Positions 1 to 64,000 of a stretch of DNA of 64,000 nt are shown here, one piece after another (position 1 is the first letter of the stretch; each line of letters starts with the position of its first letter). Source of the DNA: Thauera carbonicopians (GTDB lineage Bacteria > Pseudomonadota > Gammaproteobacteria > Burkholderiales > Rhodocyclaceae); assembly GCF_025699485.1 (NCBI RefSeq), contig NZ_JANUXN010000011.1:1-64000 (forward strand), given 5' to 3'. Position numbers and translations under genes: made by a program. A model generated the notes under the pieces. It was given only the letters and a program-made list of their open reading frames with translations, ran no database searches and was not told the origin of the DNA.

Positions 1-32
1 AGCCCGAAGTGCCGATGATGGAAGCTGCGTAA
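1..32 (+). CDS. 3' end of an unidentified gene (partial)
   Basis: The third frame is open from the left edge and reads PEVPMMEAA before a TAA at 30-32. A perfect hairpin follows five bases later, which fits the end of a gene entering from the left. Too little is visible to name it, and it could be chance. Confidence 0.3.
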   Translation, partial: PEVPMMEAA

Positions 33-36
33 AACA

Positions 37-57
37 ACACCGGCCCGGGGCCGGTGT
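37..57 (+). terminator. GC-rich hairpin after the left-edge gene
   Basis: ACACCGGCC, loop CGG, GGCCGGTGT form a perfect 9-bp stem just after the TAA at 30-32. No T-tract follows on the plus strand, so this may be a weak terminator or an mRNA-stabilising hairpin. Confidence 0.4.
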
Positions 58-207
58 CAGGGGAATACTTGATCTGTGCAGACCACCGTATCTCAAACTG
101 GGCTGTCCTCGGGAAGGCATGCTTGGGAAATAACCAGCGTTTCCTTGGTATGAATGATGGCTATGCTGCAATGATCTCAATACTGAAAAAGTCAAGAAGG
201 AGGGGGC

Positions 208-411
208 GTGGCTTTTTTGGCAATCAAGGTTTTCAAGGTTCTGGTGTTCTTTTTTGTTTTTTTGCTGATTAGCCATTACGCTGTTTTCGATAAAGAACTA
301 TCAAGGGCATTCCGCTGCTCCTTGATTGCAGGCGCCGTTCTGCTTCTTGTCGATGTCATCGTGCCCACTTTGTTTGTCTATCTGTATCGTTCGTTCTTCG
401 TGCTTTCTTGA
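208..411 (+). CDS. small two-helix membrane protein, unknown function
   Basis: 67-residue protein starting at GTG, preceded by a strong Shine-Dalgarno (AAGGAGG) at a normal distance. It is almost entirely hydrophobic: one membrane segment at about residues 4-23, a short charged linker (DKELSR), and a second segment at about 37-62. Base composition is visibly lower in GC than the housekeeping genes. It converges on the broken Slam gene that ends at 429. I recognise no family. The good ribosome site and the membrane-protein pattern are the reasons to call it; the function is unknown. Confidence 0.5.
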   Translation: MAFLAIKVFKVLVFFFVFLLISHYAVFDKELSRAFRCSLIAGAVLLLVDVIVPTLFVYLYRSFFVLS

Positions 412-428
412 TCGATGGAGGCCGGACT

Positions 429-1907
429 TCAAAAGTTGTGCCGCAGCATCAGGCTCGCTTCGGTCTGGCGGAAGCCGAAGGCCCAGTCCAGGTTGCTGCG
501 GTTGATGCTGTGGCGCAGCCGCAGCTCGGGCACCAGCCCGGCGATCTTCCAGCCGTTCGCGCCCAGGCTGGCGATGTAGATCGCCTGCCTGTCGTGCCGC
601 CGCGCACCCAGGAAGCCGTCGAAGGCGTCGTTGCGGATCTCGCGGTAGATGCCCAGCAGGTTCACATACATGCCCGCCTCGCCGGCAAACTGGTGGTAGA
701 CGCCGGCGCGCAGCGTCCACTCCTTGCTGCTGGCCTGCGCCACCTCGTATTTCTTGCGCGTTGCGTCGATGCCGCCGTGGATCGAGGTGACGGGCGTAGG
801 CATGTAGCTGGCGAACAGGCTGGCCTGGTACTGGTCGTAGTCGCTGGTGATCCGCTGCGCCCGGTCCTTGTGGTGGTAGCGCCGGGTGTCCAGCGAGCCG
901 CCGATCTGCCATTGGTTGTCGAGCGCGTGGCGCCATTCCAGTTGCAGGCCGGGGGCCAGGTAGTTGGTGTAGCCGTCGCGGTAGTAGTGCTCCACGTAGG
1001 GCAGCATGCTGACGCTGGTTCGCGCATCCAGATACTGGTAGCCCAGGTACAGCAGCGCGGTGTTGCTGCTGTAGTCCTTCACGCCCATCAGGGCCTGGGG
1101 ATCGTCGTGCCGGTAATGGCTGCCGTAGCTGACCGGCCGCAGCAGCAGGTTGTGGTTGGCGCTCAGATTGAAGCGGCGCTCCAGCGCCAACTCGTAGTTC
1201 AGCATGGCGGAGCCGATGGGGTCGGGCATCTTGCGTTCGAACAGGCAGATGCCCCAGAACTCGCTCAGGCAGTCGCGCGAACCGTTGGTCTGGTTGATGT
1301 TGTCGTTGTAGCCCATGCCGAAGGCCAGGTTGCCGTGCCAGCCGGCGCGCGCATCCAGTGCCGACAGGTATTGCTCGGTCAGCACGCGGCCGTAGTCCGG
1401 CAGGGTGCTGCTGCGGGCCAGCTCGAAGGTGGCACGGGCATCGGCGTCGCGGTTGTCCTCGAACTGCAGACGGGCCAGTTCCAGCTGGATGCGCGCATCG
1501 CCGGGGTTGGCGGCATGGGCGCGGCTCAGGTGTTCCAGCGCCTGGCCGTAGAGGCCGCGATGGCGTGCCAGCAGGCCGTTGGCCATGTCCACCAGTTCGG
1601 GGCGGTAGTCGCGCAGCAGGCGGTAGCGGCCGACGAACTCCACCAGCCGGTCTCATTGCCCGGTGTTCAGGGCGATGTAGATGGCGGGTTCCAGGTCCTG
1701 CAGATTGTTGCCTACCTCGTAGATCCTGCCCTCGTGCACCACGGTGCCGGGCGGAGCCACCAGCGACTCCACCGGCTGCATGCGGCGCTCGGCGGTACGG
1801 CGTGTCTGATCGAGCAGGAAGCGGGTGTCGTCATCATCGGCACGGGCCGTGGAGAAGGGCAGGCAGGCCAGCAGCAGGCAGAACGTGGCGGTACGACGCA
1901 GGGACAT
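429..1907 (-). pseudogene. Slam-family outer-membrane translocator, interrupted by one in-frame stop
   Basis: Slam proteins (N-terminal TPR domain, C-terminal 14-strand barrel) move surface or secreted proteins across the outer membrane. The frame is 493 codons, collinear with the intact Slam at 7241-8725: signal peptide ending TARA-DDDD, the same VYEVGN and EPAIY blocks, TPR region, barrel, and C-terminal LRHNF ending in Phe. At codon 85 the intact copy has TGG after NTGQ, but here the codon is TGA (plus-strand 1653-1655). The frame continues without a shift, so one nonsense change splits it into an 84-residue N-terminal fragment and a C-terminal open frame beginning near 1643. It lies downstream of the receptor at 2111-5500 with no substrate gene between. 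Readthrough, a restart at the internal ATG, or a sequencing error cannot be excluded. Confidence 0.85.
461..605. repeat. 145-bp exact repeat, copy 1 (3' end of the broken Slam)
   Basis: Bases 461-605 are identical to 7273-7417 by direct reading. They encode the last barrel strands of both Slams. Outside this block the two genes diverge quickly at DNA level, so the identity suggests recent gene conversion or a hot spot of unequal crossover between the tandem modules. Confidence 0.85.
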
Positions 1908-1940
1908 GGGAGTTTCTGAGAAAGGGAAGGCTTGACTAGA

Positions 1941-1966
1941 ATGGAGGCCGGCGGACCGGCCTCCAT
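1941..1966 (-). other. hairpin in the leader of the broken Slam gene
   Basis: Perfect 11-bp stem ATGGAGGCCGG / CCGGCCTCCAT with loop CGGA. A nearly identical hairpin sits at the same place upstream of the intact Slam (8759-8782). It may reduce readthrough into the Slam gene or stabilise its mRNA 5' end. Confidence 0.6.
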
Positions 1967-2055
1967 GCTGGCTGACTAGCTAGATCGTTTCAGGGCAAGT
2001 GTTCCTAGCGCTTGCCACCGAATCTCATGATTTTCTCCATGGAAGGATGAGAAAC

Positions 2056-2079
2056 GCTGGTTCTTGGATGAAAACCAGC
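2056..2079 (-). other. hairpin directly after the left TonB-dependent receptor gene
   Basis: 7-bp stem GCTGGTT / AACCAGC with a 10-base loop, about 30 bases past the receptor stop. It corresponds to the stem CTGGTTTTT / AAAAACCAG after the right-hand receptor (9931-9951), where it separates the receptor from the secreted-protein gene. Confidence 0.5.
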
Positions 2080-2110
2080 AAAAAACCGATGAAGAGCGAG
2101 GGAGGGATAC

Positions 2111-5100
2111 TCAGTAGCGCAAGGCCAGATCCAGCCGCACGGTGCGGCCTGGCCCTGGCATCGGCACCTTCGCCATGGGGTCCAGGTAATAGCGGTCGGT
2201 CAGGTTTTCTACTGACAGCCGGGCGCTGAGCTGGCGGCTGAAGTTGTATTCGGCATAGGCGTCAAGCAGCATCACCGGCCGCCAGAAGTACGTGGGCGCT
2301 GCACCGCCGAGCAGGCTGACGGGAGGGCGCGGGCCGGTTCCATCCCACGCAGGCGTGTTTCTTTCCGCGGCGGCGATCCGTTCGATCTTTTTGTTGTTGG
2401 CGCTGCTGTGGTAGCGCATGCGCATGCCCAGATCCAGCTTGTGTTCCAGCAAACGGGTGCCCAGATCCAGGTTAACCGAGTATTTGGGTTGCAGACTGAA
2501 GTAGGACATGGTGCCGATGAAGCCGCCGGGCATGCACTTGGACCAGCGGTTGTGGACCGGGTCCAGTTGCACTGCGTAGTCTGCGTCGCACATGTCCTGG
2601 CGCAGCCGCAGCGTGGCGCCTAGGCCGCCGTAGAATCGGCCGGTATCGAAGCGGCTCTGGAATTCCAGTCCGCTCATGATCTTGCGGTCGAACTGGATGG
2701 TGTTCATGTTGCTGGTGCGGTCGTAGAAGTCACTGATGGTGTTGTGGTAGTAGCTCAGCTTGACGTCGGCCACCGGCACGCTGTCGAGCAGGCCGCCCAG
2801 GTCGTAGGCCATGCCCACTTCCCATGCGTGGTTACGCTCGGGCTTGAGGGCGTAGGGAAACTCTCCTACCGAGCCCGCTCGGTTGGAGAATTCCATGATG
2901 CTGGGAAAGCGCGCCATGTTGGACAGCCGCCCGTAGACGCGGGCGCGGTCGGTCAGCAGGTAGGACGCGGCCAGTTGCGCCGACCAGGCGTGACTGCGCT
3001 GTCTTTCCGTGTGCTGCCAGGGAGCGGCCGGGCGTACGGAGGTATAACCGCCGGGACTGTCGTCAAGCTGGTACTTCGGCAGCGTGCGGCCCTGGACGTC
3101 GATGGTTTCGGCCAGATCGACCGTGCCGTTGTAATAGGGGTTCTGGTTGCGATCGGCTTTGCCGTCGTGCAATTCGATGGGTACTTGCATCTTCCAGTAT
3201 TCGTGGTTGAGATCGTAGTCCCACTGGCTGTATTGATAATTATTGGCCGCCTTGTATTCCTCCCACTCCCGAAAGAGCCTGGAGCTCAGCTCCTGAGCGG
3301 CCTGGTCGCCCGGGTTATTGATAGAGTTCCATGTGGCGTCATATACCGCTTTCTGCATTGCTACCTCTTCATTGCTCCATGCCTGCCTGTATGCGACGTT
3401 TTGATGCGTATTGATCCCGTTTCTGGCCCACAAAGGATGCTGTTCGTCGCGCCGGCGGTCGGTTTCATCGTCGTGGCCCCAGAAGCTGCCGTAGCGGACT
3501 CCGGCACTGAGTTGCAGTCTGCTGCTGGCTTTCCAATCCAGGTTCATGCCGGCGCCGTATTCCTCGCGCCGGCCCGAGGCCGGCCCGAAGGCCACGTTGC
3601 TCTGGCCCATGCCCATCACGCCGTCGTTTTCCATGGCCATGCGATCCCGGTTGCGCGCGTACTGCCAGTCGGCCGCTACCGTCAGTGCCAGGCTGTTGCT
3701 AAGGCGGAAGCGGTTGCTGAGATCCAGCCCGGTGCGCACGGCGTGGGTGTCCATCCGGTTGCCGATGAAAACGTTGTACTGGCCGTCGGTATTGGGTAGT
3801 TTGTCGGGCGGATTGTCGGGGTCGAACATACCGAACATGGTCAGCAATTGGCATAATTCGTCGTTGGCGGCATTGGGGTGGTACTTGCACTGCGTCCATT
3901 GATCCCAGCCCATGTCCCGGCCGCCGACCTGATAGGTGACGTCGCCGTTCTGGTAGCGCGTGCTCTTGTTCTCAGTGCGCCACAGCGACATTTCCAGATC
4001 CAGCCAGGGGGAGTCTTCGGGCTTCATCTCGTAGCCGATCCGGTAAGTCTTCTGGTCGACGCGGCTATTGGGAAACGGGTACTGGAATTGGGTGCGAGCC
4101 AGTTGCAGGGAGGGGTCGGCTTCCACAACTGTGTTGTAGACCTCGGACGCAAAGGCGGGCATTTCGCCGAACTCGAGCCGGTTGTGGGTGTATGACAAAC
4201 TGATCTTCTGGTCGTGGGGCAGATACCAGTTGTTCTTGGCCAGAATGCTTTCGGCGGCGGTGCTGGTATAGGGGACTTCGTAGCCCGGCGCGTAGATCTT
4301 GGCCATGTAGGGGTACAGGCTGCTGCCGCTTGCGCCACGGCGAACTTCCGCATCGTATCGGTCGGCGCCCTTGGTGCCGGCAAAGTAGTTGCCGCGTCGG
4401 GCGTCGCTGTAGGCCAGCATTGCGTCGAATACGTCGTGCTTGTAGGCGCCGCTGATGAACACCTTGCGGTCGTCGCCATTGAAGTGCGACACGTCGCTGC
4501 GCTTGTGCATGTTCATCTGCGGTTTCAGGAACGCGACGCCGGAACCGGCCCCCCAGGGGCTGGCGGTGAAGGCGCCGGGGATGTCGCGGTAATCCTTGCC
4601 TTCGATTGCAAACGGGTTGTAGCCGTCCTTGACCGAGTTGCTGGCGGTGCTGGCCTTGAATTCCAGGCCCCAGCTTTGCCCCGGCGCAATGATGTCGCCG
4701 GCTTCGATGGTGCGGATGTTGACCGAGCCGCCGATGCCGCTCTTGATGCCGCGCGTCATGGACGGGCCCTTTTCCACCTCGACGCTGTGGAAGAGGTTGG
4801 GATCCACGTAGTTGCGGTTGTTGACGCCGCGTAGCGCCATCCAGACGTCCAGCGATTGCTGGGTGCCGTCCACCGTGACCGGGACGCGGCCGTTGCCGGA
4901 TAGGCCGCGGATGTTCGGGAACAGCGCCGAGCCGTGGCGATTGTCGGCGTTGTACACGCCGTTCATGCCGGCGAAGACATCGCCTACCGATACGCCTTGG
5001 TAACGCTCCATGTATTGACGGTCGACGTACAGGTTGGAAATGTCCTTCTCATAAACATTGTCATGGCCCACCTCGTCCTTGGTGCGCTCACCGGTAACCA

Positions 5101-5500
5101 GTACCCCCTTCAGCTCAGTCGCACTCGTCGACGCTCTGTCTTCGCCCGAAAGCTCGGACAGCACCGGGCGCAGCGTGTAGGTATCCGTAGCGATCTTCAC
5201 CAGTTCAAGGCCGCTGCCTTGCAATGCGGCGCGCAAGGCCTGCTCCGGGGATAGTTGGCCGCGTACTGGCGCCGCCTGCCGGTTGCCCACCAGGCCGGTA
5301 TCGACGGTCAGCGCGAGGCCGGCTTCGCGGCTGATGCGGTTGAGCGTGGCGGCGAGTGGCGCGGCCGGCAGGTCGTAGCCATGGCTACCGGCGGCGGACT
5401 GAGCTAGGACCGTGGCGGAACTCGCTCCGCTCAGGGTCAGCAGCAAGGCCAGGGCAAGCGGGCGCAGCGGAAAGGCGTGGACATGGGATGGGGCAGACAT
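2111..5500 (-). CDS. TonB-dependent receptor with STN signalling domain (left module)
   Basis: 1129 residues. A signal peptide ends near ATVLAQS. An STN domain (about 40-115, YDLPAAPLAATLNRISREAG) is the periplasmic module that contacts a FecR anti-sigma factor. A plug domain (about 130-290, with PNIRGLSGNGR and VEVEKGPS) and a long barrel follow, ending in LDLALRY. The length is well above the usual 650-800 residues, implying large extracellular loops of the kind seen in receptors that take ligand from protein partners. The start has a Shine-Dalgarno (CTGGAG). It lies after the sigma/anti-sigma pair (5591-7190) and before the broken Slam. Plug sequence is close to that of the receptor at 9958-13530 (shared ERTKDEVGHD, GDVF-GMNGVY, NIRTIEA). 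The ligand is not known; heme or a heme- or iron-carrier protein is inferred. Confidence 0.9.
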   Translation of the reverse strand: MSAPSHVHAFPLRPLALALLLTLSGASSATVLAQSAAGSHGYDLPAAPLAATLNRISREAGLALTVDTGLVGNRQAAPVRGQLSPEQALRAALQGSGLELVKIATDTYTLRPVLSELSGEDRASTSATELKGVLVTGERTKDEVGHDNVYEKDISNLYVDRQYMERYQGVSVGDVFAGMNGVYNADNRHGSALFPNIRGLSGNGRVPVTVDGTQQSLDVWMALRGVNNRNYVDPNLFHSVEVEKGPSMTRGIKSGIGGSVNIRTIEAGDIIAPGQSWGLEFKASTASNSVKDGYNPFAIEGKDYRDIPGAFTASPWGAGSGVAFLKPQMNMHKRSDVSHFNGDDRKVFISGAYKHDVFDAMLAYSDARRGNYFAGTKGADRYDAEVRRGASGSSLYPYMAKIYAPGYEVPYTSTAAESILAKNNWYLPHDQKISLSYTHNRLEFGEMPAFASEVYNTVVEADPSLQLARTQFQYPFPNSRVDQKTYRIGYEMKPEDSPWLDLEMSLWRTENKSTRYQNGDVTYQVGGRDMGWDQWTQCKYHPNAANDELCQLLTMFGMFDPDNPPDKLPNTDGQYNVFIGNRMDTHAVRTGLDLSNRFRLSNSLALTVAADWQYARNRDRMAMENDGVMGMGQSNVAFGPASGRREEYGAGMNLDWKASSRLQLSAGVRYGSFWGHDDETDRRRDEQHPLWARNGINTHQNVAYRQAWSNEEVAMQKAVYDATWNSINNPGDQAAQELSSRLFREWEEYKAANNYQYSQWDYDLNHEYWKMQVPIELHDGKADRNQNPYYNGTVDLAETIDVQGRTLPKYQLDDSPGGYTSVRPAAPWQHTERQRSHAWSAQLAASYLLTDRARVYGRLSNMARFPSIMEFSNRAGSVGEFPYALKPERNHAWEVGMAYDLGGLLDSVPVADVKLSYYHNTISDFYDRTSNMNTIQFDRKIMSGLEFQSRFDTGRFYGGLGATLRLRQDMCDADYAVQLDPVHNRWSKCMPGGFIGTMSYFSLQPKYSVNLDLGTRLLEHKLDLGMRMRYHSSANNKKIERIAAAERNTPAWDGTGPRPPVSLLGGAAPTYFWRPVMLLDAYAEYNFSRQLSARLSVENLTDRYYLDPMAKVPMPGPGRTVRLDLALRY

Positions 5501-5590
5501 GCGGCAGGCTCCAGAAATGATCGGGAAAAAGCTTCTTTCCCCTGTCTGCCGAACGAATCCGGAAAAGTGATAGAGCCCGGCGAAAAAAAC

Positions 5591-6625
5591 TTACCGGGCG
5601 GGCGCAGCCTCGATGCTCACCAGCCAGTTGCCATACCTGACGACGCGCACCGGCAGCGATGCGGCCAGGACGGCGAGCGCGCGCTCGCCGTCGTCGAGCG
5701 GCAGGGTGCCGGTTACGCGCAGGCCGGCGGCGTCCGGCGCCACCCGCAACAGTCCGGGACGATAGCGGGCCAGTTCGGCGACGACGGCGGCGAGCGGCTC
5801 GCCGTCGACCACCAGCATCCCCTCCTTCCACGCTTCGGCATCGGCCGCGGCGGGCAGTACGGTGCCGAGCGCGTCGGCCGTCAGATACAGGCGCTGGCCG
5901 GCATCGACCCGCTGTTCGGCCGCGCAGGCGGCCTCGGGCTCGGCCGGGCAGGCGGCGGCGCGGGCGAGCACGGCGGATTCGGTGACGGTGAGCACGGTGC
6001 CGTCATCGTCGCGGCGGACGATGAAACGCGTCCCCAGCGCACGCAGGCTGCCATCGGCGGTGAAGACGATGAAGGGGCGCTTTTCGGCGGGGTCTCGATG
6101 CGCGGTTTCGATGTGGACTTCGCCTGCGCGCAAGCGGAGCGCACGGGTGTCGGCGCCGAAATCGACATCCACCGCGGAACGGGCGTTCAGGACGATGACC
6201 GTGTTGTCGGGCAGCGTGACGGTCCGCCGTTCGCTGGTCCCGGTGCGATAGTCGGCAAGCAGGCCGCCGATGGGCTGATGGCGATCGACGAGCAGCGTGC
6301 CGAGACCGACGGCAAGGGCCAGCGCGAGCGTGCCGGCCGCTTCCTTCCACCCTGCCCGGCGCCTGCTGCGGACGAGGACACTACGGATCGGCGCCTGCCT
6401 GGGCAGCGCGCAGAGCTCGTCATCGAGCTGTGCCAGTTGGCGCCAGGCGCGGGCATGATCGGGATGCGCAGCCAGCCAGGCCTTGTGAGCCGCCCGGTCC
6501 GGATGCCCGGCGGCCACGCCGTCGAGCTGCAGCTGCCAGGCGATGGCGTCGTCGAGCACCCGCCGCGAGACGGGCCTGTCATCGTCGCGCCTACAGGCGT
6601 TCATTGCTTCATTCGGCCGTGCCAT
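5591..6625 (-). CDS. FecR-family anti-sigma regulator (left module)
   Basis: 344 residues. The N-terminal cytoplasmic region (DUF4880-like, with WLAAHPDHARAWRQLAQLD at about 50-68) binds the sigma factor. One membrane helix lies at about 97-112. The periplasmic FecR domain (about 125-225) contains the typical LPDNTVIVLNARSAV and LRLRAGEVHIE. It relays ligand occupancy from the receptor STN domain to the ECF sigma factor. The start used (6625) overlaps the sigma gene by 17 bases; ATG at 6604 is an alternative. Overlap and order (sigma, FecR, receptor) are those of fecI-fecR-fecA type systems. Confidence 0.88.
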   Translation of the reverse strand: MARPNEAMNACRRDDDRPVSRRVLDDAIAWQLQLDGVAAGHPDRAAHKAWLAAHPDHARAWRQLAQLDDELCALPRQAPIRSVLVRSRRRAGWKEAAGTLALALAVGLGTLLVDRHQPIGGLLADYRTGTSERRTVTLPDNTVIVLNARSAVDVDFGADTRALRLRAGEVHIETAHRDPAEKRPFIVFTADGSLRALGTRFIVRRDDDGTVLTVTESAVLARAAACPAEPEAACAAEQRVDAGQRLYLTADALGTVLPAAADAEAWKEGMLVVDGEPLAAVVAELARYRPGLLRVAPDAAGLRVTGTLPLDDGERALAVLAASLPVRVVRYGNWLVSIEAAPAR

Positions 6626-7190
6626 AGCGCAGTTCGTAGCACTGGCGGGCGACCTTCGTCAGGTATTGGCGCACGCGCGGCACCGAGACCCCGAGCCGGG
6701 CGGCGATCTCCGCATGCGTCAGGCCGTCCAGACGATTGTACAGCCATGCCGCGCGGGCCTTGGCGGACAGGCCGTCGAGCAGGCGATCCACTTCCATCAG
6801 CGCCTCGAGCACGAGCTGCCTCTGCTCCGGCGAAGGCGCCATCGCCGCCTCCTCTCCAGCCAGCGATTCGAGCCAGGCGCGTTCGAGTTCGCGGCGGCGG
6901 TAATGGTCGATGACCAGCCCATGCGCGATAGTGGTCAGGTAGGCACGCGGCTCTCGCACCCCGGAAAGCGGCTCCCGCCGGCTACCGAGGATGCGCAGGA
7001 AAGTGTCCTGCGCCAGATCGGCAGCCTGTTGCTGGCACCCCAGCTTGTGGCGCAGCCAGCCCAGCAGCCAGCGATGGTGCTCGTTGTAGAGTTCGGCGAC
7101 ATTGGGGGCTGCGGACACGAAACGACCCGGGAAGAAGAAAAAGCTGGCCGGCTGGGCGGCGCAAAGAAGGGAACGCTTCTCATTCTCCAT
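6609..7190 (-). CDS. FecI-like ECF sigma factor (left module)
   Basis: Up to 193 residues. Region 2 contains LAQDTFLRIL and YLTTIAHGLVIDHYRRR; region 4 contains a helix-turn-helix, LTHAEIAARLGVSVPRVRQYL. This is the FecI branch of ECF sigma factors. The N-terminal 24 residues, including a run of four Phe, look non-coding; a GTG at 7118 (VSAAPNVAELYNEHH) is a better match to family N-termini, although neither start has a clear ribosome site. It starts 50 bases after the intact Slam gene with no obvious promoter, so it may be cotranscribed with the upstream module. Confidence 0.85.
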   Translation of the reverse strand: MENEKRSLLCAAQPASFFFFPGRFVSAAPNVAELYNEHHRWLLGWLRHKLGCQQQAADLAQDTFLRILGSRREPLSGVREPRAYLTTIAHGLVIDHYRRRELERAWLESLAGEEAAMAPSPEQRQLVLEALMEVDRLLDGLSAKARAAWLYNRLDGLTHAEIAARLGVSVPRVRQYLTKVARQCYELRYGTAE

Positions 7191-7240
7191 TCAGCAGGTG
7201 GAAAACGTCAATGCCGGAAACGCGTGGAGCAGTCGGCTGC

Positions 7241-8725
7241 TCAAAAATTGTGCCGCAGCATGATGCTCGCCTCGGTCTGGCGGAAGCCGAAGGCCCAGTC
7301 CAGGTTGCTGCGGTTGATGCTGTGGCGCAGCCGCAGCTCGGGCACCAGCCCGGCGATCTTCCAGCCGTTCGCGCCCAGGCTGGCGATGTAGATCGCCTGC
7401 CTGTCGTGCCGCCGCGCGCCCAGGAAGCCGTCGAAGGCGTCGCTGCGCATCTCGCGGTAAATGCCCAGCACGTTCATGAACAGGCCCGCCTCGCCGGCAA
7501 ACTGGTGGTAGATGCCGGCGCGCAGCGCCCAGTCCTTGCTGCTGGCCTGCGCCACCTCGTATTTCTTTCGTGTCAGGTCCAGCCCGCCATAGAGCGCCGT
7601 CGCCGGCTGCGGCGAAAAGCTCGCGCTCACACCCCACTGGTACTGCTTGTAGTCCGCGCCGGCCAGTTGTCCTCGCGACGTGTACTCGTAGCGCTTGGCG
7701 TCCAGGCTGGTGCCCACCTGCCATCTCGGGCTCAGCGCATGGCGCCACTCCAATTGCAGGCCGTGCGCCAGATATTCACTGTGGCGATTGCGGTAGTAGT
7801 GCTCCAGGTAAGGCGTCACGGTGATGTTGTCGCGCGCATTCAGATACTGGTAGCCCGCCTGCAGGATCGCCAGGTTGGTGCTGTAGTCCTTGATGCTGGC
7901 CGTGTCCGAAGGGTTGGTGCGCGAGTAGTAGTTGCCGTAGCTGAGCGGGCGCAGCTGCAGATTATGGTTGCCCCGCAGGTTGAAGCGGCGCTGCATGGAC
8001 AGCTCGTAATTCACCATCTGAGAACCGATGGCGTCCGGCATGATCCGCTCGAAAGCGCACAGCCCCAGCACGGGGATGTAGGTTTCGCAGCTTCGGTAGC
8101 CGTTGGCCTGGTTGATGTTGTCGTTGTAGCCCCAGCCTACTGCTGCGGTGCCATGCCAGCCGGCACGGATGTCCAGCGCCTGGTGGTATTGCTGCACCAT
8201 CGCCTGGGCATCGGGCGGCAGACCGGCTTCGAGCGCGCGGGCAAAACCTGTCTGTGCCCGCTTGTCCTGGCTGTCCTCGAACCACAGCCGCGCCAGTTCG
8301 AGGCGGATGCGGGCGTCGCCGGGTTCCAGCGCGCTGGCGTCCTGCATGCGGCGCACGGCGGTGGGGTAATCGCCCCGGAAGCGCGCCAGCAGGCTGTCGG
8401 CCATCGCCACCAGGGCCGGGCGGTGCCCCCGCAGCAGGCGATAGCGTGAGACGAAATCCGGCAGATGCGACCATTGCCCGGTGTTGATGGCCACGTAAAT
8501 GGCCGGCTCCAGTTCCTCCAGCGTGTTGCCGACTTCGTACACCTTGCCTTCGTACAGCAGTGAGCCCGGCGGCGCGGCCAGCGCCTCCTCGGCCTGCGCC
8601 TTCTGCCCGAGCGCGCGCTGAGTCTGGTCCAGCAGAAAACGGGTGTCGTCGTCATCCGCCCAGGCGGCGGGCAGCACGAAAGCAGCCGCCAGGGCGAACC
8701 CCAGGGCCTTGAAGCGATGGAACAT
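7241..8725 (-). CDS. Slam-family outer-membrane translocator (intact)
   Basis: 494 residues. The signal peptide is cut after AWA (about residue 23). A TPR-rich periplasmic domain (about 30-185, with LEPGDARIRLELARLWFED) is followed by a barrel (about 190-494) starting AAVGWGYNDNINQ and ending LRHNF, with the C-terminal Phe used for barrel assembly. Slams (SlipAM family) translocate TbpB-like lipoproteins and, in Acinetobacter and Haemophilus, secreted hemophilins. The gene lies directly downstream of such a candidate substrate (8883-9899), the usual Slam-substrate pairing. Two Cys in an early barrel loop (about 15 residues apart) are also present in the broken copy. The last 145 coding bases checked are identical to that copy. 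Confidence 0.88.
   Translation of the reverse strand: MFHRFKALGFALAAAFVLPAAWADDDDTRFLLDQTQRALGQKAQAEEALAAPPGSLLYEGKVYEVGNTLEELEPAIYVAINTGQWSHLPDFVSRYRLLRGHRPALVAMADSLLARFRGDYPTAVRRMQDASALEPGDARIRLELARLWFEDSQDKRAQTGFARALEAGLPPDAQAMVQQYHQALDIRAGWHGTAAVGWGYNDNINQANGYRSCETYIPVLGLCAFERIMPDAIGSQMVNYELSMQRRFNLRGNHNLQLRPLSYGNYYSRTNPSDTASIKDYSTNLAILQAGYQYLNARDNITVTPYLEHYYRNRHSEYLAHGLQLEWRHALSPRWQVGTSLDAKRYEYTSRGQLAGADYKQYQWGVSASFSPQPATALYGGLDLTRKKYEVAQASSKDWALRAGIYHQFAGEAGLFMNVLGIYREMRSDAFDGFLGARRHDRQAIYIASLGANGWKIAGLVPELRLRHSINRSNLDWAFGFRQTEASIMLRHNF
7273..7417. repeat. 145-bp exact repeat, copy 2 (3' end of the intact Slam)
   Basis: Identical to 461-605, with an offset of 6812 bases in direct orientation. 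Recombination between the copies would delete or duplicate one complete sigma-FecR-receptor-Slam unit. Confidence 0.85.
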
Positions 8726-8758
8726 CGGATTTTCCCGGCGAGGATGGAAGGAATAGAA

Positions 8759-8782
8759 TGGAGGCCGGCGAACCGGCCTCCA
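8759..8782 (-). other. hairpin in the leader of the intact Slam gene
   Basis: 10-bp stem TGGAGGCCGG / CCGGCCTCCA with loop CGAA, which reads UUCG on the transcribed strand. It is followed on the minus strand by ATTCTATT. It is conserved at the equivalent site of the broken Slam (1941-1966). It could attenuate Slam expression relative to the substrate. Confidence 0.6.
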
Positions 8783-8844
8783 AAGGTGCTACCCGTGCCA
8801 AACGATGCCCGGATGAGGATTCACCCGGAATCGCCCGTCTGACG

Positions 8845-8872
8845 CTCTCCACTGGTGGCCGCCAGTGGAGAG
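8845..8872 (-). terminator. strong hairpin just after the secreted-protein gene
   Basis: 11-bp perfect stem CTCTCCACTGG / CCAGTGGAGAG with a 6-base loop, 10 bases after the stop codon. No T-run follows, so it is either a partial terminator or a 3' stabiliser that lets the substrate mRNA outlast the Slam mRNA. Confidence 0.5.
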
Positions 8873-8882
8873 TGGTCAGGCA

Positions 8883-9899
8883 TCAAGGCGTGATGGTGCC
8901 GCTGACCTTGCTGCCGCCGAAGGCGGCGTTAGGCAGCGTGCCATTGGTATACATACCTGCCAAGGCTTCAGCGCCATTGTAGAAGCGGCCTTCAATGGTG
9001 CTGCCGTTGCTGAAGGTACCGTTGCTGTTGATGGTCGTGCCAGCGAAGCTGATGGTGTGGGTTACACCGCCCACCACTCGACTGATGCTGTTGTTGCTGG
9101 AACCTGCACCAATAGTGCCTGAACCACTTGTGTAAGAAACATCCAGTTTCCCTTTGTACAGGTTCAGATTAACCGGAAGGCCGCCTGGCAGCGTATTGCC
9201 ACTGGCATCAGTGCCTGTCTGACTAATACCAATTACAGCATAAGTGGCGTTGATTGCTGTGGGCATGCTGGCGCTAGTGACCGCATTGTCACCCACATAC
9301 CAGACGGTACGCTGAGCGCTGGTCATATTCAGATTGGTGCTGTCGTCGGGCGGCGTTCCCGTTGCTCTTGGGGTCCATTCGCCAAAATACACTCCTTGCC
9401 CAATCGAAAGTGGAACGACAGGGTTTGCGCCCGCGCCAACGCTGTTTTGGCCGACCTGTCCAATCACCAGGCCGCCAAATTGTGGTGCAAACGACAGGGT
9501 GGTGATCTGGCGCACGCTGTTGATGGCAAAGTTGGCGTACTGGTTGTTGGCGGTGCCATTGACCGATTCGGTGTCTTTCCATACCTGAGCGATCTTGGTC
9601 GAACCGACCAGACCCATGTCAGAAAGCGTCATGATCCCGCCATTGCCATGATTGGTAATGGCAGTGTTCGAGCCTTTAATGGGGCCCTTGGCCAGATCGA
9701 TGTAGCCGAACGAGCTGTTTGCCAGTCGCAGGCCAGAATTTCCGCCGCCAAACATGAAGTGGTTCGACGAACCCGTGGCCACCAAGGTCTTGCCAGAAGT
9801 GGTGTCGGAGCTGTTGCCTTGGACATTAGGTGACGCAGCAAATGATGCACTGCTACTCACTGCGGCGATGATGGCCGAAGCCAGAACATATTTTTTCAT
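8883..9899 (-). CDS. predicted Slam substrate: secreted TbpB/hemophilin-like protein
   Basis: 338 residues. The signal peptide ends in SFA-AS (about residue 21). There is no lipobox and no cysteine at all, so the product should be released like hemophilin rather than lipid-anchored. The N-terminal half (about 25-205) is Gly/Ser/Asn-rich with FGGLVIGQVG. The C-terminal part (about 210-338) has the TbpB-type small-barrel pattern: IEGRFYNGAEALAGMY at 302-317, then AAFGGSK at 325-331. The mature part has only three His (47, 84 and 281), which are candidate heme ligands. A GAGGA ribosome site precedes the ATG. It sits between its presumed receptor and its Slam, and its GC is clearly lower than the flanking core genes. 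The family is assigned from motifs and context; heme binding is inference. Confidence 0.78.
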   Translation of the reverse strand: MKKYVLASAIIAAVSSSASFAASPNVQGNSSDTTSGKTLVATGSSNHFMFGGGNSGLRLANSSFGYIDLAKGPIKGSNTAITNHGNGGIMTLSDMGLVGSTKIAQVWKDTESVNGTANNQYANFAINSVRQITTLSFAPQFGGLVIGQVGQNSVGAGANPVVPLSIGQGVYFGEWTPRATGTPPDDSTNLNMTSAQRTVWYVGDNAVTSASMPTAINATYAVIGISQTGTDASGNTLPGGLPVNLNLYKGKLDVSYTSGSGTIGAGSSNNSISRVVGGVTHTISFAGTTINSNGTFSNGSTIEGRFYNGAEALAGMYTNGTLPNAAFGGSKVSGTITP

Positions 9900-9930
9900 T
9901 TCTACATCCTCATATCGAGATTGACGAAAA

Positions 9931-9951
9931 CTGGTTTTTAAGAAAAACCAG
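9931..9951 (-). terminator. intercistronic hairpin between receptor and secreted-protein genes
   Basis: 9-bp stem CTGGTTTTT / AAAAACCAG with a 3-base loop, followed by TTTT on the minus strand. It lies between the receptor stop (9958) and the substrate start (9899). It probably gives partial termination or a processing site. The left module has a counterpart at 2056-2079. Confidence 0.5.
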
Positions 9952-9957
9952 CAAAAA

Positions 9958-12900
9958 TCAGAAGCTGATCTTCATGCCTGCCGTTACCGTGCGTCCTGGT
10001 CCCGGTAGCAGCACCTTGGACATCGGATCCAGATAATATTCATTAGTCAGGTTGGTGATGCCCAGATTCAAGGAAACATGCTTATTCACGTTGAAGTTGG
10101 CGTAGAAATCATGCAGCAACACCGAGCGCCAGTGGAATGTATCTACTCCACCTCGGAACCACACATCTCTTGGCAGCAAATAATCCGGACCTGCTTCCGA
10201 GGCCAGGAGGCGATCCAATTGCTTGTTCTCTGCCCCGGCGTGGTAAACGCTGCGCCAGCCCAATTCAAGCCGCCCATTCAATAAGCGGGTGCCCAGCAGC
10301 AGATCGATGCTGTATTTTGGCTGCAGGCTGCTGCCGCTATAGGTTCCAGGAAAGCCCCCGGTCATGCAGTGCGGAATCCGGTTGTAGAACGGATCGAGTT
10401 CGGAGGCGTAGTCTTTGTCGCAAAGCTTCTGCTTGAGCCTGTAGGTCGCACCCAGGCTGCCAAAATAGCGTCCGCTATCGAAGCGAGACTGCAGTTCCAC
10501 GCCACTGGTTTTCTTCTTGTCGTACTGAATGAGATCGTACAATCTGGCCCGCTCGATAAAATCCCTGATCTCGGTGTCATAGTAGCTCACACGCACATCC
10601 GCAAAACCCAGGCTGGGGAAGAACTGCGTCAGGTCATGGGCATAACCCACTTCCCAATTGGTGCTGCGCTCGGGTTTGCTGGCTCCTGCTGCCAAGGAGC
10701 CCTGGAGGCCGTTGCCGTCAACAATGGCGCTGCTGGTCAGTTCGTTGATATTGGGGAAACGGGTGGTTTGCGCATAACGGACGAAGGCGGTGCCAAATGG
10801 ACCGACTTTGGCGGTAGCGGTAAAGACGGGGCTGAAGGCGCTGCCCGATTGTTCCTGCGGCATTTCCCAGGCCTTGCCTGAATCCAGCAGTTCATATCTC
10901 GTTCTGATCTCTCCTCCCTTGGCCCTGCTTACAGTGTTGCCTGGGTTGTATGGATCATCCACCATTTCACTGGCATCCAGTTCGCCATTGGCAAAGGGGT
11001 TCTGCGATGAATCGAACTTGCCGTCTTTGTTGGGCAGCAGCGCGGTTTTTATCCAGTAGCTACCCCAGTCGTCGGTTGCAAATTGGCTGTCTCTAGCTGG
11101 AGAGTGTATATAGCCGCCACTCACAAACAAGTTTGCAATTCCAATTTCCGCCGCCGTCTCTCCTAGGTATTCGATTTGATCGGTATTGCCAAAGGGATTT
11201 GCACGGCGCTCAGACAGAAAATTCAACAAGTTCTGGGCCGCCATTCTAAACGCAGGATTTTCTGTAGGGAATCTGCTGGTGGTATAAGGAGTTGGGCCGT
11301 CTGTTGCAAAACTCCGAAATGTCCATTCCTTGAAGTTGCTTGGGTCGTTCATGTCGGTCGCAATCGACGCTGCTGTCGCTTCCGCTCTCAGGCGGATAAG
11401 CTCGGCCTTGTCCTCAGGAGTCATCAGTTCCAAATATTGCAATTCCAGTCCGGTGGCACGTCGGGTTGCTTTATGAAACTCGGATCGCTGACGGCGCAGC
11501 TTGGCCAGGCCGGTATCCTTGCCGCTATAGCGCAGATAGCGTGTTCCAGCCGTCAGGGTCAGCCAGTCGTTTGCCTGCCAGGCCAGATTCATCATGGCCG
11601 AATATTCCTTGCGTTCGCCTGAGCGCGGGCCGAGACGGTCAGTCTGAATATTCAGCAGCGAGCCGTCGGGTGCCAGGCCGTTGGTAACGCTCTTGCTCAG
11701 TTCTACCCGATCATCCAGCTTTTCTTTCTGATAGCTGCCAGCCAGGGTGAGTTGCAGCGTGCTTGAAAGACGCATCAAGTTACTGAAGTCAAAGCCTGTG
11801 CGATCATGGCTGGTCCACTGCCGACCATTGGCGACAATGGTGCCGTCATGGTCCGGCTCCGGGTTGTACCATGGCATGCCTGGGACAAAAGGCATGCCCA
11901 GGCTTTCGTACATCTCTTTAATGAGCCTCCAGCTCTGCATGGCAGTCTGCGTCTGCTCGTCCATGTCGATGGCGTACGGGCTGGATCCTGTCTGGTAGCG
12001 GATTCCTTCTGCTTTCGTATGCCACAGGCTGGTTTCCAGATTCAGCCAGTTGGAACCTTCGGGCTTGATGTCGTAACTTAGCTTGTAGCTATCCAGTCTT
12101 AGTTTGGAATGCGGGTTCTCATAAACCACCGTTTCCTGCGACCGATCACGGTCGGGCTCACGCAGATCGATATCCTCCAGATACCCCCATGTCAGGATGG
12201 AGGAGCCTGGAGTTGTTTCACCAAAAGTGGTGTCGGTGCGCATGAACTGCAAACCGATTCTTTGTTGATCGGGCAGGTACCAGTTGTTTTTTATCAGTGT
12301 GGTGCCGGTTTCACTGGCAGTGCTGAATACTTCGCTGCCCGCCCCGTATAACTTGGCCAAGTTTGGCGTGTACACCTTGGTGCTTCGGGTATCGTATGGA
12401 TCGTGGCCCAAGTATCGGTCTACATTGTTCTTGCCGGCGTAATAGTTCCCCGAAGTGCGTTCGCTGCGCGACAGCAGAATGTCCATGAAATCGTTGCGCG
12501 CAGCAATGGTGAGCATTTCAGCATGATCATCGAGGTTGAAATTTCCATTATTCTGAGTGCGTGGTTGCTTGAGATATGGGCTGACGACTACACCGTTGAG
12601 TTGTGCGCCGGATAAGTCGCGATAGTCCTGGCCATATAGGGAGGTGGCGTCATAGCGTGGGTTTTTGGTATTGCTGGAAGCCCTCAGGTTGGCTTCGATA
12701 CCCCAGCTCTCACCATCGGCGATGATGTCGCTGGCTTCGATGGTGCGGATATTCACCGCTCCGCCCACACCGCTCTTGATGCCCCTGCTCAGCGACGGAC
12801 CTTTTTCCACTTCGATGCTGCGAAACAGCGCCGGGTCGGCATAGCTCCGGTTGCCGACGCCGAATGCGTGCAGCCAGACGTTGGTGGATTGCTCGGTACC

Positions 12901-13530
12901 GTCGATGGTCAGCGGCGTGCGCCCTTCGCCGGTAATGCCGCGGATATTGGGGGTGATGGCTTGGCTGCTGCGGGTGTCCATGCTGTACACACCGTTCATG
13001 CCCTTGAATACGTCACCGGGGTTGGTGGCCTGAAAACGCTGCAATTGCTCGCGGTCCTGGTAAATGCTGGTGGTGTTTTCGTGGTAGACCTTGTCATGCC
13101 CGACCTCGTCCTTGGTCCGTTCGGCGGTGACGGTCACCGTTTCCAGATGTGCCACTGCATTTGCCGGAGGCGCTGCCCGCGACAGCGTGACGTTGGCACC
13201 GGTGCGGCGAAACTGGATGCCCGTACCTGCCAACAGGCGCTGCAGCGCCTCGTCGGGTGAAAGCGAGCCGCTGATTGCCGGTGCGTCGTAGCCCGCCACG
13301 GTTTCCTGCGAGAAGAACAGTTGCAGTCCGGCCTGCTTGCCCAGTTGCAGCAGTGCCTGCCCCAGCGGTTGGGGGGAAATGGCGATGGAGATCGGCGTCT
13401 CCTGCGCCCATGAACTCGCCGGGAGTGAGCCGGCGACGATGGCGATCGAAAACGCCAGGGGGGTCATGCACAGCCGGAAGGCGGGCGAGCAACTGCGGCG
13501 TGTGTCGGCGGGCGTTTTTTTCCTGCTCAT
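9958..13530 (-). CDS. TonB-dependent receptor with STN signalling domain (right module)
   Basis: 1190 residues, among the largest of its type. The signal peptide has a long basic start and ends near SSWAQE. The STN domain (about 48-120) contains LGQALLQLGKQAGLQLFFSQ. A TonB-box-like ETVTVTA precedes the plug (about 140-300: ERTKDEVGHD, PNIRGITGEGR, IEVEKGPS). The barrel ends VTAGMKISF. It is cotranscribable with the secreted protein (58-bp gap) and the Slam, and is preceded by its own sigma/anti-sigma pair. Role by analogy with HphR-type receptors: uptake of the cargo brought back by the secreted protein. GC is lower than neighbours in long stretches of the barrel. The STN domain implies that receptor occupancy signals through the FecR at 13751-14752. 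Confidence 0.9.
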   Translation of the reverse strand: MSRKKTPADTRRSCSPAFRLCMTPLAFSIAIVAGSLPASSWAQETPISIAISPQPLGQALLQLGKQAGLQLFFSQETVAGYDAPAISGSLSPDEALQRLLAGTGIQFRRTGANVTLSRAAPPANAVAHLETVTVTAERTKDEVGHDKVYHENTTSIYQDREQLQRFQATNPGDVFKGMNGVYSMDTRSSQAITPNIRGITGEGRTPLTIDGTEQSTNVWLHAFGVGNRSYADPALFRSIEVEKGPSLSRGIKSGVGGAVNIRTIEASDIIADGESWGIEANLRASSNTKNPRYDATSLYGQDYRDLSGAQLNGVVVSPYLKQPRTQNNGNFNLDDHAEMLTIAARNDFMDILLSRSERTSGNYYAGKNNVDRYLGHDPYDTRSTKVYTPNLAKLYGAGSEVFSTASETGTTLIKNNWYLPDQQRIGLQFMRTDTTFGETTPGSSILTWGYLEDIDLREPDRDRSQETVVYENPHSKLRLDSYKLSYDIKPEGSNWLNLETSLWHTKAEGIRYQTGSSPYAIDMDEQTQTAMQSWRLIKEMYESLGMPFVPGMPWYNPEPDHDGTIVANGRQWTSHDRTGFDFSNLMRLSSTLQLTLAGSYQKEKLDDRVELSKSVTNGLAPDGSLLNIQTDRLGPRSGERKEYSAMMNLAWQANDWLTLTAGTRYLRYSGKDTGLAKLRRQRSEFHKATRRATGLELQYLELMTPEDKAELIRLRAEATAASIATDMNDPSNFKEWTFRSFATDGPTPYTTSRFPTENPAFRMAAQNLLNFLSERRANPFGNTDQIEYLGETAAEIGIANLFVSGGYIHSPARDSQFATDDWGSYWIKTALLPNKDGKFDSSQNPFANGELDASEMVDDPYNPGNTVSRAKGGEIRTRYELLDSGKAWEMPQEQSGSAFSPVFTATAKVGPFGTAFVRYAQTTRFPNINELTSSAIVDGNGLQGSLAAGASKPERSTNWEVGYAHDLTQFFPSLGFADVRVSYYDTEIRDFIERARLYDLIQYDKKKTSGVELQSRFDSGRYFGSLGATYRLKQKLCDKDYASELDPFYNRIPHCMTGGFPGTYSGSSLQPKYSIDLLLGTRLLNGRLELGWRSVYHAGAENKQLDRLLASEAGPDYLLPRDVWFRGGVDTFHWRSVLLHDFYANFNVNKHVSLNLGITNLTNEYYLDPMSKVLLPGPGRTVTAGMKISF

Positions 13531-13671
13531 GTTCTCGTGGTGTCGTAGATAGGAAGATGGAAAGGCCGGTCCGTGCTGCCTGTACGGGCGATATGTGCGG
13601 ACTGGTGCTTGTTGAGCGGCGCTGCGAGAGAGCCGCTCTTCCTATAGACGGATGAAGAGCAGGATTTCCGG

Positions 13672-13690
13672 AATGAGAATGCGAACTATT
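13672..13690. promoter_or_regulatory. possible Fur-box-like site upstream of the right receptor gene
   Basis: AATGAGAATGCGAACTATT matches about 12 of 18 informative positions of AATGATAATNATTATCATT, mainly in the left half. It lies in the 220-bp gap between the anti-sigma gene and the receptor gene. GGAAAT (13662-13667) and CGTCTATAGG just downstream on the minus strand could be ECF promoter elements, but the spacing is short. Tentative. Confidence 0.3.
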
Positions 13691-13750
13691 TTTGTTTTTT
13701 CTTGCGGATCAAGGGCTTGCAAGGCTTGAACAGGGGCTGCCGCCCTAGCG

Positions 13751-14752
13751 TCAGCGCGGCAGGATGCGCATCCGGCCGTCCGCTTGCCGGTGCACGCTGA
13801 CCGGGGCGAAGTCGGGCAGCATGTCGAGCATCGTTTCCGGCTTGCTGGCGCGGAAGATGCCCGAGATGCGGTGGCTGCGAAGGGCTGCATCGTCCAGGAG
13901 GACGGGCTGTGGCAGGTAGCGATTGAGTTCTTCCAGCGCCAGCGCGAGCGGGGTGTCGTCGAACACGATGTCGCCGCGCTGCCAGGCGGCGATGTTGGCG
14001 ATGGCGACGGTACGGACGGCTTCCAGTGGCGCGTCGGGGTAGGCGCTCACCTTCTGGCCTGCGGTCAGATGGTGGGCCTGCCGGTTCCACCAGTGGCCGC
14101 TGGATACTTTGACCGAGCCGGATTCCACTGCGACCTGTACCGCCGAATCGGTGCGCGATACGTTGAAGCGCGTGCCGGTGACGGTGATTTCGGCGAAGCC
14201 CGCATCGATGACGAAGGGGCGCCGTGTGTCGTGCGCGACGGAGAAGAAGATTTCGCCGTGCTGGAGCTCGATGGCCCGCCTGCCTTCGTAGAAGCGTGCA
14301 ACCGCAAGGGTGCCGGTGTTGGCGTGGAGGATGGAGCCGTCCGGCAGGACCAGTTGCCGCTGCTCTCCGCGCATGGTCTGCAGGCGCTGCGTATCGAGCG
14401 GTGCGTCGAACACGCCTTGCCGATACAGCACGCCCATGGCCGCCACGCTGCAACAGGCGCCCACGAGCCCGAAGGCGAAAGCGCGCCGCGATGGACGTGA
14501 AGGCTGTCGTCGTGTGGCCGGGCGTTCGTCCTGTTCCAGGATCGTGCGCACCGCCTCGGGCGACAGCAGGCGGGCCGCGTCGGAGATGCGACAGACCTTG
14601 CGGTACTGCCGGTCGTGTTCCGGGCTGGCCTGCCGCCATTGCTCGAATGCGTGAAAATCGGCATCGCTCGCCCTGCCGGAATGCAGGCGGACGTACCAGT
14701 CCGCGGCGTCATCACAGGAAGCGGAGGATTCGGGAGGCGAGTCTGAGGTCAT
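13751..14752 (-). CDS. FecR-family anti-sigma regulator (right module)
   Basis: 333 residues from the ATG at 14752 (MTSDSPPES). An upstream ATG at 14827 would add 25 unlikely residues. The N-terminal DUF4880-like region (WYVRLHSGRASDADFHAFEQW, about 20-40) is followed by one membrane helix (about 92-108, FAFGLVGACCSVAAMGVLY). The FecR domain (about 120-215) contains LVLPDGSILHANTGT and AIELQHGEIFFSVAHD. A C-terminal STN-contacting region ends IFRASKPETMLDMLPDF. It should hold the sigma factor at 14871-15371 inactive until the receptor signals. Confidence 0.87.
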   Translation of the reverse strand: MTSDSPPESSASCDDAADWYVRLHSGRASDADFHAFEQWRQASPEHDRQYRKVCRISDAARLLSPEAVRTILEQDERPATRRQPSRPSRRAFAFGLVGACCSVAAMGVLYRQGVFDAPLDTQRLQTMRGEQRQLVLPDGSILHANTGTLAVARFYEGRRAIELQHGEIFFSVAHDTRRPFVIDAGFAEITVTGTRFNVSRTDSAVQVAVESGSVKVSSGHWWNRQAHHLTAGQKVSAYPDAPLEAVRTVAIANIAAWQRGDIVFDDTPLALALEELNRYLPQPVLLDDAALRSHRISGIFRASKPETMLDMLPDFAPVSVHRQADGRMRILPR

Positions 14753-14870
14753 TGCCTGCGTGGAAGGGCGGGTTGCGGTTGGGTGGAAAGATTCGGCGAT
14801 GTGTGATGCGATGATGGCGCCCTTCACATCCGGTAGACGGATGACTGCAGGAAAGGTCGGAACGGGAGCA

Positions 14871-15371
14871 TCAGGCGTAGTGTTGCAAACGGTTGCCGAG
14901 GTGGCGAACCGTCCGGGTCATGTGCTTTTCCACCATGTCGGTGGAGATGCCGAGCTTCTGCGAGATTTCGGTATGCGTGCAGCCTTCGATGCGGTGGTGG
15001 ATGTAGACCTGGCGGCAGACCAGCGGCAGTTCTTCCAGTGCCGTCTGAAGGTCGGCGAGCAGCTTGCGGGCGTGCGCTTCGGCTTCGGGGCCCGGCATGT
15101 CGGATGCGGTCTGGTCGTCGAGTTCATCGAGGGGAATGCTGGGGAAGGCAGTCTGGTGGCGGTGTGCGTCGATCTTGCGGTTGCGCACGCTGCGCTTCAG
15201 ATAGGCGACCGGATTGGCCACTTTGGACACACCGGCTTCGAGCATGCGCAGCGCGGCATCCTGAAGGGCATCCAGGGCGTCGTCATCGGTGTCCGGCCTG
15301 CGCCGCCAACCGCCGATGAGCTCGCAGTAATTTGCAAGCCAGCCTTTCTTGGACAGAGGGCGATGGGTCAT
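14871..15371 (-). CDS. FecI-like ECF sigma factor (right module)
   Basis: 166 residues, normal for FecI-type sigma factors. Region 2 contains DDALDALQDAALRMLE and VAYLKRSVRNRKIDAHRH; region 4 contains the helix-turn-helix CTHTEISQKLGISTDMVEKHM. It is the first gene of the right module, with a Fur-box candidate 36-50 bases upstream, so iron or heme starvation probably opens the cascade. It is separated from the anti-sigma gene by about 118 bases. Confidence 0.88.
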   Translation of the reverse strand: MTHRPLSKKGWLANYCELIGGWRRRPDTDDDALDALQDAALRMLEAGVSKVANPVAYLKRSVRNRKIDAHRHQTAFPSIPLDELDDQTASDMPGPEAEAHARKLLADLQTALEELPLVCRQVYIHHRIEGCTHTEISQKLGISTDMVEKHMTRTVRHLGNRLQHYA

Positions 15372-15406
15372 GGCAGGCGTTTCGACTGAGCGATGCTCTA
15401 ATGAAA

Positions 15407-15421
15407 TGAGACCTATTACTA
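15407..15421. promoter_or_regulatory. candidate Fur box upstream of the right sigma gene
   Basis: On the minus strand TAGTAATAGGTCTCA matches 9 of 14 informative positions of TGATAATNATTATCA, in the expected place upstream of an iron-starvation sigma gene. It is a modest match, supported mainly by position. Confidence 0.4.
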
Positions 15422-15476
15422 TTGATGCGCGGCGCGATTCTATACTTGATGCCGATCAAACCCCAAAGAAAGTACA

Positions 15477-15510
15477 AAGCCGTTCCTGATCATGTGTTCA
15501 GAAACGGCTT
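15477..15510 (-). terminator. likely terminator of the phosphomannomutase gene
   Basis: 8-bp stem AAGCCGTT / AACGGCTT with a structured loop, read on the minus strand after the gene ending at 15552 and followed by TTTGTACTTTCTTT. It is also just upstream of the ECF sigma promoter region. Confidence 0.45.
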
Positions 15511-15551
15511 GATTGCAGCGTCACCAGCCGCGAGCGCGGCTGGGCCCGGCC

Positions 15552-16949
15552 TCAGAACGGCAGTGCCAGCCCCGGCCACACGCCTTCGATGGCGCGGCGG
15601 AAGTCGGCCTGGATGCGCGCCAGCGCTTCGGCGCTGTCGGCCTCGAAGCGCAGCACGACCACCGGCGTGGTGTTGGACGGCCGCGCCAGGCCGAAGCCGT
15701 CGGCGTATTCGACGCGCACGCCGTCGAGGGTGATGACTTCCTGGGCGTCGTCGAAGCGGGCGGCTTCCTTCAGCCGCTTCACCAGCTCGAAGGGTTCGCC
15801 CTCGTTCATCTTCAGGTTCAGTTCGGGGGTGCTGATCGAGTCCGGCAGCGCCTTCAGCGCGGCGTTGGCGTCGGCGCGGGCGGACAGGATCTCGAGCAGG
15901 CGGGCGCCGGAATAGAGGCCGTCGTCGAAGCCGAACCAGCGCTCCTTGAAGAACATGTGGCCGCTCATCTCGCCGGCCAGCGGCGCGCCGGTTTCCTTGA
16001 GCTTGGCTTTCACCAGGGCGTGGCCGGTGTTCCACATCGTCGGCTTGCCGCCGCGCTCGCGGATCCAGGGGGCGAGCTTGCGGGTGCATTTGACGTCGAA
16101 GATGATCTCGCCGCCGGGCACGCGGCTCAGCACGTCCTCGGCGAACAGCATCAACTGGCGGTCGGGGTAGATGATTTCGCCGTCCTTGGTCACCACGCCG
16201 AGGCGGTCGCCGTCGCCGTCGAAGGCGAAGCCGAGTTCGGCGTCGGTGTCGCGCAGCGCGCGGATCACGTCCTGCAGGTTCTCCGGCTTGGACGGGTCGG
16301 GGTGGTGGTTGGGGAAGCTGCCGTCGACCTCGCAGAACAGTTCGACCAGCTCGCAGCCGAGGCGGCGGAACAGCGCCGGTGCGATGTTGCCGGCGACGCC
16401 GTTGCCGCAGTCGATGACGATCTTCATCGGCCGCGCCAGCTTCACGTCGCCGACGATGCGTTCGACATAGGCTTCGGTCACGTCCGCGGTGCGCAGTGCG
16501 CCGGGCGCGGCGGCGCGGACGAGGTCGTCGTCGGCGATGCGGGTGCGCAGGGCCTGGATCATGTCGCCGTACAGGGTCTGGCCGCCGAGCACCATCTTCA
16601 GGCCGTTGTAGTCGGGCGGGTTGTGGCTGCCGGTGACCGAGACGCAGGAATCGCAGCCGAGGTGGTGGGCGGCGAAGTAGGTCAGCGGCGTCGGCACGCA
16701 GCCGATGTCGATGACGTCCACGCCGGCGGCGCGGATGCCGTCGGCCAGGGCGCCGGCCAGCGCCGGGCCGGACAGGCGGCCGTCGCGGCCGACGGCGATG
16801 GCCTGCTGGCCGCGGGCGACGGCTTCGGAACCGAGCGCATGGCCGATGGCGCGTACCGCGTCCGGCGTCAGCACGGTGTCGACGATGCCGCGGATGTCAT
16901 AGGCCTTGAAGATTTCGGGGGCGGGCAGGGCGTGGCGGTTCGAGGTCAT
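15552..16949 (-). CDS. algC: phosphomannomutase/phosphoglucomutase
   Basis: 465 residues, the usual length of the AlgC/ManB alpha-D-phosphohexomutase family. It interconverts hexose 1- and 6-phosphates for LPS, exopolysaccharide and nucleotide-sugar synthesis. Seen: KAYDIRG near the N-terminus, the phosphoserine loop TGSHNPPDYNGLK (about 105-117), the metal loop DGDGDRLG (about 243-250), sugar-binding GEMSGH (about 325), and the phosphate-binding C-terminal motif RPSNTTPVVVLRFE. It is a single gene on the minus strand. The symbol is by family; substrate preference cannot be told from sequence alone. Confidence 0.92.
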   Translation of the reverse strand: MTSNRHALPAPEIFKAYDIRGIVDTVLTPDAVRAIGHALGSEAVARGQQAIAVGRDGRLSGPALAGALADGIRAAGVDVIDIGCVPTPLTYFAAHHLGCDSCVSVTGSHNPPDYNGLKMVLGGQTLYGDMIQALRTRIADDDLVRAAAPGALRTADVTEAYVERIVGDVKLARPMKIVIDCGNGVAGNIAPALFRRLGCELVELFCEVDGSFPNHHPDPSKPENLQDVIRALRDTDAELGFAFDGDGDRLGVVTKDGEIIYPDRQLMLFAEDVLSRVPGGEIIFDVKCTRKLAPWIRERGGKPTMWNTGHALVKAKLKETGAPLAGEMSGHMFFKERWFGFDDGLYSGARLLEILSARADANAALKALPDSISTPELNLKMNEGEPFELVKRLKEAARFDDAQEVITLDGVRVEYADGFGLARPSNTTPVVVLRFEADSAEALARIQADFRRAIEGVWPGLALPF

Positions 16950-17076
16950 GGATGAGGCTGCGTGGATTGGACGAAAGCCGGCATTGTATGCCGTGTGGGC
17001 TTGCCGGTCAGGCGGCGCCGTCGAGGCAGGATGTTTCAGGGTGCGTGCGAAATCCTCGGCGTGGCCGGAAAAGAAC

Positions 17077-17108
17077 AGGGGGCGGATACCTGGCGGTATC
17101 GGCCCCCT
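17077..17108 (-). terminator. terminator of the ilvE operon
   Basis: Long hairpin AGGGGGC-GATACC / GGTATC-GGCCCCCT (one mismatch, 4-base loop), followed on the minus strand by GTTCTTTTCC, about 45 bases after the zinc-finger gene. Confidence 0.6.
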
Positions 17109-17153
17109 CGTCGTCCTCGGCGCCGTGCGGCCGGAACCGCGCGGCGGATGGGC

Positions 17154-17354
17154 TCAGTGATGGCCCTTGGGATGTTCGCCGGTGAAGATGTAGTGCGCGC
17201 TACAGTAGGGGCACACGGCTTCGCCGGTCTTCAGCACGTCGAGGAAGACGCGCGGGTGGCGGGCCCACAGCGGCGCGCCCGGCGGCGGGCAATGCAGCGG
17301 CAGGTCCTTGGCGGTGATGGCGACGGCCTGGGTCTTGTCGGTGTTCTCGACCAT
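17154..17354 (-). CDS. zinc-finger domain protein (zf-CHCC family)
   Basis: 66 residues. The zinc-ligand set is one Cys in LPLHCPP, HPRVFLDV, then AVCPYC, and a His-rich tail KGHH. This matches the small zf-CHCC (COG4391) proteins that are related to a mitochondrial complex I accessory subunit and usually follow ilvE in betaproteobacteria. It begins 23 bases after the ilvE stop, so it is an operon partner. Its biochemical role in bacteria is not established. Confidence 0.8.
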   Translation of the reverse strand: MVENTDKTQAVAITAKDLPLHCPPPGAPLWARHPRVFLDVLKTGEAVCPYCSAHYIFTGEHPKGHH

Positions 17355-17377
17355 GGATGGGTCCTCTTGCGTGGAGA

Positions 17378-18298
17378 TCAGACGTAAGCGAGCCAGCGCT
17401 CGTATTCCGGCGCGCGGCCATTGACGATGTCGAAGAAGCGGGCCTGCAGCTTGGTCGTGACCGGGCCGCGCTTGCCTTCGCCGATGATGCGGTCGTCGAG
17501 CTCGCGGATCGGCGTGACTTCGGCCGCGGTGCCGGTGAAGAAGGCTTCGTCGGCGAGGTAGACGTCGTCGCGGGTCAGGCGCTTGGAGCTGAACTCGTAG
17601 CCGAATTCGCGCGCGACGGTGATGATCGAGTCGCGGGTGATGCCGGTCAGCGCCGAGGCGATCTCGGGTTCGTAGATCTTGCCGTCCTTGACGATGAACA
17701 GGTTCTCGCCCGCGCCTTCGGCGACGAAGCCCTGGTTGTCCAGCAGCAGCGCCTCGTCGTAGCCCATCTTGGTGACTTCGAGGTTGGCGAGAATGGAGTT
17801 GGGGTAGGTGCCGGCGAGCTTGGCGCGCGGCATCGTCGAGTTGACGTGGTGGCGGGTGTAGGACGAGGTCTTGACGCGGATGCCCTTCTCCAGGCCGTCC
17901 TCGCCGAGGTAGGCGCCCCACGGCCAGGCGGCGATGGCGACGTGCACGGTCGAGCCGCGGGTGGAGATGCCCATCTTTTCCGAGCCGTAGAAGGCCAGCG
18001 GGCGCAGGTAGCAGGATTCGAGCTTGTTGGCGCGCACGACCTCCTTCTGCGCTTCCATGAGTTCATCCTTGGAGTAGGGGATGTCCATCATGTAGATCTT
18101 GGCGGAATTGATCAGGCGCTGGGTGTGCTCGGCGAGGCGGAAGATGGCCGTGCCCTTGGCGGTGTTGTATGCGCGGACACCTTCGAAGACGGCCAGACCG
18201 TAGTGCAGGGAATGGGTCAGCACGTGCGTGGTCGCTTCGCGCCACGGAACGAGCTTGCCGTCTTGCCAGATGAAACCGTCGCGATCAGCCATGGACAT
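17378..18298 (-). CDS. ilvE: branched-chain amino acid aminotransferase
   Basis: 306 residues from the ATG at 18298, which has the ribosome site AGGTGGAG; a GTG at 18313 lies inside that site and is rejected. It is a fold-type IV PLP enzyme that transfers amino groups between glutamate and the 2-oxo acids of Val, Leu and Ile. Seen: HSLHYGLAVFEGVRAY, the PLP lysine in the region around MPRAKLAGTYPNS, EGAGENLFIVKDG, and the phosphate-binding GITRDSI. Length and motifs are those of IlvE rather than D-amino-acid transaminase. Confidence 0.93.
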   Translation of the reverse strand: MSMADRDGFIWQDGKLVPWREATTHVLTHSLHYGLAVFEGVRAYNTAKGTAIFRLAEHTQRLINSAKIYMMDIPYSKDELMEAQKEVVRANKLESCYLRPLAFYGSEKMGISTRGSTVHVAIAAWPWGAYLGEDGLEKGIRVKTSSYTRHHVNSTMPRAKLAGTYPNSILANLEVTKMGYDEALLLDNQGFVAEGAGENLFIVKDGKIYEPEIASALTGITRDSIITVAREFGYEFSSKRLTRDDVYLADEAFFTGTAAEVTPIRELDDRIIGEGKRGPVTTKLQARFFDIVNGRAPEYERWLAYV

Positions 18299-18479
18299 GA
18301 TTGGGTTCTCCACCTCAGGAAAGTTGATTCGGCAGCCCGCGTCCGGCGGGCGGAACCCGTGGATTCTAGCGCAAAGGCAGGGCCTGCGAACGCCACTTTA
18401 TGCGGGTGAAAGCCTTGCGGCGGTGGGGAAAGCTGCCGGCGCGCGCTAGAATGCCGGCCTGTCGTCGAAGGAGCTGGCC

Positions 18480-18932
18480 TTGATCGATCGCGAGTGGAAA
18501 CCCAATGTCACCGTCGCCGCCGTCATCGAGCGGGACGGCCGCTTTCTGCTGGTCGAGGAACATACGCCCGACGGACTGCGTTTCAACCAGCCCGCGGGCC
18601 ATCTGGAGCGCGGCGAATCGCTGCTGGAGGCGGTGGCGCGCGAGGCGCTGGAAGAGACCGCGCACCGTTTCGTGCCCGAGTACCTGGTCGGCATCTACCA
18701 ATGGACGCGGCCGCAGGGCGATGTCACCTATCTGCGCTTCGCCTACGGCGGCCGGCTGGAGGGCGAGGAGGCCGGGCGCAGCCTCGACGACGGCATCGTG
18801 CGCGCGGTGTGGATGACGATCGACGAGGTGCGCGCCACCGCCGGCCGCCATCGCAGCCCGCTGCTCCTGCAGTGCATCGAGGACTGGCTGGCGGGGCAGC
18901 GCCACCCGCTGTCCTTGCTGCGGCACTACTGA
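18480..18932 (+). CDS. nudJ: NUDIX hydrolase, NudJ-like
   Basis: 150 residues, TTG start with AAGGAG eight bases upstream. The NUDIX box runs G40 to about 62 (GHLERGESLL then REALEETAH); the final consensus Gly is replaced by Ala/His, as in NudJ. NudJ hydrolyses nucleoside di/triphosphates, including HMP-PP in Escherichia coli. It is upstream of mnmA with one gene between, matching the common nudJ-mnmA neighbourhood. Confidence 0.88.
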   Translation: MIDREWKPNVTVAAVIERDGRFLLVEEHTPDGLRFNQPAGHLERGESLLEAVAREALEETAHRFVPEYLVGIYQWTRPQGDVTYLRFAYGGRLEGEEAGRSLDDGIVRAVWMTIDEVRATAGRHRSPLLLQCIEDWLAGQRHPLSLLRHY

Positions 18933-18943
18933 TCCGGCGGAGC

Positions 18944-19618
18944 ATGCACGGCATCTGCCTGGCGATCCTGCTGGCTGTCGCGGGCCTGGTGCAGGCCGCG
19001 ACGGGCGCGCAGGCAGCGGACGCGGAAGTCGGCATCTGCTACGGCTACGGCTGTGCGCGCGAGGGTGTGGCGCGCTACGGCGCGGCCGAGCTGGCGAATC
19101 TGGCCGCGCGGCTGGACATGGCGCGGAGCGCGGCGGAGGAGCGCGCCCTGCTCGGCGAGGCGGTGGGCCGGCTGTATCGCGTGGCCGGCCGGCAGTTGCC
19201 GGTGGGCGCGGATCGCGGCGGCAATTATCTCGATGGCGGCGTCGAAGGCCGCATGGACTGCATCGATCATTCGACTTCGACGACCCGCCTGCTGAAGCTG
19301 CTGGAGTCGCGCGCTGCGCTGCGCTTTCACCGGGTGCTCGAGCCCGAGCGGCGCTCCTGGCTGATCTTCCAGCATTTCAGTGCGGTGATCGAGGAACTGA
19401 CACCGGCGGAGCGCATCGAGCGGCTGCCGCCGGGTTCGGCGCTGGCGCGCTGCAACTGCACGGAAGATGGGATGATCGTCGAAGGCCCGGACGGTGCCGA
19501 AGCGCCCAGTCCGGGCGAACGTTATGCGGTCGACAGCTGGTTCGTCGACAATGGCGAGCCGGCGGTGGTGCTGCCGCTTGCCGAATGGCTCAATGGAGGT
19601 GGACCGAATGTCCAGTAA
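18944..19618 (+). CDS. exported conserved protein, unknown function
   Basis: 224 residues. A signal peptide (about 1-26) ends AQAADA. The mature part has six Cys, including CYGYGC shortly after the signal and CNCTEDG near 170, so disulfides are likely in the periplasm. It also has [19 protein letters not shown] (about 89-107). It begins 12 bases after nudJ and its end overlaps mnmA by 11 bases, so the three are translationally close. I do not recognise a function; no catalytic motif is evident. Confidence 0.75.
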
Positions 19619-20732
19619 GCAGGATGGAAACGGCATGAAAGTGGTCGTCGGCATGTCCGGCGGCGTGGATTCGTCGGTGACGGCGCTGTTGCTTAAGCAG
19701 CAGGGCTACGAGGTGACCGGCCTGTTCATGAAGAACTGGGAGGACGACGACGATTCCGACTACTGTTCGACGCGGCAGGATCTCGTCGATGTGGCTTCGG
19801 TCTGCGACGTGATCGGCATCGATCTGGAAGTCGTCAACTTCAGCGCCGAATACAAGGACCGGGTGTTCGCCGACTTCCTGCGCGAATACGAGGCCGGGCG
19901 CACGCCGAATCCGGACGTGCTGTGCAACTCCGAGATCAAGTTCCGCTGCTTCCTCGACCACGCCATGCAGCTGGGCGCCGAGCGCATCGCCACCGGCCAC
20001 TATGCCCAGGTGCGCGAATGGAACAACGACGGCCGCAGGGAATACCAGTTGCTGAAGGCCGAGGACGGCACCAAGGACCAGAGCTATTTCCTCTATCGCC
20101 TGAACCAGCAGCAACTGGCGAGGACCCTGTTCCCGCTCGGCACCCTGTACAAGCGCGAAGTGCGCCGCATCGCCGAGCAGGCGGGTCTGCACGTCGCCGC
20201 CAAGAAGGACTCGACCGGCATCTGCTTCATCGGCGAGCGGCCCTTCCGCGAGTTCCTGATGCGCTACCTGCCGACACAGCCGGGCGAGATCCGCTCGCTC
20301 GACGACGAGCGCGTGCTGGGCGAGCACCAGGGCCTGATGTACCACACCATCGGCCAGCGCAAGGGGCTGCACATCGGCGGCATCAAGGGCAACCAGGACG
20401 AGGCCGGCGAGCACGAGGCCTGGTACGTGGCGAAGAAGGACGTGAAGGCCAACGTGCTGTACGTGGTGCAGGGGCATGAGCACCCGGCGCTGCTGCGCGA
20501 CCGCCTGGTGGCGACCGATCTCAACTGGATCGCCGGCCGCGATCCGCACACCAACTGGGTGTATACCGCCAAGCCGCGCTACCGTACGCCCGACATGCCG
20601 TGCGAGATCGACCGCATCGCCGACGGGCGCGCCGAGATCGCCTTCGCCCAGCCGCAGTGGGCGCTGACGCCGGGACAGAGCGTGGTGGTCTACGAATCCA
20701 AGGTCTGTCTCGGCGGCGGCATCATCGTCTGA
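19608..20732 (+). CDS. mnmA: tRNA-specific 2-thiouridylase
   Basis: 374 residues from the ATG at 19608 (GGAGGT eight bases upstream; overlaps the previous gene). MnmA adds sulfur to U34 of tRNA Lys, Glu and Gln. Seen: PP-loop GMSGGVDSS at 15-23, catalytic Cys106 in [27 protein letters not shown], and the second Cys in [12 protein letters not shown]. Length and motifs are complete. Confidence 0.96.
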
Positions 20733-20744
20733 CGCCGGCTGCGC

Positions 20745-21683
20745 TCAACAGGACATCGGCCCGGCCAGCCGCGGCCGGCCCCGCTGGTGCGCCCTTGCGG
20801 CGAAGGCTTCGCAGCGTTCGATGAATTCGCGTGTGCTCTTGGGCATCGGCACGCGCGCGCGGGTGATGTAGGTGACGAGGTCGCGGCCTTGCAGCAGCAG
20901 GCCGTGTCCGTCGGTGGCCAGTTGCCGCTCGGCAGCGCTGATACCGTGCGACAGCCGTGGTGCGAAGGCGGCGAGTTCTTCGGAGGCGACGACGAAATCC
21001 GCCCACACATCGAAGATGTCCGGATCGGTGCGAAGCGTCTCGCACTTGATCTTCGCCGCTTCCGCAAAGCGGGCGATCGCGGGCTGGATGCCTTCGTACA
21101 GCGGCGTGGCCGAAAGAGTGGCCGTCATCGTCTCGGCCAGGCGATCGATGTCGCGCAGCGTTTGCGCGATCTTGATGACGCGGCTGTCGTAGAAGGCTTC
21201 GACCGGAATCGAGAAGGCGCGGAAAGGCTCGCCCCACAGTTCGTCGATGCCTTCCTCGCCGCTGCGATGCAGCACCAGCTTGCCCAGGCTCAGCGCCTCC
21301 TGCAGGCAGAAGCCGCATTCGCGCATCAGCGCGTTGTCGGTCTCGATCTCGATGCCCAACTCCTGCAGCTCGACCAGTTTGGTAAAGATGTCGGTGGCGC
21401 GGTTGAACAGCGCGCCGGCGAGCATCGCGCCCTTGACCCGCTTGCGCGCCGGGTCCTGCTCGGCTTCATAGGCCCTGCGGGCATCGTTCAGGCGCTTGCC
21501 GGGGATGTTGATGCCGTGCTCGACGTGGTTGAACAGCCTGCGCGTCAGCGCCTGGATGAGCTGCTTCTTGGCCTTCAGTGAATTGGCGGGCGGATCGTAG
21601 ACCTTGATCCAGTAGCCGTCACAGAAGATGCGGCGGACACCGTCGATGAGGGCGATGGTGCCGTTTTCGGTAGGAGCGCTCAT
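20745..21683 (-). CDS. conserved hypothetical protein
   Basis: 312 residues, no signal peptide and no membrane segment. It is mostly helical, with basic patches such as SLKAKKQLIQALTRRLFNHVEH (about 32-53, partly quoted) and KRVKGAM. Two Cys lie near ECGFCLQEALSLGK. It converges on mnmA (12-bp gap). I do not recognise the family. Codon use fits the host, so it is not recent foreign DNA. Confidence 0.7.
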   Translation of the reverse strand: MSAPTENGTIALIDGVRRIFCDGYWIKVYDPPANSLKAKKQLIQALTRRLFNHVEHGINIPGKRLNDARRAYEAEQDPARKRVKGAMLAGALFNRATDIFTKLVELQELGIEIETDNALMRECGFCLQEALSLGKLVLHRSGEEGIDELWGEPFRAFSIPVEAFYDSRVIKIAQTLRDIDRLAETMTATLSATPLYEGIQPAIARFAEAAKIKCETLRTDPDIFDVWADFVVASEELAAFAPRLSHGISAAERQLATDGHGLLLQGRDLVTYITRARVPMPKSTREFIERCEAFAARAHQRGRPRLAGPMSC

Positions 21684-21843
21684 GACCAGCCCGGCCTTTT
21701 GGCTTGCGAATGGAAAAACACGGCCTGCCGGGACGGGGTGCCGTCCGGGCAGGATGCGCAGTCTTGCGCAATGTGCTGCAAAGCACAAGCCTTGCCGCCG
21801 TGCGATGTGCTCGAACAGGGCGGTGGACCGGTCCGGACAGGCG

Positions 21844-22296
21844 TCAGATGAGGTCGGCCGGGATGACCGCGCGCAGCACGGTCTGGGTCTCGTTTTCGCG
21901 CACGCGGTTGGTGAACCACCACAGTGCGCCTTTCTTGATCGTCCAGTCGGCTTCCTGGCCCGACAGCAGCAAGGCGGCGAGGCGGCCGAGCGCAGGCTGG
22001 TGGCCGACGACCAGGGCGGCGCCGCTGGAGTCCGGCCAGCCGGTGGCGGCGAGGATGTCGGCGACGTTGCCGTCCGGCCCGAGGCCGTTGACGATCTCGA
22101 AGTCGTCGGCAAAGGCGCTGGCGGTCTGGCGGGTGCGTACGGTCGGGCTCACCAGTACGCGCATGCGCTTGGGGTGGTTCTTTGCCAGCCATGCCGCCAT
22201 GCGGCGGGCCTGCTTGTGGCCGCGCTGGGTCAGCTCTCGCGTGTGGTCGGGCGTGCCGTCGGCCGCTTCGGCGTGGCGCCAGAGCAGGAGGTCCAT
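21844..22296 (-). CDS. sixA: phosphohistidine phosphatase SixA
   Basis: 150 residues from the ATG at 22296, with GGAGAA just upstream. It is a histidine-phosphatase-superfamily member with catalytic His8 in LLLWRHAEA and the second His in VVGHQPALG. The compact size is that of SixA, which dephosphorylates phospho-His on phosphotransfer proteins (ArcB, and PtsN-type systems in Escherichia coli). It follows the CYTH-CHAD gene on the same strand. Confidence 0.9.
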   Translation of the reverse strand: MDLLLWRHAEAADGTPDHTRELTQRGHKQARRMAAWLAKNHPKRMRVLVSPTVRTRQTASAFADDFEIVNGLGPDGNVADILAATGWPDSSGAALVVGHQPALGRLAALLLSGQEADWTIKKGALWWFTNRVRENETQTVLRAVIPADLI

Positions 22297-22430
22297 TTGC
22301 TTCTCCATCGGATCGGGGGCCTGCATGATGTCCTCGTTCTGTTGCAGGCCGATGACACGGTCCGGCGTCCCGGCGGCCTGGCGGCACATCGTTTCGGCGG
22401 CTTCGCGATCCGGCAGGCCGTCTGCGCCGC

Positions 22431-23972
22431 CTACCACGGCGTCTTGCCCCGCAGCACGGGCTCGACGGCATGCAGCACGCCGCGCCGCAAGCCGGCGTAA
22501 TGCGGCGCATGCCAGCCCAGCACGAAGGCGACGGCGGCCTGCAGCGGAGCGTCGGCCGCGGCCCAGCCGAGCAGGCGCATGCGGGCGATGTCGACGTCCT
22601 GCAGGAAACCCAGTGTGCCCAGTGCTTCGACCAGGTTTGCACGGTAGCGTGCGACCGCCTTGGCGGGGAACAGGGGGGCGAAGAACTCGATCCCGTAGCG
22701 CAGTTGCTTGAGGCCGATGCGCAGCATGTGCAGCTGGGTGGGTTCGAGCGTCGATGCTGCTTCGAACTGGCGGCGTGCCCGCTTGCGCAGGCGCGCCAGG
22801 CGCAGGCGGACGAAGGTTCGCAGGTCGGCGGCGTCGACCAGGTTGTTGCCCTGCAGGCGCAGCAGTTCGGCGCTGAGTTCGAGCAGCAGGCGGCCCTGTG
22901 TGGCCATGTCGAGCGCCTGTTCCGCAGTTTGGTAGGCCGTGTCGCGGGCCTGGGCGGCGGTCTGCAGCAGGCTGGCCATCGATGCCTCGTCGGCCAGGCC
23001 TTCCGGCGTGACCGGTGCGAGCAGTTCGCCGTGGAGGACGTCGAGGTCGCGCGCATCGCCGAAGCGCCTGGCATTTTCGCGCAGGCGGGCGTTCCACTGG
23101 CCGGCGAATTCGGCCGGCAGGGCCGGAGCGAACAGCTTCAGCAGCGCGCGCAAGCGGCGCTGGGCGACACGGAGCTGGTGGATGAAGTCGGCGTGGGCGG
23201 TGTCCGCAGCGCCGGCCGCGGCGACATCCGGCAGCAGGGCCGCGGCATTGGCCTGCCATTGGCGCACGCAGCCGAAAGCCAGGCGGCGGAAGGCGTCCAC
23301 CACGTTGTCGCCGGGCTGGAGGTCGGAAGCCTCGGCCCGTGCCGCGCCGAGTGGGGTGCCGAGGAACAGGCGGTAGCCGCGCTCGGCCTTGGAAACGTCG
23401 GCGGGCATCAGCGGCAGGGTCTGCGCCAGTTCGCAGGCCAGCGCGAACAGGTCGTCGGCCTGGCCGCGTTCCAGTTCTAGCTCCAGTTCGCAGATCGGCG
23501 CCTGGCGCTGGATGCCTGCGGGCGTGGTCACGAGAACTTCGCCGGTGTCGATCATCAACAGGATGCTGGTGCCTTCGCGCGGGCTCAGGCGGCGCGTCTC
23601 GCGGCGGAAGCGAGTGGTGAACACCGGCACCAGCGCGCCGGCATGGCGGTTCAGCAGTTTCGCGGCGTCCGGAGCATCGACCTGCGAGAAGTCGAAGCTG
23701 CCCGAGTAGGGCTGCTCCCATTCGGGGCGCTGCGACAGGCCGCCGCTCGACACCGCGGCGCATTTCACCGTCTGCAGCCAGTTGCGGCCCTGGCGGCGGG
23801 TACGCACGGCGACCTTGTGCGCCTTGAGCTGCAGCCGCGGGGTGTCGTAGTAGGTGTTGTCCAGGGTCACGGTGTTGCCGAGCTTCTCCGCGCCGGCGAC
23901 CAGCGGATGGCGGCGCAGCGCGGCGAGGGCGCGCTTCGGCAAGGCAAGTTTCAGCTCGATTTCCTGGCTCAT
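22431..23972 (-). CDS. CYTH and CHAD domain protein (triphosphate-tunnel family)
   Basis: 513 residues from the ATG MSQEIELKL. The CYTH domain (about 1-205) has the EIELK signature at 4-8 and alternating Arg/Glu strands (VAVRTRRQG, CELELELERG) forming the triphosphate tunnel. The CHAD domain (about 220-505) has conserved His/Arg helices such as FIHQLRVAQRRLRALLKLF and MLRIGLKQLRYGIEFF. CYTH proteins hydrolyse tripolyphosphate and CHAD binds polyphosphate granules. Pairing with sixA suggests a phosphate-related role. It is a YgiF relative with a fused CHAD. Confidence 0.9.
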   Translation of the reverse strand: MSQEIELKLALPKRALAALRRHPLVAGAEKLGNTVTLDNTYYDTPRLQLKAHKVAVRTRRQGRNWLQTVKCAAVSSGGLSQRPEWEQPYSGSFDFSQVDAPDAAKLLNRHAGALVPVFTTRFRRETRRLSPREGTSILLMIDTGEVLVTTPAGIQRQAPICELELELERGQADDLFALACELAQTLPLMPADVSKAERGYRLFLGTPLGAARAEASDLQPGDNVVDAFRRLAFGCVRQWQANAAALLPDVAAAGAADTAHADFIHQLRVAQRRLRALLKLFAPALPAEFAGQWNARLRENARRFGDARDLDVLHGELLAPVTPEGLADEASMASLLQTAAQARDTAYQTAEQALDMATQGRLLLELSAELLRLQGNNLVDAADLRTFVRLRLARLRKRARRQFEAASTLEPTQLHMLRIGLKQLRYGIEFFAPLFPAKAVARYRANLVEALGTLGFLQDVDIARMRLLGWAAADAPLQAAVAFVLGWHAPHYAGLRRGVLHAVEPVLRGKTPW

Positions 23973-24065
23973 GGTGCTTTGTTCGGATGCAGACGTCCGG
24001 ATTCTAGTCATCCGCCCGGAGGGCGTCATGCATGCTTCGATGACGTTTATGTTTCAAGTCGTTCG

Positions 24066-26771
24066 TCATTCACCGAAGACGTGCCGCCACAGCGTGACCA
24101 CTGGCGTGCGCGCGGCCTCGGCCTCGCCGGGCGGAACGCGCGAGGGCAGTTCGTTGAGCCGCTGGCGATGCTGCAGGCGGCGCAGTTCGCGGTAGCTGTC
24201 GGCGCAGGCGGCGGCGAGTTCGGCCGGGATCAGGCCGAGCTCGCCGGCGATGCGCAGCAGCGCGATGTTGCCGAGGTTGCCGGTGAGCCGGGGGTGGGCA
24301 TGGGAATGGCCCAGCACCAGGTACTGGATCAGGAATTCGACGTCGATCAGGCCGCCGCGGTCGTGCTTGAGGTCGAAGCGTTCGGGGTCCTTGCCGGCGT
24401 GGGCGTCGCGCATCTTGTGGCGCATCGCCAGCACTTCGGCGCGCAGCGTGTCGAGTTCGCGCGGCAGGCGCAGCACTTCGTCGCGGATGCGCTCGAAGGT
24501 TTCGCCGATGCGGCGGTCGCCGGCGGAGAAGCGGGCACGGGTCAGCGCCTGGTGTTCCCACACCCAGGCCGATTCGAGCTGGTACTTGCGGAAGGCTTCG
24601 AGCGACACCGCGATCATGCCGGACTCGCCGTTGGGGCGCAGGCGCAGGTCGGTTTCGAACAGCAGGCCCGCGGCGGTCCGGCTCGACAGCCAGGTGTTGG
24701 TGCGCTGGGCGAGCCGGGTGTAGACCTCGGCGGCTTCGAGCGCGTCGTCGTCGTAGAGGAAGACGATGTCGAGGTCGGAGGCGTAGCCCAGTTCCTTGCC
24801 GCCGAGCTTGCCGTAGCTGATGACGGCGAAGGCCGGCTGCTCGCGGTGGCGGATCTTGATCCGGCTCCAGCAGCGCGGCAGCGTCAGGTCGAGCATGATG
24901 TCGGCCAGTTCGGACAGGTGGTCGGCGAGCTTCTCCACCGTCAGCAGGCCGGCGATGTCCTGCGTCAGCAGGCGGAAGATCTGGGCGTGGTGCTGTTCGC
25001 GCATCACGTCCATCTGCCGCTCCATGTCGGGTTCCAGCGCTTCCAGTTCGGTATCCAGGCTGGTACGGAAGGCCTGCCAGTCCGGCGTCGCTTCCAGGCT
25101 GCGGGTGTCGAGCATTTCGTCGAGCAGGATGGGGTGGCGCGTCAGGTACTGCGCGGCCCAGCGCGACGCGCTCATCAGGTCGGCGACGCGGCGCAGTGCC
25201 TGCGGGTATTGTTGTAGCAGCGCGAGGTAGGCGCCGCGGCGGCCGATGGCTTCCATCAGGTCGAGGCAGCGGGCGAGCGTGTCGTCCGGCCCGGGGGTGG
25301 CCGCGGCCGCTTCGAGGATGCGCGGAATCAGCGCGTCGAAGCGGCTCTTGATGTTGTTCGGCAACTGGCGGTAGCGCGGGCTGGCGTGGATCGAGGCCAG
25401 GCGTTCGGCAGCTTCGCGCGGTCGGCGGTAGCCCAGCTCGCCCAGTTCCGGGACGACGCTGTCCACGTCCTCGGCGCCGGCCCAGGCGGCGTCCAGGCTG
25501 TGGTCCTCGTCGGAAGGATCGCCGAACACGCTGTCGAAATGCCGGCTGACCGCCGCGCGGTGGGCGTCGAGCGCCGTCAGCAGGGCCCCATGGTCGGCGA
25601 AGCCCATCGCCTGCGCGATCAGCGCCTGGTCGTCCTCGCTGGCGGGCAGGTCGTGGGTCTGGGCGTCGTCGAGGTATTGCAGGCGATGCTCCAGCCGGCG
25701 CAGGAAGACGTAGGCGGCCGTCAGCTCGGCCACCGCTTCGGCCGCCAGGATGCCGCGTTCGGCCAGTTGCGCCAGCACGCCCAGGGTCGGGCGGATCTGC
25801 AGCGCGGTGTCGCGGCCGCCGCGGATGAGTTGGAACACCTGGGCGATGAACTCGATCTCGCGGATGCCGCCGGGGCCGAGCTTGACGTTGTTGGCACGGT
25901 CGCGGCGGGCGACTTCGCGCCGGATCTGCGCGTGCAGCTCGCGCATGGCGTTGATGGCGCCGAAGTCGAGGTATTTGCGGAACACGAAGGGGCGGGCGAT
26001 GTTGCTCAGCTCGGTCCAGCGCTCGCCCAGCATCACCCGCGCCTTGATCCAGGCGTAGCGTTCCCATTCGCGCCCCTGGGTGACGAAGTAGTTCTCCAGC
26101 ATGTCGAAGCTGCAGACCAGCGGGCCCGAGTCGCCGTTGGGGCGCAGCCGCATGTCGACGCGGAACACCTGGCCGTGCTCGGTGATCTCGGCCAGCGCCT
26201 TGATCAACTGCTTGCCCAGGCGCTCGAAGAACTCGTAGTTGCTGATGACCTTGGTGCCGCCGGTGTCGCCGTCCTCGGGGTAGATGAAGATCAGGTCGAT
26301 GTCCGAGGACACGTTCAGTTCGCGGCCGCCGAGCTTGCCCATGCCGATCACCAGCAGTTCCTGCTCCCAGCCGGTGGGCGACAGCGGCTGGCCGTAGCGT
26401 TCGACCAGCGCGGCGCGCAGTACGTCGTGGGCATGGCGCACGGCGACTTCGGCCAGCGCCGTCATGGTTTCGGTGACTTCGGCCAGCGGCGCGCCGCAGC
26501 ACAGGTCGCGCACGATCAGGTGGCACAGCACCCAGATGCGGAGCTGGCGCAGGGTGGGGCGCAACGCGCTGTCGGGATCGCCGAAGACCGCTTCGCGGGC
26601 GGCGATGAAGGCCTCCATGCGGCGTGCGTCGATCGGGCCGCCGATGCTGGCTGCCAGCGCCTCGCCCAGCCAGGGCTGGCTGTCCAGCATGCGGCCGAGG
26701 TAGCGGGAGAAGCGGCGGGCATCGTGCACCGCCTGTGGCAGTGCCGGCAGGGCGTCGGGGGAGGCGGACAT
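24066..26771 (-). CDS. glnE: glutamine synthetase adenylyltransferase/adenylyl-removing enzyme
   Basis: 901 residues. Two nucleotidyltransferase modules are visible: GKLGGRELNVSSDIDLIF at 145-162 (deadenylylating half) and GKLGGKELGYASDLDIVF in the C-terminal half (adenylylating). Each is followed by its MRLRPNGDSG / LRLRPNGESG block. GlnE controls glutamine synthetase in response to PII. It is divergent from yhdP over 217 bp with no strong promoter visible. Complete and of normal length. Confidence 0.96.
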   Translation of the reverse strand: MSASPDALPALPQAVHDARRFSRYLGRMLDSQPWLGEALAASIGGPIDARRMEAFIAAREAVFGDPDSALRPTLRQLRIWVLCHLIVRDLCCGAPLAEVTETMTALAEVAVRHAHDVLRAALVERYGQPLSPTGWEQELLVIGMGKLGGRELNVSSDIDLIFIYPEDGDTGGTKVISNYEFFERLGKQLIKALAEITEHGQVFRVDMRLRPNGDSGPLVCSFDMLENYFVTQGREWERYAWIKARVMLGERWTELSNIARPFVFRKYLDFGAINAMRELHAQIRREVARRDRANNVKLGPGGIREIEFIAQVFQLIRGGRDTALQIRPTLGVLAQLAERGILAAEAVAELTAAYVFLRRLEHRLQYLDDAQTHDLPASEDDQALIAQAMGFADHGALLTALDAHRAAVSRHFDSVFGDPSDEDHSLDAAWAGAEDVDSVVPELGELGYRRPREAAERLASIHASPRYRQLPNNIKSRFDALIPRILEAAAATPGPDDTLARCLDLMEAIGRRGAYLALLQQYPQALRRVADLMSASRWAAQYLTRHPILLDEMLDTRSLEATPDWQAFRTSLDTELEALEPDMERQMDVMREQHHAQIFRLLTQDIAGLLTVEKLADHLSELADIMLDLTLPRCWSRIKIRHREQPAFAVISYGKLGGKELGYASDLDIVFLYDDDALEAAEVYTRLAQRTNTWLSSRTAAGLLFETDLRLRPNGESGMIAVSLEAFRKYQLESAWVWEHQALTRARFSAGDRRIGETFERIRDEVLRLPRELDTLRAEVLAMRHKMRDAHAGKDPERFDLKHDRGGLIDVEFLIQYLVLGHSHAHPRLTGNLGNIALLRIAGELGLIPAELAAACADSYRELRRLQHRQRLNELPSRVPPGEAEAARTPVVTLWRHVFGE

Positions 26772-26988
26772 GGCGGTTCCGGTGCCTTGGTCTGATCGTT
26801 GATAGAATGTCGGCCCCGCGGCGAATGGCGCTGGCGGGCGCCGGCTGCGCGAGCATGCGTAGTGTATCCGGGCGCCGCCGTCTCCGTGCGTGCCGACGGG
26901 TGCCCGGGAGCGGGGCTGCGCGTGATCCTGCGTGCTGCGGCCGTCCGTTCTTCCCGAATTTCGGCTCGGCAAGCCGCTGCGATGCTGC

Positions 26989-29900
26989 ATGAATCCGCTT
27001 TCCGAACCCCTTCCCGAATCGCCCGCGCCGGAGTCGCCTGCGGCGCGGCGCGCCCGGCGTTCGCGCGCGGTACTGGGCCGGATCGGCAAGGCGCTGGTAT
27101 TGGGCTGGATCGTCGTCGCCAGCGCGATGCTGTTGCTGAGGCATGTGGTGCTGCCCGCGGTCGGCGAGTTCCACGACGAGATCGCCGGCATTGCCGGGCG
27201 TTCGCTCGGCCTGCCGGTGGCGATCGAGGCGATCGACGGCGACTGGGCCGGCTGGCGTCCGCGCCTGGTGTTGCAGCGTGTCACCTTGTCGGATGCCGAG
27301 GGTCGGCCGGCCCTGAATCTGCCCAGGGTGGACGCCACGCTCGCCTGGACTTCATTGCTGCGCAGACAGGCGCATTTCCACCGGCTGGAGATCACGGCGC
27401 CGGAGCTGAGGCTGCGGCGCGATGCGGATGGGCGGGTGTTCGTCGCCGGCCTGCCGGTGGCGGACGGCGATGCCGATGGCGGCGGGCTGGACTGGCTGCT
27501 GGCACAGCGCCAGATCGTGATCCACGATGCCGTGCTGCGCTGGGACGATCGCCTGCGGGCGGCGCCGGAGCTGGTGCTGGAAAACGTCGAGATCCGCCTC
27601 GACCAGCGCTTCGGCCAGCGCCGCTTCGCCCTGCGTGCCCAGCCGCCGCAGGCGCTGGCGTCGACGCTGGACGTGCGCGGCGAACTGCAGCGCCTCGATG
27701 CCGATGCGCCGCTGTCGCTGGCCTCGGCCGGGCGGCTCTACGTTTCGCTCGACCGCGCCGACCTGGGGGGCTGGCAGCCGTGGCTGGATTATCCGCTGCC
27801 GCTGCAGGGCAACGGCGGCGTGCGCGCGTGGCTGGAGTCGCGGCAGGAGGGGCGCTTCGCGCTGCCGAGCGGCCTGGGGTTCGGTCAGGCGGCCGGGCGC
27901 GGCTGGGCGGTGACGGCGGATCTGGCGCTGGACGGAGTGCGCACGCAACTCGGCAACGGCTTGCCCGAGCTGCTGCTGGAGCGCCTGGACGGGCGCCTGA
28001 GCGTCGAGCGCGTGGCCGACGAGTATCGCCTGAGCACGCAGGGCCTGGCGCTGCGTACCGCCGATGGGCCGGCGCTGCCGCCGACCGATCTCGAACTGCA
28101 GTTCAGGGGCGAGGAGTCCGGCCAACAGGGCGGGCGGCTGGCGGCCAACCGGCTCGATTTCGACACCCTGGTCCGTCTGGCTGCTTTCCTGCCGCTCGAC
28201 GAGGCCGTGCGCGACCGGCTTGCCGCGCTCGCGCCGCAGGGCCGGCTGGAGGCCTTGAGCTGGCGCTGGGACGGGGCGCCGGCCGAGCCGCGGGCCTGGG
28301 CCGCGTCGGCACGCTTTGCCGGGCTGGGGCTGCTGGCGGGAGAAGGCATGCCGGGCCTCGGCGGCCTGAGCGGCATGTTCGACGGCGACGAGCAGGGCGG
28401 CCGCTACCGGCTCGACAGCCGCGACGCCCACCTCGATCTGCCGGAGGTGTTCGAGTCCGGGCGCCTGCAGTTCGATCTGCTGCGTGCCGAGGGTGGCTGG
28501 CAGCGGCGCAGCGGGCGGCTCGAGGTCACCCTCGACAGCGCCCAGTTCGACAACGCGGATGCGGCCGGCAGTGCTTCCGGCGTCTACCGGCCGCTGGCCG
28601 GCAGCGCGGGGGAGATCGACCTGCAGGCCCGGCTGACGCGCGCCGAGGGCCGTGCGGTGTGGCGCTATCTGCCGCGCGTGGTGGGGCAGGAAACGCATGA
28701 CTGGGTGCGTGATGCGATCCGCCGCGCCGAGGTGCCGGAAGCCAGCTTGCGGCTGCGCGGCGCGCTCGACGATTTCCCGTTCCGCGATGGCAATGGCGAG
28801 TTTCGCGTCGCGATCCGGGTGGTCGATGGCGTGCTCGACTACGCCGAAGGCTGGCCGCCGATCGAAGGCATCTTCGGCGAAGTGCGCTTCATCGGCCCGG
28901 GAATGCGCATCGAGGCGCCGCGCGGCCGCATCTTCGGCGTGGCGCTGAGCGATGTCGTCGTCGACATGCCCGAGCTGGACACGGCGCTCTCGGATCTGAT
29001 GACCATCACCGGCAAGGCCGCCGGATCGACTGCCGACTTCCTGCGTTTCGTCTCGCAGAGCCCGGTGTCGGCCCGCATCGGCGGCTTCACCGACGGCATG
29101 CGCGCCGAGGGCAGGGGGACGCTCGACCTGCGCCTGGAGATGCCGCTGGAGAACGTCGATGAGAGCAGGGTCGCCGGCGAGTACCGCTTCGGCGCCAACC
29201 GGCTGTGGCTGGTCGAAGGGCTGCCGGTGCTCGAAGGCGCGGCGGGCCGGCTGCGCTTCACCGAGGACAGCCTGTCGATGCCCGAAGGGCGGGCGCAGTT
29301 CCTCGGCGCGCCTGCCCGCATCACGGCGCGCACGCTGGACGACGGCACCGTCCGTTTCGATGCCGGCGGCGTGGCGAGCGCTGCGGCGCTGTCGGCTGCC
29401 TGGGAACTGCCCTTGCTGGCGCATCTGTCGGGCAGCACGGCGTGGAAGGCCCAGGTCGGTGTCAGCGCGGGCAGCGTGCATGTGGGCGTGGAGTCGGATC
29501 TGGCCGGACTGGCGTCGAGCCTGCCCGCGCCGCTGAACAAGAACGTGGGCGAAAGCTGGCCGCTGAACGTCCGCTTCAATGCGCCGGGCGGGGCCGCAGC
29601 CCGAAGCTTGAAGCTGGATCTGGCGGAGGAGAGCGGCATGCCGCTGCGGGCCGAGCTGCGCTGGCCGGCCGACGGCCCGATGCGCGGCGGTCTGGCGCTG
29701 AATGCCGCACCGACCGCCGCGCTGCGGCTGGCCGAGCGTGGCTTGCGGGTGGAAGGGCATTTCGATGCCCTCGATGCCGACGCCTGGCGCAGGACTTTCG
29801 ACGCCGAAGCCGGCGGCGGTGATGGAACGGGGGCGCTGCCCCTGCAGGTGGCCGACCTGTCGCTGCAGATCGGCCGCCTGCAGATTTTCGGCCAGACGCT

Positions 29901-30942
29901 GAATGGCTTTGCCCTGCACGGCGTCAGCGATGCGGGCGGCTGGAAGGCGCGCATCGACAGCGACCGCGCCGCGGGTGAACTCGACTGGCGCGACAGTGGC
30001 GCCGGCGCCCTGCACGCACGTTTCGAACGCCTGAGCATCGGCCAGGCGCGGGACACCGAGGAAGGCGGCACGAACGAGGCAACTGCGGCGGTGGAGGACA
30101 CCGAGACGCCGCCGCGCCGGCTGCCGGCGCTCGACGTGGTCGCCGAGCAGTTCGTGCTGGGCGGCAGGGAACTCGGCCGGCTCGAAGTGTCCGCGCGCAA
30201 CCGCGCCGGGGCATGGCAGCTCGAGCAGTTCGGGCTTCGCAATGCGGACGGGCAGTTGAACGGCAGCGGTGAATGGCGTACCACGGGCCGGCAGTCGACC
30301 CGGCTCGATTTCGACCTGCAGGTGGAGGACATCGGCCGCTTCTCGCAGCGCCTCGGCTACGACGACGTGGTGCGGGGCGGCAAGGCCACGCTGGGCGGCC
30401 AGCTGCGCTGGCAGGGCGCGCCGACCCGCATCCACTATCCGACGCTGGCCGGCCGCATGGAGCTGGCGGCGGAAGCGGGCCAGTTCAACAAGCTCGAACC
30501 CGGTGTCGGCCGCCTGCTGGGCATCCTCAGCCTGCAGGCCTTGCCGCGCCGGATCACACTCGATTTCCGCGACGTGTTCTCGGCAGGATTCGCCTTCGAT
30601 GGCATTTCCGGTAGCATCGACGTGGCCGATGGCGTGATGCGTACCGACGATCTCGAGATTCGCGGACCGGCGGCACGCGTGCGCATGCGCGGCTCGGCCG
30701 ATGTCGAGGCCGAGACCCAGGACCTGCGTGTCGCGGTGCAGCCCACGCTGTCGGAGTCGGTCGCGATCGGCGCCGCCGCGGGTCTGCTGAACCCGGTGGC
30801 GGGCGTGGTGACCTATCTGGCGCAGAAGGCGCTCAGCGACCCGATCGAAAAACTCTTTGCCTATGAATATGAGATCACCGGCACCTGGGCCGACCCTGCC
30901 GTCCGGCGCCTCGGTGCTGCGCAGCCGGCGCCGGCCGAATGA
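26989..30942 (+). CDS. yhdP: YhdP family protein (AsmA-like envelope lipid transport)
   Basis: 1317 residues from ATG MNPLSEPLPE. One N-terminal membrane helix (about 37-58) is followed by a very long periplasmic beta-rich region. An AsmA-like C-terminus (about 1080-1300) contains FNKLEPGVGRLLGILSLQALPRRITLDFRDVF (quoted in part as GRLLGILSLQALPRR) and the end block GAAAGLLNPVAGVVTYLAQKAL. YhdP is thought to bridge inner and outer membranes and move phospholipids outward. A GTG at 26932 is possible but adds no family-like sequence. It is followed by nit and tldD on the same strand, a common arrangement. Confidence 0.92.
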   Translation: MNPLSEPLPESPAPESPAARRARRSRAVLGRIGKALVLGWIVVASAMLLLRHVVLPAVGEFHDEIAGIAGRSLGLPVAIEAIDGDWAGWRPRLVLQRVTLSDAEGRPALNLPRVDATLAWTSLLRRQAHFHRLEITAPELRLRRDADGRVFVAGLPVADGDADGGGLDWLLAQRQIVIHDAVLRWDDRLRAAPELVLENVEIRLDQRFGQRRFALRAQPPQALASTLDVRGELQRLDADAPLSLASAGRLYVSLDRADLGGWQPWLDYPLPLQGNGGVRAWLESRQEGRFALPSGLGFGQAAGRGWAVTADLALDGVRTQLGNGLPELLLERLDGRLSVERVADEYRLSTQGLALRTADGPALPPTDLELQFRGEESGQQGGRLAANRLDFDTLVRLAAFLPLDEAVRDRLAALAPQGRLEALSWRWDGAPAEPRAWAASARFAGLGLLAGEGMPGLGGLSGMFDGDEQGGRYRLDSRDAHLDLPEVFESGRLQFDLLRAEGGWQRRSGRLEVTLDSAQFDNADAAGSASGVYRPLAGSAGEIDLQARLTRAEGRAVWRYLPRVVGQETHDWVRDAIRRAEVPEASLRLRGALDDFPFRDGNGEFRVAIRVVDGVLDYAEGWPPIEGIFGEVRFIGPGMRIEAPRGRIFGVALSDVVVDMPELDTALSDLMTITGKAAGSTADFLRFVSQSPVSARIGGFTDGMRAEGRGTLDLRLEMPLENVDESRVAGEYRFGANRLWLVEGLPVLEGAAGRLRFTEDSLSMPEGRAQFLGAPARITARTLDDGTVRFDAGGVASAAALSAAWELPLLAHLSGSTAWKAQVGVSAGSVHVGVESDLAGLASSLPAPLNKNVGESWPLNVRFNAPGGAAARSLKLDLAEESGMPLRAELRWPADGPMRGGLALNAAPTAALRLAERGLRVEGHFDALDADAWRRTFDAEAGGGDGTGALPLQVADLSLQIGRLQIFGQTLNGFALHGVSDAGGWKARIDSDRAAGELDWRDSGAGALHARFERLSIGQARDTEEGGTNEATAAVEDTETPPRRLPALDVVAEQFVLGGRELGRLEVSARNRAGAWQLEQFGLRNADGQLNGSGEWRTTGRQSTRLDFDLQVEDIGRFSQRLGYDDVVRGGKATLGGQLRWQGAPTRIHYPTLAGRMELAAEAGQFNKLEPGVGRLLGILSLQALPRRITLDFRDVFSAGFAFDGISGSIDVADGVMRTDDLEIRGPAARVRMRGSADVEAETQDLRVAVQPTLSESVAIGAAAGLLNPVAGVVTYLAQKALSDPIEKLFAYEYEITGTWADPAVRRLGAAQPAPAE

Positions 30943-31014
30943 GATGCCGGACGGCCGGTCCGTGATCTGCCGCGCTTTTCAGCTTTGACCCCACCCGAGA
31001 TTGCCAGGCCCTGC

Positions 31015-31857
31015 ATGAACGAACCGTCTTCTTCCGTATCCGTATCCGCTTCCGGCAGCGCGCGTGTCGCTGCCATCCAGATGGTGTCCGGTCCCGACGT
31101 GGCCGGAAACCTCGAAACCGCCGCCGGCCTGGTGGCCGAGGCCGCCGCTGCCGGCGCACGCCTGGTGGCGCTGCCTGAGTACTTCCCGCTGATCAGTGCC
31201 GACGAACAGGCCAAGGTCGGCATCCGCGAGGCCGACGGCAGCGGGCCGCTGCAGGATTTCCTTGCCGGGCTGGCGAGCCGGCACGGCGTCTGGCTGGTGG
31301 GCGGCACGGTGCCGCTGGTGGCCGAGGCCGACGACAAGGTGCGCAACAGCACGCTGGTGTATGACGATGCCGGCCGGCGCGTGGCGCGCTACGACAAGAT
31401 CCACCTGTTCGGCTTCCAGCGCGGCGGCGAGCGCTACGACGAGGCGGCGACGATCGAGCCGGGCGCCACCGTGTGCAGCTTCGATTCGCCCGTCGGGCGC
31501 GTGGGGCTGTCGGTGTGCTACGACCTGCGTTTTCCCGAACTCTTCCGCGCCATGGGCGAGCTCGACCTGATCGTGCTGCCGGCCGCCTTCACCCACACCA
31601 CCGGCCGGGCGCACTGGGAAGTGCTGCTGCGTGCCCGCGCGATCGAGAACCAGTGCTACGTGATGGCGCCGGCCCAGGGCGGGTGCCATCCGAGCGGACG
31701 CGTGACCTGGGGCCACAGCATGATCGTCGACCCCTGGGGCGACGTGCTCGCCTGCCGCGACGAAGGCCCGGGCGTGGTGCTGGCGGAGGTCGATGTCGGG
31801 CGCATCGCGGCCGTGCGCGAAAGCCTGCCGGCGCTGCACCACCGTTGCCTGGGCTGA
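31015..31857 (+). CDS. Nit-type carbon-nitrogen hydrolase (deaminated glutathione amidase-like)
   Basis: 280 residues from ATG MNEPSSS; a TTG at 30985 is possible. The nitrilase-superfamily triad is complete: Glu55 (LPEYF), Lys128 (YDKIHLF) and Cys168 ([10 protein letters not shown]). [18 protein letters not shown] is the typical C-terminal block. The Nit1 branch repairs deaminated glutathione formed by transaminases. It lies between yhdP and tldD, probably in one transcript. Confidence 0.9.
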
Positions 31858-31946
31858 ATCCCCGGCCATATACATCGAACCAGAATCGGGCGCGATCGTT
31901 TGTGCGCCCGGCCGGTCCAACCCGGCAACGAATCCAAGGATCCAGC

Positions 31947-33392
31947 ATGAGCAAGAGCCAGAACCCGCTGAAAACCGCCGACCGCTACCTGCTGTCGCCC
32001 TATGGCCTGGGCGAGGCGGAGTTGGAGAAGACCTTCCGCAAGCTGATGCGCCACGACATCGACTTCGCCGACCTGTATTTCCAGTATCAGCGCTCCGAAG
32101 CCTGGAGCCTGGAAGAAGGCATCGTCAAGTCGGGCAGCTTCGACATCGAGCAGGGCGTGGGCGTGCGTGCGATCAGCGGCGAGAAGACGGCTTTCGCCTA
32201 TTCGGACGACATCTCGCTCGACGCGCTGCTGGATGCGGCCACCGCCACCCGCGCGATCGCCGCCGCCGGCGAGCGCCGCAGCGTGAACATCGTGCCGCAC
32301 AAGCTCAAGACGCCGCTGTACCGCGGCGACGATCCGCTCGATTCGCTCGACGATACCGCCAAGGTCAGGCTGCTGGAGCGGCTCGAGGGCTTCGCCCGCG
32401 CCGAAGACCCGCGTGTCACCCAGGTCATGGCGCACATCGCCGGCAGTTGGGAAGTGGTGATGGTGGCGCGCAGCGACGGCCACCTGGCGGCCGACGTGCG
32501 GCCGCTGGTGCGGGTGTCGATCACCGTGATCATGGAGGAGGACGGCCGCCGCGAGCAGGGCAGCGGCGGTGGTGGCGGGCGCTACGACTATGCCTATTTC
32601 AGCGACGAGCGCCTGCACGAGTATGCGCACGCTGCGGTGCATCAGGCGCGCGTCAACCTCGGTGCCGATCCGGCGCCGGCCGGCAGCATGCCGGTGGTGC
32701 TGGGACCGGGCTGGCCCGGCATCCTGCTGCACGAGGCGATCGGCCACGGCCTGGAGGGCGACTTCAACCGCAAGGGCAGCTCGGCCTTTTCCGGCCGCAT
32801 CGGCCAGCAGGTCGCGGCCAAGGGCGTCACCGTGGTCGATGACGGCACGCTGCCGGACCGCCGCGGCTCGCTGTCGATCGACGACGAAGGCAATCCGACC
32901 CGGCGCACGGTGCTGATCGAGGACGGCATCCTCACCGGCTACATGCAGGACATGATGAATGCCCGCCTGATGGGCATGGCGCCGACCGGCAACGGCCGGC
33001 GCGAATCCTTCGCCCATCTGCCGTTGCCGCGCATGACCAATACCTACATGCTGAACGGCGACAAGGACCCGGAAGAGATCATCAAGTCGGTGAAGAAGGG
33101 CTTGTATGCGGTGAACTTCGGCGGCGGCCAGGTCGACATCACCTCGGGCAAGTTCGTGTTCTCGACCGCCGAGGCCTACCTGATCGAGAACGGCAAGGTC
33201 ACCCGCCCGGTCAAGGGCGCGACGCTGATCGGCAACGGCCCGGATGCGCTGACCAAGGTGAAGCTGATCGGCAACGACATGCGGCTCGACCCCGGCGTCG
33301 GCACCTGCGGCAAGGACGGCCAGAGCGTGCCGGTGGGCGTCGGCCAGCCGACGCTGCGCATCGACGGGCTGACGGTGGGCGGTACGGCCTGA
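31947..33392 (+). CDS. tldD: metalloprotease TldD
   Basis: 481 residues, ATG with AAGGA upstream. The HExxxH zinc motif HEAIGH is at 262-267, followed by [12 protein letters not shown]; the third ligand Cys lies in the C-terminal [10 protein letters not shown]. TldD works with PmbA/TldE to degrade unfolded or modified peptides (microcin B17 and CcdA in Escherichia coli). tldE is not in the window. Full length. Confidence 0.95.
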
Positions 33393-33409
33393 TTCGGATC
33401 GTCAGGCAG

Positions 33410-33438
33410 GGGGGCGCGGCGCTTGTCTCCGCGCCCCC
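33410..33438. terminator. bidirectional GC hairpin between tldD and the small exported gene
   Basis: 10-bp perfect stem GGGGGCGCGG / CCGCGCCCCC with a 9-base loop between two convergent genes. No clear T-tract on either side. Confidence 0.45.
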
Positions 33439-33476
33439 GCGGCTTGCCGTTTCCCCATGCACCCGATGAGCCTGGT

Positions 33477-33662
33477 TCAGCTCTGGACCGGCTTGCTGAT
33501 CTTGTCCTTGGTGCCGCCGGTGTCGTGCTTTTCGCCGCTGCAGTTGCTCGGCACGTCGATCTCCACGCTCGGCAGCAGGCTGGTGGCCTGGGCCGGGGTG
33601 CAGATGGCGTAGGCCAGCGCGGTGGTGGTGATGAGGGTGGCGATGGTCTGGCGCTTGATCAT
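33477..33662 (-). CDS. small exported protein, unknown function
   Basis: 61 residues. A clear signal peptide (MIKRQTIATLITTTALAYA, cut near AQA-TS) leaves a 35-residue mature peptide containing one Cys (VPSNCSGEKHDTGGTKDK). The ribosome site AAAGGAG is ideally placed. It starts 20 bases after glrR on the same strand, so it is probably the last gene of the glrK-qseG-glrR transcript. It is not recognised; the clean start and signal peptide argue that it is real. Confidence 0.7.
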   Translation of the reverse strand: MIKRQTIATLITTTALAYAICTPAQATSLLPSVEIDVPSNCSGEKHDTGGTKDKISKPVQS

Positions 33663-33682
33663 GGCATGCTCCTTTGGTCTGT

Positions 33683-35076
<1,394 letters not shown>

Positions 35077-35080
<4 letters not shown>

Positions 35081-35601
35081 TGGGAACGCGGGCGCGGCGT
35101 AGCTGGCACCGGCGGCGTCAGGCTGCGCTCGATTTCGGCCAGGGCATCGAGCTTGCGTTGCAGTGCTTCGTTGCGCTGCTCGCTGTCCTTGAGTGCTTCG
35201 GCGCTTTGTTCGAGTTGCTGGCCGAGGCGCTCGTTGAGCCCGGCGAGTCGCTGGCGCTCCTGGACCTGCTCGAGCAGTGCGCGCGCGTATGGATGCAGCG
35301 CGCGCGATTCGGCGTCTTCGGCGGCCAGCAGCCCCTGCAGCAGGCTTCGGGCGCGCGGCAGGTTGGATTGGCGCGGCCTGGCGGCGCGGATTGCCGCCTG
35401 CATGGTCTGCTCGGCGGTGGTGGCCTGCGTTTCGCCGTGATGCGAAGCGCCGCCTTCGGCCTTGTCGGGATGGGGCAGCGCTGCGCAGCTCGACAGCAGC
35501 AGTGCGCCCAGCAGCAGGAGCAGGGCGGCAGGCGAGGTGCCGGACGAAGCGGCGGGTGCGGTGGCGCGTGGCATCGGGCTCGGATGGAAGTCAGGTCGCA
35601 T
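35077..35601 (-). CDS. qseG: QseG/GlrQ-like outer-membrane lipoprotein
   Basis: 174 residues from the ATG at 35601 (overlaps the kinase stop by 11 bases; ATG 35577 is an alternative). A hydrophobic segment ends in the lipobox LLSSCAAL, so Cys is lipidated. The remainder is a long coiled coil (QVQERQRLAGLNERLGQQLE and onward, rich in Glu/Gln/Leu). QseG in enterobacteria activates the GlrK kinase from the periplasmic side. It is assigned by position between kinase and regulator plus lipobox and coiled coil; sequence identity cannot be judged here. Confidence 0.8.
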
Positions 35602-37048
35602 GGGGAAGTTCGACTCGGAAATGGGCGCCGCGTTCGACCGGAAGCGCGGAAACCTTGCCGTGATGTGCGGCAATGAATTCCCGCACGATCGCGAGGCCGA
35701 GGCCAGTGCCCTTGGACGTACGCTCGTCCGGATGGCTGCCCTGGAAGAAGGGCTCGAAGATGCGCTCGGATTCTTCCGGCCGGATGCCGGGGCCGTCGTC
35801 GATGCAGTCGATGAGCACTTTCTCGTCCTGCGCAGACAGCTCGACCCGCACCTTGCTGCCAGTCGGGCTGAAACCGACGGCGTTGGCGATCAGGTTCGAC
35901 AAGGCGATGCGCAATTTGCCGGGGTCGGCGCGCACGAGCGGGGCGTCGCCGACGATGTCGATCGCCACGCCGCGCGCCTGCGCCTGCAACTGCAGCTCGC
36001 TGGCGACTTCGCGCATCATCGGCAGCAAGGCGCTCGGCTGCAGGTCGAGGCGGCGGGAGTCGAACTGGATGGCGTTGTAGTGCAGCAGTTGTTCGATGCG
36101 TTCCTGCAGGGCGCGCGTATTGTGCTCGAGGATGGCCGTGACTTCCTGCTGCTCGGGCGTGAGCCGGCCGAGTACGCCGTCCGCGAGCAGGGAGACGCCC
36201 TCGCGCAGCGAGGCGAGCGGCGTCTTGAGCTCATGGGAGACATGGCGCAGCACGCGATTCCGGTTCGCTTCCAGTTCGCTCAGGCGCACGCGCAGCCAGT
36301 CGAGCTGCTTGCCGACCCGGCGCAGATCCGCCGGGCCGTCGATGCGGATGGCCTGGTTGAGGCGATTCTCGCCGAGGTCCGAGATGCTCCGCTCGATGTG
36401 GCGCAGCGGGCGCAGCAGCCACCAGCCGGTCAGTGCGGCAAGGACGACGGACAGTGCCAGTGCGCCGAGAATCTGCCGGGTCAGCTGTTCGCGGCGCTGG
36501 TCGAGGGTGTCGAGCAACTTGCCGTTGCTATCGATGATGTGCGTGCGAACGGCCTGGGCCAGGTCGTCGTTGAGCCGAGCCAGCTCCGCGAGGGCGGTGG
36601 CTGCAGCCTGGCTGCGCAGCTCGAGGGGGATGGCGGTGGTGTCACCCGCCACCGCAGCCTCGGCTGCTGCGGCCTGTTCGCGCCATTGGGAGGCGAGTGG
36701 GGCGGCATCGGCCAACTGAGCCTCGATACGGGCCAGAGCGGCGAGGGCTTCGGCGCGAGCGCCGTTGAAGCGTTCGAGGAAGGAGATTTCCTCATGCACC
36801 AGATACTGGCGGGCGCCGCGCTCGAAATCGACGGTCCGTTCGGCGAGCTGCTGCATGTCGCTGTTGAGCTCGAGCAAGGCGGCTGCGCTGCGACGGCTGT
36901 CGCGGGCGAAGCTTTCGAGGTCGAGCCAGCCGCTGATGGCTGCGGCGCTGAGGATGGCGACGATCGACAGGAAGCTCGCGAGCAGAGTCGAACTGAATGA
37001 CGGACGCAGCATTTTTCTTGGCGCTCTGCGGAAAAGTACGGACTTCAT
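35591..37048 (-). CDS. glrK: sensor histidine kinase, GlrK-like
   Basis: 485 residues from the ATG at 37048 (ATG 37012 also plausible; it has AAGAAA upstream). Helix one is at about 20-42, then a roughly 150-residue helical periplasmic domain, helix two at about 193-213, HAMP, phospho-acceptor His272 (LRHVSHELKTPLA), then ATP-binding motifs ANAVGFSPTGS, DDGPGIRPEES and GTGLGLAIV. It is the first gene of the operon and is divergent from the bactofilin gene; the shared 312-bp region carries the GlrR sites. Confidence 0.88.
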   Translation of the reverse strand: MKSVLFRRAPRKMLRPSFSSTLLASFLSIVAILSAAAISGWLDLESFARDSRRSAAALLELNSDMQQLAERTVDFERGARQYLVHEEISFLERFNGARAEALAALARIEAQLADAAPLASQWREQAAAAEAAVAGDTTAIPLELRSQAAATALAELARLNDDLAQAVRTHIIDSNGKLLDTLDQRREQLTRQILGALALSVVLAALTGWWLLRPLRHIERSISDLGENRLNQAIRIDGPADLRRVGKQLDWLRVRLSELEANRNRVLRHVSHELKTPLASLREGVSLLADGVLGRLTPEQQEVTAILEHNTRALQERIEQLLHYNAIQFDSRRLDLQPSALLPMMREVASELQLQAQARGVAIDIVGDAPLVRADPGKLRIALSNLIANAVGFSPTGSKVRVELSAQDEKVLIDCIDDGPGIRPEESERIFEPFFQGSHPDERTSKGTGLGLAIVREFIAAHHGKVSALPVERGAHFRVELPHAT

Positions 37049-37113
37049 GATTCTAGCGAGCCATGAGAGCGCTGGTGCAGGCAAATCGGCCGGGTACGGC
37101 CAATTTCCGGAGC

Positions 37114-37131
37114 TTGTCGCTCCAGTGTGAC
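37114..37131. promoter_or_regulatory. GlrR-type binding site 1
   Basis: TGTC-GCTCCAGTGT-GACA is an exact match to TGTC-N10-GACA, the activator site known from GlrR control of glmY in Escherichia coli. It lies between glrK and the bactofilin gene, about 160 bases upstream of the sigma-54 promoter, a usual enhancer distance. Confidence 0.7.
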
Positions 37132-37181
37132 ACTAAAAAATTTTTTGATAACAGCCATTTGCGACGATTGAATTGAATCAA

Positions 37182-37199
37182 TGTCGGGCTGAGGCGACA
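37182..37199. promoter_or_regulatory. GlrR-type binding site 2
   Basis: TGTC-GGGCTGAGGC-GACA is a second exact TGTC-N10-GACA site, centred 68 bases from the first and about 95 bases upstream of the promoter. Two exact copies in a 70-base stretch next to the regulator gene are unlikely by chance. Confidence 0.72.
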
Positions 37200-37286
37200 A
37201 GATCGGTGCCGCGATGGTGGCACGAAGACGGCATGTTGCCGTGCACCGGGTTTCAAGCGTTTGAAATTACTTGGGAAAGAAACCGG

Positions 37287-37301
37287 TGGCATGAGGCTTG
37301 C
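37287..37301 (+). promoter_or_regulatory. sigma-54 promoter of the bactofilin gene
   Basis: TGGCATGAGGCTTGC fits TGGCAY-R-N4-TTGC with correct -24/-12 spacing. The start would fall near 37313, giving a leader of about 48 bases before the AAGGAG ribosome site and the ATG at 37361. Confidence 0.75.
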
Positions 37302-37360
37302 GAATGGGCTGGAGGTTCAGCAACCGTGTCGGACGGTTGAAGCCAGTCCAAGGAGATGCC

Positions 37361-37948
37361 ATGTTCAACAAGCCGAATCTTTTTCCGAAGCAGACCGAAT
37401 CCGTTGGCCAGCGCTCCACGCCGACGCGACCCGCAACGATGGGAAGCAGCGTTTCCCCGTCCAGCGTGGCTTCGTCTTCCGACTCGGCGCAGGAGGTGAC
37501 CAAGGTGGATTCGGCGAAATCCGAGTCCGCTGCGCCCGTGGAGACTGCAACGGGCGGCAGCCGCCTGATCGTCGGCCCCGACGTCAAGCTGAAGGGCGCC
37601 GAGATCCTGGATTGCGATACCCTGGTCGTCGAGGGCCGGGTCGAGGCGACGATGGACAGCCGCGTCATCCGGATTGCCGAGAATGGTTCCTACGAAGGCA
37701 CGGTCGGCATCGATGTCGCCGAGATCCACGGCCGTTTCGAAGGCGAGCTGACGGCCCGCCAGCAATTGATCATCCATGCCACCGGCCGGGTCAGCGGCAA
37801 GATTCGCTACGGCAAGATCCTGATCGAGGAAGGCGGCGAAGTGTCCGGCGATGTGCAGTCGCTCACCAGGGCGGGAGCCAAGGAAGGATTGCGCGCGGTC
37901 GAGAGCCGCGGCAACGACAGCAAGCCGATTGCGGCAGTGGCCGGTTGA
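37361..37948 (+). CDS. bactofilin
   Basis: 195 residues, ATG with AAGGAG. A disordered Ser/Thr/Pro-rich N-terminus (about 1-65) is followed by the bactofilin beta-helix (about 68-165) with repeating strands such as LKGAEILDCDTLVVEGRVEA and GRFEGELTARQQLIIHATG. The C-terminal tail (about 170-195) is charged. Bactofilins polymerise on the membrane without nucleotide and guide cell shape, stalks, or local peptidoglycan enzymes. The next gene, convergent, encodes a lytic transglycosylase. The promoter is sigma-54 type with GlrR-like sites, which is unusual for this family. Confidence 0.92.
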   Translation: MFNKPNLFPKQTESVGQRSTPTRPATMGSSVSPSSVASSSDSAQEVTKVDSAKSESAAPVETATGGSRLIVGPDVKLKGAEILDCDTLVVEGRVEATMDSRVIRIAENGSYEGTVGIDVAEIHGRFEGELTARQQLIIHATGRVSGKIRYGKILIEEGGEVSGDVQSLTRAGAKEGLRAVESRGNDSKPIAAVAG

Positions 37949-37951
37949 TGT

Positions 37952-37979
37952 CGCAGCGGGGGTGCGTGCCACCCCTGCG
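37952..37979. terminator. hairpin between convergent bactofilin and transglycosylase genes
   Basis: CGCA and GGGGTG arms pair with CACCCC and TGCG across a short loop, with a 3-base bulge. No T-run. It probably serves both genes. Confidence 0.35.
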
Positions 37980-37986
37980 GATTCAT

Positions 37987-38634
37987 TCACTCCGTGGGAG
38001 TGAGCGTGGTGGAGCTGGCAGCGAGCCGTTGGGCCTGCCAGCTCCATTGCTTTTCCCACGCCGTGCGCACCAGGTTCGGGTAGCCCGGCTTGCCCAGGCT
38101 GCCGTTGTAGCGGCCGAGTGCGCGGAAGAGATCGCCTTTCTCGATGTCGAGATAGTGGCGCAGGATCGTGCAGCCGTAGCGCAGGTTGGTGCGCAGGTGG
38201 AACAGGTTGTCGTCCGGCCGCTCCATGACCTTGAGCCAGAACGGCATCACCTGCATGTAGCCGCGTGCGCCGGCCGACGAGATCGCGTATTTTCGGAAGT
38301 TGCTTTCGACCTGGATCAGGGCGAGCACCAGTTGTGGGTCGAGGCCGGCACGAGTGGCTTCGTAGTGGATGCTGGTCAGCAGTTCGTTGCGGTAGTTGAG
38401 GTCCGGAATCCGCTTCTGCAGCCGGCGTGACATTTCCGCCAGCCACTGCGCGCGCTCGCCGGCGTCGGGAATCGGCAACATCGGTGCCACTGCGTCGCTG
38501 ACCGCTTCGTGCAGTGCCGCGCGCACGCTGGCGGCCAGCGGTTCGTACTGTTGCGCGCCGGCCTGTACCGCATTGGCTGCCAGCGCGAACAGCAGCGCGG
38601 CGACGGTGCGGAGCAGGGCCGACGGGTGGTGCAT
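37987..38634 (-). CDS. lytic transglycosylase (SLT domain), exported
   Basis: 215 residues. A signal peptide ends NAVQA-GA. The SLT fold (about 90-200) has catalytic Glu in ALIQVESNFRKYAISSAGARG, then GYMQVMPFW and the AL-RYNGSLG block. It cleaves peptidoglycan to 1,6-anhydro-muropeptides. It follows proS by two bases on the same strand, so the two are cotranscribed. Confidence 0.9.
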   Translation of the reverse strand: MHHPSALLRTVAALLFALAANAVQAGAQQYEPLAASVRAALHEAVSDAVAPMLPIPDAGERAQWLAEMSRRLQKRIPDLNYRNELLTSIHYEATRAGLDPQLVLALIQVESNFRKYAISSAGARGYMQVMPFWLKVMERPDDNLFHLRTNLRYGCTILRHYLDIEKGDLFRALGRYNGSLGKPGYPNLVRTAWEKQWSWQAQRLAASSTTLTPTE

Positions 38635-38636
38635 GC

Positions 38637-40385
38637 TCAGGCCTTGCCGAGCAGGCTCAGGATGTGGGCTGCGATGTCGGCGGCGGCAAGCTTGCTGGCC
38701 TCGGCATCACGCCGGCCCTGGTATTCCACCAGGCCTTCCTTCAGCCCGCGGTCGCCGATGGTGACGCGGTGCGGTACGCCGATCAGCTCCCAGTCGGCGA
38801 ACATCACGCCGGGGCGTTCGTCGCGGTCGTCGAGAATGACATCCACGCCCTGTGCCAGCAGGGTGTCGTAGAGCTTCTGTGCTTCGTCGCGCACGGCTTC
38901 GGACTTGCCCCAGCCGACCGGGCAGATCACGACTTCGAAAGGTGCGATCGCCAGCGGCCAGATGATGCCGCGGGCGTCGTGGTTCTGCTCGATCGCGGCA
39001 CCCAGGATGCGGGTCACGCCGATGCCGTAGCAGCCCATCTCGAAATGCTTGGGTTTGCCGTCCTCGTCGAGGAAGGTGGCGTTCATCGCCTTGGAGTACT
39101 TGGTGCCCAGGTAGAAGACGTGGCCGACTTCGATGCCGCGCTGGATTGCGAGCATGCCCTTGCCGTCGGGCGAGGGGTCGCCTTCGACGACGTTGCGGAT
39201 GTCGGCGACGAGGTCCGGTTCGGGCAGGTCGCGGCCCCAGTTGACACCGGTGAAGTGGTAGTCGGCGTCGTTGGCGCCGCAGATGAAGTCGGCCATGTCG
39301 GCGACCGTGCGGTCGGCGACGATCCTGACCGGCTTCTTCAGCCCGATTGGGCCGAGGTAGCCCGGCTTGCAACCGAAGTGCGCGAGGATTTCCGCCTCGG
39401 TGGCGAAGCGGAAGCCGGCCTTGAGCCCTTCCAGCTTGCCGGTCTTGACTTCGTTCAGGACGTGGTCGCCGCGTACCAGCAGCAGCCAGACGGTGACGCC
39501 GGCCGGCTCGCCCTTGTCGTCGACGTCGTCGGTGGCCAGCACCAGCGACTTGACCGTGGTGGCGAGCGGCACGCCGAGCAGTTCGGCGACGTCCTCGCAG
39601 GTGGCCTTGCCGGGGGTCGGGGTCTTCTCCAGCGCCTGCTTGGCTTCGCCGCGGCCCGGCAGCAGCGACACGGCTTCGGCCAGCTCGATGTTGGCGGCGT
39701 AGCTGGAGTCCGGGCAGTAGACGATGGCGTCTTCGCCGGTGTCGGCGATGACCTGGAATTCGTGCGAGCGGTCGCCGCCGATGGCGCCGGTGTCGGCGGC
39801 GACGGCGCGGTACTGGAGGCCGAGGCGGTCGAAGATGCGCGTGTAGGCGGCGAACATGCTGTCGTAGCTGCGGCCGGCGGCTTCTTCGCTGCGGTCGAAG
39901 GAGTAGGCGTCCTTCATCGTGAACTCACGGCCGCGCATGATGCCGAAGCGCGGCCGGCGCTCGTCGCGGAACTTGGTCTGGATCTGGTAGAAGTTGCGCG
40001 GCAGCTGGCGGTAGCTCTTCAGTTCCTGGCGGGCGATGTCGGTGACGACTTCCTCGGAGGTCGGCTGCATCGCGAAGTCGCGCTCGTGGCGGTCCTTCAG
40101 GCGCAGCAGTTCCGGGCCCATCTTGTCCCAGCGGCCTGTTTCCTGCCACAGCTCGGCGGGCTGCACCAGCGGCATGGTCAGTTCCATCGCGCCGGCGCGG
40201 TTCATTTCCTCGCGGATGATCGTCTCGACCTTGCGGATCGAGCGCAAGGCCATCGGCATGTAGCTGTAGATGCCGGCCGCGGCCTTGCGGATCATGCCGG
40301 CGCGCAGCATCAGCTTCTGGCTGACGACTTCGGCGTCGGAGGGGGCTTCCTTGAGGGTGAACAGATGGAACTGGCTGGCGCGCAT
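38637..40385 (-). CDS. proS: prolyl-tRNA synthetase
   Basis: 582 residues from the [14 protein letters not shown] (upstream residues are unrelated to the family). It is a class II synthetase of bacterial type with the inserted editing domain (about 225-380). Motif 2 is [25 protein letters not shown], seen in part at about 138-160; motif 3 is [14 protein letters not shown]; the anticodon-binding domain is C-terminal. Length is typical. Confidence 0.96.
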
Positions 40386-40487
40386 GAGAGTCTTCAGTCT
40401 GGAAAGGCTTTGTCGAACGCGCGATTCTAGCGCAAGGCACCGCCTGTAAAGGCTTGTATCGGGTATGGTGGATCGATGCACGCCGAT

Positions 40488-40508
40488 GGTGCGCTTTCAA
40501 AGCGCACC
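40488..40508. other. hairpin in the proS-rppH divergent region
   Basis: 9-bp stem GGTGCGCTT / AAGCGCACC with loop TCA, about 50 bases upstream of rppH. It could be an operator or a leader hairpin; nothing else supports either reading. Confidence 0.35.
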
Positions 40509-40555
40509 CAAGTGTGAAAAAATCGACGTCAATCAACCGAATTTGAAGGTTAGTC

Positions 40556-41113
40556 ATGCTTGATCGTGAAGGCTTTCGCCCGAACGTCGGCATCATTCTG
40601 GTAAATGCGCGCAACGAGGTTTTCTGGGGCAAGCGCATCCGCGAACATTCCTGGCAGTTTCCGCAAGGTGGCATCAAGCACGGCGAATCGCCGGAGCAGG
40701 CGATGTACCGGGAACTGTTCGAGGAAGTCGGATTGCGTCCGGAGCACGTCAAGATCCTCGGCCGCACGCGGGGCTGGCTGCGCTATGAAGTGCCGCGGCA
40801 CTGGATACGGCGCGAATGGCGCAACACCTATCGTGGACAGAAGCAGATCTGGTTTCTGTTGCGCTTGGTGGGGCGCGATTCCGATGTCTGCCTGCGTGCG
40901 AGCTCGCACCCGGAATTCGATGCCTGGCGATGGAGCAATTACTGGGTGCCGCTGGAGGCGGTGATCGAGTTCAAGCGGCAGGTGTATCAGATGGCACTCG
41001 TCGAACTGGCGCGCGTGCTGTTCCGGTCGCGCAACTTCGATCTGCCGGAAAGCTACCGCCTGCCCGAACCCGAGCGGCCGGTGCCGGTGGTCCTCGGTGC
41101 GTCGCAGCGCTGA
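40556..41113 (+). CDS. rppH: RNA pyrophosphohydrolase
   Basis: 185 residues. It begins [15 protein letters not shown], typical of RppH, followed by [13 protein letters not shown] and RELFEEVGL, which make up the complete NUDIX box. RppH removes the 5' pyrophosphate of mRNA and triggers RNase E decay. It is divergent from proS, a common betaproteobacterial arrangement. Confidence 0.94.
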
Positions 41114-41156
41114 GGCCCTGACTGAGGCTATCTCATCTCCCTGGAGGCTGCTGGGA

Positions 41157-41687
41157 TTGAATTCACGTGTACGTAGTACCGTCGGCGCGGGGCTTGCCGC
41201 GCTGACCCTGGTTTCCGGCAGTGCCCTGGGGGGCTTGCTGTTCGACGAGGATCCCGACTGGAAGGAGGTCGAGGTGACGATGCCGCCGCCGGTGGACGAT
41301 GCCCGCTTGCGGGCCTTCTTCGTCAGCAGTGCGTCGCCGAACAGCTTCTTCGTCGATGAAGGCAGCGTCAGCGTCGGCGAGGATCGCGTGGTCCGCTACA
41401 CCCTGGTGGTACGCACGCCCGGCGGCGCGGAGAACATCACCTACGAAGGGTTGCGCTGCGCTACCGGCGAACGCCGGATCTACGCCAGCGGGCGCCGGAA
41501 CGGCGAATGGACGCCGATGAAGAAGAGCGACTGGCAGCCGATCAGTGACAATAACTACAATCGTCCGCGGGCAGCGCTGGCGTACGAGCATTTCTGCGAC
41601 GGGCCGGCCGCGCCGCGCGATCTCGAACATGCGCTGCGCCTGTTGCGCAATCCGCTGCACCGCTCCAGCACTTACGGAGTCCGATAA
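41157..41687 (+). CDS. CNP1-like exported protein
   Basis: 176 residues with a TTG start at 41157 (GGAGG lies 11-16 bases upstream; a GTG at 41097 overlapping rppH is the alternative). The signal peptide ends near SALGG. The mature part has [28 protein letters not shown] and a Cys in [11 protein letters not shown], characteristic of the CNP1 family of Neisseria and betaproteobacteria, whose function is unknown. Its stop overlaps the coq7 start by one base. Confidence 0.78.
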
Positions 41688-42307
41688 TGATCGATACCGC
41701 CATCATCGAATTCGATAAGGCGCTGCGCACGGTCTTCGCGCCGGCGCGCAGCATTCGCGCAGTCCCGGGCGAAGGCCTGCCCGAGGCGGAGCTTGACGAG
41801 GCGGAGCGTCGCCATGCCGCGGCGCTGATGCGGATCAACCATGTGGGCGAGATCTGCGCCCAGGCGCTGTATCAGGGCCAGGCGCTGATGTCGAGGGATC
41901 CGTCGCTGCGCGATGCGCTGAGGCAGGCATCCCAGGAGGAAACCGAGCACCTCGCATGGACCGAGCGCCGCATCGCCGAGCTCGGCGGCCGCAAGAGCCT
42001 GCTCAATCCCTTGTGGTACGGCGGCGCGCTGGGCCTCGGCCTGCTGGCGGGCCGTTTCGGCGACCGCTGGAATCTGGGCTTCCTAGCCGAAACCGAACGC
42101 CAGGTCGAAAACCATCTGAAGGGACATCTCGAGACCTTGCCGGCAAACGACCAGAAATCGCGTGCGGTCGTCGAGCAGATGAAGCTCGACGAGGCCGAGC
42201 ATGCCGAAATGGCGATCCGGCTGGGCGGGCATGAACTGCCCACGCCGGTGAAGGGGGCGATGAAGCTCGCCTCCAAGGTGATGACGACGCTGACCTACCG
42301 CATCTGA
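41687..42307 (+). CDS. coq7: 2-polyprenyl-3-methyl-6-methoxy-1,4-benzoquinone monooxygenase (Coq7)
   Basis: 206 residues. It is a diiron hydroxylase of ubiquinone synthesis. Metal-ligand motifs are visible: [24 protein letters not shown], and [10 protein letters not shown]. It performs the last ring hydroxylation before the final methylation. A short hydrophobic segment ([14 protein letters not shown]) would contact the membrane. Confidence 0.94.
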
Positions 42308-42380
42308 ACCCGGGTAACCGAGCGCCAGCGGGCGGCCAGTCCACCTTGCTTCGCCGCTCGGAGTGACGGCTCTACGAAGC

Positions 42381-42800
42381 TCAGTCCGCCTCGACGATCT
42401 CGCACTCGTGGGTGATTTCCGCGGTCTTGCCGAGCATGATCGAAGCAGAGCAGTATTTTTCCGCGGACAGGTGGATGGCGCGTTCGACCGCTTCGCGTTT
42501 CAACTGGCGTCCGGTGATGGTGTAGATGAAGCGGATGCGGGTGAACACCTTGGGGTCGGCGTCCGCCCGCTCGGCTTCCAGGCGGACGCTGCAGCCGCGT
42601 ATGTCGTGGCGGCCGCGCTTGAGGATCAGCACCACGTCGAAGGCCGTGCAGCCTCCTGCGCCGGCCAGCATCAGTTCCATCGGCCGTGGTGCGAGATTGC
42701 GGCCGCCTGCTTCCGGCGCGCCATCCATCGTGACGAGGTGGCCTGAGCCGGTTTCGGCGATGAAGCTCATGCCGTCGGACCATCTGATCGTGCATTCCAT
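42381..42800 (-). CDS. OsmC-family peroxiredoxin-like protein
   Basis: 139 residues from the ATG MECTIRW (AGGAAAG upstream). The two reactive cysteines of the family are at 51 (AGAGGCTAFD) and 117 (EKYCSAS). The fold is OsmC/Ohr; the short form resembles YhfA. It is likely cytoplasmic and reduces organic peroxides, but the substrate is unproven. Confidence 0.88.
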   Translation of the reverse strand: MECTIRWSDGMSFIAETGSGHLVTMDGAPEAGGRNLAPRPMELMLAGAGGCTAFDVVLILKRGRHDIRGCSVRLEAERADADPKVFTRIRFIYTITGRQLKREAVERAIHLSAEKYCSASIMLGKTAEITHECEIVEAD

Positions 42801-43057
42801 GTCTTTCTTTCCTGTTCGAGAGCTGTGAACCGCCGAGGAGGGCCGGGCGCTGTTGGCGCGGATTCTACCGGAGAGCAGGCGGGTGAAGGTTTCCAGGGCG
42901 TGCGGGTCTGTCAGCGCGGCCATCGTATGAGACAATACGGAGCCGTATTCTTGCAGTGCACAAATAAAGCTTATGAAGATGGAGCGAGCACCCCTTCATC
43001 GGAAGCCGCAGCCACCTTATGGCAGTAAAAAAACGATGAAAATCAATCAAATGGAGC

Positions 43058-43078
43058 TTGATAAGCCTGTCTTATCAA
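43058..43078. other. inverted repeat upstream of the candidate small RNA
   Basis: TTGATAAG-CCTGT-CTTATCAA: perfect 8-bp arms, just upstream of the possible -10 at 43093. Its position suits an operator. Confidence 0.4.
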
Positions 43079-43092
43079 AAAATCAAAACATT

Positions 43093-43262
43093 TATAGTGC
43101 AATGCACAAAATTCCGCTTGCAGGGGCGGGGTGGAGTCTGGATAATGCACCTCAGTCGGATCGCTGACGCGGCAACAACGACGCGCCGATCCAAATGGTG
43201 TCTCCTCCACCCTCCTCCTTTGGTGTGGATTTAACGCAGTCCTCGCGGACTGCGTTTTTTTT
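43093..43262 (+). ncRNA. candidate small RNA between the OsmC gene and rplM
   Basis: The 592-bp gap 42801-43392 has no convincing gene. TATAGT at 43093-43098 could be a -10 box (no good -35). Downstream, GGGTGGAG (43129-43136) pairs with CTCCACCC (43205-43212), with inner stems CACC/GGTG and GGATCG/CGATCC (43158-43163 / 43187-43192). An intrinsic terminator at 43234-43262 follows. This yields a roughly 160-nt RNA with a long imperfect hairpin and a CU-rich stretch (CTCCTCCACCCTCCTCC, 43202-43218) able to pair with ribosome sites. Not matched by me to a known RNA family. A 64-codon frame at 42973-43167 lacks a ribosome site. Confidence 0.5.
43234..43262 (+). terminator. strong intrinsic terminator
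   Basis: ACGCAGTCC-TCGC-GGACTGCGT followed by seven T. It is the clearest Rho-independent terminator in the window, yet no protein gene precedes it on this strand; it ends the candidate small RNA. Confidence 0.9.
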
Positions 43263-43303
43263 CGCCTGCACTGCTCGAATGCTATCGGTGCTTCGTTTAG
43301 TGA

Positions 43304-43332
43304 TTGACACGGGAGTAGTGCTCCCATTAAGC
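43304..43332 (+). promoter_or_regulatory. rplM-rpsI promoter
   Basis: TTGACA, 17-base spacer, TTAAGC; start near 43340 and a leader of about 50 bases. The spacer contains GGGAG-TAGTG-CTCCC (43311-43325), a short dyad that could bind a regulator. Confidence 0.6.
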
Positions 43333-43392
43333 TTGCGAGCTTTCCGTTTGACGGCCTGAATGTGTCCGGCCTGACAAAAATCGAGGTTTTAC

Positions 43393-43821
43393 ATGAAGAC
43401 GTTTTCTGCCAAGCCGCACGAGGTCAAGCGCGACTGGTTCGTTGTCGACGGCACGGACAAGGTGCTTGGCCGTCTTGCCGCCGAAGTCGCCCGCCGTCTG
43501 CGTGGCAAGCACAAGGCCATTTACACTCCGCACGTTGATACGGGCGACTTCATCGTCGTCGTCAACGTCGAAAAGCTGCGCGTGACCGGCAACAAGGCGC
43601 AGGACAAGAAGTACTACCGTCACTCGGGTTACCCGGGCGGTATCTACGAAACCAACTTCACCAAGCTCCAGCAGCGCTTCCCCGAGCGCGTGCTCGAGAA
43701 GGCGGTGAAGGGCATGCTGCCGAAGGGCCCGCTGGGCTACGCCATGCTGAAGAAGCTGAAGTGCTATGCGGGTCCGTCGCATCCGCACACCGCTCAGCAG
43801 CCGCAAATTCTCGAGATCTGA
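43393..43821 (+). CDS. rplM: 50S ribosomal protein L13
   Basis: 142 residues, full length for L13. It begins [20 protein letters not shown] and carries the [18 protein letters not shown] block and [19 protein letters not shown]. It is the first gene of the two-gene operon with rpsI, 13 bases apart. Confidence 0.98.
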
Positions 43822-43834
43822 CAGGAGCCGATAA

Positions 43835-44227
43835 ATGGCTGTGACTTACAACTACGGAACCGGCCGCCGCAAGACCGCGGTTGCCCGTGTGTTCATCAAG
43901 CCGGGCACCGGCAACATCGTCGTCAACGGCAAGCCGGTCGACGAGTTCTTCTCGCGTGAAACCGGCCGCATGATCGTGCGCCAGCCGCTGGTCCTGACCG
44001 GCAACGAAGGCAAGTTCGACATCATGGTGAATGTCACCGGTGGTGGCGAATCCGGTCAGGCCGGTGCCGTGCGTCACGGCATCACCCGTGCGCTGGTCGA
44101 CTACAACGCCGAACTGAAGGGCGAACTGCGCGTCGCCGGCTTCGTGACCCGCGATGCCCGTGAAGTCGAGCGCAAGAAGGTCGGTCTGCGCAAGGCGCGC
44201 CGTGCCAAGCAGTTCTCGAAGCGCTGA
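43835..44227 (+). CDS. rpsI: 30S ribosomal protein S9
   Basis: 130 residues, full length. It contains [14 protein letters not shown] near the N-terminus and the basic C-terminus [14 protein letters not shown] that reaches the P-site tRNA. Cotranscribed with rplM. Confidence 0.98.
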
Positions 44228-44247
44228 TCGCTTCTGGCTGCATGCGG

Positions 44248-44280
44248 AAAGCCGCCCCGAGGGGCGGCTTTTTGCTTTTT
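44248..44280 (+). terminator. terminator of rplM-rpsI
   Basis: AAAGCCGCCCC-GA-GGGGCGGCTTT followed by TTGCTTTTT; 11-bp stem 20 bases after the rpsI stop. Confidence 0.88.
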
Positions 44281-44421
44281 TGCATTCCCCTGCCGCAGTC
44301 GAGGATATCCCGGGTGTTCGTGTGCCGGACGCGACAGTTCGGCTTCATCGCTTCTTCATTGTCCTTGGCCGCCGGGGTGAGATAATCGATGCCAGGTCCT
44401 GACTCGCAAAAAGGAATCGAG

Positions 44422-45459
44422 ATGATCAAGGTAGGTGTTGTCGGCGGTACCGGTTACACGGGCGTGGAGTTGCTGCGCCTGCTTTCGCGTCATCCGCAGG
44501 TGGAGTTGACCGCGATCACGTCGCGCGGCGAAGCCGGCATGCCGGTCGCCGAGATGTTTCCGAGCCTGCGCCGCCGTGTCGATCTGAAGTTCGTCGCACC
44601 GCAGGATGCCGCGCTCGACAAATGCGACGCGGTGTTCTTCGCCACGCCCAACGGCATTGCGATGAAGCAGGCGGCGGAACTCGTCGCCGCCGGTGTCCGC
44701 GTGATCGACCTGGCCGCCGATTTCCGCATCCGCGACGTGGCCGAATGGCAGAAGTGGTACGGCATGGAGCATGCCGCGCCCGAACTGGTCGCCGAGGCGG
44801 TGTATGGCCTGCCCGAAGTGAACCGGGAGCAGATCCGCAAGGCGCGCGTGCTGGCGAACCCGGGCTGCTACCCGACTGCCGTCCAGCTCGGCTTCCTGCC
44901 GCTGGTCGAAGCCGGCCTGATCGATACCGATCACCTGATCGCGGATGCCAAGTCCGGCGTGTCCGGTGCGGGGCGGAAGGCGGAGGTGCATACGCTGTTA
45001 CCCGAGGCTGCCGACAGCTTCAAGGCCTACGGCGTGCCGGGGCACCGCCATCTGCCGGAAATCCGCCAGGGCCTGTCGCTCGCGGCGAAGCAGGCGGTGG
45101 GCCTGACTTTCGTGCCTCACCTGACGCCGATGATCCGCGGCATCCATGCCACCTTGTATGGCAGGATCAGGCAGGGTATCGAACTGCCCGACCTGCAGGC
45201 CTTGTTCGAGCAGCGCTATGCGGGCGAGGCTTTCGTCGACGTGATGCCGGCGGGGAGCCATCCTGAGACGCGCTCGGTGCGGGCGTCGAATCTGTGCCGC
45301 ATCGCGGTTCATCGTCCGCAGGGCGGCGACACCATCGTCGTGCTGTCGGTCATCGACAACCTCGTCAAGGGGGCGGCCGGTCAGGCGGTGCAGAACCTCA
45401 ACATCATGTTCGGTTTCGATGAGGAAGCCGGGCTGGACATCGTCCCGGTCAGTCCTTGA
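44422..45459 (+). CDS. argC: N-acetyl-gamma-glutamyl-phosphate reductase
   Basis: 345 residues from the [17 protein letters not shown] (AAGGA upstream). Third step of arginine synthesis, NADPH-dependent. The Rossmann GGTGYTG is at 8-14 and catalytic Cys149 lies in ANPGCYPTA. It is followed by erpA after 91 bases. Confidence 0.95.
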
Positions 45460-45550
45460 CGGGAACCTCGGGCACGGAACACGATCCGAACCTTTCAAGC
45501 GCAGAGCGGATGGGCCCATCATCCGCCGCATCCCCTACAGAGGAGAAACC

Positions 45551-45901
45551 ATGAGCGCAGAAGTCGCAACCCCCGACATCCTGGTCTTCACCGACAGCGC
45601 GGCCAACAAGGTGCGCGAGCTGATCGAGGAAGAAGGCAATCCCGAGCTGAAGCTGCGCGTGTTCGTCAGCGGCGGCGGTTGCTCGGGCTTCCAGTACGGC
45701 TTCACCTTCGACGAGGAGGTGAATGAGGACGATACGACCTACGAGAAGAATGGCGTGATGCTGCTGATCGACTCGATGAGCTACCAGTACCTGGTCGGCG
45801 CCGAGATCGATTACACCGAAGGCCTCGAGGGCTCGCAGTTCGTGATTCGCAATCCGAATGCCACCAGCACGTGTGGCTGCGGTTCGTCGTTTTCGGCCTG
45901 A
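45551..45901 (+). CDS. erpA: iron-sulfur cluster insertion protein ErpA
   Basis: 116 residues, AGGAG ribosome site. A-type carrier with three cluster-binding Cys: Cys44 ([10 protein letters not shown]), Cys108 and Cys110 (STCGCGSSF). It delivers [Fe-S] clusters to apoproteins, including those of isoprenoid synthesis and respiration. The order argC-erpA is common in betaproteobacteria. Confidence 0.94.
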
Positions 45902-45926
45902 GCAGTCTCCGGCCGCAGGAACAAAG

Positions 45927-45948
45927 CGGGGGCGCCTTGGCGCCCCCG
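45927..45948 (+). terminator. terminator of erpA (possibly bidirectional)
   Basis: CGGGGGCGCC-TT-GGCGCCCCCG, followed by TTTCGC, between the convergent erpA and siderophore-receptor genes. Confidence 0.7.
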
Positions 45949-45970
45949 TTTCGCTTGGCTGGGGCCGGTG

Positions 45971-48151
45971 TCAGAACAGATAGCTGGCGTTCAGCAGCAC
46001 GGTGCGCGGCGTGCCGGGCATGCTGCTGGAGCGCCAATAGTCCTTGTCGGTGAGGTTGGTGACGGCCAGCGTGATGTTCCACGGCAGGCCGCGATAGCCT
46101 ATCAGCGCATCCCAGCGGGTATAGCCGGAGCGCTCATAGAGGTTGTCGATCGCGGTGTAGTAGGGGCCTTTGTAGGTCAGGCCGACTTCGCCGTACCAGC
46201 TGTCGTTGGGACTGTAGCGCAGGAAGAAGTTGCCGTTCTTGCGTGAGCGGCTGGCTTTGTACTTCCCTTCGTTGGCCGGGGTGGTGACGTCCTTGACGAC
46301 CTTGGGCTCCTGGTAGCCGAGGCCGCCGCGCACGTACCAGTGCCGGCTGACACGCCCGGTGAGGCTGAACTCCACGCCTTGGGTGCGTTCCTTGCGACCG
46401 ACCGCCCAGGTGTAGGGATCGTTCTCGGGGTCGGGGCGATAGCGGATGTTGAGCAGCGTGAGGTCGTACACCGCCAGTTGGCTGCTGAGCTGGCCGTCCA
46501 GCCAGTCGCTCTTGATGCCGATCTCGTATTGTTCGCTGCGCTCGGGTTCTTCGTTGAATACGGCATTCTCGTTGGTGCTGACGCCGAGGAAGCCGTTGCC
46601 GCCGTAAGGTGCGAAATTGCGGCTGTACGACGCGTACAGGCTGTGCTCATCGACGGGCTGCCAGATCAGGCCGGCACGCGGACTTGTGGTGCGGCCGTCG
46701 TACTTGCGTGAGTCGCCGGTGTTGAGATTGGTCGACTTGAACTCGTAGTCGTCCTGGCGGATGCCGAGCAGGAGCTTCCACTGCGGCGTCAAGGTGATCA
46801 GATTCTGCGCGTACAGCGCCACTGCGCTGGCCTTGTGTTCATTGTTCGTCGGTGCCGCTCCGCGTGGCGTCTTGGGCAGCGACCATACCGGGTTGAACGG
46901 GTCGATCGCGAGCGGGTAGGCGAGCGAAGGGTCGGATGTGGCTCCGGAGGTGGCCAGGCGCGGATGGCGCAGTTCGTCGGTGTATTCGACGCCGACCAGG
47001 ATGTCGTGCTTGATCGGGCCGGTGTCGAACTTCCCGGTGAGATCCAGCGTGTGGGTCCTGGTTTCGTTCGAGGTGACCTGCCACGCCCGTGTGAACGTCA
47101 TCTTGCCCGGATTGCTGCATGCACGGCCGTTGCTCAGCCGGCCCTCAAGATTGCAGTAGCTGCCTGCATACAGGTGGTCGAAGTCCTGGTTGGCCTTGCG
47201 CTGAGCCGCGGTCCATTTGACCGACCAGTCATCGGCGAAATCGTAGGCCAGCACCGAACGGAACATGCGCAGGCTGTCCTTCACGTAGTCGTCCGGATGG
47301 GCAAACGCCTGGCGACGGGAAAGGCCGTCGGGCAGGTTGTCGTAGGACGGTGCGCGGTCGGGGCGACGCCACACGTCATCGTGCGTGTACTGGGCCAGCC
47401 AGCTGAGCCCGTTGTGCGTGTCGACGAGGATGCTGGGCGAGTACATGATGTTGCGGCTTTCGATGCCCTTGCGAAAGCTGTCCGCCTCCTCGTGGTCGGC
47501 GGTGAGGCGCACCACCACGTTGGGATGGATGATGCGGTTGATGTCGATGGTGCCGCCGCGGTTGTCCCATGATCCGGCACGCAGATTGATGCTGCTGATG
47601 GCGTCGAAGCGTGCCTGCTTGCTGACCATGTTGACCACGCCGCCGCCGCTGCCGCGCCCGTACAGCACGGAGGCGGGGCCTTTCAGGATCTCGATGCGTT
47701 CGATGTTGGCGGTGCTGCGCCGTACCTGGCCGCTTTCGCGAATGCCGTCGCGATACATGTCGCTGCTGCTGGCATCGAAGCCGCGGATCACGATGCCTTC
47801 GCCGCGCATGTCGTAGCTGGCGTCGATGCCGGGAATGCCGTCCAGCATGACGCTGAGGTCGTTGATGCCGTAGCTCTTGTATTTGCCGACTTCGATGGTG
47901 TCGACGGTGGCGGGGATGTCGCGCAGCGGCGTCGCCGTCTTGGTCGCGGTGGAGACGGTGGCGGGGCGCACGTCGTCCGGGTCGTAGGCCTGGGCGTCGA
48001 CGGTCACCGTCTTCAGGGTTGCTGCTGTCGGGGTGTTTGCAGAATCATCCTGCGCTTGCAGGGGGCCAGCACCAAATGTACCCAGGCAGGCCAGGGTCAG
48101 AAGTGCCGGGCGCGATCGGCGTGTCGGGCGCGAAGCTCGGGTTGAGGTCAT
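45971..48151 (-). CDS. TonB-dependent siderophore receptor
   Basis: 726 residues, normal for FhuA/FpvA/FoxA-type receptors and unlike the two giant STN receptors in this window. The signal peptide ends near GPLQA-QD. A TonB box-like LKTVTVDAQ, the plug (about 65-185: RGEGIVIRGFDASSSDMYRDG, seen in part, and IERIEILKGPASVLYGRG) and a barrel ending VLLNASYLF follow. No STN domain, so no surface signalling. A good Fur box lies 73 bases upstream. The siderophore is not deducible. Confidence 0.92.
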   Translation of the reverse strand: MTSTRASRPTRRSRPALLTLACLGTFGAGPLQAQDDSANTPTAATLKTVTVDAQAYDPDDVRPATVSTATKTATPLRDIPATVDTIEVGKYKSYGINDLSVMLDGIPGIDASYDMRGEGIVIRGFDASSSDMYRDGIRESGQVRRSTANIERIEILKGPASVLYGRGSGGGVVNMVSKQARFDAISSINLRAGSWDNRGGTIDINRIIHPNVVVRLTADHEEADSFRKGIESRNIMYSPSILVDTHNGLSWLAQYTHDDVWRRPDRAPSYDNLPDGLSRRQAFAHPDDYVKDSLRMFRSVLAYDFADDWSVKWTAAQRKANQDFDHLYAGSYCNLEGRLSNGRACSNPGKMTFTRAWQVTSNETRTHTLDLTGKFDTGPIKHDILVGVEYTDELRHPRLATSGATSDPSLAYPLAIDPFNPVWSLPKTPRGAAPTNNEHKASAVALYAQNLITLTPQWKLLLGIRQDDYEFKSTNLNTGDSRKYDGRTTSPRAGLIWQPVDEHSLYASYSRNFAPYGGNGFLGVSTNENAVFNEEPERSEQYEIGIKSDWLDGQLSSQLAVYDLTLLNIRYRPDPENDPYTWAVGRKERTQGVEFSLTGRVSRHWYVRGGLGYQEPKVVKDVTTPANEGKYKASRSRKNGNFFLRYSPNDSWYGEVGLTYKGPYYTAIDNLYERSGYTRWDALIGYRGLPWNITLAVTNLTDKDYWRSSSMPGTPRTVLLNASYLF

Positions 48152-48223
48152 TGCGGCTCTCGTTATGTGGATGACAAACAGATGCAGTCATTAACAGGAG
48201 CGCATTTTTAATGGAAGTGATGT

Positions 48224-48238
48224 TGATAATTATTTACT
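48224..48238. promoter_or_regulatory. Fur box of the siderophore receptor gene
   Basis: TGATAATTATTTACT matches 11 of 14 informative positions of TGATAATNATTATCA, with a complete left half. It lies upstream of an iron-uptake receptor. Confidence 0.7.
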
Positions 48239-48326
48239 GCTGCGGTCGCAAGGAATCCGATGATCGCAGCCGTTTCGTTTGCAGCCGATTCGAATGGCGG
48301 GCAGCAGCGCTGCTGCCCGCCGTGCT

Positions 48327-49652
48327 TCAGTCTGCTCTGGCCAGTTCGTAGTTGAGCAGGGCGAAGCGGTTGCGCAGGTGGGCCGTGTCGCGCCGGAACG
48401 CAGCCAGTTCCTTGGGGCCCAGCGAGTCAGCCATCGGCAGTGCGACCGTCATCGGGTCCTGGGCGATGCTGTTGATGCGGACTTCGTAATGCAGGTGGGG
48501 GCCGGTCGACCAGCCGGTGGAGCCGACGTAGCCGATGATGTCACCCTGGGTGACTTCCTTGCCCTTGTGCATGCCCTTGGCAAAGCCGTGAAGGTGGGCA
48601 TAGGCGGTGGAGATGCTGCCGCGATGCTTCAGGATGACGATGTTGCCGTAGCCGCGCTGCGTGGCGGCAAACTCGACGATGCCGTCCGAGGTGGCCTTGA
48701 CCGGGGTGCCCGTCGGCGCGGCGAAATCGGTGCCTTTGTGGTCGCGCCAGTTGCGGTTGAGCGGGTGGATGCGGCGGCCGAAGCCCGAGCTGATGCGCGA
48801 GAACTCCAGTGGCGAGCGCAGAAAGCCTTGCTGCAGGCTGCGGCCGTCATCGGAGTAGTACTTTTCCTTGCCGCTCGGACCGCGGTACATCACCACGGCG
48901 TAGCGCTTGTCCTGGTTGATGAATTCGGCTGCCAGGATGCGGCCGGCGCGGACGGCGTTGCCGTCCTGGTAAATCATTTCATAGACGACGTTGAAGCGGT
49001 CGCCCTTGCGCAGGTCGGTATGGAAGTCGATTTCGGTGCCGAAGATATCGGCAAGCTGGGTCGCAACGTTGTCGGGTACGCCTGCGGCATCGGTTGCGCC
49101 GTACAGCGAACTGCGGATCGTGCCCGAGCGCATTTCGACGAGCGTGCTCTGCGCGGCGACTTCGGACTCGCGCAGCTGGAGCGTGCCATCGTCCTTGCGT
49201 TCGACCACCAGGCGCTGTTCGCCATTGCCGACCGGCAGGCTGAACGAAGCCAGACGGCCGTCGGCATGCACCATCGCCGTGACCGAGCGGCCGGCGCGCA
49301 ACTGGCGGACGGCCTGTTTGCCCTCGTCCGAGGTGCTCAGGAAGGACAGTGCTTCGCTGTCCTCGATATTCAGGCGGTGGAACAGCGACGGCAAGGAGTC
49401 ACCGGGCTGGATGCGCTCGCTGTGCACGAAAGGCAGGTCGGTTTCGGTGTCGATCGCCACGCGGGGGGCGGGCAGGGTTTCGATCACCGGGCGCACGACG
49501 ATGCCGGCGGTATCGTTGCCGGGTGCGACTGCGGTTGCTGCCACGACGCCCATCATGGAGACACCCACGATGCCTGCAAGCAGCCAGGGGCGGGGACGGG
49601 TGAGGAGTTGTGCCGGCAGTTCGGCTAGAATTCTGGTCTTTCTCGCCTGCAT
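48327..49652 (-). CDS. M23 family peptidoglycan endopeptidase, MepM-like
   Basis: 441 residues from the ATG MQARKTRI (a TTG start 48 bases upstream is less likely). One N-terminal membrane helix (about 25-45) is followed by a LysM/OapA-like region (about 75-115), then the LytM/M23 domain (about 285-400) with zinc motif HKGTDFAAPTGTPV and HLHYEV. It cleaves peptidoglycan cross-links for cell-wall growth. It is divergent from tyrS with 89 bp between, a frequent neighbourhood. Confidence 0.9.
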   Translation of the reverse strand: MQARKTRILAELPAQLLTRPRPWLLAGIVGVSMMGVVAATAVAPGNDTAGIVVRPVIETLPAPRVAIDTETDLPFVHSERIQPGDSLPSLFHRLNIEDSEALSFLSTSDEGKQAVRQLRAGRSVTAMVHADGRLASFSLPVGNGEQRLVVERKDDGTLQLRESEVAAQSTLVEMRSGTIRSSLYGATDAAGVPDNVATQLADIFGTEIDFHTDLRKGDRFNVVYEMIYQDGNAVRAGRILAAEFINQDKRYAVVMYRGPSGKEKYYSDDGRSLQQGFLRSPLEFSRISSGFGRRIHPLNRNWRDHKGTDFAAPTGTPVKATSDGIVEFAATQRGYGNIVILKHRGSISTAYAHLHGFAKGMHKGKEVTQGDIIGYVGSTGWSTGPHLHYEVRINSIAQDPMTVALPMADSLGPKELAAFRRDTAHLRNRFALLNYELARAD

Positions 49653-49741
49653 GAGCTTACCCGGGCCAGGATCGGCAAAAAATTTCCGGAATTCTAGCAA
49701 ATGTACCCTTGCATTCGGGAGAATATTTTTGGAGAAATCGA

Positions 49742-50941
49742 ATGACTGATGTTCAGGCCGCCATGGAGCTGATCAAGCGCGGCTGCGATGCGCTGCTGAT
49801 CGAAACCGAGCTTGCCGAGCGGCTCGAGAGCGGGCGTCCCCTGCGCGTCAAGGTGGGCTTCGACCCGACCGCGCCCGACCTGCATCTCGGCCACACGGTG
49901 GTGATCAACAAGATGCGCCATTTCCAGGAACTCGGACATCACGTCATGTTCCTGATCGGCGACTTCACCGGCATGATCGGCGATCCGAGTGGCAAGAACA
50001 CGACGCGGCCGCCGCTGTCGCGCGAGCAGATCATGGAGAACGCCAGAACGTATGAAGAGCAGGTGTTCAAGATCCTCGATCCGGAGAAGACCGAGATCTG
50101 CTTCAACTCCAGCTGGATGGAAGGCCTCGGCACGGCCGGCATGATCCGCCTGGCGGCGCAGCAGACCGTGGCACGCATGCTGGAGCGCGACGATTTCGCC
50201 AAGCGCTACAGCAACAACCAGCCGATCGCGATCCACGAGTTCCTCTACCCGCTCTGCCAGGGCTACGACTCGGTGGCGATGCGCACCGATGTGGAACTGG
50301 GCGGAACCGACCAGCGCTTCAATCTGCTGATGGGGCGCGAGCTGCAGAAGCACTACGGCCAGCCGCCGCAGTGCGTGCTGATGATGCCGCTGCTCGAAGG
50401 CCTGGACGGCGTCAACAAGATGTCGAAGTCGCTCGGCAACTACATCGGCATTTCGGAAGCACCGAAGGATATCTTCGGCAAGACGATGTCGGTGTCCGAC
50501 ACCCTGATGTGGCGCTATTACGATCTGCTGTCCTTCCGTTCCACGGCCGAGATCGAAGGCCTGAAGCGCGAAGTGGAGGGCGGCCGCAACCCGCGCGATA
50601 TCAAGGTGATGCTGGCGCAGGAACTGGTCACACGTTTCCATGGAACGAAGGCCGCCGAGGACGCGCTGGCCGATTTCGAGGCACGTTTCCAGCGCAACGC
50701 GATTCCGGACGACATCCCGGAGGTGACGGTGCCCGCCGGCGCCGAAGGCATCGTGCTGTTCCAGGTGCTGAAGCAGGCCGGGCTGACCGGCAGCACGTCC
50801 GAGGCGATGCGCATGATCGATCAGGGCGCGGTCCGCATCAACGGCGAGCGTGCCGAAGACAAGGGCCTGCTGCTGCGCACGGGCGAGAAAGTGGTGCTGC
50901 AGGTCGGCAAGCGCAAGTTCGCGTCGGTGGTGCTGGCTTGA
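49742..50941 (+). CDS. tyrS: tyrosyl-tRNA synthetase
   Basis: 399 residues from the [13 protein letters not shown] (GGAGAAAT upstream). Class I signature HLGH ([10 protein letters not shown]) and KMSKS ([10 protein letters not shown]); the C-terminal S4 RNA-binding domain is at about 335-399. Downstream murI starts after 31 bases. Confidence 0.95.
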
Positions 50942-50972
50942 ACCGCAGCCTGTACCCGAGGGGCGGCGAAGC

Positions 50973-51785
50973 ATGACGGCTGCCGATGCCGCACGCCCGA
51001 TCGGCGTGTTCGATTCCGGTGTCGGCGGCCTCACCGTCGTGCGGGCGCTGATGGAGCGCCTGCCGCTGGAGAGCATCGTCTATTTCGGCGATACCGCGCG
51101 CGTGCCCTACGGCGTCAAGTCGGTGGCGACGATCGAGCAGTTCACTGCGCAGATCACCGACTACCTGTTGCGCTGCGACGTCAAGATGCTGATCATCGCC
51201 TGCAACACGATGGCGGCCGTCGCGGCCGACGTCGTCCATCGCCTGGCGCGCGACGTTCCGGTGCTCGACGTGATCGAGGCGGGCGCGCGCGCCGCGGTGT
51301 CGCCGGAGGGCGGGCAGCGCATCGGCGTGATCGGCACGCCGACCACGATCAACAGCAATGCCTACGCCCGGCGCATGCACGAACTCGATCCGTCGGTGCG
51401 GGTGTATTCCCAGGCCTGCCCGCTGTTCGTGCCGCTGGTCGAGGAAGGCTGGCTCGACCACCCGGTGACGCGCCTCACCGCGCAGGAATACCTGCGGCCG
51501 GTGCTGGCCGAGGAGGTCGACAGCCTGGTGCTGGGCTGCACCCACTATCCGCTGCTCAAACCCTTGCTGCGCGATGTCGCGGGGCCGGACGTGCGGCTGA
51601 TCGATTCGGCGGTGACGACGGCGGAATTCGCCGCACGGCGCCTGCAGCAGGCGGGGCTGGCGCGCGGCGCCGGCGCTGCGGCGCGCTACCGCTTCGTCGT
51701 CAGCGACGTGCCGCTGCGCTTCCAGACGATCGGCGAGCGTTTCCTCGGCCGTTCGCTGGGGCAGGTGGAAAAAGTCGATTGGTGA
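50973..51785 (+). CDS. murI: glutamate racemase
   Basis: 270 residues. It makes D-glutamate for peptidoglycan. The two catalytic cysteines are Cys77 (IIACNTM) and Cys189 (LGCTHYPLL); FDSGVGGLTV lies near the N-terminus. Complete length. Confidence 0.95.
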   Translation: MTAADAARPIGVFDSGVGGLTVVRALMERLPLESIVYFGDTARVPYGVKSVATIEQFTAQITDYLLRCDVKMLIIACNTMAAVAADVVHRLARDVPVLDVIEAGARAAVSPEGGQRIGVIGTPTTINSNAYARRMHELDPSVRVYSQACPLFVPLVEEGWLDHPVTRLTAQEYLRPVLAEEVDSLVLGCTHYPLLKPLLRDVAGPDVRLIDSAVTTAEFAARRLQQAGLARGAGAAARYRFVVSDVPLRFQTIGERFLGRSLGQVEKVDW

Positions 51786-51848
51786 GCGGCTGACGCCTGG
51801 CCTGCAGCGCGGGAGTGAGGTCGGGCCGCGTTCAGGCTGGGGCGAGCC

Positions 51849-52703
51849 TCAGGCGGGGCCGGTCGCAACCGGCCGCCCCGGGTCGGCACACCACTCGCTC
51901 CACGAACCGGCGTAGAGCAGCGAACCGGACAGGCCGGCCGATTCCATCGCCAGCACGTTGACGCAGGCCGTCACGCCGGAGCCGCAGTGGTGCACGACTT
52001 GTTGCGGCGGGTGGTTTCCCAGCAGCGCGCCGAATTCCTCGCGCAGTACCGATGCCTGCTTGAAGCGGCCGTCGGGCTGCAGGTTGTCGCGGAAGAAGCG
52101 GTTGATGGCGCCGGGGATGTGGCCGCCCACCGGGTCCAGCATTTCGTTCTCGCCACGGAAGCGGTCCGGGCTGCGGGCGTCGATCAGCAGCATCTGCGGC
52201 TGGCCCAGATGGCCGAGGACGAAATTCGCATCGACCCGATTCGCCCGCAGCGCCAGCGCATAGGTGGCGGGCCGGGCTTCGGGCTGGGCCGAGTCGAGCG
52301 GCAGGCCGGCGCTGCACCAGGCCTGCAGGCCGCCGTCCAGCACGGCGACGCGGTTGTGCCCGAGCCAGCGCAGCAGCCACCATAGCCGCGCGGCGAACAT
52401 GCCGCAGGCGTCGTCGTAGGCGACTACCTGGGTATGGTGGCTGACGCCGCATGCTTCCAGCCGGGCGGCGAGCTTCGCCGGGTCGGGCAGGGGATGGCGG
52501 CCGTTGGCGCCCGTCCGGGGTGCCGAGAGATCGGTTTCCAGATCCAGGAAGAAGGCGCCCGGGATGTGCTGCCCGAGATAGGCGTGCAGGCCGAAATCCG
52601 TATTGCACAGATCGAAGCGGCAGTCGAACACGACCCAGTCCGGCGAATGGAGCCGTTGTGCGAGCTCGGCCGGGCCGATCAGCGTCGCATAGGATGCGTT
52701 CAC
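51849..52703 (-). CDS. sseA: 3-mercaptopyruvate/thiosulfate sulfurtransferase
   Basis: 284 residues with a GTG start at 52703 that overlaps the preceding stop (GTGA). Two rhodanese domains: an inactive N-terminal half (about 8-140) and a C-terminal half with catalytic Cys240 in CGSGVTA, the mercaptopyruvate-type loop. It is translationally coupled to the SpoIIAA-like gene upstream. Confidence 0.9.
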   Translation of the reverse strand: MNASYATLIGPAELAQRLHSPDWVVFDCRFDLCNTDFGLHAYLGQHIPGAFFLDLETDLSAPRTGANGRHPLPDPAKLAARLEACGVSHHTQVVAYDDACGMFAARLWWLLRWLGHNRVAVLDGGLQAWCSAGLPLDSAQPEARPATYALALRANRVDANFVLGHLGQPQMLLIDARSPDRFRGENEMLDPVGGHIPGAINRFFRDNLQPDGRFKQASVLREEFGALLGNHPPQQVVHHCGSGVTACVNVLAMESAGLSGSLLYAGSWSEWCADPGRPVATGPA

Positions 52704-53062
52704 TCGGCGGCCTCGGCCGTGATGTCCAGCCAGCTGCGGGCTTCGGCTTCGTCGTCGAATACCTGGACCTCGGCATCGACGAACAGCTGCGACACCCAGG
52801 CGCTCCAGGTCAGCCACTGGTCGTCGGTCAGCACGGCGATGCGGCGGAAATCATGGGCATGCTGGCGCGAGAACTTGATTTCCTCCCACGCCACGTCGAG
52901 CGTGAAGCCCGCCATTTCGCGGAGGTCGAAAAGCAGGTCGATCGGTCCGGAGAACTGGATCTTGTAATTGACCAGTTCCTCGAATTCCTTGTAGTCGGCC
53001 AGCGCGAATTCACCGAAAACAGTGATTGCGACCAGGTTGTCGCGGTGCTCGATGCTGATCAT
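52700..53062 (-). CDS. SpoIIAA-like (STAS-related) protein
   Basis: 120 residues, ATG with GGAGG. The pattern MISIEHRDNLVAITVFGEF, GPIDLLFDLREMAGFT and the C-terminal FDDEAEARSWL matches the SpoIIAA-like family (PF11964). These are small single-domain proteins, often membrane-associated, of poorly known role. It overlaps sseA by four bases. Confidence 0.8.
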   Translation of the reverse strand: MISIEHRDNLVAITVFGEFALADYKEFEELVNYKIQFSGPIDLLFDLREMAGFTLDVAWEEIKFSRQHAHDFRRIAVLTDDQWLTWSAWVSQLFVDAEVQVFDDEAEARSWLDITAEAAE

Positions 53063-53204
53063 TGCGGCCTCCGTCGTCTTGGACTGGTTGCCTACTACTA
53101 TAGCCTCCGCATCGATCCGGCTCAATCAGTGGCGGGCGCTTGGCCGGGCCCATCAGGCAGGGGCTGCCGGGCCGGCTGGCGGTCCGCACTTCGCGGCCGA
53201 CGCC

Positions 53205-54092
53205 TCAGCCGTCGTTCAAGCTGCTGCGGCGCGGGCGCAGCGAGATCATGATCGCACTGGTGACGATGCAGGCGATGCCGATCCAGCTCAGCCACGGCAT
53301 GATTTCGTCCCACAGCAGGGCGCCGAACAGACTGGCGAAGACGACCGTGGCGTAGCTGAGGTTGGCCGACAGCATGGTGTGGCCGTAGCTGTAGGAACGG
53401 GTCATGGCGAGCTGGGCGAGGCCGCCGAAGACGCCGATGCCGAGCAGGATGAAGAGCTCCTGCAGATCGGGCAGGTGCGGGCCGGCATACAGTGCGCCGG
53501 CAAGACCGAACAGCATCGTGACCAGCGAGAACCAGAATACCGTGCGCACTTCCGGCTCGCCGGCCTTCCCCAGTTCGCGCACGCTGATGTAGGCGATGCT
53601 GGCGATCGCGCCGGAGCCGAGGCCGACGACCGCCCCCAGCCACTGCTCGGCGGCCAGCGTCGGGCGCAGCAGCAGAACGACGCCGGCAAAGCCGACCGCC
53701 AGCGAGAGCATGCCGGTCCAGCGCAGCTTCTCGTGGAAGACCAGCGCCAGCAGCAGGGCGACGAAGATCGGCGAGGTGTAGTTGAGCGTCACCGCAGTCG
53801 CGAGCGGGAGGCTGCCGATGGCGAAGAAGTAGCAGCTCAGCGCAGTCGACCCGGACACGCTGCGCGACACGTGCATGCGCCAGTGGGGGGTGCGCAGCCG
53901 GATGCCCTTGAGCCTGGCGATCACGACCATCATCGCGACGCTGACGATGCCGCGGTAGAACACGACTTCGCCGGTCGAGAATGTGCTCGAGCCGAGCTTG
54001 ACGCAGACGCCCATGCAGGCGAACAGCAGACAGGAAACGAGCATCCAGAAAGCAGGCATGAAATGTTGCAGTGCAGCGACAAAACCCGGCAT
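53205..54092 (-). CDS. EamA-family (DMT superfamily) transporter
   Basis: 295 residues with about ten membrane segments in two repeated halves; short charged loops such as RLKGIRLRTPHWRM; the end is basic (LRPRRSSLNDG). Drug/metabolite exporter superfamily; substrate unknown. It is a single gene between an EnvZ-like kinase gene and the SpoIIAA-like gene. Confidence 0.85.
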   Translation of the reverse strand: MPGFVAALQHFMPAFWMLVSCLLFACMGVCVKLGSSTFSTGEVVFYRGIVSVAMMVVIARLKGIRLRTPHWRMHVSRSVSGSTALSCYFFAIGSLPLATAVTLNYTSPIFVALLLALVFHEKLRWTGMLSLAVGFAGVVLLLRPTLAAEQWLGAVVGLGSGAIASIAYISVRELGKAGEPEVRTVFWFSLVTMLFGLAGALYAGPHLPDLQELFILLGIGVFGGLAQLAMTRSYSYGHTMLSANLSYATVVFASLFGALLWDEIMPWLSWIGIACIVTSAIMISLRPRRSSLNDG

Positions 54093-54146
54093 TGAACCAC
54101 ATTGGGGCGCCGCGTGCGCGAAATCCGGATCAGGCCTGTGCGGAAA

Positions 54147-55484
54147 TCACTGCTGCGCTGCAGTGTCGCCTGAGCGCGGCAGCAGCACTGTGGCTTCCAG
54201 TCCGCCTGCGGCCGAATTGCGCAGGTGGACTTCGCCACGCTGGCGGCGCAGCAGGTTGCGGGTGATGGCGAGGCCCAGGCCGGTGCCGCCGGTTTCCCGG
54301 TTGCGCGAGGTTTCGAGCCGGTAGAAGGGTTCGAAGACTTTTTCCAGCTGATCGTCCGGCAGGCCGGGGCCGCGGTCGCGGATGCGGATCTCGAAGGCGT
54401 CCGGCCTGGTGGCGACGGAGATGTCGACTTCGCCGCCGAACTTGACGCCATTCTCGATCAGGTTCCACAGCGCGCGCCGCATGGCCGTCGGCTGGGCTGA
54501 CAGCGGTGCATCGGCGCGGCCGTCGAGCCGGACTTTCCAGCCCATGTCGGTGGCGTCGTCGCGCAGGGCTTCGAGCAGCCGGTCGAGGTCGATCGGCTGC
54601 GCAGGGGTGGCGTCGTCCAGGCTGCGGGCATAGGCGAGCCCTTCCTTGACCAGCGCCTGCATGCTGTCGAGATCGGCCTGGATGCGGCTGCGAAGTTCAT
54701 CGTCGTCGACCAGTTCCGCGCGCAGCCGCAACCGCGTGATCGGCGTCTGCAGATCGTGCGAGATGGCGGCCAGGATGCGGGTGCGCTCGCTGACGTAGTC
54801 CCGGATGCGCTGCTGCATCTGGTTGAAGGCTTGGGCGGCCTGGCTGACTTCGGTCGGGCCGCGGGTGTCGAGTGGTGCACGCTCCGGATCCTCGCCGAGC
54901 GCTCGGGCGGCTTCGGTCATGCGCGACAGCGGGCGGGTCGCCAGTCGTACCGCGAACCAGGTCAGCAGGCCGACGCCGCCGACCAGCGCGGCCAGGGCGG
55001 CGATCAACTGGTCCGGCTCGGGCGGGCGGATCGGGGGAGAGGGGGGGATGCCGGGCAGGCGGACCTGCAACGGAGCGCCGTCGGCGAGATCGACTACGGC
55101 GACCACCACGGCATGCGGCATGCCGGGACGGTCCTGGGCATAGGCCGTGGTGGTCCGCTCCGGCATCGCTGCGCGTAGCGCGGTCGGCAGGGGGTGGTCG
55201 TCTGGCAGCAGCTGCAGGCGTTCGGACGGTTCGCGCAGCGCCAGCCGCAGCCGGCGGCGGCCGAGTTCGTCGATCCAGCGCGCGCGCTCGGCAGGGCCGA
55301 GGCGATCGAGCACGTCGGCCGTGGCGGCGATCTCCTGGGCCACGCTCTCGAACAGCGCGCTGCGTCCGATGCGCTCGCGTTCGCTGACGAAGAGGGTCAC
55401 GCTGACCGCGATCACGACCAGGATGCCGACCAGCAGGATCAGCATCAGGCGGGCGAACAGGCTGCGGGGCCAGAGCAGTTTCAT
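54147..55484 (-). CDS. EnvZ-like sensor histidine kinase
   Basis: 445 residues, ATG overlapping the regulator stop (ATGA). Helix one is at about 12-33, a roughly 120-residue periplasmic domain ends in a proline stretch (IPPSPPIRPPEP), helix two is at about 160-180, and HAMP follows. Phospho-acceptor His243 is in AAISHDLQTPITR. ATP-binding motifs are NLIENGVKFG, RDRGPGLPDDQ and GTGLGLAI. It is the partner of the regulator at 55481-56236 and may sense envelope stress, since a Spy-like gene is divergent. Confidence 0.9.
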   Translation of the reverse strand: MKLLWPRSLFARLMLILLVGILVVIAVSVTLFVSERERIGRSALFESVAQEIAATADVLDRLGPAERARWIDELGRRRLRLALREPSERLQLLPDDHPLPTALRAAMPERTTTAYAQDRPGMPHAVVVAVVDLADGAPLQVRLPGIPPSPPIRPPEPDQLIAALAALVGGVGLLTWFAVRLATRPLSRMTEAARALGEDPERAPLDTRGPTEVSQAAQAFNQMQQRIRDYVSERTRILAAISHDLQTPITRLRLRAELVDDDELRSRIQADLDSMQALVKEGLAYARSLDDATPAQPIDLDRLLEALRDDATDMGWKVRLDGRADAPLSAQPTAMRRALWNLIENGVKFGGEVDISVATRPDAFEIRIRDRGPGLPDDQLEKVFEPFYRLETSRNRETGGTGLGLAITRNLLRRQRGEVHLRNSAAGGLEATVLLPRSGDTAAQQ

Positions 55485-56236
55485 GAGGCGTCCGGAGTGA
55501 CGACGCTGACCTCGGTGGCCAGCACGTAGCCTTCGTTGCGCACTGTCTTGATGATCGCCGGTTCGCGTGCGTTGTCGCCGAGGCGCTGGCGCAGGCGGCT
55601 GACCTGCAGGTCGATCGAGCGGTCGAAGACGTCCGCTTCGCGTCCCTGGGTCAGCTCCATCAACTGGTCGCGCGACAGGACTTTCTGCGGATGCGACAGG
55701 AAGATCGACAGCATGCGGTATTCCGCGCCGGACAGGGCGACGACGGTGCCGGCCGTGTCGATCAGGTGGCGGTTGACGGTGTCCAGCCGCCATTGGGCGA
55801 AGCGCAGTTCGCGCGCATTGGCCGGCGGCGCGGCGTCGAGGTTGGGCGGCAGCGCGCGCGTGCGGCGCAGCACGGCGCGGATGCGTGCGTACAGTTCGCG
55901 CGGCACGAAAGGCTTGGTCAGGTAGTCATCCGCGCCCATTTCCAGGCCGAGGATGCGGTCCATGTCGTCGCCGCGGGCGGTGAGCATCAGGATCGGGATG
56001 TTCGACGGCGGGCCGCCGGCCGCGCGCAGGTTGCGGCACAGGGTCAGGCCGTCCTCGCCCGGCATCATCACGTCGAGCACGATCAGGTCGATCCGGTGCT
56101 GCTCCAGCGCGGCCTTCATCTCGCGCCCGTCGGCTGCGGTGGTGCAGCGCAGACCCTGCTTTTCGAGGTAGTCGGCAAGCAGGTTGCGGATGTCGCGGTC
56201 GTCATCGACGATCAGGATGTGGTCTTGCTGGCTCAT
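55481..56236 (-). CDS. OmpR-family response regulator
   Basis: 251 residues from ATG MSQQDHILIVDDD. The receiver has Asp55 (LIVLDVMMPGED) and switch Lys in YLTKPF. The winged-helix C-terminal domain has LSGAEYRMLSIFLSHP and DRSIDLQVSRLRQRLGD. Four-base overlap with the kinase gene. It is 204 bp from the divergent Spy/CpxP-like gene, a likely target. Confidence 0.92.
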   Translation of the reverse strand: MSQQDHILIVDDDRDIRNLLADYLEKQGLRCTTAADGREMKAALEQHRIDLIVLDVMMPGEDGLTLCRNLRAAGGPPSNIPILMLTARGDDMDRILGLEMGADDYLTKPFVPRELYARIRAVLRRTRALPPNLDAAPPANARELRFAQWRLDTVNRHLIDTAGTVVALSGAEYRMLSIFLSHPQKVLSRDQLMELTQGREADVFDRSIDLQVSRLRQRLGDNAREPAIIKTVRNEGYVLATEVSVVTPDAS

Positions 56237-56440
56237 CGCATCGGTGCCGGTGTTTTCGATGGGGCGAATCTTAAGCCTCCGCCCACCTGCTTTTGTATCC
56301 CAGCGTATCAATCCAGGGGCGAGAGACACGAGGCTGCAAACCGGGGGGATGCGGACAAACGCGGCTTACATCGTGGTGTTGAAATGGCTCCGTCGCCCGA
56401 ACGAACGGGCACGACGAACCGAACCGAAAGGAGAAGCACC

Positions 56441-56983
56441 ATGAAGACCTGGATGAAGACCTCGATTGCCGCCGCCGTCATCGCCACCGCCGGCCTCGGC
56501 ACCACGGCCGCGCTTGCCTGGGGCGGACATGGCCACGGCCCGCATGGCGGCAAGGCCGGCTGGTGGCAGATGGAGCCGGCGCAGATGAAGCAGCGCATGG
56601 CCCAGCGCGTCGAACTGCAGATGGCCCGGCTGGAGCTGGCGCTTGCCTTGAGTGCGGAGCAGAAGCCCGCTTTCGAGACCTTCAAGAACACGATGAAGGC
56701 ACGTGCCGAGCGCATGGCGGAGACCATGGCCGCAGGTCGCGCGGAAGCCAGGCCGGCGACCGCGATCGAGCGCATGCAGCGCATGGAGGAAGCCGGCAAG
56801 CTGCGCCTGGCCGAGATGGCCGAGACCCGCAAGGCGGTCGAAACCTTCTATGCCACGCTCGGCAGCGCGCAGAAGACGGTGTTCGATGCCGAGTTCCAGA
56901 AGGCGGGACGCCATGATTTCGGCAAGAAGGGCGACAGGGGCCCCGGCAAGGGCGAACGCGGCATGCGTGAGCCGCGCGGCTGA
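56441..56983 (+). CDS. Spy/CpxP-like periplasmic LTxxQ protein
   Basis: 180 residues, AAAGGAG ribosome site. The signal peptide ends AALA-WG; a His/Gly-rich segment (GGHGHGPHGGK) follows, then a long helix rich in Met, Arg and Glu with two LTxxQ-like motifs (MEPAQMKQRM, LSAEQKPAFETF). Spy-type chaperones are induced by envelope or metal stress; the His-rich start suggests metal contact. It is divergent from the OmpR/EnvZ-like pair. Confidence 0.82.
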   Translation: MKTWMKTSIAAAVIATAGLGTTAALAWGGHGHGPHGGKAGWWQMEPAQMKQRMAQRVELQMARLELALALSAEQKPAFETFKNTMKARAERMAETMAAGRAEARPATAIERMQRMEEAGKLRLAEMAETRKAVETFYATLGSAQKTVFDAEFQKAGRHDFGKKGDRGPGKGERGMREPRG

Positions 56984-57005
56984 TCATCGCGCTGCCTGAA
57001 TGGAA

Positions 57006-57031
57006 AAAGGCCATCCCGCGGGATGGCCTTT
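57006..57031. terminator. bidirectional terminator between the Spy-like gene and aceA
   Basis: AAAGGCCATCCC-GC-GGGATGGCCTTT: 12-bp stem with A-rich and T-rich flanks on both sides, between convergent genes. Confidence 0.85.
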
Positions 57032-57054
57032 CGTCTTGGGGACAGCCGTGCTGC

Positions 57055-58368
57055 TTAGTGGAACTGCTCTTCCTCGGTCGAGCCGGTCAGCGCCTTGACG
57101 CTGGACGAGCCGCCCTGGATCACGGTGGTGACGTCGTCGAAGTAGCCGGCACCGACTTCCTGCTGGTGCGAGACGAAGGTGTAGCCTTGATCGCGGGCGG
57201 CGAACTCGGGCTCCTGCACCATTTCGACGTAGTGCTTCATGCCTTGGCCGCGGGCGTAGGCGTGGGCGAACTTGAAGGTGTTGAACCAGTTGACGTGGAT
57301 GCCGGCCAGGGTGATGAACTGGTACTTGTAGCCCAGCGCCGACAGTTCGTCCTGGAACTTGGCGATGGTGGCGTCGTCGAGGTTCTTCTTCCAGTTGAAG
57401 GACGGCGAGCAGTTGTAGGACAGCAGCTTGCCCGGGCAGGCGGCATGCACGGCCTGCGCGAACTCGCGGGCGAAGCCCAGGTCCGGAGTGCCGGTTTCGC
57501 ACCAGACCAGGTCGGCATAGGGCGCGTAGGCGACGCCGCGGCTGATGGCCTGCTCGAGGCCGTTCTTGACGCGGTAGAAGCCTTCCTGCGTGCGTTCGCC
57601 GGTGAGGAAGGGCTTGTCGTTGGCGTCGTGATCCGAAGTGATCAGGTTGGCGGCTTCGGCGTCGGTACGGGCCAGGATGATGGTCGGCACGCCCATGACG
57701 TCGGCGGCGAAGCGGGCGGAGATCAGCTTCTCGATCGCTTCCTGGGTCGGCACCAGCACCTTGCCGCCCATGTGGCCGCACTTCTTCACCGCAGCCAGCT
57801 GGTCTTCGAAGTGCACGCCGGCGGCACCGGCGGCAATCATGTTCTTCATCAGCTCGAAGGCGTTCAGCACGCCGCCGAAACCGGCTTCGGCGTCAGCCAC
57901 GATCGGCAGGAAGTAGTCGATGAACTCCTTGTCGCCGGGGTTGATGCCGCGCGACCACTGGATCTCGTCGGCGCGCTTGAAGGTGTTGTTGATGCGGCGA
58001 ACCATGGTCGGCACCGAGTCGTAGGCGTACAGCGACTGGTCGGGGTACATGGTTTCGGAGGTGTTGCCGTCGGCGGCGACCTGCCAGCCGGACAGATACA
58101 CGGCTTCGAGGCCGGCCTTGGCCTGCTGCATGGCCTGGCCCGCGGTGATGGCGCCGAAGGCATTCACGTAGCCCTTCTTGGCGCCGCCGTTGACACGTTC
58201 CCACAGCAGCTTGGCACCACGCTGGGCCAGCGTGTATTCGGGCTGCAGGCTGCCGCGCAGGCGGACGACGTCGGTGGCGGAGTAGCCGCGCTTGATGCCT
58301 TTCCAACGGGGGTTCTCGGCCCAGTCCTTTTCCAGAGCGGCGATTTGCTGTTCGCGGGTCAGAGTCAT
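57055..58368 (-). CDS. aceA: isocitrate lyase
   Basis: 437 residues. First enzyme of the glyoxylate shunt. The active-site loop KKCGHMGGK is at 195-203 (catalytic Cys197). Other blocks are ADAEAGFGG, FEDQLAA, NCSPSFNWKK and TEEEQFH at the end. Short form as in most proteobacteria. The promoter carries a perfect palindrome (58513-58532). Malate synthase is not in the window. Confidence 0.96.
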   Translation of the reverse strand: MTLTREQQIAALEKDWAENPRWKGIKRGYSATDVVRLRGSLQPEYTLAQRGAKLLWERVNGGAKKGYVNAFGAITAGQAMQQAKAGLEAVYLSGWQVAADGNTSETMYPDQSLYAYDSVPTMVRRINNTFKRADEIQWSRGINPGDKEFIDYFLPIVADAEAGFGGVLNAFELMKNMIAAGAAGVHFEDQLAAVKKCGHMGGKVLVPTQEAIEKLISARFAADVMGVPTIILARTDAEAANLITSDHDANDKPFLTGERTQEGFYRVKNGLEQAISRGVAYAPYADLVWCETGTPDLGFAREFAQAVHAACPGKLLSYNCSPSFNWKKNLDDATIAKFQDELSALGYKYQFITLAGIHVNWFNTFKFAHAYARGQGMKHYVEMVQEPEFAARDQGYTFVSHQQEVGAGYFDDVTTVIQGGSSSVKALTGSTEEEQFH

Positions 58369-58483
58369 GATGCTTCCTTTTCAGTGCAGAAGGGTGTCAA
58401 CCATCGCGCTCGGTTCAGGCGCCGGTCGCGGTGTATCCGTCGCAAGGGCGTTCGAGGGAAAAACGCCTTGTCGATGGGAAAGA

Positions 58484-58512
58484 AGTATAGGAGGGTTTCT
58501 GCTTAGCAGCAA
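58484..58512 (-). promoter_or_regulatory. aceA promoter
   Basis: On the minus strand TTGCTG (58507-58512), 17-base spacer, TATACT (58484-58489). It would give a leader of about 110 bases. The -10 is good, the -35 weak, which suits a regulated promoter. Confidence 0.55.
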
Positions 58513-58532
58513 TATGTCTTATATAAGACATA
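58513..58532. promoter_or_regulatory. 20-bp perfect palindrome at the aceA promoter
   Basis: TATGTCTTATATAAGACATA is its own reverse complement over all 20 bases and directly abuts the -35 of the aceA promoter. It is almost certainly the operator of a dimeric regulator of the glyoxylate/TCA genes. I recall similar CTTATATAAG motifs assigned to GntR-type regulators of central metabolism in betaproteobacteria, but cannot confirm which one. The rest of the 58369-58695 gap is AT-rich leader and the rraA terminator. Confidence 0.75.
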
Positions 58533-58655
58533 AGAAATAATATTCCGCAATGAAAACATGGACTTGCTTTTTTCTTTCCGGGATGTGAAATAAAAGTGAA
58601 TCCTGTGAAATGAATTTTTAGATCCCGGTGCTGCACTGCGGCGCCTGTGGTCTTA

Positions 58656-58682
58656 CGGAACCCGCGTCTCGCTGGGGTTCCG
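58656..58682 (-). terminator. hairpin after rraA
   Basis: 8-bp stem CGGAACCC / GGGTTCCG with an 11-base loop, 14 bases past the rraA stop; only a short T-poor tail. Confidence 0.5.
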
Positions 58683-58695
58683 TGCAAGCTCTGCG

Positions 58696-59175
58696 TCAGA
58701 GCAGGGCGGTTTCGGACACGACGACGCCGTCCTCGTCGGCATAGACGTGGTGGCCCGGCACGAAGCTCACGCCGCCGAAGCTCACGGGCACATCGACTTC
58801 GCCGACATTGCGCTTGACCGTCTTGCGCGGATGGGTGCCGAGGGCGAAGACGCCGAGATCCATGCCGCCGATGGCCTTCGAGTCGCGGATGCAGCCGTAG
58901 ACGATGATTCCGGCCCAGCCGTTCCTGACGGCCAGTTCGGCGAGCTGGTCGCCCACCAGCGCGCAGCGCATCGAGGCGCCGCCGTCGATGACCAGTACCC
59001 GGCCGTTGCCGGCGGATTCGACCGCCTTGCGGACGAAGGAGTTGTCCTCGAAGAGCTTCAGTGTGCTGATCGGGCCGCCGAAGGCGCTGCGGCCGCCGTA
59101 GCTGTGGAACATGGGGCTGGCGACGGCGAGCTTGTCGTCGTGGGCGTCGCACAGATCGGCTGTCTGGAGGTTCAT
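58696..59175 (-). CDS. rraA: RraA family protein (RNase E regulator / HMG aldolase-like)
   Basis: 159 residues, ATG with AAGGAG. The family core is present: TADLCDAH, GGPISTLKLFEDN, VLVIDGGASMRCALVGDQLA and GCIRDSKAIGGMDLGVFALG. Members either inhibit RNase E or act as 4-hydroxy-4-methyl-2-oxoglutarate/oxaloacetate lyases. The conserved G-D-L and RDS residues for the lyase activity are largely kept, so the enzymatic role is possible. Confidence 0.9.
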   Translation of the reverse strand: MNLQTADLCDAHDDKLAVASPMFHSYGGRSAFGGPISTLKLFEDNSFVRKAVESAGNGRVLVIDGGASMRCALVGDQLAELAVRNGWAGIIVYGCIRDSKAIGGMDLGVFALGTHPRKTVKRNVGEVDVPVSFGGVSFVPGHHVYADEDGVVVSETALL

Positions 59176-59310
59176 GTCTGCTCCTTGTCGATGGGGTGCT
59201 TGTCGCTGGCAGCGCGCATGATAGTCCAGTGTCCTGTGTCGTGGCATGCGGGAGGCGGGGGATATGTGCCCGTGTCGCGCCGATGTTGCGATAGGGGCCG
59301 CACAAAAAAT

Positions 59311-59374
59311 GCCCCCACGCTCATCCGCTTCGCGGGCTCGCTGCCCCCCAGGGGGGCGCTTTTTGCGTTGGGGC
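59311..59374. repeat. intergenic GC-rich repeat element with imperfect inverted ends
   Basis: The ends GCCCCCACGC (59311-59320) and GCGTTGGGGC (59365-59374) are imperfect inverted repeats around CCCCCCAGGGGGGC. It looks like the short dispersed intergenic elements common in beta-proteobacterial genomes (from memory). It lies in the 263-bp gap between rraA and clpA. Confidence 0.45.
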
Positions 59375-59392
59375 GGCCCGGCGGACAAAAAA

Positions 59393-59421
59393 ACGGCGCC
59401 TCCCGCAAAGGGAGGCGCCGT
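59393..59421 (-). terminator. terminator of clpS-clpA
   Basis: 12-bp stem ACGGCGCCTCCC / GGGAGGCGCCGT with loop GCAAA, followed on the minus strand by a run of T (TTTTTTTGTCC). Confidence 0.88.
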
Positions 59422-59438
59422 CCGGCGGTGAGCGGGTG

Positions 59439-61718
59439 TCAGGCGGTCGCGGCGGTTTCCGCTTCCTCGAAGACCAGCTTGACCTTCTCGTCCTCGTCGA
59501 GCTCGATGCTGACCTTGCCGCCATTGACCAGGCGGCCGAACAGCAGTTCGTCGGCCAGCGCGGAGCGGATCGTGTCCTGGATCAGGCGCGCCATCGGACG
59601 GGCGCCCATCAGCGGATCGAAACCCCTTTCGGCCAGCCAGGCCTTCAGTTCGTCGCTGAAGTGCGCTTCGACCTTCTTCTCGTGCAACTGGGCTTCGAGC
59701 TGCATCAGGAACTTGTCGACCACGCGCAGGATGACTTCGTTGTCCAGCGCCTTGAACGAGATCATCGCATCCAGCCGGTTGCGGAACTCCGGCGTGAACA
59801 GGCGCTTGATGTCGGCCATCTCGTCGCCCGCCTCGCGCTTGGCCGAGAAGCCGATCACCGCCTTCTGCATCGACTCGGCGCCCGCATTGGTCGTCATGAT
59901 GATGATGACGTTGCGGAAATCCGCCTGCCGGCCGTTGTTGTCGGTCAGCGTGCCGTGGTCCATGACCTGCAGCAGGATGTTGTAGATGTCCGGATGGGCT
60001 TTCTCGATCTCGTCGAGCAGCAGCACGCAATGCGGCTTCTTGGTGATCTGCTCGGTCAGCAGGCCGCCCTGGTCGAAGCCGACATAGCCCGGCGGCGCGC
60101 CGATCAGGCGGCTGACCGCATGGCGTTCCATGTACTCGGACATGTCGAAGCGCACCAGTTCGATGCCCAGCGTGTAGGCGAGCTGGCGTGCGACTTCGGT
60201 CTTGCCGACGCCGGTGGGGCCGGAGAACAGGAAGGAGCCGATCGGCTTCTGAGGGTTGCCGAGGCCCGAGCGCGACATCTTGATCGCCTTCGCCAGCGCC
60301 TCGATCGCGGCGTTCTGGCCGAACACCACGTTCTTCAGGTCGCGGTCGAGCGTCTTCAGTGCGGCCTTGTCGTCGTTGGACACGGTGCGTGGCGGGATGC
60401 GGGCGATCTTGGCGACGATCTCCTCGATCTCGTTCTTGCCGATGGTCTTCTTCTGCTTCGACTTCGGCAGGATGCGCTGCGCAGCGCCGGCCTCGTCGAT
60501 GACGTCGATCGCCTTGTCCGGCAGATGGCGGTCATTGATGTACTTGGCCGACAGCTCGGCGGCGCTCGACAGTGCCGAATTGCTGTACTTGATGCCGTGA
60601 TGTTCCTCGAAGCGGCTCTTGAGCCCCTTCAGGATCTCGACCGTTTCGGCCACCGAGGGCTCGACGACGTCGATCTTCTGGAAGCGCCGCGACAGGGCGT
60701 GATCCTTCTCGAAGATCTGGCGGAATTCGTTGTAGGTGGTCGCGCCGATACACTTCAACTGGCCCGAGGACAGCGCCGGCTTCAGCAGGTTGGAAGCGTC
60801 CAGCGTGCCGCCCGAGGCCGCGCCCGCACCGATCAGGGTATGGATCTCGTCGATGAACAGGATGGCGTTCGGGTTTTCGGTGAGCTGTTTCAGCACGGCC
60901 TTCAGGCGCTGCTCGAAATCGCCGCGGTACTTGGTGCCGGCGAGCAGGGCGCCCATGTCGAGGGCGAACACCTGGGCATTCTCGAGGATTTCCGGCACGC
61001 GGCCTTCGATGATGCGGCGTGCCAGGCCTTCGGCGATCGCCGTCTTGCCGACGCCGGCCTCGCCGACCAGCAGCGGGTTGTTCTTGCGCCGCCGGCACAG
61101 GGTCTGGATGACGCGCTCGACTTCCTTCTCGCGTCCGATCAGCGGGTCGATCTTGCCCACCAGTGCCTGCTGGTTCAGGTTCTGGGTGTAGCTTTCGAGC
61201 GCGCCGCCGGCGGACTTCTCGTCCTGTTCCTGGTCGGCATTCTGGTCCGATTCGCTGCGGTTCTGCGCGCCGCTGCCCTGCGGCGGGCTCTTGGCGATGC
61301 CGTGCGAGATGAAGTTAACGACGTCCAGGCGCGAGATGTTCTGGCGCTGCAGGTAATAGACGGCGTGCGAGTCCTTTTCGCCGAAGATCGCCACCAGCAC
61401 GTTCGCGCCGGTGACTTCCTTCTTGCCCGACGACTGCACGTGCAGGATGGCGCGCTGGATGACACGCTGGAAGCCGAGTGTCGGCTGGGTGTCGATCTCG
61501 TCGCTGCCTTCGATGCGCGGCGTGTGCTCATTGACGAAATTGCCCAACTCTTGGCGCAGCTCGTCGATGTTTGCCGAACACGCGCGCAGCACTTCGGCCG
61601 CCGACGGGTTGTCCAGCAGGGCGAGCAGCAGATGCTCGACGGTGATGAATTCGTGACGCTTCTGACGTGCCTCCACGAAGGCCATGTGCAGGCTCACTTC
61701 AAGCTCTTGCGCGATCAT
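59439..61718 (-). CDS. clpA: ATP-dependent Clp protease ATP-binding subunit ClpA
   Basis: 759 residues. The N-domain (about 1-140) binds ClpS. AAA-1 has Walker A GEAGVGKT at 219-226 and FIDEIHTLIGAG; AAA-2 has SGPTGVGKTE and LLDEIEKAHPD. It unfolds substrates for ClpP (not in this window), including N-degron proteins delivered by ClpS. It begins directly after the clpS stop. Confidence 0.96.
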   Translation of the reverse strand: MIAQELEVSLHMAFVEARQKRHEFITVEHLLLALLDNPSAAEVLRACSANIDELRQELGNFVNEHTPRIEGSDEIDTQPTLGFQRVIQRAILHVQSSGKKEVTGANVLVAIFGEKDSHAVYYLQRQNISRLDVVNFISHGIAKSPPQGSGAQNRSESDQNADQEQDEKSAGGALESYTQNLNQQALVGKIDPLIGREKEVERVIQTLCRRRKNNPLLVGEAGVGKTAIAEGLARRIIEGRVPEILENAQVFALDMGALLAGTKYRGDFEQRLKAVLKQLTENPNAILFIDEIHTLIGAGAASGGTLDASNLLKPALSSGQLKCIGATTYNEFRQIFEKDHALSRRFQKIDVVEPSVAETVEILKGLKSRFEEHHGIKYSNSALSSAAELSAKYINDRHLPDKAIDVIDEAGAAQRILPKSKQKKTIGKNEIEEIVAKIARIPPRTVSNDDKAALKTLDRDLKNVVFGQNAAIEALAKAIKMSRSGLGNPQKPIGSFLFSGPTGVGKTEVARQLAYTLGIELVRFDMSEYMERHAVSRLIGAPPGYVGFDQGGLLTEQITKKPHCVLLLDEIEKAHPDIYNILLQVMDHGTLTDNNGRQADFRNVIIIMTTNAGAESMQKAVIGFSAKREAGDEMADIKRLFTPEFRNRLDAMISFKALDNEVILRVVDKFLMQLEAQLHEKKVEAHFSDELKAWLAERGFDPLMGARPMARLIQDTIRSALADELLFGRLVNGGKVSIELDEDEKVKLVFEEAETAATA

Positions 61719-62027
61719 TCAATTTTCCTCCATCACGCATGCCAGCGGATGTTGATGCTGACGAGCAAACGAGGCGACCTGCTCGACCTTGGTCGATGCG
61801 ATGTCCCGGGGAAAGACGCCGCACACCCCCATGCCCTCTCTGTGAACTTGGAGCATGACTCGCGTGGCACGTTCGCGATCCATGCCGAAATATTTCTGCA
61901 GAACGACGATCACAAAATCCATTGGCGTGTAGTCGTCGTTGAGCAGAAGCACCTTGTACATCGGTGGGGGACGGGTGCGCGTCCGCTTCGCCTCGAGGAC
62001 GAATTCATCTTGTTTCCGGGTACCCAT
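61719..62027 (-). CDS. clpS: ATP-dependent Clp protease adaptor ClpS
   Basis: 102 residues from [12 protein letters not shown] (ATG 62036 also possible). Contains [16 protein letters not shown], which forms the N-degron pocket with the later [13 protein letters not shown]. It recognises N-terminal Phe, Leu, Trp and Tyr and hands substrates to ClpA. Confidence 0.95.
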
Positions 62028-62077
62028 GAAAACCATTCTAATGAAGTCATTGCGGAGTGCAACACAGGAGAAACACG

Positions 62078-62155
62078 ATGAGCGAACTTTCTGACACCTA
62101 TCGTGGCTGGCGCGAATCCGGCCGTGCCTTTGCCGGTGCGGCCACGCAGGGATGA
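62078..62155 (+). CDS. possible 25-codon small protein
   Basis: ATG preceded by ACAGGAGAAACACG, a strong ribosome site at ideal spacing. It encodes 25 residues beginning [20 protein letters not shown], with a TGA at 62153-62155. It is divergent from clpS, whose leader it overlaps. No family recognised; it may be a real microprotein, a leader peptide, or the stump of a lost gene. The rest of the 62037-62458 gap has no gene and probably holds the long 5' leader of the cold-shock gene. Confidence 0.35.
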
Positions 62156-62458
62156 AGTGTCGATCGTGCGCTGCGAAAAAGCCCTGGAGCCCTTGCCGCT
62201 CAAGATAGCTGGGTCGTTTTCCGTGAATTTCAAGGGGTTTGGCTGTTGCGCTGCCGCAAAAAAATGCCGTGACCAGACCGTTGACGCTCTTCGGGCAACT
62301 GCGTAAAAACGAGGCCGTGCGCAGTCTTGGCTTGATACGACGCCTTCCCCGGAGTCGCTTTGGGGTGCTTTCCGTCGAGGCTTCTTCAAGTTGCTGGCGG
62401 CGCCGCAATACCCGGCCGGGGACGGCCGCATCAAGCAACCTTGAAGGAACGAAGCAAT

Positions 62459-62662
62459 ATGGCAACTGGTACCGTGAAGTGGTTCAACGATTCCAAGGGT
62501 TTCGGTTTCATCACGCCCGATGATGGCAGCGAGGATCTGTTCGCGCACTTCTCCGCCATCAACATGAGCGGTTTCAAGAGCCTGAAGGAAGGCGAAAAGG
62601 TTTCCTTCGAGGTTACGCAGGGACCCAAGGGCAAGCAGGCGTCCAACATCCAGCGCGCCTGA
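62459..62662 (+). CDS. cspA: cold-shock protein, CspA family
   Basis: 67 residues, AAGGAA upstream. One cold-shock domain with both RNA-binding motifs: KGFGFITP and DLFAHFSAI. It is an RNA chaperone. The preceding roughly 300 bases without genes suit the long structured leader typical of cold-inducible csp mRNAs. Confidence 0.95.
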
Positions 62663-62746
62663 AGCCGGAGACGCTGGAGTCGTATCCGGCAGACATCATT
62701 TCTGCTTCATCGTTCGTTCGATCTGAAGCAGCGCCGGATGCAAAAA

Positions 62747-62782
62747 GCAGAAGGGCCATCGAGTGATCGATGGCCCTTCTGC
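62747..62782. terminator. terminator shared by cspA and rpmG
   Basis: 16-bp perfect stem GCAGAAGGGCCATCGA / TCGATGGCCCTTCTGC with loop GTGA. On the minus strand it is followed by TTTTTG, so it is a strong terminator for rpmB-rpmG. Confidence 0.85.
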
Positions 62783-62854
62783 CTTGATTCGCTTGCTCCG
62801 CCAGCCTGTGCCCTTGGTGCTTCCGGGGCGCCTGCCGTGCCGGCTTCGGCGAGC

Positions 62855-63022
62855 TTACTTCAGCTTGATTTCCTTGTACGGCACGTGCTTGCGAGCAACG
62901 GGATCGTACTTGTTGAATTCGAGCTTTTCCGGGGTGGTGCGCTTGTTCTTCGACGTGGTGTAGAAGTGCCCCGTACCGGCGGTGGATTCGAGCTTGATCT
63001 TTTCGCGGATGCCCTTGGCCAT
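62855..63022 (-). CDS. rpmG: 50S ribosomal protein L33
   Basis: 55 residues, read directly from the minus strand. It begins [20 protein letters not shown] and ends [11 protein letters not shown]. The zinc-binding cysteines of some L33 proteins are absent, i.e. the Cys-minus form. It is 25 bases after rpmB, the standard operon. Confidence 0.96.
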
Positions 63023-63047
63023 GGCGTTCTCCGTTTAGTGTTGTTGC

Positions 63048-63284
63048 TTACAGCTTCTCGCCGCGGGCGCGAAGCTCGGCAACGACGACGTCGATGCCCT
63101 TCTTGTCGATGGTGCGCAGGCCGGCATTGGAAACGCGCAGGCGGATCCAGCGGTTTTCGCTCTCGCTCCAGAACCGGCGGTTTTGCAGGTTGGGCAGGAA
63201 GCGGCGCTTGGTTTTGTTGTTGGCGTGGGAAACGTTATTTCCCACCATCGGTGCTTTACCGGTCACTTGGCAGACGCGAGCCAT
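63048..63284 (-). CDS. rpmB: 50S ribosomal protein L28
   Basis: 78 residues from [20 protein letters not shown]; full length, with [17 protein letters not shown] and [14 protein letters not shown]. First gene of rpmB-rpmG. An upstream start would add unrelated residues. Confidence 0.97.
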
Positions 63285-63408
63285 ACGATGCTCCAGGGAA
63301 TTCTGATTGCGGAAAACGCACGAGGATACTGCATCCTGGATCAGGAAGGCAAGTGCCGGGTGCGGGGAATTGCTTTCGTGGGGCCGGCATTGGAACCGAT
63401 TTTCCATC

Positions 63409-64000
63409 TCAAAGCAAGCCGCGTTCGGCAAACGAGACCGGCTTGCCGTGCGCGGGGACGACGAAGTGGTCGAGAACGCGGACGTCGATCAGGGCAAGCG
63501 CATCCTTGAGCGTGCGGGTCAGCACTTCGTCGGCCGTACTGGGCTCGGAGGCGCCGGACGGATGGTTGTGGGCGAGGATCACCGAGGCGGCGTTGCGCGA
63601 CAGCACGAGCTTGACGACTTCGCGCGGGTAGACGCTGGTCTGCGTCAAAGTGCCGCGGAACAGGTCCACCGCCTCGATCAGGCGGTGGCGGGCGTCGAGC
63701 AGCATGATGCAGAAGGTTTCGTGCGGCAGATGGCCGAGCCGAAGGCCCAGCCAGTCGCGCACGGCCTGGGGCGAATCGAACAGCGCGCGCTCGGATAGCG
63801 TTTCGCCCAGCGCGCGCCGCGCCAGTTCCATGACGGCCTGCAGTTGGGCATACTTCGCCAGCCCCATGCCGGGCAGCGCGGCGAAGTCGCTCGCGCTGGC
63901 CGAACACAGCCGGGTCAGGGAGCCGAAATGGCCGATCAACTGCCGTGCGAGATCGACCGCGGTATGGCCCCGGATGCCGACGCGCAGGAACAGGGCGAGC
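63409..64000 (-). CDS. radC: RadC family JAMM-domain protein (runs off the right edge)
   Basis: The C-terminal 197 residues or so are visible; the frame stays open to the right edge ([20 protein letters not shown]). A helix-hairpin-helix region ([18 protein letters not shown]) is followed by the MPN/JAB domain with the full metal motif HNHPSG-x6-TAD (about [15 protein letters not shown]). Named for a former repair phenotype; the biochemical role is unclear. It lies 124 bases upstream of rpmB, its usual neighbour. Confidence 0.92.

Follow-up and report, generated by a model that had tools for sequence, protein, structure and literature searches.

Divergently arranged sensor kinase and bactofilin genes in Thauera carbonicopians (GCF_025699485.1, contig NZ_JANUXN010000011.1, positions 1-64,000; these 64,000 nt are hereafter the window, and the genome is G000) raise the question of what the DNA between them controls. 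A sequence-only reading had placed two exact TGTC-N10-GACA sites and a sigma-54 promoter between glrK and the bactofilin gene, and both the pair of sites and the promoter were confirmed there (Table 1). They occupy the 312-bp gap between the two start codons (glrK ATG at 37048 on the minus strand, bactofilin ATG at 37361). On the comparisons presented below, bactofilin is very probably a direct target of GlrR and sigma-54, under the command of an envelope three-component system formed by GlrK, GlrG and GlrR.

Table 1. Features of the glr-bactofilin region, numbered from the first letter of the window.
Feature	Position	Strand	Basis
61-aa ORF directly behind glrR	33477..33662	-	Signal-peptide-like start resembling BON proteins behind glrR in relatives
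glrR, sigma-54 activator	33683..35080	-	57% to E. coli GlrR over 427 aa; recognition helix NRTEFYRLL
glrG, QseG-like lipoprotein	35077..35601	-	33% over 58 aa to E. coli QseG, E 0.002
glrK, sensor kinase	35591..37048	-	Pfam HATPase_c, HisKA, HAMP; 41% to E. coli GlrK over 328 aa
UAS1, upstream GlrR-type enhancer site TGTC-N10-GACA	37115..37132		Exact match; aligned with ten relatives
IHF-like site TAACAGCCATTTG	37149..37161	+	1 mismatch to WATCARNNNNTTR
UAS2, downstream GlrR-type enhancer site TGTC-N10-GACA	37182..37199		Exact match; 67 bp from UAS1, start to start
Sigma-54 -24/-12 promoter TGGCATGAGGCTTGC	37287..37301	+	Exact TGGCA-N6-TTGC; 87 bp after UAS2
Ribosome-binding site AAGGAG	37350..37355	+	Sequence; GGAGA invariant among aligned relatives
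Bactofilin, 195 aa	37361..37948	+	Pfam PF04519, 65 bits vs cut-off 27.9; only match in genome

When 11 upstream regions were aligned, the GG and TGC of the promoter were invariant, and almost every invariant column fell in an enhancer core, in the promoter, in the GGAGA or in the start codon. The distance from the promoter to the bactofilin codon, counted from the inferred start, is about 48 nt. The IHF-like site differs by a single letter from WATCARNNNNTTR, which we take to be the IHF consensus, and it is one of four such one-mismatch sequences in 37100-37320. Other candidate elements were discarded: a second -24/-12-like motif at 37218-37234 and an inverted repeat seen by eye in the 5' leader near 37326-37344 lacked counterparts among the aligned relatives, and a glmY-like RNA was rejected after Rfam gave no match at E<=1 in 33000-41000. 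A search for plasmid relatives was likewise unproductive, with no place covering 80% of the query and with fragments of sigma-54 activator genes making up most of the matches listed.

The names given to the neighbouring genes by the sequence-only reading (a GlrR-type regulator, a bactofilin and a lytic transglycosylase) proved correct. NCBIfam GlrR is the best family for the regulator, with 606 bits against 401 for the next one, a score below the curated cut-off of 763. Between glrK and glrR lies glrG, without match in Pfam or NCBIfam, whose product carries a LLSSC lipobox recognised by eye. Beyond bactofilin, and convergent with it, are the SLT transglycosylase gene and then proS. In other loci (L115, 3831-4436, by Pfam; L117, 3805-4443, and L188, both by similarity to L115), bactofilin is followed by a gene for a FeeM-like N-acyl amino acid synthase.

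The likeness to the Glr system of Enterobacteriaceae is close. Control of glmY by GlrR/QseF has been reported in that family, with the participation of IHF in E. coli (PMC6075780 and PMC8745638). Both E. coli and the window have orthologous GlrR proteins, the same kinase-lipoprotein-regulator gene order and the same enhancer sequence, and their recognition helices, NRTEFYKLL and NRTEFYRLL, respectively, share an identical NRTEFY core. Among 88 distinct alignments of GlrR orthologues, with identities from 53% upwards, 78 had this core and 10 departed from it at 1-2 residues; all of the 11 paralogue alignments lacked it. The glmY region of E. coli K-12 contains three exact TGTC-N10-GACA sites, in contrast to the two of the window, and the last two are separated by 63 bp, a spacing similar to the 67 bp found here; its -24/-12 promoter is located 27 bp before the RNA start, and also in this case the sigma-54 promoter is beside glrK. 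For the IHF reported in E. coli, the window offers a candidate IHF-like sequence. The targets differ, however: in E. coli it is the GlmY RNA, whereas in the window it would be a cytoskeletal gene that codes for a protein and is read from the other strand than glrK. A further E. coli target, rpoE, has been described as controlled by GlrR/QseF and dependent on sigma-54 (PMC6075780); it is also an envelope-related gene, although it encodes a sigma factor and not a structural protein. Seven genomes (G092, G030, G083, G118, G097, G366 and G328) contain two GlrR orthologues each.

A scan of GTDB species genomes for the pair and the promoter, blind to genes, gave at least 120 stretches, and a GlrR orthologue at 55% or more was found for 39 of 80 among the matches listed. 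Among them were Salmonella, Pantoea, Tatumella and Pluralibacter, where the promoter is located upstream of glrK. Rfam was applied to two enterobacterial loci (Salmonella, L195; Pantoea, L187) and placed GlmY behind the promoter in both, which served as a positive control. In the literature searched, which includes few subscription journals and in part was accessible only as excerpts, control of a bactofilin gene by GlrR is unreported, as is its dependence on sigma-54, and no paper joins bactofilin with QseF or GlrR with Betaproteobacteria. A bactofilin gene appears in a table of NtrX targets, with a change of 0.06 and p 0.99 (PMC7240162).

It could be argued that these motifs are chance matches or non-functional remnants. 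The window contains three exact TGTC-N10-GACA sites, with a mean of 0.68 in shuffled sequences and three or more reached in 5 of 100 shuffles, together with three exact TGGCA-N6-TTGC sequences, TGGCATGAGGCTTGC among them; when one mismatch is allowed, the latter pattern shows no enrichment in the window (15 found, 20.7 expected). G000 contains many single sites and many single -24/-12 matches, and the former are weak evidence, since 70 were found in the genome and 50 with a reversed control pattern. Likewise, there are two examples of a site with TGGC-N8-TGC 50-111 bp downstream (at the bactofilin locus and on contig 13), and its reversed control also gave two; therefore the pairing of the sites is the informative feature. 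The probability of two sites within one 312-bp gap is about 1e-5, and about 0.009 pairs with this type of spacing are expected per genome. The genome-wide search for TGTC-N10-GACA, proposed beforehand as a check, was run on G000 and found a single pair, that of bactofilin, either with exact sites (gap 38-68) or with the relaxed pattern (gap 44-51). At a larger scale, the paired pattern was present in 62 of 300 genomes of the order, against 3 for the reversed control. Taking these numbers with the conservation described next, an accidental or vestigial origin is extremely unlikely for the window, and across the family chance can already be taken as refuted.

The maintenance of the sites among relatives, a check also named beforehand, was studied across the family of the window, in a set of 121 genomes. 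Of these, 57 had bactofilin at E 1e-20 or better and 57 had GlrR at E 1e-120 or better, with both present in 45. The pair was defined as two YGTC-N10-GACR sites, 62-69 bp apart, with at most one mismatch in total and within 600 bp upstream of bactofilin. This relaxed motif was chosen after degenerate sites had appeared in the scoring of the wider order, and it was combined with shuffles in the family because the wider-order model, trained with exact TGTC sites only, under-scores CGTC/GACG variants. A pair preceded bactofilin in 39 of the 45 genomes having GlrR, against one of the 12 lacking it and 4 of 1140 shuffled upstream regions (Fisher, 7e-7 for the association with GlrR, uncorrected for relatedness). 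The only GlrR-negative genome with a pair, G382, is rated 86% complete. The -24/-12 motif lay downstream of 37 of the 40 pairs, and was present in 4 of the 17 loci without them. Six GlrR-positive genomes lack the pair (G304, G308, G321, G357, G365 and G404), one of which, G304, has the -24/-12 motif and a divergent glrK.

In the wider-order sample, 28 of 150 genomes had a good bactofilin match (E under 1e-28), and 24 of these also had GlrR. Pairs were scored at 28 of 30 bactofilin loci, after excluding two distant bactofilins (L045 and L046). Here and in the family, GlrR was called by its score, in the wider order with a gap between 427 and 343 bits apart from a contig-end fragment in G084; some GlrR may have been missed, because presence was judged by score among 11-13 candidates per genome. 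The best pair lay at least 3 s.d. above shuffles in 17 of the 24 GlrR-positive genomes, against none of the four GlrR-negative ones, the other seven GlrR-positive genomes falling under Z=3; four of the 17 had a spacing outside 62-69 bp (L021, L040, L042 and L044). When 28 genomes were scanned with the relaxed pattern, pairs appeared in 20, always including one at bactofilin, and 11 of these, G000 among them, had no other; none of six GlrR-negative genomes contained a pair, and the reversed control scored in 6 of 28. On a bactofilin tree built with 56 of the 57 rows (L344 was too short), the minimum number of changes was six for GlrR presence and eight for the pair, with low support. A test of independent pairs on this tree had one supported pair, too few to reach significance. 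All these counts, as well as the phasing test below, are inflated by relatedness.

A different possibility is that the sites autoregulate the divergent glrK operon, bactofilin being a bystander. The pair does lie between glrK and bactofilin in the window and in 17 other pair loci of the family. In the whole set of 39 GlrR-positive pair loci, glrK is divergent next door in 18, glrR alone is divergent in four and in tandem in one, and the remaining 16 retain the pair at bactofilin without any glr gene in the fetched flank (1.5-2.5 kb), which speaks against this view. Moreover, the -24/-12 motif faces bactofilin, and the scan gave none directed at glrK up to 320 bp from UAS1; a search of both strands over 36950-38050 yielded no sigma-70-like promoter. 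Autoregulation alone is thus quite unlikely, and bactofilin remains the preferred target. The divergent arrangement of the window was also observed in Aromatoleum evansii (L193), in Rhodocyclaceae MAGs (L172, L188 and L220) and in a proteobacterial MAG (L213).

The architecture of these promoters is also regular. From the scan of 300 genomes of the order, 71 pair loci were retrieved, a GlrR orthologue being found for 32; 19 of the 71 had no -24/-12 motif at 30-130 bp, and part of them fall in coding sequence and are probably chance occurrences. With 56-86 bp allowed, the enhancers were 63-68 bp apart in 31 of the 32 GlrR-linked loci (75 bp in the remaining one) and spread over 57-81 bp, with a core at 65-68, in the 39 others. 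The helical phasing and the IHF-like sites were analysed in hand-picked sets of 52, 5 and 35 named loci, with pair and promoter in 52, 5 and 34, respectively; here, as in the family test, the 62-69 bp range was imposed by the search patterns, and the loci used for phasing were not chosen by their enhancer-promoter distance. The distances between UAS2 and the promoter fall into groups near 52, 64, 75, 85 and 94 bp, in steps of about a helical turn. With a period of 10.5 bp, R was 0.68 in the 29 bactofilin promoters and 0.73 in the 28 promoters behind glrR, values attained in none of 20000 uniform draws, uncorrected for relatedness. An IHF-like site occupied mostly fixed offsets of the spacer in 42 of 52 promoters behind glrR (4.7 expected), and was rarer in those of bactofilin (13 of 34, 1.7 expected), at an offset of 18-20, which matches the location of the IHF-like sequence in the window.

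Pairs of this kind are not exclusive to GlrR, and another NtrC-family regulator recognising a similar site might act on bactofilin instead. TGTC-N10-GACA pairs exist beside NtrC-type regulators 34-49% identical to GlrR (Marinobacter, Billgrantia, L203 and L205), and G000 encodes five matches at E 1e-80 or better, GlrR included. Nevertheless, the pairs of the other regulators read TGTCCTG, TGTCTGA or TGTCCGA, whereas GlrR-linked pairs favour TGTCGCC-N4-GGCGACA; the presence of the pair follows that of GlrR; the next best G000 match listed aligns to GlrR residue 382 at most, short of the recognition helix at 438; and the gene kept beside bactofilin in four relatives is that of GlrR. A substitute regulator is accordingly very unlikely, and GlrR stands as the preferred activator. 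As a separate observation, TGTCCTG- or TGTCTGA-type pairs with -24/-12-like motifs are found right behind an NtrC-type regulator 40-49% identical to GlrR in five loci of Marinobacter and Rhodocyclales (L171, L180, L183, L203 and L205).

The four relatives just mentioned are G343, of the same genus as the window, G360, G406 and G400 (L356, L358, L359 and L357, respectively). Their GlrR gene directly adjoins bactofilin, with the pair between the two, and a search at E 1e-40 yielded no GlrK in any of these genomes, all rated 99-100% complete; the same search was positive in G000, G395, G310, G363, G304 and G378. The regulators differ in their receiver: that of G343 keeps the receiver domain and its phospho-aspartate, that of G400 has a sub-threshold receiver match (25.5 against 30.2 bits) and an alanine at the phospho-aspartate position, and for G360 and G406 a receiver match is missing. 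All four retain the sigma-54 interaction domain and the recognition helix. In each genome, the bactofilin pair is the only one found with the relaxed pattern, although the reversed control also gave one match in G360. The kinase-less state has three origins on the bactofilin tree. As GlrR stays there and the kinase was not found, the data are most simply read with bactofilin as the output worth keeping in these relatives, probably retained by selection and switched on without GlrK.

The sole rpoN match of G000 (contig 33, 463603-464064; L393) has an in-frame TAA in the DNA-binding domain, with the frame otherwise open in the stretch read, and this stop codon would favour the view of the motifs as remnants. 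The assembly consists of 48 contigs and is rated 100% complete; the stop may be a sequencing error or a real loss, which would make this isolate a natural sigma-54 mutant. If it is real, the bactofilin promoter would be dead in the G000 isolate. This point bears on that assembly and not on control across the family, and the DNA-binding domain of rpoN has no stop in the four kinase-less relatives.

Bactofilin would be one of several envelope targets of GlrR in betaproteobacteria, as judged from the genes behind equivalent control regions, which were classified by Pfam for 40 proteins and by tblastn to some of these. Behind glrR, in many loci, the same pair and promoter precede OpgG/OpgH genes (e.g., in Rubrivivax albus; OpgH alone in a Saezia locus) and genes whose products are of the BON, BON-EF-hand or glycine-zipper type (e.g., Massilia, L227; Janthinobacterium, L189; Chromobacterium, L167 and L197). 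An unclassified gene pair of 113 and 226 aa and, in Noviherbaspirillum, a cyanophycin-synthetase-like gene were also found behind glrR. Within the family of the window, both outputs coexist in G340, G363, G396 and G409, with bactofilin before glrK and a secreted protein behind glrR, the latter being a BON protein by Pfam in the two tested (G363 and G396) and similar by eye in G340 and G409. Throughout the genus of the window, by contrast, this position behind glrR is taken by an ORF of only 61-70 aa with a similar signal-peptide-like start; no enhancer pair was found at this ORF in the window, G343 or G395, and the window copy has no BON domain or Pfam match. We infer that the second output disappeared in the genus, leaving bactofilin alone; the 61-aa ORF is perhaps a reduced BON-domain protein whose GlrR enhancer pair is gone as well. 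Pairs with promoters were also seen before or near exopolysaccharide/PEP-CTERM-type genes (L107, EpsA regulator by NCBIfam; L106, WecG-type glycosyltransferase by Pfam; L387, LuxR-like ORF by eye), which may be served by GlrR or by another NtrC-type regulator.

These results support the suggestion that Glr has a role other than glmY in betaproteobacteria and uphold GlrR-type enhancers before bactofilin, with targets beyond that RNA. The two further parts of the suggestion call for more caution. An ancestral role would be no more than a possibility, the gene neighbouring glrKGR changing from clade to clade. A function in cell-wall architecture would follow from the roles of bactofilins and from the neighbouring transglycosylase, which is convergent, lies outside the promoter and is near bactofilin in 11 of 57 family loci (1.5-2.5 kb flanks).

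Bactofilins are known for their roles in cell-wall architecture, and any effect of this control on the wall would follow from that general background. In the mechanism proposed, the lipoprotein GlrG would trigger the kinase GlrK upon some envelope condition, phosphorylated GlrR would assemble at the two enhancer sites, IHF would bend the DNA, and the AAA+ domain of GlrR would remodel the sigma-54 polymerase at the bactofilin promoter, bactofilin then being made. The signal, GlrR binding and expression are modelled here on work carried out in E. coli and Proteus (PMC6075780, PMC8745638).

An envelope-sensing system would in this way be tied directly to the gene of a cytoskeletal scaffold, a link not found in the literature searched, and by this comparison GlmY may be counted among several GlrR outputs that vary with the clade and are mostly related to the envelope. 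More tentatively, and with somewhat more doubt than belief, Glr may be seen as an envelope-architecture system with an exchangeable neighbouring target (bactofilin, BON/EF-hand/glycine-zipper proteins, OpgG/OpgH or the enterobacterial GlmY), which in this family may have been stripped of its kinase in three lineages, two of which would further lack a working receiver (deleted or deprived of its phospho-aspartate), leaving a one-gene activator hard-wired to bactofilin; a stress-inducible cytoskeleton could thus have passed to constitutive or metabolic control. Bactofilin would be a main output, as indicated by relatives that keep GlrR beside it without the kinase and, in some cases, without the receiver, and these bacteria may be regarded as natural experiments on the control of bactofilin levels.
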